A DNA stretch of 64,000 nucleotides from positions 744,001 to 808,000 of the forward strand of contig NZ_FOMD01000001.1 of assembly GCF_900112525.1 (NCBI RefSeq), written 5' to 3'. Position numbers and translations under genes: made by a program. The notes beneath the pieces are model-generated. The model was given only the letters and a program-made list of their open reading frames with translations, had not been told where the DNA came from and did not search any database. Below, piece by piece: positions 1-64,000 of this stretch. Source of the DNA: Klenkia taihuensis (GTDB lineage Bacteria; Actinomycetota; Actinomycetes; Mycobacteriales; Geodermatophilaceae). Numbering within the stretch: the stretch's first letter is position 1; every line of letters starts with the position of its first letter.

Positions 1-298
1 CGTACATGGTCTGCCCGGCGGTGACCTGGCTGGAGGAGACCCCGATCGCCGGGGTGGTGCAGTCCGCGGTCAGCGGCACCTCGTCGGCCCCGCGCGAGGA
101 GGTGAACCCCAGCACCGCGAGCACGACGACGGCGACGGCCAGCCACGTCCAGTGGTTGCCGCGGCGGATGGGCGTGCGGTCACCGGCCAGCGCCCGCTCG
201 TCGCCGACGTCGCGGGCGAAGTGCTGGGCGGTGCGCCGGTTGCCGGCCGCCAGCTCGGGGTCCTCCCGCCCGCGGACGCCACCGAAGATGAAGCTCAC
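1..298 (-). CDS. Hypothetical single-pass membrane protein (C-terminus beyond window)
   Basis: Reads leftward from a GTG at 298 and runs off the window edge, so the C-terminus is missing. The visible 99 residues start VSFIFGGVRGRED. After about 45 charged residues comes one hydrophobic helix (WTWLAVAVVVLAVLGF), then an external-looking segment with one cysteine. This suggests an N-in, C-out membrane anchor. I do not recognise a family. It lies 22 bases downstream of the Fe-S oxidoreductase on the same strand, so it is probably the second gene of that unit. Its codon use is strongly GC-ending, which supports it over the antisense reading frames here. Confidence 0.7.
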   Translation of the reverse strand, partial: MSFIFGGVRGREDPELAAGNRRTAQHFARDVGDERALAGDRTPIRRGNHWTWLAVAVVVLAVLGFTSSRGADEVPLTADCTTPAIGVSSSQVTAGQTMY

Positions 299-320
299 CG
301 CGCCAGTGTCCCCCGTTCTC

Positions 321-2675
321 CTACTCCGCCGGGGCCGCGCCCGGGCCGGACTGGCCCTGCTGGGTCTCCCCGTGCTGGGTGCCCTGCGGGGCGGTGCCGC
401 GGTCGGTGGTGCCCTCGGCGCCCGGCTGCGGACCGGACTCCGCACCGGCCGCCGCCGCGCCCACCGGCGCCATCGAGCGCAGCAGGATCTGGCTGACGTC
501 GAGCACCTCGACGTGCTCGGCGGCCTCGCCCTTCTCCTTCTTGGAGTTCACCGCGTCGCTGAGCATCGTGATGCAGAACGGGCAGGCGGTGGAGATGACG
601 TCGGGGTCGAGCTCGAGGGCCTCCTCGGTGCGGTTCATGTTGATCCGCGACCCGATCTTCTCCTCCATCCACATGCGCGCACCGCCGGCGCCGCAGCAGA
701 AGCCGCGGTCCTTGCAACGGTGCATCTCCTGGGTGCGCAGGCCCTGCACGCTGTCCAGGATCTCCCGCGGCGGGGTGTAGACCTTGTTGTGCCGGCCCAG
801 GAAGCACGGGTCGTGGTAGGTCACCTTGCGGTCGATCGGGGTGACCGGGGTGAGCCGGCCCTCCTCGACCAGCTGGCCCAGCAGCTGGGTGTGGTGCACG
901 ACGTCGTAGTCGCCGCCCAGCTGCGGGTACTCGCGGTTGATCGAGTTGAAGCAGTGCGGGCAGGTGGCCACGATCTTGCGCCGGCCGGCCTCGCGGCCCT
1001 CGAAGACGGTGTTGAGCGTCTCGACGTTCTCGGCGGCCAGCTGCTGGAAGACGAACTCGTTGCCCATGCGGCGGGCCGGGTCGCCGGTGCACGTCTCGCC
1101 CGAGCCCAGCACGGCGAACTCCACGCCCGCGGTGTGCAGCAGCTCGGCGACGGCCTTGGTGACCTTCTTGGCGCGGTCGTCGATCGCGCCGGCGCAGCCG
1201 ACCCAGAACAGGTACTCGACGTCGTCGTCGATGGCGCCCTCGACCTGGCGGACCGGGAAGGGCATGTCCTTCATCCACTCGTCACGGGTGGACGGGCTCA
1301 CGCCCCACGGGTTGCCGCGGTTCTCCAGGTTGCGCAGCATCACGCCGGCCTCGGACGGGAAGCTGGACTCGATCAGCGTCTGGTAGCGGCGCATGTCGTT
1401 GATGTGGTCGACGTGCTCGATGTCGACCGGGCACTGCTCGACGCAGGCGCCGCAGTTGGTGCAGCTCCACAGCACGTCGGGGTCGATGACCCCGCCCTCC
1501 TCGAGGGTGCCGACCAGCGGCCGCTCGGCCTGGGCGTCGTTGGTGCCCTGGATCCGGGCGAAGCCGGAGTACCAGGTCTGCTCCATCGACGGGGCCTCCG
1601 GCGTCATCACGGACTCCCCGCCCGCGCTGTCGCCCTTGCCGTCGCCGACCTCGCGGGCCCCCACCAGGTACGGCGCCTTGGCGTACAGGTGGTCCCGCAG
1701 GTCCATGATCACCATCTTCGGCGACAGGGGCTTGCCGGTGTTCCAGGCCGGGCACTGGCTCTGGCACCGCCCGCACTCGGTGCAGGTGGTGAAGTCCAGC
1801 ATCCCCTTCCAGGTGAAGTCCTCGATCTTGCCGCGGCCGAAGACGGCGTCCTCGTCGGGGTCCTCGAAGTCGATCGGGACACCGCCGGAGGTCATCGGCT
1901 GCATCGGGCCCAGCGCGACGGCGCCGTCGTCCTCGCGCTTGAAGTAGATGTTGAAGAAGGCGCTGAACCGGTGCCAGGCCACGCCCATGGTCAGGTTGCG
2001 GGCGATCACGATCAGCCAGACCAGGCTGACCACGATCTTCACGAACGCGATGACGCTGACCAGGTCGGCGTTGTCGGGGAACAGGTTCGACAGCGCCGAG
2101 CTGACCGGGTGCGACCAGCCGGGGGCGTCGTCCAGGCCCGAGGCGATCTTGGCCGCCCGGATGGACAGGATGCAGATGCCGATGACCAGGACGACGGCCT
2201 CGACGAAGTAGCCGCGGCCCTCGTTGGAGCCGGTGAAGCGGCCGTTGCGGCCGGTGCGCCGCGGGTGGTCCTTCTGCCGGATGACGATCAGCACCAGGAT
2301 GCCGAGCACGGTGCCCAGGCCGATGACGTCGACGAACAGGTTCCAGATGCCCCAGGTGCCGATCAGCGGCAGGTGGAACGAGGGGTCGAACACCTCGCCG
2401 AAGGCCTCGACCAGGGTGAGGAACAGGCCGTAGAAGCCCACCATCACGAACCAGTGCGCGGCGCCGATGGTCGACCACTTGAGCATCCGGGTGTGGCCCA
2501 GGGACTCCACGGCGAGGTTCTTCAGCCGGGGGCCCACGGGGCCGAACCGGCTGCCGTCGGGCTGGCCGGTCCTGATCACCGCCAGCATCTTGCGCACGGC
2601 CTGGGTCGCGAGGACCACGGCGACGACGAGCAGCAGCACGCAGAGCGTGCCCAGGACGACCTGCAACGGGCCCAC
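321..2675 (-). CDS. Membrane (Fe-S)-binding oxidoreductase, heterodisulfide-reductase-like
   Basis: The 784-residue protein has an N-terminal membrane domain of about five helices in the first 230 residues. Two 4Fe-4S ferredoxin motifs follow: CxxCxxCxxxCP beginning at C298, and a second beginning at C405. The C-terminal half carries two CCG (HdrB/GlpC-like) cysteine-rich domains, seen as VGCAGA, DPCFLGRHNK and FCCGAGG. This order is typical of actinobacterial iron-sulfur reductases resembling mycobacterial Rv0338c. It probably passes electrons between a membrane donor and an unknown thiol or quinone acceptor; the substrate is not known. I chose GTG 2675 because a purine-rich GGGAGAGGGAG site precedes it and the upstream in-frame extension has atypical codons. 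A possible -10 (TATCGT on the minus strand) lies at 2725-2730. Confidence 0.9.
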   Translation of the reverse strand: MGPLQVVLGTLCVLLLVVAVVLATQAVRKMLAVIRTGQPDGSRFGPVGPRLKNLAVESLGHTRMLKWSTIGAAHWFVMVGFYGLFLTLVEAFGEVFDPSFHLPLIGTWGIWNLFVDVIGLGTVLGILVLIVIRQKDHPRRTGRNGRFTGSNEGRGYFVEAVVLVIGICILSIRAAKIASGLDDAPGWSHPVSSALSNLFPDNADLVSVIAFVKIVVSLVWLIVIARNLTMGVAWHRFSAFFNIYFKREDDGAVALGPMQPMTSGGVPIDFEDPDEDAVFGRGKIEDFTWKGMLDFTTCTECGRCQSQCPAWNTGKPLSPKMVIMDLRDHLYAKAPYLVGAREVGDGKGDSAGGESVMTPEAPSMEQTWYSGFARIQGTNDAQAERPLVGTLEEGGVIDPDVLWSCTNCGACVEQCPVDIEHVDHINDMRRYQTLIESSFPSEAGVMLRNLENRGNPWGVSPSTRDEWMKDMPFPVRQVEGAIDDDVEYLFWVGCAGAIDDRAKKVTKAVAELLHTAGVEFAVLGSGETCTGDPARRMGNEFVFQQLAAENVETLNTVFEGREAGRRKIVATCPHCFNSINREYPQLGGDYDVVHHTQLLGQLVEEGRLTPVTPIDRKVTYHDPCFLGRHNKVYTPPREILDSVQGLRTQEMHRCKDRGFCCGAGGARMWMEEKIGSRINMNRTEEALELDPDVISTACPFCITMLSDAVNSKKEKGEAAEHVEVLDVSQILLRSMAPVGAAAAGAESGPQPGAEGTTDRGTAPQGTQHGETQQGQSGPGAAPAE

Positions 2676-2878
2676 GGAACTCCCTCTCCCCACCGGTCGA
2701 CGACGACCGAGGTGACGTGCCCGGACGATAGTCCAGGGCACCCACAGGCTACTGACGAGTAACCCCGGACGGTGCGCGCCGGGTCGCGTTGCCCTCGACA
2801 CGCCGCCGTGGCAACCTCTGGCGACCGCCCGACGAGCACCGATCCACGGCGCTGCGGGCCGGGACGGGGAGGCGGCAC

Positions 2879-3934
2879 GTGCACGGGCAGGTGCGCCGCC
2901 GCGTCTACCTCGCCATCTGCGTGCTGGGCCTGGTGGGTTGCGGCTGGCAGATCGCCGGCGCCGAGGGGCACCCGCTCGAGCGCACGGTCTCCTTCCCCCT
3001 GCTGGCCGTGTTCCTCGTCGGCGCGGGCGTCGTCCTGGTCCGGTTCCCCGACCGCATCCGGTGGGTCGAGGTCGGCGGGTTCGTCGTGCTGGCCGCCGTG
3101 TGGCTGACCACCATGGCCCTGCAGCTGGCCACCGCCCCCGACGACGCCGCCGCCTGGGCGTCGCTGTTCCCGGGCGTGTTCGCGAACCTGTGCCTGCTCG
3201 TCGTGCTCGCGCACCTGTGGTTCGACACCCGCTGGGCGTTGATCGCCTCGCTGGCCGGGCCGGCCGTCGCCCTGGTGGTCGGCCTGCTCCGGTTCGTCCC
3301 CGGGGAGCCCGGCGGGCGCGGCTACGCCCCCGACCTGGTCGGCGCGCTGGGCTACGTGGCGGTGCTGGCGATGCTGGCGTTCCTCATGGCCCGCAGCAAG
3401 GAGGCCCTCGCGCTCAGCCGCGCCGAGGCCGCCCGGCTGCGCGAGCTCGCGCACACCGACGTCCTCACCGGCCTGCCCAACCGCCGCAGCCTCATCGACG
3501 CGCTGCACACCGCGGTGCAGGACCGCCGGGCCGGCGGGTCCACCGCCGTCGTGCTGTTCGACCTCGACCACTTCAAGGCCGTCAACGACCGGTACGGCCA
3601 CGACGTCGGCGACCTGGTGCTGCAGGAGGTCGCCGAGGTGGTGCGCGCGTCGCTGCGGCCCGACGCGGTGTTCGGCCGGTGGGGCGGCGAGGAGTTCCTG
3701 GTGGTGGTGCCCCGGGCCGACCTCGAGGCCGGCGCCGCGGTGGCCGAGCGGTTGCGCCGGGACATCGCCGCGCACGGCTTCCCCGGCGGACTGGTGATGA
3801 CGGCGAGCTTCGGGGTCAGCGTGCTCGACGACGTCGACTCGGTGGACGCGGTGCTGCTGCGCGCCGACCGGCTGCTCTACGTGGCCAAGGAGGGCGGCCG
3901 CGACCTCGTCGTCTCCCGGTTGCCCCGTCCCTGA
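2879..3934 (+). CDS. Membrane-anchored diguanylate cyclase (GGDEF)
   Basis: The 351-residue protein has about six transmembrane helices in residues 7-185, then a GGDEF domain. The domain starts with the DxLTGLPNRR signature and has an intact GGEEF active site at 269-273, so it should make c-di-GMP from two GTP. I see no canonical RxxD inhibitory I-site before GGEEF; the expected position reads LRPD. The membrane domain matches no sensor fold I can name. The start is GTG 2879, preceded by a GGGGAGG ribosome site; the 30 extra upstream codons are not coding-like. It is divergent from the Fe-S oxidoreductase and a separate unit from dnaK. Two PilZ-like genes at 43.7-45.1 kb could be receivers of its product. 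Confidence 0.9.
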   Translation: MHGQVRRRVYLAICVLGLVGCGWQIAGAEGHPLERTVSFPLLAVFLVGAGVVLVRFPDRIRWVEVGGFVVLAAVWLTTMALQLATAPDDAAAWASLFPGVFANLCLLVVLAHLWFDTRWALIASLAGPAVALVVGLLRFVPGEPGGRGYAPDLVGALGYVAVLAMLAFLMARSKEALALSRAEAARLRELAHTDVLTGLPNRRSLIDALHTAVQDRRAGGSTAVVLFDLDHFKAVNDRYGHDVGDLVLQEVAEVVRASLRPDAVFGRWGGEEFLVVVPRADLEAGAAVAERLRRDIAAHGFPGGLVMTASFGVSVLDDVDSVDAVLLRADRLLYVAKEGGRDLVVSRLPRP

Positions 3935-3941
3935 GGGGGCC

Positions 3942-3968
3942 GGGAACACCACCCGGAGGTTTGCCGTT
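3942..3968 (+). promoter_or_regulatory. SigR/SigH-like promoter of dnaK
   Basis: GGGAAC at 3942-3947 and GTT at 3966-3968 are separated by 18 bases, matching the known GGAAT/C-N18-GTT consensus of actinobacterial SigR/SigH (thiol-oxidative and heat stress) promoters. clpB has the same spacing. A housekeeping-like TACGGT overlaps at 3968-3973. Confidence 0.6.
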
Positions 3969-3983
3969 ACGGTGGGCAGGAAA

Positions 3984-4004
3984 GTTGAGCGGCCGGGGCG
4001 CAAG
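3984..4004 (+). promoter_or_regulatory. HAIR-like HspR operator of dnaK
   Basis: GTTGAGC, seven bases, then GCGCAAG. This fits the HAIR consensus CTTGAGT-N7-ACTCAAG at 5 of 7 positions in each half. It lies just downstream of the predicted -10, where a bound repressor would block dnaK. The left half-site is identical to that of the clpB operator. Confidence 0.6.
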
Positions 4005-4066
4005 GCGCCCGACGCGAGACCACCGGACCTGCACGGCACACCAGCGCACGAGAAGGGCCACATCCC

Positions 4067-5944
4067 ATGGCACGAGCGGTCGGCATCGACCTCGGCACCA
4101 CCAACTCCGTCGTCACCGTCCTCGAGGGCGGCGAGCCCACGGTCATCGCCAACTCCGAGGGCTCCCGCACCACCCCGTCGGTCGTCGCCTTCGCCAAGAA
4201 CGGCGAGGTCCTGGTCGGCCAGTCGGCGAAGAACCAGGCGGTCACCAACGTCGACCGCACCATCCGCTCGGTGAAGCGGCACATGGGCACCGACTGGAAG
4301 ACCGCCGACATCGACGGCAAGCAGTACACCCCGCAGGAGATCAGCGCCCGCGTGCTGCAGAAGCTCAAGCGCGACGCCGAGACCTACCTGGGCGAGCCGG
4401 TCACCGAGGCCGTCATCACCGTCCCCGCCTACTTCGAGGACGCCCAGCGCCAGGCCACCAAGGAGGCCGGCGAGATCGCCGGCCTGAACGTCCTGCGCAT
4501 CGTCAACGAGCCCACCGCCGCGGCCCTGGCCTACGGCCTGGACAAGGGCGAGACCGAGCAGACCATCCTGGTCTTCGACCTCGGTGGCGGCACCTTCGAC
4601 GTCAGCCTGCTGGAGATCGGCGACGGCGTCATCGAGGTCAAGGCCACCGCCGGTGACAACCAGCTCGGTGGTGACGACTGGGACCAGGCCGTCATGGACC
4701 ACCTGGTCAAGCAGTTCAACGCCGCCAACGGCATCGACCTGTCCAAGGACAAGCTGGCCATGCAGCGGCTGCGCGAGGCCGCGGAGAAGGCCAAGATCGA
4801 GCTGTCGGGCGCGCAGTCGACCAACGTCAACCTGCCCTACATCACCGCCGGGGCCGACGGCCCGCTGCACCTGGACGTCACGATCACCCGCGCGGAGTTC
4901 CAGCGGCTCACCCAGTCGCTGCTGGACCGCACCAAGGCGCCGTTCAACCAGGCCGTCCGCGACGCCGGCATCTCCGTCGGCCAGATCGACCACGTCGTCC
5001 TCGTGGGTGGCTCCACCCGCATGCCGGCGGTGTCGGACCTGGTCCGCGAGCTGACCGGGGGCAAGGAGCCCAACAAGGGCGTCAACCCCGACGAGGTCGT
5101 CGCCATCGGTGCCGCGCTGCAGGCCGGCGTGCTCCGCGGCGAGGTCAAGGACGTGCTGCTCCTCGACGTCACCCCGCTGTCCCTGGGCATCGAGACCAAG
5201 GGCGGGATCATGACCAAGCTCATCGAGCGCAACACCACGATCCCGACCAAGCGCTCCGAGATCTTCACGACGGCCGACGACAACCAGCCGTCCGTGCAGA
5301 TCCAGGTCTTCCAGGGCGAGCGCGAGATGGCCGCCTACAACAAGAAGCTCGGCATGTTCGAGCTGACCGGTCTGCCGCCGGCCCCCCGCGGGGTCCCGCA
5401 GATCGAGGTGGCCTTCGACATCGACGCCAACGGCATCGTGCACGTCCACGCGAAGGACCTGGGCACCGGCAAGGAGCAGTCGATGACCATCACCGGCGGC
5501 TCGGCCCTGCCCAAGGACGACATCGAGCGGATGATGAAGGACGCCGAGGCGCACGCCGAGGAGGACAAGAAGCGCCGCGACGAGGCCGAGACCCGCAACC
5601 TGGCCGAGTCCCTCCAGTACCAGACCGAGAAGTTCCTGGCGGAGAACGGCGACAAGATCCCCGAGGACAAGAAGGACGAGCTCGGTGCGGCGCTGACCGA
5701 CCTGCGCTCGGCCCTCGGCGGCTCGGACATCGCGGCCATCAAGACCGCGCAGGAGAACGTCGCCCGGATCTCGCAGGAGGTCGGCGGTGCGCTCTACGCC
5801 CAGCAGGCGGAGAACGCGGCCGGCGCCGAGGGCCAGCCGGGTGCCGCGGGCGCCGGTGCGGCCGGTGCCGGTGCCGCCGGCTCGGCCCCGGACGACGACG
5901 TCGTCGACGCCGAGATCGTGGACGAGGACACCGACAAGAAGTGA
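4067..5944 (+). CDS. dnaK: Hsp70 chaperone DnaK
   Basis: The 625-residue cytosolic ATP-dependent chaperone begins [14 protein letters not shown], the phosphate-1 motif of Hsp70. Other Hsp70 signatures include [12 protein letters not shown] in the nucleotide-binding domain, the [14 protein letters not shown] linker and start of the substrate domain, and the acidic [10 protein letters not shown] tail. Length is normal for actinobacteria. It is the first gene of dnaK-grpE-dnaJ-hspR and its stop overlaps the grpE start. DnaJ delivers substrates and stimulates hydrolysis, GrpE releases ADP, and HspR, which in this phylum uses DnaK as co-repressor, closes the feedback loop. Confidence 0.98.
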
Positions 5945-6684
5945 CCGACCGACCGCAGGACGAGGAGACCCCGCGCGTCGTCATCCGTGACAAGCGCCGG
6001 ATCGACCCGACCAGCGGCCAGGTGCGGGAGCCGGCCGGCGAGACCGTGATGGGCTCGCCGGCCGGCACCGCCGGTCGACCAGGGTCGACAGCCACCCCAG
6101 GGGAGCAGATGAGCGAGCAGAACGGTCCGGCCCCCGAGCCCGACCAGCCCGACGTGGTGACCCCCGAGGTCCCCGACACCCCGGCCGAGCTGGTCGGTGA
6201 CGACACCGCCCGGCAGCTGGCCGAGCGGACCGAGGACCTGCAGCGGGTCACCGCCGAGTACGCCAACTACCGGCGGCGGGTCGACCGCGACCGGGTCGCC
6301 GTGGTCGACCAGGCCGCGGAGCGGTTCGCCGGCCAGCTGATCCCGATCGTCGACGACATCGAGCGGGCCAGGGAGCACGGCGACCTGACCGGTGCGTTCA
6401 AGGTCGTCGCCGACCGCGTGCTGGGCCTGCTCGACGGCCTGGGCGTGGTCACCTTCGGCGCCCCGGGCGACGCGTTCGACCCGGCGCTGCACGAGGCGGT
6501 GCTGCACGACACCTCCGCCGACGTGCAGGTGCCCACCGCCACCACGGTGCTGCGCCCGGGCTTCCGGCGCGGTGACCGGGTGCTGCGCACCGCGATGGTC
6601 GGGGTCACCGACCCCGAGAGCCCCGCGCCGGCGGCGCCGGCGGCCGACGGGGAGCAGCAGCCGGGGGACACCCCGGCCGGTTGA
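5941..6684 (+). CDS. grpE: Nucleotide exchange factor GrpE
   Basis: A 247-residue DnaK nucleotide exchange factor. GTG 5941 overlaps the dnaK stop (GTGA). I keep this early start because residues 12-24 ([11 protein letters not shown]...) correspond to the conserved actinobacterial GrpE leader; an ATG at 6109 with a GGGGAG site would remove it. The coiled-coil region includes [16 protein letters not shown] and the beta domain contains the [13 protein letters not shown] and HEAVLHD motifs. The N-terminal about 75 residues and the Pro/Ala-rich C-terminus look disordered. Confidence 0.95.
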
Positions 6685-6691
6685 GCACGAC

Positions 6692-6725
6692 GCGGACGGG
6701 GTGGGTCCTGACCCACCCCGTCCGC
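6692..6725 (+). terminator. Strong hairpin between grpE and dnaJ
   Basis: A perfect 15-bp inverted repeat, 6692-6706 with 6711-6725, and a four-base loop. No T-rich tract follows, as is usual for terminators in this GC range. It sits inside the heat-shock operon, so it may attenuate transcription into dnaJ-hspR or protect the upstream dnaK-grpE mRNA. Confidence 0.6.
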
Positions 6726-6780
6726 ACCCGACCATCCCGTCCGGCCACCGGACGCACACCGAGCAGGAGGGGGGCGCCCG

Positions 6781-8007
6781 ATGAGCACCCGGGACTTCAT
6801 CGAGAAGGACTACTACGCCGCACTGGGCGTCGCCAAGGACGCCGACGCGGCCGCCATCAAGAAGGCCTACCGGGCCCTGGCCCGTGACCTGCACCCGGAC
6901 AAGAACCCGGGCAACGCGCAGGCCGAGGCCAAGTTCAAGGAGGCCTCCGAGGCCTACGGCGTGCTCTCGGACCCGGCCAAGCGCAAGGAGTACGACGAGG
7001 CCCGCCGGCTCTTCGGCTCGGGCGGCTTCCGGCCCGGCGCCGGCGGTGGCGGTTTCCCGCCCGGCGGCTTCCCGGCCGGCAGTGCCGGGCAGCCCTTCGA
7101 CCTCGGCGACCTGTTCGGTGCCGCCTCCGGCGGGGGCGGCGCCCGGGCGGGCGGCGGCCTGGGCGACCTGTTCGGCGGGCTCTTCGGCGGCGGCGGTGGC
7201 GGTGCCACGGGCACCCGCAGCCGCCAGCAGGCCGCATCCGGCCCGGCACGCGGGCAGGACGTCGAGACCGAGGCGACGCTGGCCTTCGACGAGGCCGTGC
7301 TGGGCGTGACCGTCCCGCTGCGCATGCAGAGCCCGGGTTCCTGCCCGACCTGCCACGGCAGCGGCGCCAAGCCCGGCACCGCCCCGCACACCTGCCCGGT
7401 CTGCAACGGCGCCGGCGTCACCAGCCGGAGCCAGGGCGCCTTCGCCTTCTCCGAGCCCTGCCGCGAGTGCCGCGGCAGCGGTACGGTCGTCGACGACCCG
7501 TGCGCCACCTGCAAGGGCAGCGGCATCACCGACCAGGTCCGCACCATCACCGTGCGCATCCCGGCCGGCGTCAAGGACGGCCAGCGCATCCGGCTGGCCG
7601 GCAAGGGCGCACCGGGCCGCCGCGGGGGCCCGGCCGGCGACCTGTTCGTCGTCGTGCACGTCACCGGCAGCGAGCTGTTCGGCCGCAGCGGTGACGACCT
7701 GACCCTCGACGTCCCGATCAGCTTCGCCGAGGCCGCGCTCGGCACGACGCTGACCGTCCCCACCCTGGACGGCACGGTGTCGCTCAAGGTGCCCCCGGGC
7801 ACGGCCGGCGGCCGCACCTTCCGGGTGCGCGGTCGCGGCGTGCACGGCAAGGGCCGCACCGGTGACCTGCTGGTCACGGTCAGCATCGCGGTGCCCACCT
7901 CGCTGGACGCCGAGGCGCGCGCCGCGGTGGAGGAGCTGGCCGCCCGGATCGACGAGGACCCGCGACCGCAGGTGACCGCCGCGGTCCGGGCGGGAGGGGG
8001 TGTGTGA
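6781..8007 (+). CDS. dnaJ: Hsp40 co-chaperone DnaJ
   Basis: The 408-residue class I J-protein has a J domain with the HPD motif at 38-40 and a long Gly/Phe-rich linker. Four CxxCxGxG zinc repeats follow (CPTCHGSG, CPVCNGAG, CRECRGSG, CATCKGSG), then the two C-terminal beta domains. ATG 6781 follows an AGGAGGGGG stretch. It stimulates DnaK ATP hydrolysis and presents unfolded clients. It is separated from grpE by 96 bases containing a strong hairpin and is tightly linked to hspR, as in the DnaJ1 operons of Streptomyces and Mycobacterium. Confidence 0.97.
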   Translation: MSTRDFIEKDYYAALGVAKDADAAAIKKAYRALARDLHPDKNPGNAQAEAKFKEASEAYGVLSDPAKRKEYDEARRLFGSGGFRPGAGGGGFPPGGFPAGSAGQPFDLGDLFGAASGGGGARAGGGLGDLFGGLFGGGGGGATGTRSRQQAASGPARGQDVETEATLAFDEAVLGVTVPLRMQSPGSCPTCHGSGAKPGTAPHTCPVCNGAGVTSRSQGAFAFSEPCRECRGSGTVVDDPCATCKGSGITDQVRTITVRIPAGVKDGQRIRLAGKGAPGRRGGPAGDLFVVVHVTGSELFGRSGDDLTLDVPISFAEAALGTTLTVPTLDGTVSLKVPPGTAGGRTFRVRGRGVHGKGRTGDLLVTVSIAVPTSLDAEARAAVEELAARIDEDPRPQVTAAVRAGGGV

Positions 8008-8008
8008 G

Positions 8009-8437
8009 GTGAGCGAACCGCGGTCCGTGGCCGACGACGCCCCCGTCTTCGTCATCTCGGTGGCCGCCCAGCTGGCCGGCATGCACGCGCAGACGCTGCG
8101 CCAGTACGACCGGCTCGGGCTGGTCAGCCCCGGCCGCACGGCCGGGGGCGGGCGCCGCTACAGCCCCCGCGACGTCGCGCTGCTGCGCGAGGTGCAGCGG
8201 CTGTCCCAGGAGGACGGCGTCAACCTGGCCGGCATCAAACGGATCATCGAGCTGGAGTCGCAGGTCGAGGCGCTGCAGGACCGGGTGCGCGAGCTGCTCG
8301 CCGAGGTCGACGACGCCCGGCACCGGGCGGCGGCGGCCGAGGCGGCGGCCACGGGCTTCCGCGCCGACACCGGCTACCCCGCGCCGGGCACCGCCCTGGT
8401 GGTCTGGCGACCCCGCGGACCGAGGAGCAGCAGATGA
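8009..8437 (+). CDS. hspR: Heat-shock repressor HspR (MerR family)
   Basis: The 142-residue MerR-type regulator has a winged helix at about residues 11-80 (ISVAAQLAGMHAQTLRQYDR then RRYSPRDVALLREV), followed by a short coiled coil. HspR represses the dnaK operon and clpB by binding HAIR sites, and candidate sites are present upstream of both. GTG 8009 is chosen because the GGAGGGGG stretch at 7993-8000 is correctly spaced; an in-frame GTG at 8000 would overlap that site. The Ala-rich tail lacks ligand-sensing features. Its stop overlaps the ATG of the following MarR gene. Confidence 0.93.
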   Translation: MSEPRSVADDAPVFVISVAAQLAGMHAQTLRQYDRLGLVSPGRTAGGGRRYSPRDVALLREVQRLSQEDGVNLAGIKRIIELESQVEALQDRVRELLAEVDDARHRAAAAEAAATGFRADTGYPAPGTALVVWRPRGPRSSR

Positions 8438-8982
8438 GCGACGGGAACCCCACGGGGCCGGTGCACGTCGAGGACGACGTGAGCACCGCGACGACCACCG
8501 CCGACCCCGCCGCCCACGAGGCGCACGTGGCCCTCGAGCGCGAGGTGGCCCTGCTGCTGCGCCGGGCCCGGGCGATCCAGGGCCGGCTCGCCGGGGAGCT
8601 ACACCGGGGTCTGGACGGCGCCGCCTACGGCCTGCTGGTGCTGCTCGACGACGCCGGCCCGCTGCGCGCCAGCGACGTCGTCGTCCGGCTCGGGCTGGAC
8701 AAGTCCACCGTCAGCCGGCAGGTCGCCTCGCTCGTGGACGCCGGCCTGGTCGACCGGGTCGCCGACCCCGACGACGGCCGGGCGCAGGTGCTGTCCACCT
8801 CCACCGAGGGGCACCGCCGGCTCTCGGAGATCCGCGACGCCCGCCGCGCGCGCTGGGAGGCCGACCTGGCCGACTGGGCCACCGACGACGTGGCGTCGCT
8901 CGCCGCCCTGCTCGGCCGGCTGAACCGGCTCGGCGAGGCCCGCGAGGCCCAGGTCCGCGGCACCGCGCTCGCCGACGACTGA
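8434..8982 (+). CDS. MarR-family regulator, fifth gene of the dnaK operon
   Basis: The 182-residue MarR-type winged-helix protein has its DNA-recognition region near residues 70-95 (LRASDVVVRLGLDKSTVSRQ) and a wing ending DPDDGRAQVLS. ATG 8434 overlaps the hspR stop by four bases (ATGA), so it should be co-translated with HspR under heat shock. A terminator follows 20 bases after the stop. It is a paralogue of the MarR gene at 9135, sharing STVSRQVASL versus SVVSRQVAVL and the DWT/DWA helix. The ligand is unknown and no cysteine sensor is evident. Targets may include its own operon or the neighbouring efflux unit; this is inference. Confidence 0.85.
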   Translation: MSDGNPTGPVHVEDDVSTATTTADPAAHEAHVALEREVALLLRRARAIQGRLAGELHRGLDGAAYGLLVLLDDAGPLRASDVVVRLGLDKSTVSRQVASLVDAGLVDRVADPDDGRAQVLSTSTEGHRRLSEIRDARRARWEADLADWATDDVASLAALLGRLNRLGEAREAQVRGTALADD

Positions 8983-9002
8983 CCCCGCTCCGCAGCCCGA
9001 CC

Positions 9003-9034
9003 ACGGCCGCGTCCCCACCCGGGGGCGCGGCCGT
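9003..9034 (+). terminator. Terminator of the dnaK-hspR-MarR operon
   Basis: Nine-base perfect stem, 9003-9011 with 9026-9034, extended by a C-run/G-run pair around a small loop, 20 bases after the MarR stop. Confidence 0.75.
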
Positions 9035-9070
9035 CGTGCGTCCTGGGTGACCCACCTCTCCGGCGTACAG

Positions 9071-9120
9071 GTTGCAGACCTCAACCAATTGCGTGAAGAT
9101 GGTTGAGGTCTACAAGCAAC
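9071..9120. promoter_or_regulatory. Large palindromic operator before MarR-MFS
   Basis: A perfect 11-bp inverted repeat, GACCTCAACCA at 9077-9087 and TGGTTGAGGTC at 9100-9110, around a 12-base AT-richer spacer. Outer GTTGC/GCAAC arms lie at 9071-9075 and 9116-9120. Each half contains GTTG...CAAC, the shape of a MarR site, so this could be two dimer sites. It ends 14 bases before the regulator start and is well placed for autorepression. Confidence 0.8.
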
Positions 9121-9134
9121 GTCGGAGGTGCAGC

Positions 9135-9605
9135 GTGCACGTCGCACAGGACACGGCCGACCGGCTGACCGCCGGTCTGGGTCAGCTCATCCGCGCCGGT
9201 CGCCAGCTCTCGCACCGCGCCGCCCACGAGCTCTACGGCGACCTCCCCGGTTTCGGCTGGGCGCTGCTGGTCCCGCTGGAGCGCGACGGCGAGCAGCGGT
9301 GCAGTGCGCTGGCCGCCGCCGTCGGCGTGGACGGCTCCGTCGTCAGCCGGCAGGTCGCCGTCCTCGAGCGCTCCGGCTTCGTCGTCCGCCGGCCCGACCC
9401 GCTCGACGGCCGGGCCAGCCTGATCGGCCTCAGCGAGGCCGGCGCCGCCGCGCTCGAGCGCACCCGCGAGGTGCGCGGGGAGTGGGCGGCCGCCGCGCTG
9501 TCGGACTGGACCGACGAGGAGGCCGCCACCCTCTGCCGCCTGCTCGAGCGGCTGACCGCCGACCTCGGCGTCGGCCGCGCACCCCGGCCCGAGGCCGCGG
9601 CGTGA
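9135..9605 (+). CDS. MarR-family repressor of the adjacent efflux pump
   Basis: The 156-residue winged-helix regulator has the recognition region at ALAAAVGVDGSVVSRQ and a wing at DPLDGRASLI. GTG 9135 follows a CGGAGG site at 9123-9128; the 21 upstream in-frame codons lie in the operator palindrome. Gene order (repressor, then DHA2 efflux pump) and the palindrome point to a drug-responsive autoregulated unit, as in emrR-type systems. The inducing compound cannot be read from the sequence. Confidence 0.9.
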   Translation: MHVAQDTADRLTAGLGQLIRAGRQLSHRAAHELYGDLPGFGWALLVPLERDGEQRCSALAAAVGVDGSVVSRQVAVLERSGFVVRRPDPLDGRASLIGLSEAGAAALERTREVRGEWAAAALSDWTDEEAATLCRLLERLTADLGVGRAPRPEAAA

Positions 9606-9652
9606 GCACCGCCGCCCCCACCACCCACCACGAGAACGCAGGAGCAGCACGC

Positions 9653-11425
9653 ATGGCGAGCACCACCACCGCCGACCGCGCGACCGCGCGCCCGGCCGAG
9701 GAGTCCCCGGCCGAGCAGCAGGGCCGGATGAGCCACCGGCAGATCCTCGAGGCCCTGTCCGGGCTGATGCTGGCGCTGTTCGTCGCCATGCTGTCCTCGA
9801 CGGTCGTCTCCAACGCGCTGCCCACGATCATCACCGACCTGCGCGGCTCGCAGAGCCAGTACACCTGGGTGGTCACCGCCACCCTGCTGGCCAGCACGGC
9901 CTCGACCCCGATCTGGGGCAAGCTGTCGGACCTGATGAGCAAGAAGCTGCTCATCCAGATCGCGATCGTGGTCTTCGTGACCGGCTCGGTGCTGGCCGGG
10001 CTGGCGCAGTCGGTGCCGACGCTCATCGGCTGGCGCGTGCTGCAGGGCCTGGGCCTGGGTGGTCTGCAGGCCCTGGTGCAGATCGCCATGGCCGCGATGA
10101 TCAGCCCCCGCGAGCGTGGCCGGTACTCCGGCCTGCTGGGCGGCGTGATGGCCGTGGCCACCGTCGCCGGGCCGCTCATCGGTGGCCTGCTGGTCGACAC
10201 CAGCTGGCTGGGCTGGCGGTGGTGCTTCTTCGTCGGCGTCCCGGTCGCCGTCGTCGCCCTCGTGCTGCTGCAGCGCACGCTGCACCTGCCCACCGTCAAG
10301 CGGACCGTGCACATCGACTACCTGGGCGCGGCCTTCCTCACCGCCGGCGTCTCCCTGCTGCTGATCTGGGTGACCCTGGCCGGCGACAGCTTCGCCTGGC
10401 TGTCCCTGGAGACCGCGCTGATGGTCGGTGGCGGCCTGCTCGCCGTCGTCGCCTTCGTGGTCACCGAGACCCGCGCCAAGGAGCCCATCGTCCCGCTGCG
10501 GCTGTTCCGCGAGCGCACCACGACGCTGGCGATCGTCGCCTCGGTCGCCGTCGGCGTCGCGCTGTTCGGCTCGACGGTCTTCCTCGGCCAGTACCTGCAG
10601 ATCTCGCGCGGCTACTCACCGACCGCCGCCGGTCTGCTGACCATCCCGATGGTCGGCGGGCTGCTGGTCTCCTCCACCGTGTCGGGCATCCTGATCTCCC
10701 GGTACGGCAAGTGGAAGGCCTACCTGGTCGCCGGGTCCGTGCTGGTCGCCGCCGGCTTCGGGCTGCTGTCCACGATCGACCACACCACGAACATGGTGCT
10801 GCTCGGCGTCTTCCTCGCCGTCCTGGGCCTGGGCATCGGCATGACGATGCAGAACCTGGTGCTCGCGGTGCAGAACACGGTGGCCGCCACCGACCTGGGT
10901 GCGGCCAGCTCCGCGGTCGCGTTCTTCCGCAGCCTCGGCGGCACCATCGGCGTCTCGGTGCTCGGTGCGGTGCTCAGCGCCCGGGTCAGCTCGCTGATCA
11001 CCGCGGGGCTGCCCGCCGGTGCCGCGGCGCAGTCCGGCGGCGGCGACGTCGGCCTGGCGAACCTGGCAGACGCCCCTGCCCCGGTGCAGGACCTCATCCG
11101 GGTGTCCTACGGCGACGCGACCGGCCGGATCTTCCTGGTCGCCGCGGTCCTGTCGGTGATCACCGTGGTGTCGGTGCTGTTCATCAGGGAGGTCGCGCTG
11201 CGCACCGAGAGCGGTGACGAGCGGGCCCGGGCCGAGCGCTCCGGCGCCCCGGTCGCCGCCCCGGTGCCCTCGGACAGCACCGCTGCGGTGGACCAGCAGC
11301 TGGCCGGCCGGCACGCCGTCGGCGGGGTCGACGCCCCCGAGCACCCGGTCCGGGTGACCGTCCTCCTCGAGGAGGAGGACCACGGCCGCCACGGGGCCCA
11401 CGAGCCGGTGGCCGCCCGCCGCTGA
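9653..11425 (+). CDS. MFS drug:H+ antiporter, DHA2 (EmrB/QacA) type
   Basis: The 590-residue protein has about 14 predicted helices, the size and number of the DHA2 family. Motif C-like GVMAVATVAGPLIGG and motif A-like GKLSDLMSKK are visible. The cytosolic C-terminal tail of about 80 residues is Glu/Arg-rich and unusual in length. It should export hydrophobic or cationic compounds using the proton gradient. ATG 9653 has an AGGAG site at 9640-9644; an alternative GTG at 9602 overlaps the MarR stop and would add 17 residues. A very strong terminator follows the gene. Confidence 0.9.
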   Translation: MASTTTADRATARPAEESPAEQQGRMSHRQILEALSGLMLALFVAMLSSTVVSNALPTIITDLRGSQSQYTWVVTATLLASTASTPIWGKLSDLMSKKLLIQIAIVVFVTGSVLAGLAQSVPTLIGWRVLQGLGLGGLQALVQIAMAAMISPRERGRYSGLLGGVMAVATVAGPLIGGLLVDTSWLGWRWCFFVGVPVAVVALVLLQRTLHLPTVKRTVHIDYLGAAFLTAGVSLLLIWVTLAGDSFAWLSLETALMVGGGLLAVVAFVVTETRAKEPIVPLRLFRERTTTLAIVASVAVGVALFGSTVFLGQYLQISRGYSPTAAGLLTIPMVGGLLVSSTVSGILISRYGKWKAYLVAGSVLVAAGFGLLSTIDHTTNMVLLGVFLAVLGLGIGMTMQNLVLAVQNTVAATDLGAASSAVAFFRSLGGTIGVSVLGAVLSARVSSLITAGLPAGAAAQSGGGDVGLANLADAPAPVQDLIRVSYGDATGRIFLVAAVLSVITVVSVLFIREVALRTESGDERARAERSGAPVAAPVPSDSTAAVDQQLAGRHAVGGVDAPEHPVRVTVLLEEEDHGRHGAHEPVAARR

Positions 11426-11436
11426 CCCGCCCCCGC

Positions 11437-11476
11437 GCAGCAGGGCCCGCCCCCACCCGGGGGCGGGCCCTGCTGC
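11437..11476. terminator. Bidirectional terminator
   Basis: A perfect 18-bp stem (11437-11454 with 11459-11476) and a four-base loop, between the converging MFS gene and the small protein gene ending at 11478. Confidence 0.9.
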
Positions 11477-11477
11477 G

Positions 11478-11783
11478 TCAGGAGCTGCCGGAGCTGGCGT
11501 CGCTGCCCGACCCGGAGGACGACGTCACGCCCGACCCGGTGCTGAGCGGGTCCTCCGAGCTCGTGGTGCCGGTGGTCGTGGAGTCGGTGCTGGTCGCGGC
11601 GGTCGTCCCCGTGCCGGTCGACTCCGTGCCGGTCGACTCCGGGGTCGTGGTCGTCCCGGTGTCGGCCAGGGCGATCGTGGCGGCACCGGTGCCGGCCATG
11701 ACCGCGGCGGCGACGCCGGCGGTGACGAGCCGCAGGCGCAGGGTGCCGCGGCGACGTGCTCCGAACGGGGTCTCGGGCTCCAT
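11478..11783 (-). CDS. Small Ser/Thr-rich exported or anchored protein
   Basis: The 101-residue protein has a short basic N-terminus (MEPETPFGARRRG), one hydrophobic segment (LVTAGVAAAVMAGTGAATIALA) and then about 60 residues that are almost entirely Ser, Thr, Gly and acidic. The hydrophobic segment may be a signal peptide or a membrane anchor; no lipobox cysteine is present. The low-complexity tail resembles a flexible cell-surface spacer. No family is recognised. The stop abuts the terminator shared with the efflux gene. Confidence 0.65.
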   Translation of the reverse strand: MEPETPFGARRRGTLRLRLVTAGVAAAVMAGTGAATIALADTGTTTTPESTGTESTGTGTTAATSTDSTTTGTTSSEDPLSTGSGVTSSSGSGSDASSGSS

Positions 11784-11841
11784 GCGGACGACGGTGACCG
11801 CCCGACCCGTGCCCCGCCTATGCGCCGGCTGGGGAACGCAG

Positions 11842-11875
11842 CAGGGCCCCCTCCCGATCGCGGGAGGGGGCCCTG
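11842..11875 (-). terminator. Terminator downstream of osmC
   Basis: A perfect 14-bp stem, 11842-11855 with 11862-11875, and a six-base loop, 17 bases beyond the osmC stop on the minus strand. Confidence 0.85.
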
Positions 11876-11892
11876 TGGTGGTGCGGGGTGCG

Positions 11893-12336
11893 TCAGGACA
11901 CGAGCGCGGCGTCCAGCGTGATGTCGACGCCGGTCAGGGCCTTGCTCACCGGGCAGCCGGCCTTGGCGTCCTCGGCGGCCTGCTTGAAGCCGGCCTCGTC
12001 CAGCCCGCTGACCTCGCCGCGGACGGTCAGCTTGATGCCGGTCAGCTTGAAGCCGCCGTTGGCGGAGTCCGGGCCGAGCGAGACGTCCGCGGAGACCTCG
12101 AGGCTCTCGGGGGTGCCGCCGGCCTGGGCGATCAGGGCGGAGAACTGCATCGCGTAGCAGGCTGAGTGGGCCGCGGCGATGAGCTCCTCGGGGGAGGTGG
12201 TGCCGCCGGCCTCGTCGGCCGCGCGCTTGGGGAAGGACACGTCGTAGGTGCCGACCTTCGAGCTGGACAGCTCGACCTGGCCGGAGCCCTCCTCGAGGGT
12301 GCCGTTCCAGGCGGTGCGTGCGGTGCGAGTGGGCAT
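11893..12336 (-). CDS. osmC: OsmC-family peroxiredoxin
   Basis: The 147-residue thiol peroxidase of the OsmC/Ohr superfamily reduces organic hydroperoxides. The two catalytic cysteines are C60 (in AAAHSACYAM) and C128 (in AGCPVSK). TSPEELIAAAHSACY fits the OsmC branch better than Ohr. ATG 12336 gives the usual family length; the 40-residue upstream extension is noncoding. It lies 61 bases downstream of ohrR on the same strand, so the regulator and its probable target enzyme form one unit. Confidence 0.92.
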   Translation of the reverse strand: MPTRTARTAWNGTLEEGSGQVELSSSKVGTYDVSFPKRAADEAGGTTSPEELIAAAHSACYAMQFSALIAQAGGTPESLEVSADVSLGPDSANGGFKLTGIKLTVRGEVSGLDEAGFKQAAEDAKAGCPVSKALTGVDITLDAALVS

Positions 12337-12397
12337 GTGTGCTCCTTCGTCGTCAGGCCGCCGTGTCTCGACGGGCCGTTCGATCGCGCACAACCGA

Positions 12398-12859
12398 TCA
12401 GTTCGGTGAACTGTTCCCGTCCGAGGAGACCCGGTCCGTGAGGGTCCGGAGCTCACCCTTCAGGTGGTCGAACTCGGCGATCGTCATGCCCAGTGCCCCG
12501 ATCATGTCGCGCGACACCTCGAATGCCTGCGACTCCAGCTCGCGGCCGGCCGCGGTGAGCTGGATGGACACCGAGCGCTCGTCGTCGACCCGGCGGTGGC
12601 GGGTGACCAGACCGGCCGCGGTGAGGCGCTTGAGCAGGGGGGACAGCGTCCCGGAGTCCAGGGCGAGCCGGCTGCCGAGCTGGCCGACGGTCTGGCCGTC
12701 CTCCTCCCACAGCAGCATCATGACCAGGTACTGGGGATAGGTGAGACCCATCTTGTCCAGCATGGGGCGGTAGCGGGCGGTGACCGCACGCGAGGCCGCG
12801 TACAGGGCGAAGCACAGCTGGTCGTCCAGCTCGACGCTGGGCTGTGGGGTGTCCGGCAT
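12398..12859 (-). CDS. ohrR: Organic-hydroperoxide-sensing repressor OhrR (MarR family)
   Basis: The 153-residue protein closely follows the OhrR pattern: [15 protein letters not shown] with the peroxide-sensing cysteine at C16, then [27 protein letters not shown] and DERSVSI. In OhrR proteins oxidation of this cysteine releases DNA and induces the peroxidase. It is transcribed away from clpB and toward osmC. The 137-base space before clpB holds the clpB control region. I could not identify an OhrR operator with confidence. Confidence 0.93.
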
Positions 12860-12921
12860 CCCACAAGCTTAGGGGGCGCAATGCAACCTCGGGATCCGGG
12901 CGGTCTCGTTGCGCTGTTCGG

Positions 12922-12942
12922 GTTGAGCGGAACAGACTCAAC
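12922..12942 (+). promoter_or_regulatory. HAIR operator of clpB (HspR site)
   Basis: GTTGAGC, seven bases, then ACTCAAC. The match to CTTGAGT-N7-ACTCAAG is 5/7 and 6/7. The operator covers the -35 of the predicted stress promoter. Confidence 0.8.
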
Positions 12943-12954
12943 TCTGCGATCGTT
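12929..12954 (+). promoter_or_regulatory. SigR/SigH-like promoter of clpB
   Basis: GGAAC at 12929-12933 and GTT at 12952-12954, 18 bases apart, 42 bases before the clpB start. The spacing is the same as at dnaK. Confidence 0.65.
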
Positions 12955-12996
12955 GACGGCGGAGACACCCCACGACGGAAGGACCCCACCCCGACC

Positions 12997-15630
<2,634 letters not shown>

Positions 15631-15644
15631 CCTGCGGCCCGACC

Positions 15645-15682
15645 GACGGCGCCTCCCGACCACCCGGTCGGTGGGCGCCGTC
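15645..15682 (+). terminator. Terminator of clpB
   Basis: Nine-bp outer stem (15645-15653 with 15674-15682) and an inner five-bp stem around CACCCG. Confidence 0.8.
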
Positions 15683-15761
15683 GCGTTCCGGGTCGCCGGA
15701 GTCCGGGGGAGCCGTCATGATCTTCCCGCCCGGGTGCGCCGGGCCCGATGGAGGAGGACGC

Positions 15762-16457
15762 ATGACGTCAGGACAGGGGAACCCCGGCGACTGGGGCCAG
15801 CCCGGACAGGGTCAGCCCCCGCAGGGCCAGCCGTACGGCCAGCAGCCCGGTTACCAGCAGGGCCAGCCCGGCTACGGCCAGCAGCCCGGCTACCAGCAGG
15901 GCTACGGCCAGCAGGGGTACGGCCAGCAGGGGTACGGCCAGCAGCCCGGCGGCTACCCCGCCGCGCCGAACGCCGGCTGGGGTCCCCAGGGCCCTGCTGG
16001 CCCGGCGCCCGCCCGGCCCGCGACGGTCACCAACGGCATCTACGCCTTCGTCGCCGCCACCGTCCTCGGGCTCATCGGGTCGATCGTGACCTTCCTGAAC
16101 CTGCAGACGATCCTCGACAACGCCTACCGCGACGCCGGCATCGACCCCGACTCGGTCGACGCCTCGCTGTCGGGCGTGGGCAACGGCGCCGCCACGGCCG
16201 GCGCGGTCATCGGGCTGATCTTCTTCGCCGCCTACTGCGCGGTCATCTGGTTCGCCTACCAGGGCAAGAACTGGGCGCGCATCGTGCTGTTCGTGCTCGG
16301 TGGCCTGAGCCTGCTGTCGGTGTTCAACATCGCCGGCACCGGCGTCGCGCTGATCACGATCCTGAGCATCCTGCAGCTGGTCCTCATCGCCGCGGGCATC
16401 TTCTTCCTGGCCCAGAAGGCGTCCAGCCAGTGGTACGCCGCCATGAAGGGTCGCTGA
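15762..16457 (+). CDS. Gln/Gly/Tyr-repeat membrane protein (tandem paralogue 1)
   Basis: Of its 231 residues, about 70 at the N-terminus are tandem GYGQQPGYQQG-like repeats. Four hydrophobic helices fill the rest: NGIYAFVAATVLGLIGSIV, the GAVIGLIFFAAYCAVIW region, WARIVLFVLGGLSLL and ISILQLVLIAAGIFFL. The repeat part is probably a disordered cytoplasmic tail. ATG 15762 has a GGAGGA site. It shares layout and motifs (WARIVL.VLGGL, a conserved acidic loop after helix 1) with the gene at 17028, so they are paralogues separated by one small gene. Function unknown. Confidence 0.85.
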   Translation: MTSGQGNPGDWGQPGQGQPPQGQPYGQQPGYQQGQPGYGQQPGYQQGYGQQGYGQQGYGQQPGGYPAAPNAGWGPQGPAGPAPARPATVTNGIYAFVAATVLGLIGSIVTFLNLQTILDNAYRDAGIDPDSVDASLSGVGNGAATAGAVIGLIFFAAYCAVIWFAYQGKNWARIVLFVLGGLSLLSVFNIAGTGVALITILSILQLVLIAAGIFFLAQKASSQWYAAMKGR

Positions 16458-16470
16458 CCACCAGCTGACC

Positions 16471-16505
16471 GGGGCCGCCGTCCACAGCCTGTGGACGACG
16501 GCCCC
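16471..16505 (+). terminator. Terminator of the 15762 gene
   Basis: A 15-bp stem (16471-16485 with 16491-16505) with one G-T wobble and a five-base loop. Confidence 0.8.
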
Positions 16506-16570
16506 GTGCCGTCTCCCCGTCGGCCACCCTCGTCGCACCCGGGCACGCCGGGGACGAGGGAGGGACGACG

Positions 16571-16978
16571 GTGGAGCGGACGACGACGGCGCGGACGGCG
16601 GCAGGATCCGGGGGCGGCGCGGGGGACCACGGGCCGCGGTGGCCGGTGCGGCTGCGGCACCTGCAGAGCACCCGCTGGGTGGTGCGGCTGCTGACCGTGC
16701 AGGTCGCGCTGCTGTGCGTCCGGGTGCTGGCGGGCCTGCTGGTCCTCGACCCGGTGTCGGTGCTGCCACCGCTCCTGCAGGTCCTGCTGGTGGGCTGGCT
16801 GCGGCACGCCTTCGTCCGCCAGCACCGGTGGGCCTGGGCCGGCCTGGTGGCCCTCACCGTGCTCGACGCCGGCCTGCTCCTGGTGTCCGGCCCGGTCTGG
16901 GCCGTCGCCGGCCACGCCGTCCTGCTCGGGCTGCTGCTGCACCCCGACGCCCGCGAGTGGGTCCGGCCCGGACCGTGA
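16571..16978 (+). CDS. Small hypothetical membrane protein
   Basis: The 135-residue protein has a Thr/Ala/Gly-rich N-terminus of 25 residues, then three to four hydrophobic segments (VVRLLTVQVALLCVRVLAGLLVL, VLPPLLQVLLVGWL, WAWAGLVALTVLDAGLLLV, AVAGHAVLLGLLL). GTG 16571 follows GAGGGACGACG. No family is recognised. It lies between two related repeat-tailed membrane genes and ends 49 bases before the second, so it may be co-transcribed with it. Confidence 0.75.
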   Translation: MERTTTARTAAGSGGGAGDHGPRWPVRLRHLQSTRWVVRLLTVQVALLCVRVLAGLLVLDPVSVLPPLLQVLLVGWLRHAFVRQHRWAWAGLVALTVLDAGLLLVSGPVWAVAGHAVLLGLLLHPDAREWVRPGP

Positions 16979-17027
16979 TCTGCTGGGCCCGCCCGGCCCG
17001 ACCACCGAGCACGACGAGGAGACCGCG

Positions 17028-17666
17028 ATGACCGGCTACGGCCCGCCTCCCGGCTACGGCCCGCCTCCCGGCTACGGACCGCCGCCCGGCTACGGCTCGC
17101 CCCCGGCCTACGGACCGCCTCCGGCCTACGGACCGCCCCCGGGCCACCCCTACGGACCGCCGCGGCCGGTCCCGCCGCCGATGGCGCGGCCGACCGTCGT
17201 CACCGCCGGCGTGCTCGCCTTCGCGGTCAGCGCGCTGGTCGGTCTCGTCAGCGCGGTCGTGGTGCTCACCAACCGCGACGCCTACGTCGAGCAGGCGCTC
17301 CGCGAGGTGGGCCTGAGCAGCAGCGACATCGAGTCGGGCTTCGGCAGCGCGTTCATCGGCGGCGTCAGCACCGCGGCCACCACGGCGGCGGCGGTCACCA
17401 CCCTGCTCGGCGTCGCGCTGTACGCCACCATGTCCGCCTTCGCGTGGCAGGGCCACCACTGGGCCCGCATCGTGCTGTGGGTGCTCGGCGGGCTTGGCCT
17501 GTTCGGGCTGATCGGCGCCCTGCAGGCACCGCTGGCCGTGATCACCGTGCTCGGTGTCGTGCAGGTGCTCCTGCTCGGCGCGGGGGCGGTGCTGCTGGCA
17601 CTGGGCCCGGCGAACACCTGGTACCGGGTGCGCGGGCTGCGGCGCGCGGCGGACCTGCCCGACTGA
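17028..17666 (+). CDS. Pro/Gly/Tyr-repeat membrane protein (tandem paralogue 2)
   Basis: The 212-residue protein has six to seven GYGPPP-type repeats in residues 3-45, encoded by near-perfect 18-bp direct repeats. Four helices follow, with the WARIVLWVLGGLGLF segment shared with the 15762 gene. ATG 17028 has a GAGGAGA site. Differences in the repeat unit (QQ versus PP) suggest the tails evolve quickly while the membrane core is conserved. It converges on the 17670 gene with only three bases between stops. Function unknown. Confidence 0.85.
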   Translation: MTGYGPPPGYGPPPGYGPPPGYGSPPAYGPPPAYGPPPGHPYGPPRPVPPPMARPTVVTAGVLAFAVSALVGLVSAVVVLTNRDAYVEQALREVGLSSSDIESGFGSAFIGGVSTAATTAAAVTTLLGVALYATMSAFAWQGHHWARIVLWVLGGLGLFGLIGALQAPLAVITVLGVVQVLLLGAGAVLLALGPANTWYRVRGLRRAADLPD

Positions 17667-17669
17667 CCC

Positions 17670-18104
17670 TCAGCCTGCCCGCGCGGGCAGCCACTCCCGG
17701 GTGGTCCGGGCCAGCAGGCTGGCCACCGCCGCCACGCAGAGCACCAGCACCAGCAGCGAGGAGATCGTCGTCCCGCCCGCGTCCAGCGAGGACAGCACGG
17801 TGCGCAGCGCGACGAACAGGCCGACCGCGACGCCGGTCCAACGTGCCCACGCGCGGCGGCGGAGCAGGAAGACCGCGGCCAGCCCGGCGAGCAGACCCAG
17901 GACCAGGTACAGCACCTGGCCCAGCACCAGGCTGCGGGTGACCGCGGCCCGGTCCAGGTCCGGCTGCGCGGCCAGGTACTGGTCGACCACGGTGTCCCGG
18001 CCGACCAGGGTCAGCACGGTGCTCGCGGTCAGCAGCACCGCGACGGCCAGCAGCGTCCCGGCGGCCACCCGCACCGACGGGGGAGGGGGAGGGGCAGCGG
18101 TCAC
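17670..18104 (-). CDS. Hypothetical four-helix membrane protein
   Basis: The 144-residue protein starts at GTG 18104 (VTAAPPPPPSVRVAAGT). Four helices are visible (AGTLLAVAVLLTASTVLTLV, VLGQVLYLVLGLLAGLAAVFL, TGVAVGLFVALRTVL, ISSLLVLVLCVAAVASLL) with an extracytoplasmic loop after the first (DTVVDQYLAAQPDLDRA). No family is recognised. It is divergent from the fasciclin lipoprotein at 18202 and shares the short control region between them. Confidence 0.75.
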   Translation of the reverse strand: MTAAPPPPPSVRVAAGTLLAVAVLLTASTVLTLVGRDTVVDQYLAAQPDLDRAAVTRSLVLGQVLYLVLGLLAGLAAVFLLRRRAWARWTGVAVGLFVALRTVLSSLDAGGTTISSLLVLVLCVAAVASLLARTTREWLPARAG

Positions 18105-18201
18105 CGGGCCACCCTGGCACGCCGCGCACCGCGTCCGGGCCCCGGATGCCCGACACTGGTCGGTGCCCGAGCAGGACCCCGCACCCGAGGAGACCCCGAC
18201 C

Positions 18202-18840
18202 ATGACCAGCACCCGCCCCGTGCGCGGCGCCCTGATCGCGGCCGCCGTCGCCCTCGTCGCCGGGCTGACCGGCTGCTCCTCCGACGACGGCGGGTCCGGC
18301 GCGGCCAGCACCGGCGCGACCGCCACCTCCGCGCCCTCGACCGCCCCGTCCACCGACCCGGTGGGCGCCGGCTGCTCGCAGCTGCCCGCCGACGCCCTGG
18401 CCACCCTGGCCACCCAGCCGGTCGGCACGGCGCTGGCCGGTGCGCCGCTGGTGAGCACGCTGGCCTCCGCGGTCGGCGCGGCGAACCTGACCGCCGCGCT
18501 GGACGCGCAGAGCGACATCACCGTCTTCGCCCCGGTCAACACCGCCTTCGACGCCGTCCCCGCCGACCAGCTGAACGGGCTGCTCGCCGACCTGCCCCGG
18601 CTGACGTCGGTGCTGCAGCACCACGTGGTCAGCGGCCGGCTGTCCCCCGACCAGGTGGTCGGGGACCACACCACGCTGCTCGGCGACACCATCACGGTCA
18701 CCGGCAGCGCCGACGCCCCGGTCGTTGCGGCGGACCAGACGCTGCTCGGCGCGGCCGACGCCACCGTGGTCTGCGGCAACGTGCAGACGGCGAACGCGAC
18801 CCTCTACCTCGTCGACCAGGTGCTCGCCCCGCAGGCCTGA
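18202..18840 (+). CDS. Fasciclin-domain lipoprotein
   Basis: The 212-residue protein has a signal peptide ending in a lipobox with C25 (AGLTGCSS), a Ser/Thr/Ala linker and one FAS1 domain from about residue 65. Typical FAS1 signatures are ITVFAPVNTAFDAVP and LQHHVVSGRLSPDQV. Such proteins (compare mycobacterial MPT70/MPT83) sit on the outer face of the membrane and are thought to mediate adhesion or cell-surface interactions. GAGGAGA precedes ATG 18202. pyrE follows 34 bases later with its own -10 box. Confidence 0.92.
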   Translation: MTSTRPVRGALIAAAVALVAGLTGCSSDDGGSGAASTGATATSAPSTAPSTDPVGAGCSQLPADALATLATQPVGTALAGAPLVSTLASAVGAANLTAALDAQSDITVFAPVNTAFDAVPADQLNGLLADLPRLTSVLQHHVVSGRLSPDQVVGDHTTLLGDTITVTGSADAPVVAADQTLLGAADATVVCGNVQTANATLYLVDQVLAPQA

Positions 18841-18861
18841 GCCGGGCACCGTCGACCTCAG

Positions 18862-18867
18862 TAGGGT
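18862..18867 (+). promoter_or_regulatory. -10 box of pyrE (leaderless)
   Basis: TAGGGT, seven bases before ATG 18875; no ribosome site is present between them. Confidence 0.6.
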
Positions 18868-18874
18868 CGGGTGC

Positions 18875-19429
18875 ATGACGGCGCCGACCTCCCACCCCGA
18901 CCGGACCCGGCTGCTGGAGCTGATCACCGACCTCGCCGTCGTGCACGGCAAGGTGACGCTCTCGTCGGGCCGCGAGGCCGACTGGTACATCGACCTGCGC
19001 CGGCTGACCCTGCACCACGAGGGCGCGCCGCTGGTCGGCCGGGTGATGCGGCAGCTGACCGCCGACCTGCGCTACGACGTCGTCGGCGGGCTCACCCTGG
19101 GTGCCGACCCGGTGGCCACCGCGATGCTGCACGCCGCCGGCGACGGCGAGGGCTTCCTGGACGCCTGCGTGGTGCGCAAGCAGGGCAAGGCGCACGGCCT
19201 GCAGCGCCGGATCGAGGGCCCGGACGTCGCCGGACGCGCCGTGCTGGTGGTCGAGGACGTCTCCACCACCGGCAGCAGCCCGCTGACCGCCGCCGAGGCG
19301 CTCACCGAGGCCGGCGCCGAGGTCATCGCGGTGGCGGTGATCGTCGACCGCGGAGCCCGGGCCGCCGTCGAGGCCGCCGGCTACGAGTACCGCGCCGCGT
19401 TCTCCCTCGAGGACCTCGGCCTCAGCTGA
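18875..19429 (+). CDS. pyrE: Orotate phosphoribosyltransferase
   Basis: The 184-residue enzyme makes OMP from orotate and PRPP in pyrimidine synthesis. The PRPP-binding motif is VLVVEDVSTTGSS (about residues 121-133), and the Lys/Arg pair in VVRKQGKAHG contacts pyrophosphate. The stop at 19427-19429 is immediately followed by the dedA-like stop on the other strand with no terminator between. Confidence 0.93.
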   Translation: MTAPTSHPDRTRLLELITDLAVVHGKVTLSSGREADWYIDLRRLTLHHEGAPLVGRVMRQLTADLRYDVVGGLTLGADPVATAMLHAAGDGEGFLDACVVRKQGKAHGLQRRIEGPDVAGRAVLVVEDVSTTGSSPLTAAEALTEAGAEVIAVAVIVDRGARAAVEAAGYEYRAAFSLEDLGLS

Positions 19430-20041
19430 TCAGGCGGGGCGGCCGCTGCGGCGGCCGCGCACGACCTCGACGACCGCCGGCACCAGCGAGAGCACCACGA
19501 CGCCGAGGATGAACAGCTCGACGTGGTCGCGGACGACGGCGACCTGGCCCAGCCAGTAGCCCAGCAGCGTCACCCCGGCCGCCCACAGGACGCCGCCCAG
19601 GACAGACCACACGACGTACCGCCGGACGTCCATCAGCGAGACCCCGGCCATCACGGTGGCGAAGGTGCGCACGATCGGCACGAAGCGGGCCAGCAGGACG
19701 GTCTTGTTGCCGTTGCGGTCGAAGAACCCCTGCGCCTTCTCCACGTACTCGGCCTTGAACAGGCGGCTGTCGGGCCGGCTGAAGACCGTGGGCCCCACCC
19801 GGCGGCCGATCCAGTAGCCGACCAGGTTGCCGGCGATCGCGGCCAGCGGGAGCGCGACGAGCAGCACCCACAGCGGCACGGAGAACACCCCGCCGGCGAC
19901 CAGCAGGCCCGCGGTGAACAGCAGGGAGTCACCGGGCAGGAAGAACCCGACCAGCAGCCCGCACTCGGCGAACAGGATCACCATGATCCCGATCAGGCCG
20001 AAGGTGTTGACCAGGTGCGTCGGGTCCAGGAAGGAGCTCAC
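19430..20041 (-). CDS. DedA/SNARE-associated family membrane protein
   Basis: The 203-residue protein has about five hydrophobic segments and the DedA-family signature region: FxxGDSLLF near the N-terminus, YWIGRRVG, and the ARFVPIVRTFATVMAGVSLMD motif. DedA proteins are linked to membrane lipid (undecaprenyl phosphate or phosphatidylethanolamine) flipping and pH tolerance. GTG 20041 is preceded eight bases upstream by a TACGGT -10 box rather than a ribosome site. Confidence 0.9.
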   Translation of the reverse strand: MSSFLDPTHLVNTFGLIGIMVILFAECGLLVGFFLPGDSLLFTAGLLVAGGVFSVPLWVLLVALPLAAIAGNLVGYWIGRRVGPTVFSRPDSRLFKAEYVEKAQGFFDRNGNKTVLLARFVPIVRTFATVMAGVSLMDVRRYVVWSVLGGVLWAAGVTLLGYWLGQVAVVRDHVELFILGVVVLSLVPAVVEVVRGRRSGRPA

Positions 20042-20049
20042 GGCGCGGG

Positions 20050-20055
20050 ACCGTA
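20050..20055 (-). promoter_or_regulatory. -10 box of dedA-like gene
   Basis: TACGGT on the minus strand, eight bases from GTG 20041. Confidence 0.5.
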
Positions 20056-20109
20056 CGTGCGCCGACTGTGAGGACGCTGGACGTGCTGGGGAGCGTCGGT
20101 CCCACGACG

Positions 20110-20115
20110 TACCGT
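20110..20115 (+). promoter_or_regulatory. -10 box of the FAD-linked oxidase gene
   Basis: TACCGT, six bases before GTG 20122. Confidence 0.5.
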
Positions 20116-20121
20116 GGCCGC

Positions 20122-21543
20122 GTGACCGCCACCACAGCGACGACGACATCGCCGGACGCCGCCGCCCCCGACTGGCTCGCGGAGCTCACCGCCGCGCTGG
20201 GCCGGGACAGCGTGCTCACCGACCCCGACGTCACCGCCTCCTACGCCCGCGACCAGGCGATGCTCGCCCCGGCCGGCACCCCGGCCGCGGTCGTGCTGCC
20301 GCGCACCACCGCCGACGTGTCGGCGGCCCTGCGCATCGCGCACGCCCATGGCGTGCCGGTCGTCCCCCGCGGCGCGGGCTCGGGCCTGGCGGGCGCGGCG
20401 AACGCGGTCGACGGCGCGATCACGCTGGTCATGACGCGGATGGACAAGGTGCTGGAGGTGTCCACCGCCGACCGGCTGGCCGTCGTCCAGCCCGGCGTGG
20501 TGAACAAGGCGCTGCGCGACGAGGTCGCGAAGCACGGGCTGTTCTACCCACCGGACCCGTCGTCCTACGACTGGTGCACGATCGGCGGCAACCTGGCCAA
20601 CAACTCCGGCGGCCTGTGCTGCGTGAAGTACGGCGTCACCACCGACTACGTGCTCGGCATGGAGGTCGTGCTCGCCGACGGGCGCGTGCTGCGCACCGGC
20701 CGGCGCACGGTCAAGGGCGTGGCCGGCTACGACCTGCCCAAGCTGTTCGTCGGCTCCGAGGGCACGCTCGGGGTGATCACCGAGGCCACGCTGTCGCTGC
20801 GGCCCGCCCCGCGCACGCCGGTCACCCTGGTCGCCACCTTCTCCAGCACCGCGCAGACCGGCCAGGTCGTGGAGGCCGCGGTGAGCTGCGGCGTCGTCCC
20901 CAGCCTCATGGAGGTCATGGACCAGACCTGCATCCGGGCCGTGGACGACATGCTCAAGGCCGACCTGGACCGCGACGCGCACGCGCTGCTGGTCGCGCAG
21001 TCCGACGCCGGCGGCGAGGCCGCCGTCGCCGAGATGGAGGTGCTGGCGCAGCTGTGCCGCGACGCCGGCTGCGAGCTGGTGCACGTCACCGACGACGCCG
21101 CCGAGGGCGACCTGCTGCTGGCCGCCCGCCGGATGGCGCTGCCCGCGCTGGAGCAGCTGGGCACCACGCTCATCGACGACGTCGCCGTCCCCCGGTCGCG
21201 GATCGCCGCCTTCCTCGACGGCTGCGACGCCATCGCCCGCGAGCGCGGCCTGGTCATCGGCGTCGTCGGGCACGCCGGCGACGGCAACATGCACCCGACG
21301 ATGTGCTTCGACCCGACCGACGAGGACCACAAGGCGCGTGCCTTCGCCGCCTTCGACGACGTCCTCGAGCTGGGCCTGGCGCTGGGCGGCACGATCACCG
21401 GCGAGCACGGGGTGGGCAACCTGAAGTCCGAGTGGCTGGAGCGCGAGATCGGCCCGGTGGCCCTGGACGTGCACCGCTCGATCAAGCGCGCGCTGGACCC
21501 CGACGGGCTGCTCAACCCGGGGAAGATGTTCAGCGCGGGTTGA
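20122..21543 (+). CDS. FAD-linked 2-hydroxyacid oxidase/dehydrogenase (GlcD-like)
   Basis: The 473-residue flavoenzyme has an N-terminal PCMH FAD domain (VPRGAGSGLAGAA pyrophosphate loop; IGGNLANNSGG) and a C-terminal FAD-oxidase domain with the conserved GHAGDGNMHP and GEHGVG motifs. It resembles glycolate oxidase GlcD and D-lactate dehydrogenases. No GlcE or GlcF gene is adjacent, so a single-subunit D-lactate or D-2-hydroxyacid dehydrogenase is more likely than a glycolate oxidase complex. The substrate cannot be fixed from sequence. Confidence 0.88.
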   Translation: MTATTATTTSPDAAAPDWLAELTAALGRDSVLTDPDVTASYARDQAMLAPAGTPAAVVLPRTTADVSAALRIAHAHGVPVVPRGAGSGLAGAANAVDGAITLVMTRMDKVLEVSTADRLAVVQPGVVNKALRDEVAKHGLFYPPDPSSYDWCTIGGNLANNSGGLCCVKYGVTTDYVLGMEVVLADGRVLRTGRRTVKGVAGYDLPKLFVGSEGTLGVITEATLSLRPAPRTPVTLVATFSSTAQTGQVVEAAVSCGVVPSLMEVMDQTCIRAVDDMLKADLDRDAHALLVAQSDAGGEAAVAEMEVLAQLCRDAGCELVHVTDDAAEGDLLLAARRMALPALEQLGTTLIDDVAVPRSRIAAFLDGCDAIARERGLVIGVVGHAGDGNMHPTMCFDPTDEDHKARAFAAFDDVLELGLALGGTITGEHGVGNLKSEWLEREIGPVALDVHRSIKRALDPDGLLNPGKMFSAG

Positions 21544-21562
21544 GCCTGGGCACCCGGGGGCG

Positions 21563-22921
21563 GTGTCGAGACAACGGCTGCTGGTCATCGGGGGCGACGC
21601 GGGCGGCATGTCCGCCGCGGCGCAGGCCCGCCGCATCGACGGGTCCCTGGACGTCGTGGTGCTCGAGCAGGGCGAGGACACCTCGTTCTCCGCCTGCGGC
21701 ATCCCGTACTGGGTCGGTGACCTGGTCGGCAGCCGCGAGGACCTGGTCGCCCGGACGCCGGAGGAGCACCGCCGGCGCGGCATCGCGGTGCACACCGGCA
21801 CCCGTGCCGAGTCGGTCGACCTGGACGCCTGCCGGGTCACCGCCGCCGACGGCCGCACCTTCGACTACGACCACCTGCTGATCGCCACCGGCGGCCGGCC
21901 CTCCCGCCCGCCGATCGAGGGCCTGAACGCCCCCGGCGTCCTCGGCGTGCACCGCCTCGACGACGGCGCCCGCATCCGGGCCGCGATCGACGCGCTGCCG
22001 CGCGACCGGCAGGGGAAGGCCGTCGTCCTGGGCGGGGGCTACATCGGCCTGGAGATGGCCGAGGTGCTGCAGCGCCGCGGGCTGGCCGTCGACGTCGTGC
22101 TCGCCGACCCGCTGCCGATGGGCCTGCTGGACGCCGACATGGGCGAGCGGGTCTGCGAGGCGATGCGGGCCATGGGGATGGGCGTGCACACCGACCAGGC
22201 GGTGCGTGAGGTGCTGCTGGACCGCGACGGCCGGGCCTGCGGGGTGCGCACCGACCAGGGGACCTACGACGCCGACCTCGTCGTCCTCGGCCTGGGCATG
22301 GGGCCCGAGGCCCGGCTGGCCGAGGCCGCCGGTCTGGGCATCGGGGTGACCGGCGGGATCGACGTCGACGCGACCATGCGCAGCCGCACCCACGAGAACG
22401 TCTTCGCCGCCGGCGACTGTGTGCAGACCTACCACCACCTCACCGGGGAGCCCGCGCACGTCGCGCTGGGCACGCACGCGAACAAGCAGGGCCGGGTCGC
22501 CGGGTCGGTCATCGCCGGTCGGCCGGCCCGGTTCGCCGGCGTGCTGGGGACGGCGCTCACCAAGGTGGGTGACCTGGAGATCGGCCGCACCGGGCTGTGC
22601 ACCACGCAGGCCGAGCAGGCCGGGTTCGACTTCCGCACCGACGTCGTCGAGGGCACCACCCGGGCCGGTTACTACCCGGGCGCAGAGGACATCGCGGTCA
22701 AGCTGGTCACCGAGGCGGGGTCGGGGCGGCTGCTGGGCGGCCAGGTCGTCGGCGGCGCGGGTGCGGGCAAGCGGGTCGACGTGCTGGCCACCGCGATCTG
22801 GGGCCGGATGACGGCGGAGGAGCTGTCGGAGTCCGACCTGTCCTACGCCCCGCCGTTCTCCCCGACCTACGACGTGGTGGCGGTGGCCGCGCGGGTGGTC
22901 AGCCGGGCCGAACGGGGCTGA
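21563..22921 (+). CDS. CoA-disulfide-reductase-like FAD/NAD(P) oxidoreductase
   Basis: The 452-residue pyridine-nucleotide disulfide oxidoreductase has an FAD-binding LLVIGGDAGGMSAA motif at the N-terminus, a single redox cysteine C45 in FSACGIPY (the CoADR/NADH-oxidase signature), a second nucleotide fold VVLGGGYIGLEMAE, and a FAD-contacting ENVFAAGDC. It may reduce CoA disulfide, polysulfide or oxygen; the choice is not clear from sequence. GTG 21563 lies 19 bases after the preceding flavoenzyme, so they are probably one operon. Its last 23 bases overlap the converging membrane gene. Confidence 0.88.
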   Translation: MSRQRLLVIGGDAGGMSAAAQARRIDGSLDVVVLEQGEDTSFSACGIPYWVGDLVGSREDLVARTPEEHRRRGIAVHTGTRAESVDLDACRVTAADGRTFDYDHLLIATGGRPSRPPIEGLNAPGVLGVHRLDDGARIRAAIDALPRDRQGKAVVLGGGYIGLEMAEVLQRRGLAVDVVLADPLPMGLLDADMGERVCEAMRAMGMGVHTDQAVREVLLDRDGRACGVRTDQGTYDADLVVLGLGMGPEARLAEAAGLGIGVTGGIDVDATMRSRTHENVFAAGDCVQTYHHLTGEPAHVALGTHANKQGRVAGSVIAGRPARFAGVLGTALTKVGDLEIGRTGLCTTQAEQAGFDFRTDVVEGTTRAGYYPGAEDIAVKLVTEAGSGRLLGGQVVGGAGAGKRVDVLATAIWGRMTAEELSESDLSYAPPFSPTYDVVAVAARVVSRAERG

Positions 22922-23531
22922 CCCGGTCGCGCGGCGGGGTGGTGCGCACGGCCAGCGCCGCCCCGGTGACGGCGACGAGCTCCAGCAGCAGCATCGCCCA
23001 CGCGCCCCAGGCCGGGGTGCCGGCCGACCCCAGCAGCCGGACGACGGTGACCACGTGCGCGACGAGTCCGACGACGGCGAACAGCAGCGCCACCCAGGCG
23101 CAGCCCCGGCGCAGCCGCAGCCAGACGAGGACCAGCAGCAGGGCGGCGGGGACGACGCCGACGACCGCCCCGCCGACCTGCTCCTCCGGCGTGGCCCCGA
23201 CGTCGACGGCCAGGGTGACCACGACCCCGGCGACCACCAGCCCGACGACGAGGGCGGTCACGGCCCACCGTCCCGGCCGGGACCACGGGACGGCGACCAG
23301 GCCGACGAGGGCCGCGGCCACCATGCCGGCGAAGGCCGGGACGACCGTGGCCTGGTAGCCGTCCAGCCGGAGCAGGTCGGCCTGCGTGGCGTCGACCCGC
23401 CCGCCGCCGTCCAGTGCGCCCGACGCCCAGGTGGTGTCGCCGGTGAGCAGGGCCGAGGCCGCCGCCGCGGCGACGACCAGCAGCCAGCCGAGCAGGGGGC
23501 CACCGCGGGGGCGCGGGCGATCGGTCACCAC
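22899..23531 (-). CDS. Hypothetical membrane protein, about five helices
   Basis: The 210-residue hydrophobic protein has an N-terminus (VVTDRPRPRGGP) followed by a signal-anchor helix and an extracytoplasmic stretch (GDTTWASGALDGGG), then four further helices. GTG 23531 and GTG 23528 are equally possible starts. No family recognised. Its 3' end overlaps the CoADR-like gene on the opposite strand by 23 bases. Confidence 0.75.
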   Translation of the reverse strand: MVTDRPRPRGGPLLGWLLVVAAAAASALLTGDTTWASGALDGGGRVDATQADLLRLDGYQATVVPAFAGMVAAALVGLVAVPWSRPGRWAVTALVVGLVVAGVVVTLAVDVGATPEEQVGGAVVGVVPAALLLVLVWLRLRRGCAWVALLFAVVGLVAHVVTVVRLLGSAGTPAWGAWAMLLLELVAVTGAALAVRTTPPRDRVSPVRPG

Positions 23532-23636
23532 GGGGCGATCCTGCCGGGTGCCGTGCTCGCCCGCTGTCGTCGTCCGCAGGTCGGGCGGGATACTGACCGG
23601 CGAGCAGCTCGTCCTCTCTTCGACAGGAGCGTCACC

Positions 23637-24668
23637 GTGCCCATCGCGACCCCCGAGGTCTACGCCGACATGATCAGCCGGGCGAAGGCGAACGGCTTCG
23701 CCTACCCGGCCATCAACTGCACCTCCTCGGAGACGGTCAACGCCGCGCTGCGCGGGTTCGCCGACGCCGGGTCCGACGGCATCATCCAGTTCTCCACCGG
23801 CGGCGCGGAGTTCATCTCCGGCACCCGGGTCAAGGACATGGTCGTGGGCGCCACCGCGCTGGCCGAGTACACCCACGTGGCCGCGCAGCACTACCCGGTC
23901 AACGTCGCGCTGCACACCGACCACTGCCCCAAGGACAAGCTGGACAGCTACGTCCGGCCGCTCATCGCGCTCTCGCAGGAGCGGGTCGACAAGGGCGGCA
24001 ACCCGCTGTTCCAGTCGCACATGTGGGACGGGTCGGCCATCGACCTGGACGAGAACCTGTCGATCGCCGCGGAGCTGATCGAGAAGACCGCCGCGGCCAA
24101 GATCGTGCTCGAGCTGGAGATCGGCGTCGTCGGCGGCGAGGAGGACGGCGTCTCCCACGACATCAACGACAAGCTCTACACCGCCCCCGGCGACTTCGTG
24201 CAGACCGCGAAGACCCTGGGCCTGGGCGAGAAGGGCATCTACCTGCTGGCCGCGACCTTCGGCAACGTGCACGGCGTCTACAAGCCGGGCAACGTGAAGC
24301 TGCGCCCCGAGGTGCTCAAGGAGGGCCAGGAGGTCGTCGTCTCCGAGCTGGGTCTGGAGGCCGGCTCCAAGCCGTTCAACTTCGTCTTCCACGGCGGGTC
24401 GGGCTCCTCGCAGGAGGAGATCCGCGAGGCGCTGAGCTACGGCACGGTGAAGATGAACGTCGACACCGACACCCAGTACGCCTTCACCCGGCCGATCGCC
24501 GGGCACATGTTCAGCAACTACGACGGCGTGCTCAAGGTCGACGGCGAGGTCGGCAACAAGAAGACCTACGACCCGCGCACCTACATGAAGCTGGCCGAGA
24601 CCAGCATGGCCGCCCGCGTCACCCAGGCCTGCGAGGACCTGCTCTCGGCCGGGACGTCGCAGTCGTGA
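23637..24668 (+). CDS. fba: Class II fructose-bisphosphate aldolase
   Basis: The 343-residue zinc-dependent enzyme cleaves fructose-1,6-bisphosphate to DHAP and glyceraldehyde-3-phosphate. The class II signatures are present: HTDHCPKDK with metal ligands, LELEIGVVGGEEDG, ATFGNVHGVYKPG and the phosphate-binding HGGSGSS. GTG 23637 follows ACAGGAG. The stop overlaps the DUF3151 start (GTGA), a gene order kept in many actinobacteria. Confidence 0.97.
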   Translation: MPIATPEVYADMISRAKANGFAYPAINCTSSETVNAALRGFADAGSDGIIQFSTGGAEFISGTRVKDMVVGATALAEYTHVAAQHYPVNVALHTDHCPKDKLDSYVRPLIALSQERVDKGGNPLFQSHMWDGSAIDLDENLSIAAELIEKTAAAKIVLELEIGVVGGEEDGVSHDINDKLYTAPGDFVQTAKTLGLGEKGIYLLAATFGNVHGVYKPGNVKLRPEVLKEGQEVVVSELGLEAGSKPFNFVFHGGSGSSQEEIREALSYGTVKMNVDTDTQYAFTRPIAGHMFSNYDGVLKVDGEVGNKKTYDPRTYMKLAETSMAARVTQACEDLLSAGTSQS

Positions 24669-25072
24669 CCCACGCCCACCGGGACCTGCTGGGCCCGCCG
24701 CCGGAGACCCTGCTGCCGGCCAACCCCGAGGCCGACGCTGCGCTGGCCGCCGGGACCCCGGCCGCCGAGGTCGCAGCCAGTCACCCGACGGTGAGCGCCG
24801 CCTGGGCGCAGCTGGCCGAGGACGCGCTGGCCGGGGGCCGGGTCATCGAGGCCTACGCCTACGGCCGCACCGGCTACCACCGCGGCCTGGACGCGCTGCG
24901 CCGCAACGGCTGGAAGGGCTACGGCCCGGTGCCGTGGTCGCACGAGCCCAACCGTGGCTTCCTGCGCTGCGTGACCGAGCTGGCCAAGGCCAGCGAGGCG
25001 ATCGGCGAGACCGCGGAGACCCAGCGCCTCACCGAGCTGCTGCGCGACTGCGACCCCACCCTCGCCCCCTAG
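24665..25072 (+). CDS. DUF3151 family protein
   Basis: The 135-residue soluble protein has the conserved DUF3151 pattern: LLGPPPETLLP near the start, RVIEAYAYGRTGYHRGLDALRRNGWKG in the middle, then EPNRGFLRC. The function is unknown. It is translationally coupled to fba (GTGA overlap), which suggests a role tied to the aldolase or central carbon flow. The TAG stop at 25070-25072 lies 30 bases before the first flanking palindrome of the 25250 gene. Confidence 0.88.
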   Translation: MTHAHRDLLGPPPETLLPANPEADAALAAGTPAAEVAASHPTVSAAWAQLAEDALAGGRVIEAYAYGRTGYHRGLDALRRNGWKGYGPVPWSHEPNRGFLRCVTELAKASEAIGETAETQRLTELLRDCDPTLAP

Positions 25073-25101
25073 CTGGAGCAGCATCCGGTCACCAGGGCAG
25101 C

Positions 25102-25154
25102 ATCCGGTCACCGGGTAGCGATCCGGTCAGTGCACGCACTGACCGGATCGCTGC
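25102..25154. repeat. Palindromic repeat, left flank of the 25250 gene
   Basis: Contains a perfect 17-bp inverted repeat (25117-25133 with 25136-25152) around two bases. The 51 bases at 25102-25152 match 26253-26303 at 45 positions. A 16-base direct repeat, GCAGCATCCGGTCACC, occurs just before at 25078-25093 and 25097-25112. The gene side also holds a CTGTGGA/TCCACAG repeat at 25174-25199. Confidence 0.85.
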
Positions 25155-25249
25155 GCAGTGGCCACGCACGGGGCTGTGGATGGCCGGGGCTGTCCACAGA
25201 TCGCTGACGACCACACCGCCGGGGCCTGCGCCGGGCCACTGTCCACGGC

Positions 25250-26242
25250 ATGCACCCCTTCCTGCGCGCCGCGGCGACCCAGCAGCACGGCGTCGTCACC
25301 ACGCGCGACCTCACCCGGGCCGGCATCACGCCGCAGGAGGTGCGGCGGGCGGTGGTCAACGGCGCATGGGTCAGGTTGCGGCGCGGAGCGTTCATCGAGT
25401 CCACCGCGCTGGCGGGCGCCGATGCGGCAGGGGAGCGCCACCTCGTGGAGGCCACCGCTGTGGTGCACAGCGTCGACCGCCCCGGCGCGGTGCTCAGCGG
25501 GTATTCGGCGGCCAAGGTGTGGGGGCTGCCCACGCCGCGGCGGCTACGCGGGACCGTGACGCTCACCGACCCCGAGCAGCACCGTCGTGGCCACGGGTAC
25601 GTGATCACCCACGGACCGCTGCCGCCGGGCTCGACCACCGTGCACCGCGGCCTCCCCGTCACCACGCTGGCGCGCACGGTGGTCGACTGCGCCCGGTCGT
25701 GGTCGATGGAGGAGGCGGTCATCCTGGCCGACGCCGCCCGCTGGGGCGACCGGCTGACCGCGCGTGAGCTCGAGGAGGCGCTGGGCGCCGCGGCCGACCA
25801 CCGGGGCGTGGCGGCCGCGCGACGGGCGGTCGGGCTCGCCCGCGACGGCGCGGACTCCCCGCTCCAGACTCGTACCCGGTTGCGGCTGCACGAGGCGGAC
25901 CTCGAGATCCCGGAGCTGCAGGTCGTCATCCGCGCCGACGGGGTGTCCCACGAGGCCGACGGCTGGTTCGGTCGGCACGGCATCGTCATGGCCTGCGACG
26001 GCCGGCAGAAGTACCGGGATCCATGGGGGATGACGACGGAGCAGAAGCACTGGCAGGAGAAGCGCCAGCGCGAGGTGCTGATGGCGGCGGGCGTCCGCTT
26101 CTGGACGGTCACCACCGAGGACGTCGAGGACGGGTGGCCGCGGGCGATGGCGCGGCTGCTCGAGCTCATGGCGCACACCTCGCCCGTGCCGCTGCGCGTC
26201 GTGGTGTCCGGCGAGCGCCGCCGCAGGCCCCGCGCCGGGTGA
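25250..26242 (+). CDS. AbiEi-like winged-helix protein with degenerate nuclease-like C-terminus
   Basis: The 330-residue protein has an N-terminal winged helix (GVVTTRDLTRAGITPQEVRRA) like AbiEi antitoxin domains. The C-terminus has the layout of DUF559/Vsr-type PD-(D/E)XK folds: D237 in HEADGW, then MACDGRQKY, then an Arg/Lys-rich helix and RFWTVTTEDV. The glutamate usually found before xDG (V-E-Y-D-G) is alanine here (A248), so nuclease activity is doubtful. No AbiEii toxin gene is adjacent. The gene is enclosed by two copies of a 51-bp palindromic repeat. It could be an orphan regulator or a decayed nuclease of a small mobile cassette. Confidence 0.8.
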   Translation: MHPFLRAAATQQHGVVTTRDLTRAGITPQEVRRAVVNGAWVRLRRGAFIESTALAGADAAGERHLVEATAVVHSVDRPGAVLSGYSAAKVWGLPTPRRLRGTVTLTDPEQHRRGHGYVITHGPLPPGSTTVHRGLPVTTLARTVVDCARSWSMEEAVILADAARWGDRLTARELEEALGAAADHRGVAAARRAVGLARDGADSPLQTRTRLRLHEADLEIPELQVVIRADGVSHEADGWFGRHGIVMACDGRQKYRDPWGMTTEQKHWQEKRQREVLMAAGVRFWTVTTEDVEDGWPRAMARLLELMAHTSPVPLRVVVSGERRRRPRAG

Positions 26243-26252
26243 TGCGGACGGA

Positions 26253-26305
26253 ATCCGATCACCGGGCAGCGATCCGGTCGGTGCATGCGCTGACCAGATC
26301 GCTGC
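26253..26305. repeat. Palindromic repeat, right flank of the 25250 gene
   Basis: Second copy of the 25102 repeat in the same orientation, starting 11 bases after the stop. Its arms (26266-26285 with 26286-26305) pair at 17 of 20 positions, with three substitutions relative to a perfect palindrome. Confidence 0.85.
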
Positions 26306-26425
26306 ACCGCGACCGGCTGTGCACGCGGTGACCGTGTACGGCCGGACATTGACCCTTCCTGTCTGCACATATGTTCTGACGGTAGGCACTTCTGTGCTGC
26401 GCCATCCCGTGGCACGATGCGCGGG

Positions 26426-27330
26426 ATGAGCAACGCAGCTCTGCCTCCGGTGGCTCCGGACGACCGTCCCGTCGTCCCGGTCTTCTTCCTGTCCGACTCC
26501 ACGGGCATCAGCGCCGAGATCATGGGCAACGCGCTGCTCATCCAGTTCCCCGAGGTCAGCTTCGACCGCACGCTGGTGCCCTTCATCGCGACCGTGGAGA
26601 TGGCCCGCGAGGTCGTCGCCCAGCTCGACGACGCGATGGCGGCAGCCCGGGCCGGCACGGCCGCCGCACCGCTGGTCTTCTGCACCGCGGTCGTCGACGA
26701 GGTGCGCGCCGAGCTGTTCCGCACGACCGCCCCGGTCATCGACCTGTTCGGCATGCACATGGCCCGGGTCGAGGAGCTGCTCGGCGCCCGCGGTCTGCGC
26801 GAGGCCCGCCGGCTGCACGGGGTGGGCGACGTCCGCCGCTACAACGACCGGATGGCCGCGGTCGAGTTCGCGATCGAGCACGACGACGGCCAGACCTTCC
26901 GGGCGATCGAGCGCGCCGACGTCATCCTGCTGGCGCCCTCCCGCTGCGGGAAGACGCCCACCGCCATGTACCTGGCCCTGCAGCACGGCCTCTTCGTCGC
27001 CAACTACCCGCTGGTCGACGAGGACCTGGAGACCACCGACCTGCCCCGCCCGGTGCGCGAGCACGCGGCCAAGTGCTTCGGGCTGACCACCACGGTGACC
27101 CGGCTGTCCCGGGTCCGCCAGGAGCGGCGCCCCAACTCGCGCTACGCGTCCGAGGCGCAGTGCCGCTTCGAGCTGCGCCAGGCCGTGGCGATGTACGACC
27201 GGCACCGGATGCCGACGATCGACACCTCGAGCTCGTCGGTCGAGGAGATCGCCGCCGTCGTCCTGCAGACCCTCAAGCGCACCCGCCCCGGCGCCCGCCG
27301 GCCGGCGTCCGGCACCCCTGGAGGAAATCC

Positions 27331-27334
<4 letters not shown>
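26426..27334 (+). CDS. PEP synthase regulatory protein (kinase/pyrophosphorylase, DUF299)
   Basis: The 302-residue bifunctional regulator of PEP synthase phosphorylates it with ADP and reverses this with phosphate. The P-loop is [17 protein letters not shown] and the family start [12 protein letters not shown] is clear. ATG 26426 (MSNAALPP) is chosen over ATG 26417 because a CACGAT -10-like box sits seven bases upstream of it. It is coupled to ppsA by a GTGA overlap, so regulator and target are made together. The AT-richer stretch at 26360-26400 probably carries promoter elements. Confidence 0.93.
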
Positions 27335-29693
<2,359 letters not shown>

Positions 29694-29697
<4 letters not shown>

Positions 29698-30536
29698 CGG
29701 CCCCGGCGCAGCTCGGCGGTGAGGGTGGCGAGCGCGTCGCCACCGCTCATCAGCTGGGTCAGCCCCTCGACGTCGACGTCCTCGCGGGTCAGGTCGGCGG
29801 CCACCCGGCCGCCGGCCAGCAGCAGGAACCGGTCCCCGACCAGGTGCGCGTAGCCGGGCATCGACGTCACGAACAGCACCGCGATGCCTGCGTCGCGGGC
29901 GGCGACGACCGTGCGCAGCACCAGCGCGTGCTGCGCCACGGTCAGCGGTGCCGCCGGCTCGTCGACCACCAGCACCCGGGCACCGAAGTGGATCGCCCGC
30001 GCCACCGCCAGGCTGTGCCGCTGCCCCGGCTGCAGCGCCGCCGCCGGCTGGTTGACGTTGAGCCCCGGCAGCCCGACCCGGGCCAGCCCCCGCGCGGCGC
30101 CGTCGCGGGCGGCCTCCAGGTCGATGCGCCGGAACGGCCACACGCCCCGCGTCGGCTCGTCGCCCAGCCAGAAGTTGCGCCAGACCGTCATCAGCGGGAT
30201 GACGGCGAGGTCCTGCCAGATGGTGGCGATGCCCCGGGACCGGGCCTGCCGCGGACGCCGGAACCGCACCGCCGTGCCGTCGACGAGCAGCTCGCCCTCG
30301 TCGTGCCGGCGCACCCCCGACATCACCTGGACGACGGTCGACTTGCCCGCCCCGTTCTCGCCCAGCAGGCAGGTGACCGTGCCGGGCAGCAGCCGCAGCG
30401 AGACCCGGTCCAGCGCCGGGACCTGGCCGTAGCGCACCGTCACCCCGCGCAGCTCCAGCACCGGGGCCGTGGCGACCGGCGGCAGCACCGGGGCGCCCTC
30501 GGGCTCCGGGAACGGCAGCGCCTCCTGCACGCTCAC
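29694..30536 (-). CDS. Degenerate sugar-type ABC transporter ATPase
   Basis: The 280-residue RbsA-like single ATPase domain has an intact Walker A (GENGAGKS, 59-66), Q-loop ([10 protein letters not shown]) and Walker B (VLVVDEP). However, the ABC signature LSGGERQ of its paralogue at 60095 reads LQPGQRH (168 onward), DEPTAAL reads DEPAAPL, and the switch histidine of ITHN is replaced (S225 in VTSMP). Loss of the signature and H-loop predicts very weak or no hydrolysis. GTG 30536 overlaps the permease stop. No substrate-binding protein is adjacent. It may be a decaying duplicate or an ATP-binding pseudoenzyme with a regulatory role. Confidence 0.85.
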
Positions 30537-31585
30537 GAGCGGGGCACCGCGATCAGCCGCCGGCGGGCGACGCCGTTGGCCAGCAGCGCCACCACGAGCA
30601 GCACGCCCAGCACCACCTGGAAGGACTGCGGGGGCCAGCCGGCCACGCCGATGCCGGTGCGCACCGCGCCGTAGAGCAGCGCCCCGGCCGCCGCGCCCAC
30701 CGCCGAGCCGTACCCGCCGCCGAGCAGGCAGCCGCCGATCACCGCGACCACCAGGTACTCGATCTCGGCCCCGAAGCCCGGCGCCACCGGCACCCCGCCC
30801 TGCCGGACCAGCGCCAGCGTGCCGAGCAGCCAGGCCGCCGTCGCGGTGAGCAGGTACAGCGCGACCGTCGTCCAGGCCGTGGGCACGCCCAGCTCGCGGG
30901 CCGCCCGGCGGGACCCGCCGAGCGCGTAGACCGCGTTGCCGAACCGGGTGCGGCGCAGCAGCCAGCCGGCCAGCAGCACCGCGGCCGCCCACCACACGAT
31001 CGACACCCGGAACCGGCCGTCGCCCAGCACCAGCACCGACCCGAAGACCGCGTCGGCCGACGCCCAGCCCGGGGCGCCCTCGACGCCGTCGACCAGGGAC
31101 GTGCCGGCCACCGACTGCGCCACCACCAGCGTGCCGCCCTGCAGCACCAGGAAGGTCGCCAGCGTGACCAGGAAGCTGGGCAGGCCGGTGATGACCACCA
31201 GCAGCCCGTTCACCGCGCCCACCGCCAGCGCGGCGACCAGCGACACCGCCAGCGCGGGCCACAGCCCCCAGCCCGCCTCGCTGACCAGCAGGCCCGCGGT
31301 CACGCTGCTGGCTACCGCCAGCACCCCGATGGACACGTCGAACTGCCCGGCGACCAGCAGCACCGTGACGGCCACCGCGCCGATGCCGATGAGCGCGGCC
31401 GCGTCCAGCACCGACGCCCAGCCGCCGGCCCCGAGCAGCTGCGGGGCCTGCACGCCGAACACCACCAGCGCGACGACCACACCGGCCAGCGCAGGGGTGC
31501 TGGGCCGGGTGAGCAGCCGGCGGCCCCGGGACGGCGCACGCCGCTCCGGCGCCCCGAACACCGGGCGCTGGGCAGCGGTCACCAC
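30533..31585 (-). CDS. RbsC-type ABC transporter permease (orphan pair)
   Basis: The 350-residue permease of the ribose/xylose branch has about nine to ten helices. Family motifs include [12 protein letters not shown] (compare GGEFDLSAG in the paralogue), [12 protein letters not shown] and a [11 protein letters not shown] loop. It is a paralogue of the permease at 59055. GTG 31585 or 31582 are possible starts. It forms a two-gene unit with the degenerate ATPase and has no binding protein, unlike the 58-61 kb cassette. Confidence 0.85.
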
Positions 31586-31648
31586 GGGCGACGGACGGCG
31601 GTCGGCGGCAGGGGGGCCTCCTCGGGGGTGCAGGGATCCAGTGTCCCC

Positions 31649-31654
31649 TACGGT
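31649..31654 (+). promoter_or_regulatory. -10 box of the 31661 MFS gene
   Basis: TACGGT, six bases before GTG 31661. Confidence 0.5.
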
Positions 31655-31660
31655 GCGGGA

Positions 31661-32892
31661 GTGGACTCCGTCCGGCAGCGCCGCCGGCTGCTGGTCGCGC
31701 TGTTCGCCACCGCGGTCAGCACCCAGTCGCCGTCCCCGCTCCTGCTCCGCTACGCCGACGAGCTCGACCTGGGCGCGCTGACCCTCACCCTGTTCTTCGC
31801 CGCGTACGCCCTCGGGCTGGTGCCCTCGCTGCTGCTGGCCGGCCCGCTGTCGGACCGCGACGGCCGCCGCCGGGTGGTCGTCGGCGGGCTGCTCGCCGCA
31901 CTGGCCTGCACCCTGGTGCTCATCGCCGCCGACGTGGGCGGGGTGTGGTTCCTCGCCGTCGGCCGGGTCGCGCAGGGGCTGGTCAGCGGCGCGGTGTTCA
32001 CCGTGGGCACCGTGTGGCTGCGCGAGCTCTCCGGCGGCACCGACGCCGGGGCGCCCGGCCGGGTGCGCCGGGCCGCCGCCGTCGCCAGCGCCGCGATGGC
32101 CACCGGGTTCGCCGTCGGACCGCTGGTCGCCGGCGTCCTCGTGCAGTGGGGTCCCGCGCCGCAGCTGGTCTCGCTGACGCCGTCGGCGCTGCTCCTGCTG
32201 GTCGGGGTGCTCGGCCTGCGCGGGGTGCCCGAGACGGTGACCGAGCGCCGTCCGGGGCGCCTGGCCCTCGGCGTCCCCCCGGTCGCCCGGCGCGCGTTCT
32301 GGGCCTACCTGCTGCCGGTCGGGCTGACCGTCTACACCTACGCGGTCCTCTCGCTGACCGTCTTCCCGCTGCTGGTCGCCGACGCCGGCTTCGGCGCGGT
32401 GTTCGCGCTGGTCGGGGTCTCGGCGCTGCTGGTGCAGGGCAGCGCCGCGCTGGTCACGCCGCTGGCCACCCGGCTCGGCCCGGTGGTGTCGGGGCCGCTG
32501 GCCGCCGTCCTGTCCGCGGTCGGGTGCGGGCTGGGGTACCTGGCCGTGCAGCCCGGGGGTTGGCCGTGGGTGCTGCCGGCCTGCCTGCTGATCGGGCTGG
32601 GGGAGGGGCTGGGCATGACGTCGGGCGTCGCCGTCTGCGACCGGGTCGCCCCGCCCGACCGCCGCGGGGCGCTGCTGAGCGCCTTCTACCTGCCGGTCTA
32701 CGCCGGGTTCCTCGTGCCCACCGTGCTGGCGCTGGTCAGCGGCGACGCGCTGCGCGGCGGCGTCCCGATCCTGGTGCTCGGCGCGCTCGGGCTGCTGCTC
32801 GCGGTCGTCCTCCTCGGGCCCGGCCGGTCGGCGCTGCGGGCGGCGGGGGCCACCACGGCGCCGCCGCTGGTGCCGGTCGTGGAGACCGGGCC

Positions 32893-32902
<10 letters not shown>
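31661..32902 (+). CDS. MFS transporter, 12-helix type
   Basis: The 413-residue protein has about 12 helices and a motif A loop LAGPLSDRDGRRRVVVGG after helix 2. The C-terminal half contains a long run of small residues. The substrate cannot be assigned; drug or metabolite export is most likely for this size and motif. It is divergent from the orphan ABC pair. Its last 10 bases overlap the converging gene at 32893. Confidence 0.85.
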
Positions 32903-34867
<1,965 letters not shown>

Positions 34868-34891
34868 TCCCGGCGCTGCAGCGGCGTCGCT

Positions 34892-34949
34892 CGAGAACGG
34901 GGTCCGCGGGGTTCTGACGGCTGTCTGGACCCCGCGAACCCCGTTCTCG
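34892..34949. repeat. 58-bp palindromic repeat, left flank of the DUF559 gene
   Basis: 21-bp arms (34892-34912 with 34929-34949) with one mismatch and a 16-base loop. It aligns without gaps to 35881-35938 at 42 of 58 positions, with 12 of 13 matching in the outer left arm. A TGTGGACAA word follows at 34959-34967. Confidence 0.85.
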
Positions 34950-35006
34950 CTACCTGCTTGTGGACAACGGGTGGTCGATCCCGGTGATGACGGCAGGCTG
35001 CTGCCC

Positions 35007-35876
35007 GTGCGCACGCCCTCCCGACCTGCCGCCCTCGTCGGCCAGGTGTTCCTGGGCGCCGGCGCGGTGCAGGCCGGGCTCCTGACGCGCGAGCAGCTGC
35101 GCTCCTCCGCGTGGCGGCGGGTCCTGCGCGGCGTCTACGTCGACGCCGCGCTGGCGGACCACCCCGAGCACCGGCTGCGCGCGGTCGAGCTGCTTGCCCC
35201 GCCGACCGCGGTCCTCGCCGGGCGCACCGCCGCCTGGCTGCACGGCGTGGACACGGCCTGGGAGGAGGCTCACCCGGTCGAGGTGGTGGTGCCACCCGGT
35301 GCGCGGTGGGGGCCGGTGGCCGGCGTCCGCATCCGACATGCGCGCCTGGCCGCCGGCGACGTCGTCCGCATCGGCCGCCGGCGGGTGACGTCGGCGGTCC
35401 GCACCGCCGCGGACATCGCCCGCTCGGGCCCGCCGGCGGAGACCGTGCCGGTGCTCGACCCGCTGCTGAGCCGCACCGGGGCGCTGGTCTCCGACGTCTG
35501 GCGGGCGGTCGGCTCCGGCCGCGGGTGCGCCGACGCGCGCGAGGCCCTGACCCGTGTCGACCAGCTCGCGGAGTCCCCGCAGGAGTCCCGGGTGCGCCTG
35601 CTGCTCTGGGCAGCGGGTCTGCGACCGGTCAGCCAGCACGTCGTCGTCGACGCGCAGGGGAGGTTCGTCGCGCGGGTCGACCTGGCGTTCCCCGAGCAGC
35701 GGGTGGCCGTCGAGTACGACGGGTGGTGGCACGCCGAGCGCGGCCAGTTCGCACGCGACCGGCGTCGGCTCAATGCCTTGCAGGCGGCTGGTTGGCGCGT
35801 GCTGCACGTGACGGCCGCCGACCTGCACGACCCCACGGCGCTCATCGCGCGGCTGCGCGCACTGCTCGCGTCCTGA
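35007..35876 (+). CDS. AbiEi-like/DUF559 protein with intact nuclease-like motif
   Basis: The 289-residue protein has an N-terminal winged-helix-like region (AGAVQAGLLTREQLRSSAWRRVLRGVYV) and a DUF559 C-terminal domain with D225 in RVDLAF, E236 and D238 in VEYDGWWH, then an Arg-rich helix and the closing GWRVLHVTAADL. This is the D...ExxD layout of the Vsr/PD-(D/E)XK superfamily, so DNA cleavage or nicking is plausible. GTG 35007 is preferred to GTG 34971 because the codons between them are not coding-like. The gene is bracketed by two copies of a 58-bp palindrome; the second begins 4 bases after its stop. It is distantly related in layout to the 25250 gene. Confidence 0.82.
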   Translation: MRTPSRPAALVGQVFLGAGAVQAGLLTREQLRSSAWRRVLRGVYVDAALADHPEHRLRAVELLAPPTAVLAGRTAAWLHGVDTAWEEAHPVEVVVPPGARWGPVAGVRIRHARLAAGDVVRIGRRRVTSAVRTAADIARSGPPAETVPVLDPLLSRTGALVSDVWRAVGSGRGCADAREALTRVDQLAESPQESRVRLLLWAAGLRPVSQHVVVDAQGRFVARVDLAFPEQRVAVEYDGWWHAERGQFARDRRRLNALQAAGWRVLHVTAADLHDPTALIARLRALLAS

Positions 35877-35880
35877 CCCC

Positions 35881-35938
35881 CGAGATCGGGGTCGGCGGGC
35901 TCATGGGTGGTCGCAGAACCACGCGGACCCCGATCTCG
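35881..35938. repeat. 58-bp palindromic repeat, right flank of the DUF559 gene
   Basis: Perfect 13-bp arms (35881-35893 with 35926-35938) and a second internal hairpin, GTGGT/ACCAC at 35907-35922. Same length and orientation as the left copy. Confidence 0.85.
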
Positions 35939-35965
35939 AGCGCACGCGGGGACGCGGCCCCGAGG

Positions 35966-36973
35966 TCAGGTGCGGGGGCGGACGGGGGCCAGGGCGGGGG
36001 CGGCCAGGGCGGCGCGCTCGCGGACGGCGATCTCCGGGTTGTCGGTGATCAGGCCGTCGACGCCCAGCGCCAGCAGCAGGCGGGCCTCGGTGCCGGCGTC
36101 GCCCAGCCCGGCGGGGTCGGTGCCGCGGCGCAGGTGCAGCGGCAGGAAGGCGTTCTCGGCGCGCACGGTGAACGGCGCGACGGTCAGCCCGGCCCGGTGC
36201 GCCTGGGCGACCAGGTCGGAGACGGCGACCAGGTTGCCCCGCCCGTCGCGCTGCAGGATGCGGTGCTTCGACGGGCCGATCCCGCCGGCGTAGGTGCTGA
36301 TCCCGCGCAGCCCGGCGGGGGTCACCAGGGGGTCGTGGGCGGGCTCGTCGCCGATCAGCTGCACGAGGGAGGCGGTCGCCCCCAGCCGGGCGCGCAGCTC
36401 CTGCACCCCGGCCACGTCGAAGCTCTGCCACACCACGTCGGGCGCGGCGCCGACCTCGGCGCACACCAGCTCGACCAGCGGCAGCCCGATCGAGGCCGAC
36501 CACGACGGGTTCTTCAGCTCCGCCTGCACCCCGATGCCCCGGGCGCGGGCGATCCCGACCACCTCGCCGAGGGTCAGCACCGTGCCCTCGTGCAGGGTGC
36601 CGCCCGGGCGCAGGTGCGGCCAGCGCTCGAGGGCGCGCAGCGTGCGCAGCTCGGCGAGGGTGAAGTCCTCCACGAACCACCCGGTGGTCTCGACGCCGGC
36701 GACCTCCTGGGTCCGGCGGCGGCCGGCGAACCGGGGGTGCGCGGCGACGTCGGTGGACAGCGACAGCTCGTTCTCGTGCCGGACGACCAGCGCGCCGTCG
36801 CGGCTGACCACGACGTCGGGCTCGATCCGGTCGGCGCCCAGGTCGGCGGCCAGCTCGTAGCCGGCGCGGGTGTGCTCGGGCCGGTGCGCGGCGGCACCGC
36901 GGTGCCCGATCACCACCGGCCGGCGGGCGCGCAGGCGGGCGGAGGTGGCGGTCGCGAGACCGGTCTCGTGCAT
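35966..36973 (-). CDS. Glycerophosphodiester phosphodiesterase
   Basis: The 335-residue TIM-barrel GDPD family enzyme hydrolyses glycerophosphodiesters to glycerol-3-phosphate and an alcohol. Active-site motifs are GHRGAAAHRPEHT near residue 21 and ADRIEPDVVVSRDGALVVRHE with metal ligands; ITDNPE closes the barrel. No signal peptide is seen, so it is likely cytosolic. ATG 36973 is chosen because codons between it and upstream ATGs (37006, 37036) are AT-ending and unlike coding sequence here. Confidence 0.9.
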   Translation of the reverse strand: MHETGLATATSARLRARRPVVIGHRGAAAHRPEHTRAGYELAADLGADRIEPDVVVSRDGALVVRHENELSLSTDVAAHPRFAGRRRTQEVAGVETTGWFVEDFTLAELRTLRALERWPHLRPGGTLHEGTVLTLGEVVGIARARGIGVQAELKNPSWSASIGLPLVELVCAEVGAAPDVVWQSFDVAGVQELRARLGATASLVQLIGDEPAHDPLVTPAGLRGISTYAGGIGPSKHRILQRDGRGNLVAVSDLVAQAHRAGLTVAPFTVRAENAFLPLHLRRGTDPAGLGDAGTEARLLLALGVDGLITDNPEIAVRERAALAAPALAPVRPRT

Positions 36974-37019
36974 GGTGGCCACAACACCCGCTCCAGGTGT
37001 CCCCATGGCGAACTGCACC

Positions 37020-37035
37020 TGACAATCTCCTGTCA
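37020..37035. promoter_or_regulatory. Candidate operator between GDPD and rsgA genes
   Basis: TGACA-N6-TGTCA in a locally AT-richer stretch, followed by TGTCAG and by a CACAAC/GTTGTG pair near 37067-37081. The position fits a divergent control region. No regulator is identified. Confidence 0.4.
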
Positions 37036-37129
37036 TGTCAGCTACATCGACCTGAGCAGGGGGTTCACAACCCTGTTGTGCGCAGCGTCACGCCCGAAAA
37101 GGGGTCGACGGCCCGCGGAGCATGGCGGT

Positions 37130-38122
37130 GTGAGCGTCCTCCACCCGCAGGTCCCCGCCTGGGGCACCGCCGCGCCCGCGCCGCCGTCGGGCGCCCGGCT
37201 GGGCCGCGTCGTCCGGGTGGACCGCGGCCTGCTCACCGTCGCCACCGCCGAGGGGCTGGTGCGGCTGCCGCCCGGGCCCCGGCTGCGGGCGGACGACGCC
37301 CCCGCGGTGGGTGACTGGGTGGCGGTCGCCGACGAGCGCGTGGCCGAGGTGCTGCCCCGGCGCACGGCGCTGACCCGCACGGTCGCCGGCCGGACGTCGG
37401 CGGCGCAGGTGCTCGCCGCCAACCTCGACCTCGTGCTGGTGGTGGACACGCTGGCCGAGCACGCCCGGGTCCGCCGCGTCGAGCGGTTCCTGGCGATGGC
37501 GTGGGGCAGCGGCGCCGTCCCCCTGGTCGTGCTCACCAAGGCCGACGCCTGCGCCGACGTCGACGCCGCGGTCGCGCAGGTCGCCGAGGACGCCGTGGGC
37601 GTCGAGGTGCTGGCGGTCAGCGCGCACACCGGGGCCGGGCTCGAGGCCCTGCGCGCCCGGCTGGCCCCCGGGGCGACGTGCGCGGTGGTCGGCCCCTCCG
37701 GCGTCGGGAAGTCCACCCTGCTCAACGCCCTGGCCGGGCGTGCCGCGGCGGCCACCACCGAGGTCCGGGGCGACGGCCGCGGTCGGCACACCACCACCGC
37801 CGCCCAGCTGCACGTGCTGCCCGGCGGCGCGCTGCTGGTCGACACCCCCGGCCTGCGCGAGCTGGAACTGGCCGACGACGAGGGCCTGGACGCCGCGTTC
37901 GCCGACGTCGCCGAGCTGCTCACCGGGTGCCGGTTCCGCGACTGCGGCCACTCCGGCGAACCCGGCTGCGCGCTCACCGCCGCCCTCGACGACGGCCGGC
38001 TGGACCCCGCCCGCTACCGGGCCTGGCGCAAGCTGCGCACCGAGGCGGAGCGGACCGGGCTGCGCCGGGCCGAGCGGCGCCGGTGGGAGAAGGCGCGCGG
38101 GCGGGCGCAGCGGCCCCGGTAG
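37130..38122 (+). CDS. rsgA: Ribosome small-subunit GTPase RsgA
   Basis: The 330-residue circularly permuted GTPase assists late 30S assembly. It has an N-terminal OB fold, then the permuted G motifs: G4 VLTKAD, G5 VSAHTG, G1 GPSGVGKST and G3 DTPGL. A zinc motif, [14 protein letters not shown], lies near the C-terminus. GTG 37130 is used. The final TAG is also the start of the TAGCGT -10 box of purD. Confidence 0.93.
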
Positions 38123-38125
38123 CGT
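38120..38125 (+). promoter_or_regulatory. -10 box of purD, overlapping the rsgA stop
   Basis: TAGCGT, eight bases before ATG 38134. Confidence 0.5.
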
Positions 38126-38133
38126 CCGGGCCC

Positions 38134-39405
38134 ATGCGCGTGCTCGTCATCGGATCCGGAGCCCGGGAGCACGCCCTGTGCGTGGCCCTGCAGGCCGACC
38201 CCGCCGTCACCGCACTGGCCTGCGCGCCGGGCAACGCCGGCACCGCCGCGGTCGCCGAGCCGCACCCGGTCGACGCGGCCGACCCCGTCGCCGTCGCGGC
38301 GCTGGCCACCGCCTGGTCGGCCGACCTCGTGGTCGTCGGGCCCGAGGTGCCGCTGGTCGCCGGGGTGGCCGACGCGGTCCGCGAGGCGGGCGTGGCCTGC
38401 TTCGGCCCCGGCGCCCAGGCCGCGCAGATCGAGGGCAGCAAGGCCTTCGCCAAGCACGTGATGACCGCCGCCGGCGTCCCCACCGCGCAGGCCTGGCCGG
38501 TCGGCACCGAGGCCGAGCTGCACACCGCGCTGGACGAGGTCGCCGCGTTGAACGCCCCCGGCAGCCCGTACGTGGTCAAGGACGACGGCCTGGCCGCCGG
38601 CAAGGGCGTCGTCGTCACCCCCGACCGGGACGCCGCGCTGGCCCACGGGCTCGCCGTGCTCGAGGGCGGGCACCCGGTGCTGGTCGAGGAGTACCTGGAC
38701 GGCCCCGAGGTGTCGCTGTTCGCCGTCACCGACGGGACGACGGTGCTGCCGCTGCTGCCCGCCCAGGACCACAAGCGCCGCGACGACGGCGACGGCGGCC
38801 CCAACACCGGCGGCATGGGCGCCTACGCCCCGCTGCCCTGGGCGCCCGACGGCCTGGTCGACGAGGTGCTCGCCCGCGTGCTGCAGCCGACGGTGGACGA
38901 GATGGCCCGCCGCGGCGAGCCGTTCAGCGGCCTGCTCTACGCCGGGCTCGCGCTCACCTCGCGCGGCGTGCGGGTGGTGGAGTTCAACGCCCGCTTCGGC
39001 GACCCCGAGACCGAGGTCGTGCTGCCGCTGCTGCGCACCCCGCTGGCCGGGCTGCTGCACGCCGCGGCCACCGGCACGCTGGCCGACCACCCGCCGCTGG
39101 AGTGGGCCGACGGCGCGGCGGTCGTCGTCGTCGTGGCCGCGCCCGGCTACCCCGCGTCCCCGCGCACCGGGTCGCCGATCACCGGCGCCGACGGCGAGGG
39201 CGTGCTGCACGCCGGCACCCGGCTGGCCGCCGACGGCACCGTGCACAGCGCCGGCGGGCGGGTGCTGGCGGTCACCGCCGTCGGCACCGACCTCGCCGAC
39301 GCCCGCCGGGTGGCCTACGAGCGGGTCGCCGGCGTCCGGCTGGACGGCGCCCACTGGCGCACCGACATCGGCCTGGCCGCCCTCGAGGGCCGCATCGGCG
39401 TCTGA
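38134..39405 (+). CDS. purD: Phosphoribosylamine-glycine ligase
   Basis: The 423-residue ATP-grasp enzyme carries out step two of purine synthesis. The N-terminal [15 protein letters not shown] binds phosphoribosylamine. The ATP-grasp core shows [13 protein letters not shown], the glycine-rich [10 protein letters not shown] loop and [13 protein letters not shown]. It stands alone, not coupled to other pur genes, and converges on the AI-2E-type gene nine bases later. Confidence 0.97.
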
Positions 39406-39414
39406 CGGCCGGGG

Positions 39415-40893
39415 TCAGGAGGCCCGGACGGCGGCGCGGGCGCGCCGGGTGTCCGGCGTGGGCGGCCGCGGACCCTGGTGCCGGCGGGAGAGGTAGGTGC
39501 CGGCCACGTTCGCGCAGGCGATCACCGGGACGGCGATGAGCGCCCCGAAGATGCCGGCGATGAGCAGGCCGGCGGCGATCGCCAGCACCACCGCGAGCGG
39601 GTGCACCGAGACGGCGCGGCCGAGCAGCAGCGGCTGCAGCACGTGGCCCTCCAGCTGCATGATCAGCACGATGATGCCCAGCGCGACCAGCGCCTTGACC
39701 GGGCCGACCGCGACCAGCGTGACCAGCACGGCCACCGAGCCGGCCAGGAACGACCCGATGATCGGGATGAACGCGCCCAGGAACACCAGCGCGGCCAGCG
39801 GCACCACCAGCGGGGTGCCGAGGAAGGTCAGCCCGATGCCGATGAACACCGCGTCGAAGGCGGCGACCACGGCGGTGGCGCGGACGTAGGAGATGAGCGT
39901 CCGCCAGGACCGGCGGGCGGCCTCGTCGATGTAGGCCTGCGAGTTGGGCGGGGTGAGCCCGACCAGCCACAGCCAGATCTCGCGGCCGTCCATGAGGAAG
40001 AAGAAGAGCGTGAACAGCGCCAGCACGATGCCGGTGAGCACCTCGCCGAGCGTCGCGGCCGTGGTCAGCGCGCCGGCGGTGAGGGTGTCGCGGTTGTCCA
40101 TCAACGCCTGCTGCACGCTGGTGCTCGCGTTGGCCAGCAGGTCGTTGAGGTCGCCCTGGGTGACCGGGAACGTGCTGACCACGAAGTCCTGGATCTGGGT
40201 CAGGCCCTGCCCGACCTGGCTGGCCAGCTCGTCGTAGCCGGCCGCGAACTGCTCGACGACCAGGGTGACGATGCCCGCGACGACGCCCAGCCCGACCAGC
40301 AGCATGAGCAGCGCCGCCAGCGACTTCGGCCAGCCGTGCCGGACCAGGAAGGCCGCGCCGGGCTGCAGCAGCGCGGCGAGCAGCAGCGCGACGATGACCG
40401 GGACCGCCACGACCGCGACGTAGGCCAGGCCCATCAGCACCAGGTAGAGCGCGACGCCGATGGCGACGGCCCGCCACGACCACGCCGCGGCGATCCGCAG
40501 GCCGTTGGGCACCTCGTCGGCGGCGTTGCGGGGGTGCTCGCTGGACAGCAGGCTGCCGGTCGAGCGGTCGCGGTGCTGCGGGACGGGCGGGGGGCCGCCG
40601 GGCCGGGGCGGGCCGCTGACGCCGTCGGCGACGTCGCTGTCGGGGGCCGCCGGGTCGGGGGACCCCGCGGGGTGGGCGTCGGCGGGGCGCGGTCCGTCCT
40701 CGGTGCGGTCCACCGACGGCGGCTGCGGCTGCGCGGGGTCCTCGACGTGCTCGACGACGGCGCGGGAGCCGTCCTCGAGCACCAGGACGGTGCCCTCGGG
40801 CCAGGCGTGCGGGTCGTGCTCGCTGGCGGCGCGGATGCGCTCGCGGGCGCGGCGCACCAGGGACGTCGCCCGTGATGCGGTGCGGTCGAGCAC
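39415..40893 (-). CDS. AI-2E/PerM family transporter
   Basis: The 492-residue protein has an unusual hydrophilic N-terminal about 130 residues rich in Pro, Asp and Arg, then a PerM-type core of about eight helices. The long amphipathic region between helices (FAAGYDELASQVGQGLTQIQDFV) and the FLGAFIPIIGSFLAG loop are diagnostic. The family includes TqsA and Na+/H+ antiporter-like members; the substrate here is unknown. GTG 40893 has a GGAGG site. Confidence 0.88.
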   Translation of the reverse strand: MLDRTASRATSLVRRARERIRAASEHDPHAWPEGTVLVLEDGSRAVVEHVEDPAQPQPPSVDRTEDGPRPADAHPAGSPDPAAPDSDVADGVSGPPRPGGPPPVPQHRDRSTGSLLSSEHPRNAADEVPNGLRIAAAWSWRAVAIGVALYLVLMGLAYVAVVAVPVIVALLLAALLQPGAAFLVRHGWPKSLAALLMLLVGLGVVAGIVTLVVEQFAAGYDELASQVGQGLTQIQDFVVSTFPVTQGDLNDLLANASTSVQQALMDNRDTLTAGALTTAATLGEVLTGIVLALFTLFFFLMDGREIWLWLVGLTPPNSQAYIDEAARRSWRTLISYVRATAVVAAFDAVFIGIGLTFLGTPLVVPLAALVFLGAFIPIIGSFLAGSVAVLVTLVAVGPVKALVALGIIVLIMQLEGHVLQPLLLGRAVSVHPLAVVLAIAAGLLIAGIFGALIAVPVIACANVAGTYLSRRHQGPRPPTPDTRRARAAVRAS

Positions 40894-40953
40894 GTGGACC
40901 TCCAGGGCCGGGGGGTGCGTGGGCGAGCAGGGTGGACCCGCCACGCCGCGCGC

Positions 40954-41001
40954 CCTGATCATGGATGCCCGGCGTCGTTGGCCACTACACCCATGATCGG
41001 G
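40954..41001. repeat. Palindrome between AI-2E-type and mug genes
   Basis: 14-bp arms (40954-40967 with 40988-41001) with 12 pairs, core GATCATGG/CCATGATC, around a 20-base loop. It resembles the flanking palindromes of the DUF559 genes in form but not in sequence, and no such gene is beside it. An ATG at 40993 lies inside the arm. Confidence 0.7.
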
Positions 41002-41007
41002 GACGAG

Positions 41008-41606
41008 ATGCGGTTCACCCGTTCGGAGCTCCTGGCCTTCGCCGGCGCCGAGGTACCCGACCTGCTGCCCGCGGGCCGGGTGCGGCTGCTGTTCGTCGGG
41101 ATCAACCCCGGGCTGTGGACCGCCGCGGTGCGGACCCACTTCGCCCGGCCGGGGAACCGCTTCTACCCGGCGCTGCTGCGGGCCGGCGTCCTCACCGAGC
41201 CGGTGGACGCCGGCGCCGGGATGACCGACGCCGACCGGGCACGGTTCACCGCCGCGGGCATCGGGATCACCAACCTGGTCCGCCGGGCGACCGCCCGCGC
41301 CGACGAGCTGACGCCGGCCGAGCTGCGGGACGGCGGCGCCCGGCTGGTGCGGCTGGTCACCGAGCGGCGTCCCGACGTCGTCGCGGTGGCCGGGGTGACG
41401 GCCTACCGGCAGGCCTTCGGCGTGCCGCGGGCCCGGACCGGCCGGCAGGACGACGTCCCGCCGGGCTGGCCGGACGGCGTGCAGCTGTGGGTGGTGCCCA
41501 ACCCCAGCGGCCTGAACGCCCACGACACGCTCGAGACGCTGGCCGCGGCGTACGGCGAGGTGGCCCGGGCGGCCGGCGTCGGGTCCGGTGCGGGAGGATC
41601 ACCGGC

Positions 41607-41610
<4 letters not shown>
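41008..41610 (+). CDS. mug: G/U mismatch-specific DNA glycosylase Mug
   Basis: The 200-residue uracil-DNA glycosylase is of family 2. The catalytic loop GINPGLWTA corresponds to the Mug/TDG NPG motif and VPNPSGLNAH to the DNA-intercalating loop. It removes uracil or ethenocytosine opposite G. ATG 41008 follows GGGGACGAG; the ATG at 40993 is within the palindrome and less likely. The stop overlaps purB (GTGA), so repair and purine genes are co-transcribed. Confidence 0.92.
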
Positions 41611-42910
<1,300 letters not shown>

Positions 42911-42914
<4 letters not shown>

Positions 42915-43771
42915 CCCTCGACCTGCCGCTGCTCGCCCGGGGCAAGGTGCGCGAGGTCTACGACGCCGGCGACGACCGGCTGCTGCTGGTGGCCTCCGAC
43001 CGCATCTCGGCCTACGACCACGTGCTGCCCACCCCGATCCCGGACAAGGGCGCGGTGCTCACCCGGCTGTCGGTGTGGTGGTTCGAGCAGCTCGCCGAGG
43101 TGCTCGCCGCGCACGGCGCGCAGCACCACCTGCTCAGCGCCGACGACGTCCCGGCGGAGGTCGCCGGCCGGGCCATGCTGGTCCGGCGGCTGGCGATGGA
43201 GCCGGTGGAGTGCGTGGCCCGCGGCTACCTGTCGGGCTCCGGGACGGTCGAGTACCGCCGCACCGGCGCGATCGTCGACGTCGAGCTGCCGGCCGGGCTG
43301 GTCGAGGGCTCCCGGCTGCCGCAGCCGGTGTTCACCCCCTCCACCAAGGCCGAGGTCGGCGAGCACGACGAGGCGATCTCCTTCGCCCGCACCGTCGAGC
43401 TGGTCGGGCAGGAGCGGGCCGAGCAGCTGCGCGAGCTGACCCTGGCGCTGTACCGCCGCGGGCACGAGGTCGCCCAGCGGGCCGGGATCGTGCTGGCCGA
43501 CACCAAGTTCGAGTTCGGCACCGACGGCGACGTCCTGGTGCTGGCCGACGAGGTGCTCACCCCCGACTCGTCGCGGTTCTGGCCGGCCACCACCTGGTCG
43601 CCGGGCGCGGTGCAGCCCTCCTACGACAAGCAGTACGTGCGGGACTGGCTGACCACCTCGGGCTGGGACCGGCAGTCCCCGCCGCCCGAGCTCCCCGAGG
43701 ACGTCGTCGCCGCCACCCGCGAGCGCTACGTCGCGGCCTACGAGGCGCTGACCGGCTCGTCCTTCGCCTGA
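42911..43771 (+). CDS. purC: SAICAR synthetase
   Basis: The 286-residue enzyme ligates aspartate to CAIR using ATP. Signatures include ARGKVREVYD, ASDRISAYD, the ECVARGYLSGSG loop and DTKFEFG. The C-terminal extension ending TGSSFA is typical of the longer actinobacterial and yeast-like form. The last 34 bases overlap the converging PilZ-like gene. Confidence 0.97.
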
Positions 43772-44427
43772 CCCGGCACCGCGGCGAGGTCGGCGGCCTG
43801 CACGAAGTCGCGCAGCTTGATCCGCTGCTCGTCCAGGTCGCCGGTGACGAACACCCGCACGTCGCGGGTGCCGTCGGGCAGCACGGAGGCGCGCACGACC
43901 GAGACGGGGACCGCGACCCGCTCGCCGTCCAGCAGCAGCGCCAGCTCACCGGCCGTGCCGGGCTCGGGCAGGTCGCCCACCGCCGCGCTGGTGACCGGCG
44001 GGAACGCCAGCCGCACCCCGGCGACGCTGAGGTCGACGGTCTGGCCCGACCAGCGGGACTCCTCGAGCACCAGGACGGCGGGCAGCGCGAGGGAGTGCCG
44101 CGGCACCGCCCGGCGGGTGCCCTCGACCGAGGGGGCCAGCGGCTCCAGCCGCCAGCTCGGGTGGCCGGAGACGGTCGAGACGACGTCGGTGACCCGGTAG
44201 GGCCGGGTGCGGACCTTGTCCCGCCACCCCCACGACACCTGCAGCTCGGTGCCCAGCGCCAGCCGCGGACGGCGTCCGGAGCGGGTCATCGGGACCTCGG
44301 CGACCAGCTCCACCTCGCTGGAGGCGCCGGCGGTGCTGACCAGGGGGACGCCGTCGAGCACCACGTGCAGCGACGACCCCCGCTCGGGCCGGTCGCGGCC
44401 GAAGACGCTGTTGGTGCCGACGACCAC
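43738..44427 (-). CDS. PilZ-like c-di-GMP-binding protein (second of tandem pair)
   Basis: The 229-residue protein has a YcgR-N-like beta domain in the first about 110 residues, then a PilZ domain with the binding motifs RRAVPR (RxxxR, about 105) and DLSVAGVRL (D/NxSxxG). Both motifs needed for c-di-GMP contact are present. GTG 44427 is one base after the stop of its upstream neighbour. A plausible donor of c-di-GMP is the cyclase at 2879. Confidence 0.82.
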   Translation of the reverse strand: MVVGTNSVFGRDRPERGSSLHVVLDGVPLVSTAGASSEVELVAEVPMTRSGRRPRLALGTELQVSWGWRDKVRTRPYRVTDVVSTVSGHPSWRLEPLAPSVEGTRRAVPRHSLALPAVLVLEESRWSGQTVDLSVAGVRLAFPPVTSAAVGDLPEPGTAGELALLLDGERVAVPVSVVRASVLPDGTRDVRVFVTGDLDEQRIKLRDFVQAADLAAVPGQAKDEPVSAS

Positions 44428-44428
44428 G

Positions 44429-45103
44429 TCATCGCCTCCCGCTGGTGAGCTGGCGACCGATCTCCTGGGAGGTGGTCGCGCGCAGCTGGAGCCGGACGTC
44501 CTCCGGCAGCGACTCGAACCGGGCCCGCAGCAACCGGCAGCCGTCGGACCGGCGGCGGACGTCGAGCACCCGGCTGCGCAGCTCGGTGCGGACGCCGCCG
44601 AGGACCAGGGCGAGGGTGACCAGCTCGCCGACCTCGGCGAAGGGCTGGGTGGCGTCGCCGAACCCGGTGGTGGGCGGGGCGGCGAACAGGGCCCGCAGGC
44701 CGCCCTCGCTGATGTCGGTGGTCGCGCCCAGCACCATGCCCAGGGGGGTGAGCAGGCCGACCGGGACCTCCATCTCCACCCGCGGGGTGGCGCGCCGGTC
44801 GCCCTCGGAGGCGGGGGCCGTGGGGTGCAGCGCCCAGACCGGCTCGGGCCCGCCGCGGACGTCGGCCACGGCGTAGGGCCGGCAGCGGACCGAGCCGTCG
44901 GGCTGGGTCCACCAGACCACGACGCCGGCGCCGAGGCCCAGCCGCACCCGCCGGCCGTCGGCGTCGACGCCCACGGCGAGCACCAGCTCGCCGTCGGTGC
45001 TCTCCTCGACCCGGGTCACGGCCTGCGCCTGCCCCTGGACGGCGACGACCTCGACCTGGTCGCCGGCGACGGGGCGGTCGCCGACGGGCAGCGCGTCGGG
45101 CAC
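44429..45103 (-). CDS. PilZ-like c-di-GMP-binding protein (first of tandem pair)
   Basis: The 224-residue protein has the same two-domain layout: an N-terminal beta domain, then RRATPR and [11 protein letters not shown] motifs for c-di-GMP binding. GTG 45103 has a GAGGAGG site. It is a paralogue of the downstream gene, and the pair interrupts the purine genes between purC and purS on the opposite strand. No flagellar or pilus genes are nearby, so the output is unknown. Confidence 0.82.
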
Positions 45104-45196
45104 GGGCAGCCTCCTCGGGGACGGCGGACAGGTCGTGCACGCGGTATCGGCCGCTCCGGCGCCAACTCGCCTCGAAACCGCGACGACCTCGACCGG

Positions 45197-45202
45197 TACC
45201 CT
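45197..45202 (+). promoter_or_regulatory. -10 box of purSQL
   Basis: TACCCT, six bases before GTG 45209. The same hexamer precedes purF and purA. Confidence 0.6.
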
Positions 45203-45208
45203 CGCCCC

Positions 45209-45448
45209 GTGCCGCGCGTGGTCGTCGACGTCGTCCTCAAGCCCGAGATCTCCGACCCCCAGGGGCAGGCCGTGCTCGGCGCCCTCGGGCGGCTGGGCCA
45301 CCAGGGGGTGACCGGCGTCCGGCAGGGCAAGCACTTCGTCCTCGACGTCGAGGGCACCCCCGACGAGGCCGAGCTGCGGGAGATCGCGGAGACCCTGCTG
45401 GCCAACCCGGTCATCGAGGACGTCGAGCTGCACCTCGACGGGGCGTGA
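45209..45448 (+). CDS. purS: FGAM synthase subunit PurS
   Basis: The 79-residue subunit bridges PurQ and PurL in the three-part FGAM synthase. [17 protein letters not shown] and [11 protein letters not shown] are the family signatures. GTG start, probably leaderless. The stop overlaps purQ (GTGA). Confidence 0.95.
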
Positions 45449-46121
45449 CCGGCGTGCGCATCGGGGTCGTGACGTTCCCGGGGTCGCTGGACGACGTCGA
45501 CGCCGCCCGCGCCGTGCGGCTGGCCGGCGGTGAGGTGGTCCCGCTGTGGCACGCCGACGCCGAGCTGCCCGCGGTCGACGCCGTCGTCCTGCCCGGCGGG
45601 TTCTCCTACGGCGACTACCTGCGTGCCGGCGCCATCGCCGCCCGTCAGCCGCTGATGCGCGCCGTCGTCGACCGGGCGCGCGCCGGCATGCCGGTGCTGG
45701 GCATCTGCAACGGCTTCCAGGTGCTCTGCGAGGCCGGCCTGCTGCCCGGGGCGCTGACCCGCAACAGCCACCTGCACTTCCGCAACCGCGACCAGGCGCT
45801 GCTCGTCGAGCGCGCCGACACCGCGTGGACCTCGTCCTACGACCAGGGCCAGACGATCGTCGTCCCGGTGAAGAACGGCGAGGGCCGCTACGTCGGCTCC
45901 GACGCCGACCTCGACCGGCTCGAGGGCGAGGGCCGCGTCGTGGTGCGCTACGCCGGCGGCAACCCCAACGGCAGCAGCCGCGACATCGCCGGCGTGACCA
46001 GCGCCGACGGCCGGGTCGTCGGGCTCATGCCGCACCCCGAGCACGCGGTCGAGGAGCTCACCGGCCCCTCCGTCGACGGCCTCGGCTTCTTCACCTCGGT
46101 CCTCCAGGGAGCGCTCTCCGC

Positions 46122-46125
<4 letters not shown>
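45445..46125 (+). CDS. purQ: FGAM synthase glutaminase subunit PurQ
   Basis: The 226-residue class I glutamine amidotransferase provides ammonia for FGAM formation. Catalytic C88 lies in VLGICNGFQ and the His/Glu pair in [13 protein letters not shown] 45445 or GTG 45454 ([10 protein letters not shown]) could start it; the first overlaps the purS stop. Confidence 0.96.
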
Positions 46126-48406
<2,281 letters not shown>

Positions 48407-48407
<1 letters not shown>

Positions 48408-48790
48408 TGGCCGGCACGGCGCCGATCCCCGCCGAGGAGCTGCGCGCGGCCGTCGCCGCGTGCCTGCCCTGGCTGCGCGGCGAGGCCGAGAAGCCGGCCC
48501 GGGCGGTGCTGGGTGCCGCCGTGAAGACCTCGGCGCGGTGGCTGGCCCAGCAGGTGCCCGGGCGCTCGGTCGAGGTGCGGGTGCCCCCGCACGTCGCCGT
48601 GCAGTGCATCGAGGGGCCGCGGCACACCCGCGGCACCCCGCCCAACGTGGTGGAGACCGACGCCGCCACCTGGCTGCGGCTGGTCACCGGCATGCAGTCG
48701 TGGCAGGACGCCGTGGCCGGCGGCACGGTCGCGGCCAGCGGCAACCGCGCCGACCTCTCCGCCGTCCTCCCGCTGCGCCCCCTCACCTGA
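48407..48790 (+). CDS. Bacterial SCP-orthologue domain protein
   Basis: The 127-residue protein is coupled to purL (TGATG). [24 protein letters not shown] and the [11 protein letters not shown] segment match the sterol-carrier-like family found beside purine genes in actinobacteria. The SCP fold binds lipids, but a lipid role is not shown for this group. A terminator follows nine bases later. Confidence 0.82.
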
Positions 48791-48798
48791 GACGACGA

Positions 48799-48829
48799 CG
48801 CCCCGCCCACCGCGGGGGTGGACGGGGCG
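48799..48829. terminator. Bidirectional terminator after purSQL-SCP
   Basis: 12-bp stem (48799-48810 with 48818-48829) with one wobble and a seven-base loop, between converging units. Confidence 0.8.
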
Positions 48830-48847
48830 CCGTGGCGTGCGGGTGGG

Positions 48848-48979
48848 TCAGCCGCCGGTGAACAGCGGGGCGGCGGTGATGACGGTGCGGACCAGGCCGT
48901 AGGCCAGCGGGATGCTGACCAGCAGCCAGGCCACGACGATCAGCAGGGTCGGGGTGCTGCTCCGGTTCGGCGAGCTCAT
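48848..48979 (-). CDS. MFS transporter small subunit (43 residues)
   Basis: A 43-residue protein: a Ser/Pro-rich N-terminus, then one membrane helix (TLLIVVAWLLVSIPLAYGLV) and a short tail. ATG 48979 overlaps the stop of the OFA transporter by four bases (ATGA), so it is translated with it. Tiny single-helix partners of this kind are known beside actinobacterial OFA transporters. It is too short for many gene callers. Confidence 0.82.
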   Translation of the reverse strand: MSSPNRSSTPTLLIVVAWLLVSIPLAYGLVRTVITAAPLFTGG

Positions 48980-50379
48980 CGGGCCGCGCTCCTCTCGGGG
49001 GTCGGGGTGGTGGTGCCCTTCGGCTCGTGCCACTTGCTGTCGACCGGGCGGACCAGCAGGTTCGCGACGAACCCGACGGCCAGCAGGCCGACCATGATGA
49101 ACAGCGCGATCCGGTAGTCCGCGGCGACCAGCTGACCCGGGGTGCCCTGGGTGTCCAGCACGCCGTTGACGATCAGCGGCCCGGCCACGCCCGCGGCGGC
49201 CCACGCGGTGAGCAGCCGGCCGTGGATGGCGCCCACCTGGTAGGTGCCGAACAGGTCGCGCAGGTAGGCCGGGATGGTGGCGAACCCACCGCCGTAGAAG
49301 CTGATGATGATCGCGGCCAGCGCCACGAACAGCCAGGTCGCCGAGCTGCCGACGGTGGCCAGCGCGACGTAGAGCAGCAGCCCGACACCGAGGTAGACCA
49401 TGTAGATCGGCTTGCGGCCGATCTTGTCCGACGTCGAGGACCAGACGAACCGGCCGGCCATGTTGAACAGCGACAGCAGGCCGACGAAGCCGGCACCGGC
49501 CGCGGCGGCCACCGTGGAGGCGTCGCCCTCGCGGAAGAAGTCCTGGATCATCGGGCTTGCCTGCTCGAGGATGCCGATCCCGGCGGTCACGTTGCAGAAC
49601 AGCACGACCCACAGCAGCCAGAACTGCGGCGTCTTGATGGCGTTGGCGGCCGAGACGCTGTCGGTGGTGACCAGCGCCTTCTGCTTCACCGTCGAGGGGT
49701 CGAAGCCGTCAGGCTTCCAGTCGTCGGCCGGCACCCGCACGATGAACGCACCGAACATCATGTAGGCCAGGTAGACCATGCCCAGGGTGAGGAACAGCCC
49801 GGCCACCGCACCGCCGCTGGGGGTCGTGGCCGCGGTGCCGTCGTAGGCGGGGTCGTAGAAGCTCATCAGCTGCCGGGACAGCGGGGTGGCGATGAGAGCG
49901 CCGCCGCCGAAGCCCATGATCGCCATGCCGGTGGCCAGGCCCGGGCGGTCGGGGAACCACTTGATCAGCGTGGAGACCGGCGAGATGTAGCCGATGCCCA
50001 GGCCGATGCCGCCGAGCACGCCGTAGCCCAGGTACAGCAGCCACAGCTGGTCGGTCGCGATGCCCAGGGCACCGACCAGGAAGCCGGCGGACCAGAAGCA
50101 GGCCGAGGTGAACATCGCCGCGCGCGGGCCGTTGCGGTCGACCCAGGTGCCGAACAGCGCGGCGGAGAGCCCGAGCATCACGATGGCGATGGAGAAGACG
50201 ACGCCGATCGAGGTCAGGCTGGCGTCGAAGTGCTCGACCAGGGCGGTCTTGTAGACGCTGGTCGCGTAGGCCTGCCCGATGCACAGGTGCACCGCGAGGG
50301 CGGCCGGTGGGATCAGCCACCGGTTGAACCCCGGCTTCGCGACGATGCGGTCGCGAGCCAGGAAGCCGGGAACGGCCAC
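48976..50379 (-). CDS. OFA-family MFS transporter (oxalate/formate antiporter-like)
   Basis: The 467-residue protein has 12 helices and the OFA pattern NRWLIPPAALAVHLCIGQAYATSVYK at the start and YISPVSTLIKWFPDRPGLATG in the middle. The family exchanges oxalate and formate or carries related monocarboxylates. No oxalate-degrading genes are nearby, so the substrate is open. GTG 50379 has an AGGAGG site. A CGCGGGC/GCCCGCG hairpin lies in the leader at 50431-50447. It is divergent from mscR. Confidence 0.88.
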   Translation of the reverse strand: MAVPGFLARDRIVAKPGFNRWLIPPAALAVHLCIGQAYATSVYKTALVEHFDASLTSIGVVFSIAIVMLGLSAALFGTWVDRNGPRAAMFTSACFWSAGFLVGALGIATDQLWLLYLGYGVLGGIGLGIGYISPVSTLIKWFPDRPGLATGMAIMGFGGGALIATPLSRQLMSFYDPAYDGTAATTPSGGAVAGLFLTLGMVYLAYMMFGAFIVRVPADDWKPDGFDPSTVKQKALVTTDSVSAANAIKTPQFWLLWVVLFCNVTAGIGILEQASPMIQDFFREGDASTVAAAAGAGFVGLLSLFNMAGRFVWSSTSDKIGRKPIYMVYLGVGLLLYVALATVGSSATWLFVALAAIIISFYGGGFATIPAYLRDLFGTYQVGAIHGRLLTAWAAAGVAGPLIVNGVLDTQGTPGQLVAADYRIALFIMVGLLAVGFVANLLVRPVDSKWHEPKGTTTPTPERSAAR

Positions 50380-50548
50380 GAGGTCCTCCTGTCCGGGGTG
50401 GACCCCGGGATTGCTGGGCGCCCGCTGTGACGCGGGCCATGCCCGCGCGACGGTAGTGCGACGCGCAACCACCCGCGCGGCGAGCGAGACCGGATCGTCA
50501 CCTGTCCGGAGGGTGGAAGCGGGGGCCCCGGCCCCGGACGGTGACCCA

Positions 50549-50554
50549 TAGGCT
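50549..50554 (+). promoter_or_regulatory. -10 box of mscR
   Basis: TAGGCT, seven bases before ATG 50562. Confidence 0.55.
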
Positions 50555-50561
50555 CCGGTGC

Positions 50562-51653
50562 ATGCCGTACGAGGTGCAGGGCGTCGTCGCCCTCAGCAAG
50601 GGAGCCCCCGTCAGTCTCGAGACGATCATCGTCCCCGACCCGGGTCCGGGTGAGGCGGTCGTCGACGTGCAGGCCTGCGGGGTCTGCCACACCGACCTGC
50701 ACTACCGGGAGGGCGGCATCAACGACGAGTTCCCGTTCCTGCTCGGCCACGAGGCCGCCGGGGTGGTCTCGGCGATCGGCGAGGGCGTCACGAACGTCGC
50801 CGTCGGTGACTACGTGATCCTGAACTGGCGCGCGGTCTGCGGGCAGTGCCGGGCCTGCACCAAGGGCAAGCCCTGGTACTGCTTCGCCACCCACAACGCG
50901 GCCCAGAAGATGACGCTGGAGGACGGCACCGAGCTGTCCCCGGCGCTGGGCATCGGCGCGTTCGCCGAGAAGACCCTGGTCCACTCGGGCCAGTGCACCA
51001 AGGTCGACCCCGCCGCCAAGCCGGAGGCCGCCGGGCTGCTGGGCTGCGGCGTCATGGCCGGCGTCGGTGCCGCGATCAACACCGGCGGCGTGGGCCGCGG
51101 GGACACCGTGGCCGTCTTCGGCTGCGGCGGCGTGGGCGACGCGGCCATCGCCGGGGCGAAGCTGGCGGGTGCGGCGAAGGTGATCGCCGTCGACATCGAC
51201 GACCGCAAGCTGGAGTGGGCGAAGGGCCTGGGCGCCACGCACACGGTGAACTCGAAGGAGACCGACGCGGTCGCCGCGATCAAGGAGCTCACCGGCGGGT
51301 TCGGCGTGGACGTCGCCATCGACGCGGTCGGGCACCCGGCGGTCTACCAGCAGGCCTTCGACGCCCGCGACCTCGCCGGCACCGTCGTCCTGGTCGGCGT
51401 CCCCAACCCGACCATGGAGATCACCCTGCCGCTGATCGACGTGTTCGGCCGCGGCGGCGCGCTGAAGTCCTCCTGGTACGGCGACTGCCTGCCCAGCCGC
51501 GACTTCCCGATGCTCATCGACCTGTACCTGCAGGGCCGCTTCGACCTCGACGCGTTCGTCTCCGAGACCATCGGCATCGGCGACGTCGAGGCCGCGTTCG
51601 AGAAGATGCACCACGGCGACGTGCTGCGCTCGGTCGTGGTGTTCGACAAGTGA
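50562..51653 (+). CDS. mscR: S-(hydroxymethyl)mycothiol dehydrogenase
   Basis: The 363-residue zinc-containing alcohol dehydrogenase of class III type shows catalytic zinc residues in CGVCHTD and GHEAAG, structural zinc cysteines in [15 protein letters not shown], and the NAD fold at [32 protein letters not shown] and the downstream metallo-hydrolase match the mycobacterial MscR pair. It oxidises the formaldehyde-mycothiol adduct, and also reduces nitrosomycothiol. Coupled to the next gene (GTGA). Confidence 0.92.
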
Positions 51654-52258
51654 CGGTCTACATCGACAAGACCGTCGTCAGCGGGGTGTTCAGCCTCGAC
51701 GGCCAGGACTTCGACGTGGACAACAACGTCTGGCTGGTCGGCGACGAGGAGACCGTCGTGGTCATCGACGCCCCGCACGACGCCGCGCCGATCCTGGAGG
51801 CCGTCGGGCCGCGCACGCTGGCCGCGATCGTGCTGACCCACGGGCACAACGACCACATCACCGCCGCGGTGGCGCTGCGCGAGGCCACCGGGGCACCGAT
51901 CTGGTTCAACCCCGCCGACCGGATGCTCTGGGACGTCGTGCACCCCGACGCCGCCCCGGACCACGACCTCGTGGAGGGCACCACCTTCGACGTGGCCGGC
52001 ACCCAGCTGGTCGCCATGCACACCCCCGGCCACTCGCCGGGCAGCACCTGCCTCTACGCCCCGGAGCTGGACACCGTCTTCACCGGCGACACCCTGTTCT
52101 GCGGCGGCCCGGGCGCCACCGGCCGGTCCTACAGCGACAAGCCGACGATCATCAACTCCATCCAGGAGCGGCTGCTCACCCTGCCCGGCGACACGGTCGT
52201 GAAGACCGGCCACGGCGACGACACCACCGTCGCGGCCGAGGTGGACAACATCCACTGA
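51650..52258 (+). CDS. MBL-fold hydrolase linked to mscR
   Basis: The 202-residue metallo-beta-lactamase-fold protein has the zinc motif [16 protein letters not shown] and FTGDTLF. Its conserved coupling to mscR suggests it hydrolyses the S-formylmycothiol product to formate and mycothiol, by analogy with glyoxalase-II-like enzymes; this role is inferred. GTG 51650 overlaps the mscR stop. Its own stop lies inside the CTGA that starts the DUF72 gene. Confidence 0.88.
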
Positions 52259-52974
52259 ACGCCAGGATCGGCACCTCCGGCTGGAGCTACGACCACTGGG
52301 ACGGCGTCCTCTACCCACCGGGGACGCCGTCCCGGGACCGGCTGGCGCACTACGTGGCCGAGTTCGACACCGTCGAGCTCAACGCCTCCTTCTACCGCTG
52401 GCCGCGCGACACCACCTTCGCCGGCTGGCGGCAGCGGCTGCCGCCGGGCTTCGCGATGAGCGTCAAGGCCGCCCGGGGCCTCACCCACGCCAAGCGGCTG
52501 TACGACCCGGAGACCTGGATCGGCCGGATGGCCGCCGGCTGGCACGAGCTCGCCGACCGCCGCGGCGTGCTGCTGGTGCAGCTGCGCCCCGACCACGAGC
52601 GGGACGACGACCGGCTGGCCTGGTTCCTGGGCCACCTGCCGCCGTGGCTGCGGGTGGCGGTCGAGCTGCGGCACCCCACCTGGCAGCACGACGACGTGTT
52701 CGACCTGCTCGCCCGGCACGGCGCGGCGTACTGCGTGGTCAGCGGCGCCGGCATCCCGTGCGTGCTGCGGGTGACCGCGCCCTTCGCCTACGTGCGCTGG
52801 CACGGCCCCGACCACGAGCACCTCTACGCCGGCTCCTACCCCGACGAGGACCTGCACTGGTGGGCCGACCGGATCCGGGAGTGGGGGAGCACCGAGGTGT
52901 TCGGCTACTTCAACAACGACGGCGAGGGGCACGCCGTCCGCAACGCCCGTCGGCTGCGGGAGCTGCTGCGCTGA
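52255..52974 (+). CDS. DUF72 family protein, apparent CTG start
   Basis: The 239-residue TIM-barrel-like DUF72 (YecE) protein has the N-terminal signature ARIGTSGWSYDHW and later FNNDGEGHAVRNARRL. The signature lies upstream of the first ATG (52354) and no ATG, GTG or TTG precedes it in frame. The best start is CTG 52255 (reading [10 protein letters not shown]), which overlaps the MBL stop by four bases (CTGA) and has GAGGTGG ten bases upstream. The function of DUF72 proteins is unsettled. A sequencing error near 52255 is the main alternative. Confidence 0.82.
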   Translation: MNARIGTSGWSYDHWDGVLYPPGTPSRDRLAHYVAEFDTVELNASFYRWPRDTTFAGWRQRLPPGFAMSVKAARGLTHAKRLYDPETWIGRMAAGWHELADRRGVLLVQLRPDHERDDDRLAWFLGHLPPWLRVAVELRHPTWQHDDVFDLLARHGAAYCVVSGAGIPCVLRVTAPFAYVRWHGPDHEHLYAGSYPDEDLHWWADRIREWGSTEVFGYFNNDGEGHAVRNARRLRELLR

Positions 52975-52984
52975 CCCCAGCCGG

Positions 52985-52990
52985 TACCCT
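52985..52990 (+). promoter_or_regulatory. -10 box of purF
   Basis: TACCCT, seven bases before GTG 52998. Confidence 0.6.
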
Positions 52991-52997
52991 CGGACCC

Positions 52998-54578
52998 GTG
53001 CCTCGCGGTGATGGACGGCTGACGCACGACCTCGACCCCCAGGACCTCGGACCCCAGGACGCCTGCGGCGTCTTCGGCGTCTGGGCGCCGGGGGAGGAGG
53101 TCGCCAAGCTCAGCTACTTCGGCCTGTACGCCCTGCAGCACCGCGGTCAGGAGGCGGCGGGCATCGCGGTGTCCGACGGCGCCTCCGTCGTGGTCTACAA
53201 GGACCTCGGCCTGGTCAGCCAGGTCTTCGACGAGTCGACGCTGTCCAGCCTGCGCGGCTTCCTCGCCGTCGGGCACACCCGCTACTCCACCACCGGGGCC
53301 TCCACCTGGGAGAACGCGCAGCCCACGTTCCGCACCACGGGTGCGGGCACCGGCATCGCGCTGTGCCACAACGGCAACCTGGTGAACACCGCGGAGCTGG
53401 CCAGCCGGGCCGCCGACGAGGGCGTCACCGGCGCGTTCGCCGCGACCACCGACTCCGACATCGTCACCGCGCTCATCGCCGCCCAGCGGGACCTCTCGGT
53501 CGAGGCGGCCGCGATGCAGGTGCTGCCCACCCTGCGCGGCGCGTTCAGCTTCGCGTTCATGGACGAGACCACCCTGTACGCCGCCCGCGACGCCCAGGGC
53601 GTGCGCCCGCTGGTGCTCGGCCGGCTCGAGCGCGGCTGGGTGGTGGCCAGCGAGACCGCTGCCCTGGACATCGTGGGCGCCTCCTTCGTCCGCGAGGTCG
53701 AGCCCGGCGAGCTGATCGCCATCGACGAGGACGGGCTGCGCTCCCAGCACTTCGCCCCGGCCGAGCCCAAGGGCTGCGTGTTCGAGTACGTCTACCTCGC
53801 CCGGCCCGACACCACGATCTCCGGCCGCGGCGTGCACGCCGCCCGGGTCGAGGTCGGTCGCCGGCTGGCCAAGGAGCACCCGGTCGAGGCCGACCTGGTC
53901 ATCCCGGTCCCCGAGTCGGGCACCCCGGCCGCGGTCGGCTACGCCGAGGCCTCGGGCATCCCCTACGGCCTGGGCCTGGTCAAGAACAGCTACGTGGGCC
54001 GCACCTTCATCCAGCCCTCGCAGACCATCCGGCAGCTGGGCATCCGGCTCAAGCTCAACCCGCTGCGCGACGTCATCCGCGGCAAGCGGCTGGTCGTCGT
54101 CGACGACTCGATCGTGCGGGGCAACACCCAGCGCGCGCTGATCCGCATGCTGCGCGAGGCCGGGGCGGTCGAGGTGCACGTGCGCATTTCCTCCCCGCCG
54201 GTCAAGTGGCCCTGCTTCTACGGCATCGACTTCGCCTCCCGCGCCGAGCTGGTCGCCAACGGCCTGGACGTCGACGGCGTGCGCGCCTCCATCAACGCCG
54301 ACTCGCTGGGCTACGTCAGCGAGGCCGGCCTCATCGCGGCCACCGAGCAGCCGGCCAACCGGCTGTGCACGGCCTGCTTCACCGGCGAGTACCCGATCCC
54401 GCTGGGCGAGCCCGAGGTGCTGGGCAAGCACGTGCTCGAGGGCATCACCAAGCGCACCCTGCCGGTCATCGACGACGTCGACCGGGAGGCCGCCCGCGCG
54501 GTGAGCGGCTGGACCGGCCAGCAGGCCGGCAGCCCCACCACCGCGGGTGGCGCCGACGACGCCCTCACCCGTCCATGA
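52998..54578 (+). CDS. purF: Amidophosphoribosyltransferase
   Basis: The 526-residue enzyme commits PRPP to purine synthesis. A 22-residue propeptide precedes catalytic C23 (DACGVFGVW), as in the processed Bacillus-type form. LQHRGQEAAG and GNLVNT lie in the glutaminase domain. The PRTase motif is VVVDDSIVRGNTQ, and cysteines in RLCTACFTGEYP likely bind the structural Fe-S cluster. Coupled to purM (ATGA). Confidence 0.97.
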   Translation: MPRGDGRLTHDLDPQDLGPQDACGVFGVWAPGEEVAKLSYFGLYALQHRGQEAAGIAVSDGASVVVYKDLGLVSQVFDESTLSSLRGFLAVGHTRYSTTGASTWENAQPTFRTTGAGTGIALCHNGNLVNTAELASRAADEGVTGAFAATTDSDIVTALIAAQRDLSVEAAAMQVLPTLRGAFSFAFMDETTLYAARDAQGVRPLVLGRLERGWVVASETAALDIVGASFVREVEPGELIAIDEDGLRSQHFAPAEPKGCVFEYVYLARPDTTISGRGVHAARVEVGRRLAKEHPVEADLVIPVPESGTPAAVGYAEASGIPYGLGLVKNSYVGRTFIQPSQTIRQLGIRLKLNPLRDVIRGKRLVVVDDSIVRGNTQRALIRMLREAGAVEVHVRISSPPVKWPCFYGIDFASRAELVANGLDVDGVRASINADSLGYVSEAGLIAATEQPANRLCTACFTGEYPIPLGEPEVLGKHVLEGITKRTLPVIDDVDREAARAVSGWTGQQAGSPTTAGGADDALTRP

Positions 54579-55651
54579 CGGTCCCGCCCGACCACCCCGT
54601 GACCGAGGGCTTCACCTACGCCGCCTCCGGCGTCGACATCGACGCCGGCGAGCGGGCGGTCGCGCTGATGAAGGGCGCCGTGGAGGCGACCAACCGGCCC
54701 GAGGTGGTCGGCGGGCTGGGCGGCTTCGCCGGGCTGTTCGCCCTGGACGTGGCCAAGTACCGGCGACCGTTGCTGGCCTCCTCCACCGACGGCGTCGGCA
54801 CCAAGATCGCACTGGCCCGCCAGCTCGACCGGCACGGCACCGTCGGCATCGACCTGGTCGCCATGTGCGTGGACGACCTGGTGGCCTGCGGCGCCGAGCC
54901 GCTGTTCCTGCAGGACTACGTCGCCTGCGGCACCGTCGTCCCCGAGCGGATCGCCGCGATCGTCACCGGCATCGCCGAGGGCTGTCGGCTGGCCGGTGCC
55001 TCCCTGGTCGGCGGGGAGACCGCCGAGCACGGCGACCTCATGGGCCCCGACGACTACGACCTGGCCGCCACCGCGGTCGGCGTGGTCGAGGCCGACGCGG
55101 TGCTCGGCCCCGAGCGGGTGCGCGAGGGCGACGTCGTGGTCGCCATGGCGTCCTCGGGGTTCCACTCCAACGGCTACTCCCTGGTCCGCCGGGTCGTCGC
55201 CGAGGCGGGCCTGGACCTGCACGCCACCCCGGCCGGGCTGGACCGCGAGCTGGGCACCGAGCTGCTGGAGCCCACCCGCATCTACGCGCTGGACTGCCTG
55301 GCCCTGGTGGGAGAGCTGGGCGTCGAGGGCGTGCACGCCTTCGCGCACATCACCGGCGGCGGGCTGGCCGGCAACGCCGCCCGCGTCGTCCCCGACGGCC
55401 TGGAGGCCGTGCTGGACCGCAGCACCTGGGCGTTGCCGGCCGCGGTGCAGCTGCTGGAGTCCCACGGCGTGCCGCGCACCGAGTCCGAGCGCGCGTTCAA
55501 CTGCGGCGTCGGCATGGTCGCCGCCGTCGCCCCCGAGGTCGCCGACCGCGCGGTCGACCTGCTCACCGGCCGCGGGGTCCCGGCGTGGGTCGCCGGCACG
55601 GTGCAGACCGGCCCGGGCGGCTCGGCCCGGTTGGTCAGCGCCTACCGCTGA
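54575..55651 (+). CDS. purM: AIR synthetase
   Basis: The 358-residue enzyme closes FGAM to AIR with ATP. It shows the family's TDGVGTK, DLVACGAEPLFLQDYVA, GGETAEH and SSGFHSNGYSLVR motifs. It follows purF with an ATGA overlap and ends in a strong terminator. Confidence 0.97.
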   Translation: MTVPPDHPVTEGFTYAASGVDIDAGERAVALMKGAVEATNRPEVVGGLGGFAGLFALDVAKYRRPLLASSTDGVGTKIALARQLDRHGTVGIDLVAMCVDDLVACGAEPLFLQDYVACGTVVPERIAAIVTGIAEGCRLAGASLVGGETAEHGDLMGPDDYDLAATAVGVVEADAVLGPERVREGDVVVAMASSGFHSNGYSLVRRVVAEAGLDLHATPAGLDRELGTELLEPTRIYALDCLALVGELGVEGVHAFAHITGGGLAGNAARVVPDGLEAVLDRSTWALPAAVQLLESHGVPRTESERAFNCGVGMVAAVAPEVADRAVDLLTGRGVPAWVAGTVQTGPGGSARLVSAYR

Positions 55652-55661
55652 GCAGCACGAC

Positions 55662-55691
55662 AGCACCGCCGTCCCGGGGGACGGCGGTGCT
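55662..55691 (+). terminator. Terminator of purFM
   Basis: 14-bp stem (55662-55675 with 55678-55691) and a two-base loop. Confidence 0.85.
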
Positions 55692-55729
55692 CGTGGTGGT
55701 GCGGTGCTGCTGTGGGTCGACGACCCCGG

Positions 55730-55942
55730 TCAGCGGCTGGCGACCCAGCCGTCGTCCGCGTCGTCGTCGTCGATCCACCGCGAGGCGATGTTGTCCTCGT
55801 CGTCGTCCTTGACCGCCGGGGCGGTGTAGGTCGACTGACCACCGAGTTCCCGCTGCAGCGCAGTCAGGTCGGTGGTGGGTGAGCTGTACTTGAGCTCACG
55901 GGCCACGCGTGTCTGCTTGGCCTTCGCTCGGCCGCGCCCCAT
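55730..55942 (-). CDS. DUF3073 protein
   Basis: A 70-residue basic-then-acidic small protein (MGRGRAKAKQTRVARELKYSS to DDDDADDGWVASR). This pattern is DUF3073, a family found next to purM throughout actinobacteria. Function unknown; the charge split suggests nucleic-acid or protein binding. ATG 55942 has a GAGGGGG site. Confidence 0.92.
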   Translation of the reverse strand: MGRGRAKAKQTRVARELKYSSPTTDLTALQRELGGQSTYTAPAVKDDDEDNIASRWIDDDDADDGWVASR

Positions 55943-55969
55943 GGCTCGACCCCCTCGTGACGGAGTGGC

Positions 55970-55997
55970 GGCCGTCCAGCACTGGGCTTGGACGGCC
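55970..55997 (-). terminator. Hairpin between the dehydrogenase and DUF3073 genes
   Basis: Nine-bp perfect arms (55970-55978 with 55989-55997) and a ten-base loop. It may end the upstream dehydrogenase transcript or sit in the DUF3073 leader. Confidence 0.5.
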
Positions 55998-56125
55998 CGT
56001 GTGGCGACCCCGACTGAGTGATTGTGTCCGCTGACGAGCTTACGTCACGGATCGGAGCTCGGCACACGTCCGCTCCGCGCGTCCCCCGGACGGGCAGGTC
56101 AGCGGGCGCCGGGGTGACGGGCGTC

Positions 56126-57196
56126 TCACCGGGTGGCGGGCAACCGGATGGTCGACAAGCGGCCCACCGACCGCATCCGCTCCTCGGCCAGCCGGTCGGC
56201 CGCGACCGCGGGGGACACGCCCTCGGCGTCGGCGGCGGCGAAGACCTGCAACGCGACGTCGCGGATGGTGGCGGCCTTGGCCTCGGCGCGGGCGAAGGAG
56301 AACCCGTGCCGCTCGTCCTCCACCTGCACCACGCCGCCGGCGTTCACCAGGTAGTCGGGGGCGTAGAGGATGCCGCGGTCGGCCAGTGCCTGCGCGGTGC
56401 CGTCGTGGGCCAGCTGGTTGTTCGCCCCGCCGCACACGACCTCCGCCGGCAGGACGGCGACCGTCTCGTCGTCCAGCGCCCCGCCCAGTGCGCACGGGGA
56501 GTAGACGTCGTGCGGGGTGCGCACCAGCTCGGCGGTGTCGGCCACCGCCTGCACCCCCGGGTGCAAGGCCAGCACCCGCTCGACCGCGGCGGCGTCCACG
56601 TCGGTCACCACGACCGAGGCGCCGTCCTCGACCAGGGAGTCGACCAGCCAAGAGCCCACCTTGCCCACGCCGGCCACCGCGACGGTGCGCCCGGCCAGGC
56701 TGGGGGAGCCCCAGCGGTGCTGGGCGGCGGCGCGCATGCCCTGGAACACGCCGAACGCGGTGAGCACCGAGGAGTCCCCGCACCCGCCGACGGCCAGCGA
56801 CCGGCCGTGCGCGAACCGGGTCTCCCGGCCGACGACGTCGAGGTCGGCGTTGTACGTGCCCACGTCGCAGGCGGTGAGGTAGCGCCCGCCGAGGGCCTCC
56901 ACGAAGCGGCCGTAGGCGCGCAGCAGCGCTTCGGTCTTGTGCACCTTCGGGTCGCCGATGATGACGCCCTTGCCGCCGCCGAGGTCCAGGCCGGCCAGGC
57001 TGTTCTTGTAGGACATCGCGCGGGAGAGGGCCAGCGCGTCGGCGACGGCTGCCTCCTCGGTCGGGTAGGGGAAGAACCGCGTGCCGCCGAGGGCCGGCCC
57101 GAGGGCCGTGGAGTGGATCGCGATGACCGCGCGCAGCCCGCTCTCCCGGTCGCTGCAGAAGACCACCTGTTCGTGCCCGGAGGCGAGGATGTCCAC
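56126..57196 (-). CDS. Leu/Phe/Val dehydrogenase
   Basis: The 356-residue NAD-dependent amino acid dehydrogenase deaminates branched-chain or aromatic amino acids. The catalytic lysines are in [18 protein letters not shown], the NAD fold in [15 protein letters not shown], and GGANNQLA and NAGG close the active site. It resembles Streptomyces valine dehydrogenase, which is also near DUF3073. GTG 57196 has a TAGGCT box seven bases upstream. Confidence 0.92.
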
Positions 57197-57203
57197 GTCC
57201 GGG

Positions 57204-57209
57204 AGCCTA
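57204..57209 (-). promoter_or_regulatory. -10 box of the dehydrogenase gene
   Basis: TAGGCT on the minus strand, seven bases from GTG 57196. Confidence 0.5.
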
Positions 57210-57263
57210 CGAGCCGGGTCCGTGCCACTGTGTGGCCCAGGTCGCAGAGGGAGGATCCACACC

Positions 57264-58025
57264 ATGAGGACCGGCGACGGCGTCCCCGACCCGGTCGCCG
57301 GGCTGCGGCTGGACCGCTCCAGCCCGGTCCCGCTGCACCGGCAGGTCGCCCAGTGGCTGGAGGCCGGCATCGCCTCGGGCCGGCTGCCCCCGGGCACCCG
57401 GCTGGACAACGAGGTCGCCCTCGCCGACTCCCTCGGGCTGTCCCGGCCGACCCTGCGGCAGGCCATGCGCTACCTGGTGGAGAAGGGCCTCATCGTCCGC
57501 CGGCGCGGCGCGGGCACCCGGGTCGGCCAGCCGCTGGACCTGCCCGCCCCCGTGCCCGACAGCAGCTACGACGAGCTGCGCCGGGCCGACCAGGAGCCCA
57601 CCACCCGGGTGCTCTCGCTGACCACGGGGCCCGCCGACCCGGGCACCGCGCGCACCCTCGCCGTCCCGGCCGGCTCCGACGTCCTCACCGTCGAGCGGCT
57701 GCGCGCCGTCGACGGCGCGCCGATCGCCCGGCTGACCAACTGGCTGCGCGTCGGCCTGCTGGACCTCGACGCCGGCGGGCTCGAGCACACCGGGCTCTAC
57801 GCGACCATCCGGGACGCCGGGATCGACCTGCACGCCGCCCGGCAGGTCATCGGCGCGCGGCCCGCGACGGAGCCGGAGGCCGAGCTGCTGGGCATCGAGA
57901 CCGGCGGGATCCTGCTGACGATGGAGCGCACCACCTACGACCAGCACGGCACCCCGGTCGAGCACGGACGGCACGTCTACGTCGCGGCTCGGTGGTCCTT
58001 CGAGATGAGCCTGCTGACCCCCTGA
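57264..58025 (+). CDS. GntR-family regulator (HutC/UTRA type)
   Basis: The 253-residue regulator has an N-terminal GntR winged helix ([21 protein letters not shown] then [27 protein letters not shown]) and a C-terminal UTRA ligand domain ending in [25 protein letters not shown] precedes ATG 57264. It lies directly upstream of the binding-protein gene of the sugar-type ABC cassette and probably represses it until the ligand is present. Confidence 0.92.
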
Positions 58026-58033
58026 GCGCGGGG

Positions 58034-58053
58034 CATACATACTGATTGCTTTG
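58034..58053 (+). promoter_or_regulatory. AT-rich control region before the ABC cassette
   Basis: A sharply AT-richer stretch (CATACATACT then GATTGCTTTGG) in GC-rich surroundings, ending about 30 bases before ATG 58084. It probably holds the promoter and the GntR operator; half-sites are not clear. Confidence 0.45.
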
Positions 58054-58083
58054 GCAGGTCCCCATCGCGAGGAGAAGCACCAC

Positions 58084-59058
58084 ATGCGCATCACCCGATC
58101 GGCCGGCGTGCTCGCCGTCGCCGGCGTCCTGGCCCTGGCCGGGTGCAGCGGCACCGGCCAGGAGGACTCTTCCGGCGAGGGCTCCGCGGCCGCCACGGAC
58201 CTCGACATCGCGGTCATCACCCACGGCGCCCCCGGCGACTCGTTCTGGGACGTCGTCCGCTCCGGCGCCGACCAGGCCGCCACCGACCTCGGCGTCACCG
58301 TCGACTACAACAGCGACCCCGACCCCACCCGGCAGGCCGAGCTGATCGACAACGCCGTCTCCCAGGGCGTGGACGGCATCGTGGTCTCGATGGCCAACCC
58401 CGACGGCCTGCGCGACTCGGTCGAGGCCGCCGTCGCCGCCGGCATCCCGGTCATCACCATCAACTCCGGGCAGCAGCAGTCGGCCGAGTTCGGCGCCATC
58501 ACCCACGTCGGGCAGGACGAGACCACCGCCGGCGAGGCGGTCGGCAACCGGCTGAACGAGGAGGGGCAGACCGGCAAGGTGCTCTGCGTCATCCACGAGG
58601 CCGGCAACGTGGGCCTGGAGGACCGCTGCTCGGCGGTCGCCGCGACCTACGGCGGCACCGTGGAGAACCTGCAGGTCGACGGCACCGACACCGCGCAGGT
58701 GCAGGACACGGTCCTGTCCAAGCTGCAGTCGGACCCCAGCGTCTCCGTCGTGCTGGCGCTGCAGGGCCAGGTCGCGGTCGCGGCCGTCTCGGCCACCGCC
58801 GACGCCGGGTCCTCGGCCGAGGTCGACACCTTCGACATCTCGAAGGACGTCACCGACGCCATCTCCGCCGGCGACATCACCTTCGCCGTGGACCAGCAGC
58901 CCTACCTGCAGGGCTACCTGCCGGTGTCGTTCCTGCAGCTCTACGCGTCGAACGGGAACGTCGTCGGCGGCGGCCAGCCGGTCAACTCCGGCCCGGCCTT
59001 CGTCACCTCCGACAACGTGGACGACGTCGCCCGGTACGCCGCCAACGGCACCCGGTGA
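58084..59058 (+). CDS. Sugar-type ABC substrate-binding lipoprotein
   Basis: The 324-residue protein has a signal peptide with lipobox cysteine C21 (LALAGCSG), then a periplasmic-binding-protein type I fold (RbsB-like): [43 protein letters not shown] and a closing [12 protein letters not shown]. It captures a sugar or sugar-like ligand at the outer face of the membrane. ATG 58084 has a GAGGAGA site. Coupled to the permease (GTGA). Confidence 0.92.
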
Positions 59059-60098
59059 CCACCACCGCCCCGGCCCGGGACGCCGACCGCGAGGCGGCGC
59101 CCACCGGGCGGGCCACCCGTGTGCTCCGTCGTCCCGAGGTCGGGGCGGCCGTGGCGGCCCTGGCCGTCCTGGTGTTCTTCACCGTCGTCGCCGAGCAGTT
59201 CCTCACCCCGTCGGGCGTCGGCACCTGGCTGAACTCGGCGTCCCGGTTCGGGATCATGGCCGTCGCGGTCGCGATGCTCATGATCGGCGGCGAGTTCGAC
59301 CTCTCCGCCGGCGCGATGACCGGCGCCACCGGCCTGCTGGTCGGGGTCACCACCACCGGCTACGGCCTCAACGTGTGGGTGGCCGTGCTGCTCGCGCTGG
59401 TCGTGGCGCTGGCCATCGGTGCGCTCAACGGGTTCCTCGTGATGCGCACCGGGCTGCCGAGCTTCATCGTCACGCTCGGCACGTTCTTCGTGCTGCAGGG
59501 CATCGACCTCGCGCTGGTCAAGCTGGTCTACGGCCAGGTCGCCGTGCAGGGCTTCTCCGACGTGCCGTTCTTCGACTCCGTCCGGCCCTTCTTCGGCGGG
59601 GTCATCAAGGTCGGCGGGGCCAGCATCTCGGTCTCCGTGCTGTGGTTCCTCGCCGTCACCGCGGTCGCCACCCTGGTGCTGCTGCGCACCCGCGCCGGCA
59701 ACTGGGTGTTCGCGGTCGGCGGGGCGCAGGCCAGCGCCCGGGCGACCGGCGTCCCGGTGGCCCGCACCAAGATCGGCCTGTTCATGACGACGGCGGGCGC
59801 GGGCTGGCTGGTCGGCATGATCAGCCTGTTCCAGTCCTCGACCGTGCAGAGCTCCACCGGTGTGGGCGACGAGTTCATCTACATCATCTGCGCCGTGGTC
59901 GGCGGCTGCCTGCTCACCGGCGGCTACGGCTCGGCGATCGGCGCGGCGCTGGGCGCGCTGATCTACGGCATGACCCGGCAGGGCGTGGTGTACGCCGGCT
60001 GGGACTCCAACTGGCTCTACGCCTTCCTCGGCGTGATGCTGCTGGCCGCCGTCCTGGTCAACAACTGGGTGCGGCAGCGGGCGGAGCGGCTGCGGTGA
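59055..60098 (+). CDS. Sugar-type ABC permease (RbsC-like)
   Basis: The 347-residue permease has about ten helices, with the family motifs [26 protein letters not shown] and [15 protein letters not shown]. It is the intact-cassette paralogue of the permease at 30533. GTG 59055 overlaps the binding-protein stop; its own stop overlaps the ATPase start. Confidence 0.93.
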
Positions 60099-60883
60099 GC
60101 GCGCTGATCGAGGTCACCGACCTGGGCAAGACCTACGGCAGCGTGGTGGCGCTGCAGGGCGTGACCACCTCCGTGCGCGCCGGCGAGGTCACCTGCGTGC
60201 TCGGCGACAACGGCGCCGGCAAGTCCACCTTCATCAAGATCCTCTCGGGGGCGCACGAGCACACCGAGGGCAGCTTCCGGGTCGACGGCGTCGAGCAGCA
60301 CATGGCCAGCCCGCGCGACGCGCTGGCCCTGGGCATCGCGACGGTCTACCAGGACCTCGCCGTCGTCCCGCTGATGCCGGTGTGGCGGAACTTCTTCCTG
60401 GGCTCCGAGCCCCGGAAGGGGCCCTTCCGGATGCTGGACGTCGACCTGATGAAGCGGACGACGAAGGACGAGCTCGCCGCGATGGGCATCGACCTGCGCG
60501 ACGTCGACCAGCCGATCGGCACGCTGTCCGGCGGCGAGCGGCAGTGCGTGGCCATCGCCCGGGCGGTGCACTTCGGTGCGCGGGTGCTCATCCTGGACGA
60601 GCCCACCGCGGCGCTGGGCGTCAAGCAGTCCGGCGTGGTGCTGCGCTACATCGCGGCGGCGCGGGAGCGTGGGCTGGGCGTCGTGTTCATCACCCACAAC
60701 CCGCACCACGCCTACCCGGTGGGCGACCGGTTCCTGGTGCTGCGGCGGGGCCGGAGCATCGCCGACCGGGTCAAGGACGACATCACCCGCGACGAGCTGG
60801 TCGAGCTGATGGCCGGCGGGGCCGAGCTGGAGGCGCTGGGCCACGAGCTGGAGCGCGCCCCGGGGGTCGACCCGGTCGTCTGA
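60095..60883 (+). CDS. Sugar-type ABC ATPase (intact)
   Basis: The 262-residue single-domain ATPase has all motifs present: Walker [10 protein letters not shown]-loop YQDLAVVPL, signature LSGGERQ, Walker [11 protein letters not shown] and H-loop ITHN. RbsA proteins usually have two such domains; this one would act as a homodimer, as in the frcA-type systems. It aligns closely with the degenerate ATPase at 29694 (shared LAVxPLMxVWRNF). Confidence 0.93.
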
Positions 60884-61069
60884 GACCGGTCCGGGCCCGG
60901 CGTTCAAGTCGGGGCGGTCCCGTGTCGATGGGACAGGGACAACGGAACGGGCCGAAGGTTCGTGACGGACTGGTCCCAGGCCGCCCCGGCGTGTTGCGCA
61001 TGTGACTCGTGGGGCGGGTGGGACAGTCCATCGGCTCGCCCGCCATCCCTCTTCCCCAGGGAGCGCTCC
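60884..61069 (+). other. 186-base leader before the M23 peptidase gene
   Basis: No gene seen. It contains a GTCCC/GGGAC hairpin near 60917-60934 and several short pairings. A structured RNA such as a c-di-AMP (ydaO) riboswitch is possible before a cell-wall hydrolase, but I cannot confirm its conserved core. Confidence 0.3.
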
Positions 61070-62335
61070 ATGTCGCAGCACCCGCTGCGTGCCCTGCTCG
61101 TCGCCTCGGTGACGGCTGCCGCCGTCGCGCTGGGCGCCGCGCCCGCACTGGCCGCGCCGCCGGCGCCGGGCAACCCGAGCGACGGCGAGATCACCGCGGC
61201 GCAGGCCGCCCAGGACGCCGCCGCCGCCGAGGTGGGCCGGATCGCCGGTCTGGTGGCCGCCGCGGAGTCGCAGCTGCAGCAGGTGCAGGTGCAGGCCGAG
61301 TCCGCCGGCATCGCTTACGAGGCCGCGCAGGAGGCGCTGGCGCAGGCCCAGGCCGCCGCCCAGGAGACCGCCGCGCAGCTGGCCGCGGCCACCGAGCAGG
61401 TCACCGCCGCGCAGGGCCGCATCTCGACCTTCTCCCGCGACAGCTACATGAACGGGGCCGCGCTCACCAGCGAGGTCGTGCTGCTCGACGTCGACGGCCC
61501 CGGGGAGCTCGTGCAGCGCGCCGCGATGCTGGAGTGGGTGGCCGACAACCAGCTCGACGTGCTCGGCGACCTGGAGGCCGCGCAGCTGGTGCAGGCCAAC
61601 GCCGACTCCGCCGCCCGGCAGGCGGTCGACCAGCAGTCGGCCGCCGAGCGGGCCGCCGCCGACGCCAAGGCGGCCTCCGACGCCCAGGTGGCGGTCCAGC
61701 AGTCCGCCTACGCCGAGGTGAGCGCGCAGAAGGCGAGCTACGACGCCCAGCTGCAGGCCGCCCAGGTGCAGCTGCTGTCGCTGCAGGGCGCCCGCAACGC
61801 CTACCAGGCCTGGCTGGACCAGCGGGCCGCCGAGGAGGCCGCCGCCGCGCGTGCCCAGCAGCAGGCCGCCGCCGCCGCGGCCGCCGCGGCCGCCGGGGCC
61901 CGGAACGCGCCGTCCGCCTCCGGGGCGCAGGCCGGCTACGTGCTGCCCGCCGCCGGGCGGACGAGCAGCTGCTACGGCTCCCGCTGGGGGACCACGCACT
62001 TCGGCGTGGACATCGCCGCCCCGATCGGCACCCCGGTCTACGCCGCCACCTCGGGCGTCGTGCAGCGCGCCGGTGCGGCCACCGGCTTCGGCCAGGCCGT
62101 CTACGTGCTGGGCTCCGACGGCGCGGTGACCGTCTACGGCCACGTCAGCCGCTACTACGTGCGCGCCGGGGACCGGGTGCAGGCCGGCGAGCAGATCGCC
62201 GACGTCGGCAACGAGGGCCAGTCCACCGGGCCGCACCTGCACTTCGAGGTGCACCCCAGCGGCGCGATGTACAGCGGCGCGGTCGACCCGGTGCCGTGGA
62301 TGTCGGCCCGCGGCGTGGTGATCCGCGGCTGCTGA
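61070..62335 (+). CDS. Secreted coiled-coil M23 peptidase
   Basis: The 421-residue protein has a Sec signal peptide (cleavage likely after PALAAPP, about 30) and a long Ala/Gln-rich coiled coil (40-270). The C-terminal M23 domain shows HFGVDIAAPIGTPVYA, VYGHVSRYYV and GPHLHFEVH zinc and catalytic motifs. It should cut peptide bridges in the cell wall; the coiled coil resembles EnvC-type regulatory regions. ATG 61070 has an AGGGAG site. A terminator follows. Confidence 0.93.
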   Translation: MSQHPLRALLVASVTAAAVALGAAPALAAPPAPGNPSDGEITAAQAAQDAAAAEVGRIAGLVAAAESQLQQVQVQAESAGIAYEAAQEALAQAQAAAQETAAQLAAATEQVTAAQGRISTFSRDSYMNGAALTSEVVLLDVDGPGELVQRAAMLEWVADNQLDVLGDLEAAQLVQANADSAARQAVDQQSAAERAAADAKAASDAQVAVQQSAYAEVSAQKASYDAQLQAAQVQLLSLQGARNAYQAWLDQRAAEEAAAARAQQQAAAAAAAAAAGARNAPSASGAQAGYVLPAAGRTSSCYGSRWGTTHFGVDIAAPIGTPVYAATSGVVQRAGAATGFGQAVYVLGSDGAVTVYGHVSRYYVRAGDRVQAGEQIADVGNEGQSTGPHLHFEVHPSGAMYSGAVDPVPWMSARGVVIRGC

Positions 62336-62351
62336 ACCCCTCCCCGCACGA

Positions 62352-62385
62352 CGGAGGCCCGGTCCCTGGTGGGACCGGGCCTCCG
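62352..62385. terminator. Terminator of the M23 peptidase gene
   Basis: 15-bp perfect stem (62352-62366 with 62371-62385) and a four-base loop, between converging genes. Confidence 0.9.
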
Positions 62386-62402
62386 CGGCGTGGGAGGTGG
62401 GG

Positions 62403-62933
62403 TCAGCTGGTGGGGGAGGCCGACTCCGTGCTGCCCAGCGCGCCACCGCAGTTGGCGGCCACGTAGGACTGGATCTCCGTCTGCGCCGGGCCCGCGGAGG
62501 TCTGCAGCTGGTTCACCTGGTCGAGGAAGGCCTGCTGGCCCTCGGGGGTGTTCAGGTCCAGGCCCTGGATGCTGGTCGCCAGCTGCTGGACCGCCGAGGT
62601 CGCGGAGCCCCAGGCGTCGGCGATCTCGGCCGGCGGCTCGATGGCGGTCAGCCGGGAGGCGGCGTCGGAGAACAGGCCCGGGATGGCCGAGGGGTCGGCG
62701 GTGGCGGTGACCGCGTTCTCCAGGTCGGTGAAGGCGTCCTGCGCGTCGGTGCAGAAGGCCTCGTCGTCGGGGTCGGTCGAGCCGGAGGTCTCGGCGGCGC
62801 TGCTGCTGGTCGCCGCGGACGAGGAGGAGCTGGTGGAGGCGGCGGTGTCGTCCGAGCCGCCGCCGCACGCGGTGAGCAGGGCCAGGGAGGCGGCCCCGGC
62901 CAGGGCGGTCTTCAGGGGGGTCGTCAGGCGCAT
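62403..62933 (-). CDS. Hypothetical lipoprotein
   Basis: The 176-residue protein has a signal peptide and lipobox C23 (LLTACGGG), a Ser/Thr linker of about 30 residues and an alpha-helical domain with two cysteines, FCTDAQDAF and AANCGGALG, which could form a disulfide. No family is named. ATG 62933 has a TAGCGT box six bases upstream. Confidence 0.85.
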   Translation of the reverse strand: MRLTTPLKTALAGAASLALLTACGGGSDDTAASTSSSSSAATSSSAAETSGSTDPDDEAFCTDAQDAFTDLENAVTATADPSAIPGLFSDAASRLTAIEPPAEIADAWGSATSAVQQLATSIQGLDLNTPEGQQAFLDQVNQLQTSAGPAQTEIQSYVAANCGGALGSTESASPTS

Positions 62934-62939
62934 GGGGCC

Positions 62940-62945
62940 ACGCTA
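62940..62945 (-). promoter_or_regulatory. -10 box of the lipoprotein gene
   Basis: TAGCGT on the minus strand, six bases from ATG 62933. Confidence 0.5.
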
Positions 62946-62986
62946 CGGACCACCGGCACGCGCGGCCCGCACATCGGCCGGGTGTC

Positions 62987-62992
62987 TAGAGT
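62987..62992 (+). promoter_or_regulatory. -10 box of the 62999 hydrolase gene
   Basis: TAGAGT, six bases before GTG 62999. Confidence 0.55.
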
Positions 62993-62998
62993 CCGGCT

Positions 62999-63868
62999 GT
63001 GGACGCCCCCGTCGACCCCCGCCGGTCCTGGACGCTGCCGGCCCCCGGCGACCTGCCCCGGGTGGCCGAGCCGGAGCCGCTGGTCACCCGCGTGCTGGCC
63101 CCCAACCCGTCGCCGATGACGCTGGACGGCACCAACACCTACGTCGTGGGTGCCCCCGGCAGCGGGCAGGCCGTGCTGGTCGACCCCGGGCCGGACGACG
63201 CCGCGCACCTGGCCGCGGTGCAGGAGGTGCTGGCCGCCCGCGACGCCGAGGTGGTCGGCGTGCTCGTCACCCACCACCACGGCGACCACGCCGAGGCCGC
63301 GCTGCCGTGGGCGGCGCGGTTCGGGGTGCAGGTGGCCGCGGGCAGCGGGGACGTCGCCGGGCCCGACGGCCGGGTGCTCGCCGACGGCGACGCGGTGGTG
63401 CTGGCCGGCACCCGGCTGGACGTCGTCGCCACGCCGGGGCACACCCGGGACCACCTGGCCTTCCGCACGGAGAGCGGGTCGGTGCTGGTCGGTGACCACG
63501 TGCTGGGCCGCGGGACGTCGGTGCTCGCCCACCCGGAGGGCGACGTGCTGGCCTACCTGGACTCGCTGCGCCGGGTGCACCGGCTGGGCCCCTCGGCGCT
63601 GTACTGCGGGCACGGCCCGGAGCTGACCGAGGACGTCGGCGCGGTGCTGGAGTTCTACGCCGCCCACCGGGCCCACCGCGAGTGGCAGCTGCTGGACGCG
63701 CTCCGGCCGGGGGCGCGCACGGTGGAGCAGCTGGTCGCGCACGTCTACGCCGAGGTGCCGCGGGCGGTGTGGCCGGCCGCCGAGCAGTCGACCCGGGCCA
63801 CCCTGGCGAAGCTGTCGGCCACCGGCCAGGTGGTGCGCGGCGCCGGGGACAGCTGGCGGCTGGCATGA
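62999..63868 (+). CDS. MBL-fold hydrolase (LACTB2-like)
   Basis: The 289-residue protein has a metallo-beta-lactamase fold with THHHGDH, TPGHTRDH and LVGDHVLG metal motifs and a C-terminal winged-helix-like region (VAHVYAEVPRAVWPAAEQS). This is the layout of LACTB2-type hydrolases, which act on thioesters or RNA. The N-terminal NPSPMTLDGTNTYVVG is typical. Coupled by ATGA to the next gene. Confidence 0.88.
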   Translation: MDAPVDPRRSWTLPAPGDLPRVAEPEPLVTRVLAPNPSPMTLDGTNTYVVGAPGSGQAVLVDPGPDDAAHLAAVQEVLAARDAEVVGVLVTHHHGDHAEAALPWAARFGVQVAAGSGDVAGPDGRVLADGDAVVLAGTRLDVVATPGHTRDHLAFRTESGSVLVGDHVLGRGTSVLAHPEGDVLAYLDSLRRVHRLGPSALYCGHGPELTEDVGAVLEFYAAHRAHREWQLLDALRPGARTVEQLVAHVYAEVPRAVWPAAEQSTRATLAKLSATGQVVRGAGDSWRLA

Positions 63869-64000
63869 GCGGGCCCGGCACGGTGCCCGTCGTCCGGGCC
63901 GCGGACAGCGAGGCCGACCAGCGGCGGGTGGCCGGCGAGCTGCGGGCCCGGGGCGTCGGGCGCGGGGAGCGGCTCGTGGTCAGCGCGGCCGCCTCGCCGG
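63865..64000 (+). CDS. Probable AMP-binding enzyme (start only)
   Basis: Only the first 45 residues are visible. ATG 63865 overlaps the preceding stop. The segment ADQRRVAGELRARGVG-like, followed by RGERLVVSAAAS, resembles the N-terminal helix and strand of acyl-CoA synthetases. The call is tentative because the ATP-binding motifs lie outside the window. Confidence 0.45.
   Translation, partial: MSGPGTVPVVRAADSEADQRRVAGELRARGVGRGERLVVSAAASP

Follow-up and report, generated by a model that had tools for sequence, protein, structure and literature searches.

The closest described counterpart of the locus studied here is clpB of Mycobacterium tuberculosis, which HspR is reported to repress through a site overlapping a SigH promoter (PMC4803200). 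The same report gives the M. tuberculosis SigH consensus as GGAAYR-N17-GTT and couples the failure of SigH ChIP-seq to recover clpB with the HspR overlap. In Streptomyces coelicolor, HspR is described as binding upstream of dnaK, clpB and lon, with the clpB region bound in vivo by ChIP-chip (PMC2687793), and DnaK is named elsewhere as the co-repressor of HspR (PMC8223512). In Corynebacterium glutamicum, GGAAC with cGTT marks the promoter class of SigH and SigE, and clpB is listed as SigE-controlled (PMC10012870). Deletion of rshA in that species is reported to change clpB weakly, and the weak induction of such genes is put down to regulators including HspR (PMC3489674). Both dnaK and clpB of C. 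glutamicum are also reported as SigH-dependent, dnaK with a HAIR element in addition, and the promoter class is the one found here (PMC3489674, PMC10012870).

The window, which is the whole 64,000-nucleotide stretch of Klenkia taihuensis DNA that was analyzed, presents upstream of clpB the same gene, repressor family, sigma family and overlap as the published description of M. tuberculosis (PMC4803200). Mycobacterial relatives share the element, as in Mycolicibacterium houstonense (GTTGAGCGGAACAGACTCAAC; L112). The window genome falls outside the family of M. tuberculosis, its best named matches being Blastococcus, Modestobacter and a Geodermatophilaceae bacterium, and is known here from sequence alone. 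In Streptomyces clpB, the operator spacer carries GGAAT in 7 of 9 named loci, in contrast to the GGAAC observed here, and two of those seven (L138 and L146) have GCT in place of GTT. The HspR/SigH overlap at M. tuberculosis clpB is thus already known; what is added here is its wide conservation and the existence of three operator registers.

The HspR-associated inverted repeat (HAIR) has a CTTGAGT-N7-ACTCAAG-like consensus, and the clpB operator of the window agrees with it at all 10 core positions and at all 14 degenerate ones. Read by half, the operator runs GTTGAGC from 12922, GGAACAG from 12929 and ACTCAAC from 12936 to 12942, with GGAAC beginning at operator position +7 (Table 1). The SigH/SigR consensus of the M. 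tuberculosis report is matched by GGAACA-N17-GTT at 12929-12954 (PMC4803200); 18 bases separate GGAAC from GTT, and 42 bases lead from GTT to the ATG at 12997. The first-pass annotation had described a GTTGAGC-N7-ACTCAAC repeat with GGAAC in its spacer and GTT 18 bases on, and direct reading of the sequence bears this out. The gene downstream encodes a full ClpB, its score standing above the model's cut-off of 1232 bits.

Table 1 Features of the dnaK and clpB regions (positions in the window).
Feature	Position	Strand	Basis or remark
dnaK SigH-type promoter, GGAAC-N18-GTT	3943-3968	+	sequence; same-family conservation
dnaK HspR operator, GTTGAGC-GGCCGGG-GCGCAAG, downstream of -10	3984-4004	+	sequence
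dnaK	4067-5944	+	NF001413, 967 bits
grpE	5941-6684	+	NF010761, 179.2 bits, cut-off 167
dnaJ	6781-8007	+	TIGR02349, 379.3 bits, cut-off 377.2
hspR, expected repressor for both operators	8000-8437	+	NF047375, 146.5 bits, cut-off 105
OsmC-family peroxiredoxin gene	11893-12336	minus	promoter ends 55 bases before gene
osmC SigH-type promoter, GGAAC-N18-GTT	12392-12417	minus	third in window
clpB HspR operator (HAIR-like inverted repeat), GTTGAGC-GGAACAG-ACTCAAC	12922-12942	+	sequence; same-family conservation
clpB SigH-type -35, GGAACA, inside operator spacer	12929-12934 (GGAAC 12929-12933)	+	conservation; fit to published GGAAYR
clpB SigH-type -10, CGTT	12951-12954 (GTT 12952-12954)	+	same-family conservation
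Predicted clpB transcription start	12963-12965	+	inferred from -35/-10 geometry; window letters AGA
clpB, ATP-dependent disaggregase	12997-15630	+	TIGR03346, 1309 bits

The genome holds the regulators that such an arrangement would require. The hspR gene forms part of the dnaK operon in the window, in the same genome as the clpB operator, and a profile search places a SigH orthologue elsewhere in the genome (TIGR02947, 358.5 bits, cut-off 251.55), with an RsrA-type anti-sigma factor directly downstream of it (TIGR03988, 89.5 bits, cut-off 62.5). The clpB site is very probably a composite operator-promoter at which HspR hides the -35, and at which release of both HspR and SigH is needed for full transcription. 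In unstressed cells, HspR would occupy the inverted repeat together with DnaK, to which a co-repressor role is assigned on the model of Streptomyces and Mycobacterium. Bound there, HspR would cover the entire -35 of the SigH-type promoter, for which reason SigH-RNA polymerase would be kept off. Upon heat stress, the HspR complex would depart from the operator, and stress would also free SigH from the RsrA-type anti-sigma factor; full clpB transcription would require both releases, an AND-gate logic that presupposes HspR binding and SigH use at clpB. We infer the mutual exclusion of HspR and SigH-polymerase from the way their sites overlap and from what is reported for M. tuberculosis, and in this sense the direct competition between repressor and sigma factor that the first-pass annotation predicted is supported.

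An alternative to this scheme would make a different, SigE-like ECF factor the main reader of the promoter, or SigH and SigE together, with HspR still over the -35. The clpB promoter of the window has the GGAAC and CGTT that mark both SigH and SigE promoters in C. glutamicum, where clpB is placed under SigE (PMC10012870), and the genome has eight further matches to the SigH model, all under the cut-off. A SigE-type factor may accordingly read this promoter as well. Against a SigE-like factor as the main reader stand the single clear SigH match with RsrA adjoining, the earlier confirmation of M. tuberculosis clpB as a direct SigH target, and the preference of SigE for a pyrimidine at -35 position 6, where clpB here has A (the last two as cited in PMC4803200). 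On balance, this alternative is considered unlikely, at perhaps one chance among several, and SigH is retained as the principal reader in the composite operator-promoter.

To gauge conservation, clpB upstream sequences were collected in three sets, and an operator was called where no more than one of the 10 core bases disagreed. The same-family set comprised 57 distinct upstreams: 55 of 57 genomes contributed, four named loci were added and two duplicates were removed. Of the two genomes left out, one lacked a true ClpB match and the other had a match that was cut off. The other-family set comprised 118 distinct upstreams, from 64 of 294 matching genomes (the 29 best-scoring and 35 hand-picked for family spread) plus 55 named loci less one duplicate. 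A further 21 distant loci (L164-L184), those of lowest identity, were separated by locus number, four of them actinobacterial by title (L167, L168, L169 and L180). The operator is observed in 56/57 same-family upstreams, 74/118 from other families and 0/21 distant loci, counts that, like those for dnaK below, come from related sequences and do not represent independent events. At operator +7, GGAAY is present in 56/56 same-family and 58/74 of the other-family operators sampled, and GTT at +30 in 56/56 and 49/74, respectively. Within the family, GGAACA (+7 to +12), CGTT (+29 to +32) and every one of the 10 core positions are invariant in all 56, the flanking columns from -40 to -3 reach at most 0.58 bits, and the predicted start at +41 to +43 is C in 44, G in 49 and A in 45 of the 56. 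As far as conservation can indicate, the clpB operator and promoter behave as a unit in fixed phase. This suggests that the clpB overlap is a fixed arrangement in many actinobacterial families rather than a quirk of M. tuberculosis, and that SigH ChIP maps can miss promoters buried beneath a repressor. An arrangement so widespread would be open to study in laboratory strains that are harmless.

Two other candidate elements upstream of the operator were considered. The half-site GTTGCGC at 12908-12914, 14 bases upstream of GTTGAGC, was dropped as an operator extension because, of the 56 same-family upstreams with an operator, only those of the window genome and of two close relatives (L046-L048) have it at that place. 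A primary-sigma promoter upstream of the window's clpB was rejected, none being found by consensus scan; TGGAC stands 12 or 13 bases before the same-family operator in 20/56 (7 and 13, respectively), which is suggestive at best of such a promoter.

Across the 4.3-Mb genome, TTGAG-N9-CTCAA has a single perfect place, the clpB site. With one mismatch, 29 places per strand (the perfect site included) are found versus 20 in the backwards control, which is near background. A chance match in a GC-rich genome, the reading that these one-mismatch counts would favor, is nonetheless of negligible probability and already refuted by conservation, since the phase is kept in 56/56 same-family and 58/74 other operators. 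The scan proposed in the first-pass annotation, GTTGAGC-N7-RCKCAAS, returned two exact matches in the genome, dnaK and clpB; because the pattern was derived from those two sites, the result shows just the absence of further matches. Its companion scan for GGAAC-N18-GTT returned 31 matches versus 4 for the backwards control. In the 64-kb window, GGAAY-N18-GTT occurs three times (dnaK, osmC and clpB) against 0.45 expected, a number reached by 2 of 100 shuffles. In the class as a whole, the composite TTGAGNGGAANNNNCTCAA was found in 147/394 genomes, and the backwards control had a match in 14 of those genomes by our own count.

The scans were also considered as a source of new targets. Further HspR targets were rejected, as one-mismatch operators hardly exceed the control, and one further operator candidate (L004) falls inside a gene with AAA domains. 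A SigH regulon drawn from the 31 sites gave a mixed list and was left out of the evidence: downstream ORFs were obtained for 30 of the 31, and the 12 scanned besides dnaK, osmC and clpB encode mostly metabolic or membrane proteins, one being without a match. The beginning of an EF-Tu gene, whose ORF sets in at profile position 92, seems to be overlapped by one of the sites. Another SigH-type site (L029; C7:376123-376148, minus strand) starts 204 bases before a Clp_N/AAA protein, which is probably ClpC.

The first-pass annotation had proposed that dnaK and clpB share the same dual design. Both genes do have a promoter and an operator; the dnaK operator, however, lies past the -10 rather than over the -35 (3943-4004), covering roughly +6 to +26 relative to the predicted start. 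The comparison was extended to 26 same-family and 30 hand-picked other-family genomes, with the paralogue loci L271-L274 left out. In the same family, GGAAY-N18/19-GTT is present in 26/26 dnaK upstreams, and the distance from the first base of the -35 to the operator is 41 bases in 22/26 (37, 38, 40 and 42 bases once each). The spacers of these dnaK operators vary, and none of the 26 carries GGAAY at +7. Since these operators are presumably read by the same HspR, the GGAAC of the clpB spacer is probably kept as a -35, held by the sigma factor rather than by HspR. Among the 30 genomes of other families, 12 have a promoter starting 22-24 bases before the operator, so placed that the operator's GTT would serve as -10. 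In 10 others the operator begins 38-45 bases on, in 7 a promoter of this kind is absent, and the remaining one has another spacing.

A competing explanation treats the spacer GGAAC as part of HspR recognition and its likeness to a -35 as accidental. In three Streptomyces-type dnaK operators (L275, L280 and L284), the spacer contains GGAAC in the orientation that points away from dnaK, and GTT is missing at the SigH distance; five like loci (L305-L309) also have no GTT at that distance. The opposite-strand GGAAC leaves room for some HspR preference for such a spacer. As a full account of the clpB site, this explanation is very improbable: the dnaK operators of the 26 same-family genomes have other spacers, the GTT, though no part of the operator, is present at clpB in 56/56, and the f6 family described below keeps its clpB operator in 30/30 with no GGAAY in the spacer. 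The -35 function of GGAAC, as in the composite operator-promoter, is therefore preferred.

Some members of the MerR family bind together with polymerase. HspR weakly matches several MerR-family models, and it might correspondingly bind jointly with polymerase at clpB and hold it inactive. At clpB, however, the operator covers the -35, whereas at dnaK it comes after the -10; as these registers differ, a single co-binding geometry would not fit both genes. SigH was, moreover, not seen at M. tuberculosis clpB by ChIP-seq, as reported in PMC4803200. Joint binding is thus regarded as improbable, and exclusion of SigH-polymerase by HspR remains the favored reading.

The position of the operator relative to the predicted ECF promoter falls into three registers, which were surveyed at clpB in 182 distinct operator-bearing upstreams of 229 (21 distant loci left out and identical upstreams merged). 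Register A places the ECF -35 GGAAY within the operator spacer (in the survey, at operator +7 or +8), and this is the layout of clpB in most operator-bearing families sampled. In register B, GGAAY lies 18 (17-19) bases upstream and the operator's own leading GTT would be the ECF -10; it is observed at dnaK in 12/30 genomes outside the window's family and at clpB in 14/30 of family f6 and 7/28 of family f18. In register C, the operator follows the -10, as at dnaK in the window's family. For clpB of the window's family (f1), the -35 is inside the operator with GTT in 56/56, one of which also has the own-GTT layout. Other families (n=68) show 52 with the -35 inside and GTT, 6 inside without GTT, 1 with own-GTT and 9 with neither. 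In f18 (n=28), where GGAAY is mostly at +8, the corresponding numbers are 18 (three also own-GTT), 5, 4 with own-GTT alone, and 1.

Family f6 (L319-L348, n=30) departs from this pattern, with 0 operators enclosing the -35, 14 with own-GTT and 16 with neither. Similar layouts in Arthrobacter, Micrococcus and Kocuria clpB loci suggest that f6 is Micrococcaceae. GGAAY stands exactly 18 bases before the operator in 15/30, and two have it at some other distance between 2 and 59 bases. In place of GGAAY, the spacer has T at +11 in 28/30 and A at +12 in 29/30, giving TA[GC]ACT. A primary-sigma -10 has the shape TANNNT. A hexamer resembling a -35, agreeing with TTGACA at 4 or more of its 6 positions, lies 16-18 bases upstream in 11 of 36 operators with TA and no GGAAY, versus 1 at each of two control spacings; in 27 of 118 with GGAAY and no TA, versus 7 and 1; and in 1 of 19 with both, versus 0 and 1. 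The evidence for TA[GC]ACT as a primary-sigma -10 inside the f6 clpB operator is suggestive, not clean. One may go further and regard the HspR operator as a multi-sigma cassette, a 21-base palindrome with three ECF registers and a change of sigma class in f6, whose spacing was selected to hide an essential promoter element; this broader proposal is tentative, its likelihood falling a little short of even. If true, HspR in f6 would mask a pair of promoters simultaneously. In the open-licence literature consulted, neither the three registers nor the sigma-class change of f6 was found described. The registers form a natural series in which to study how the placement of a repressor shapes heat-shock gene logic.

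The overlap of operator and -35 is not universal, as 16/74 other-family clpB operators have no GGAAY at +7 and 44/118 other-family upstreams have no operator. Within 300 bases upstream of clpB, no HspR operator was found in Planomonospora, Sphaerisporangium, Actinomadura, Planobispora, Thermomonospora and Nocardiopsis (L117, L118, L120, L130, L132 and L135), and the clpB loci of family f17 are also among the 44. Given this absence, clpB may have left the HspR regulon in those genera and in f17.

The third SigH-type promoter of the window precedes osmC, in the neighborhood of clpB (11893-15630). This grouping recurs in the family, with osmC near clpB in 32/34 loci and an ohrR-like marR in 33/34. 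The SigH-type promoter is kept in 9/9 same-genus osmC loci, while a scan of the 25 remaining family loci showed none ahead of osmC. A single intergenic region of 137 bases serves both clpB and marR in the window, and HspR on the clpB operator might for that reason also affect marR. Finally, three of the nine same-genus loci carry a palindrome, CAGTTC-N3-GAACTG, in the spacer of the osmC promoter, which could be an operator of the neighboring OhrR-like MarR regulator.
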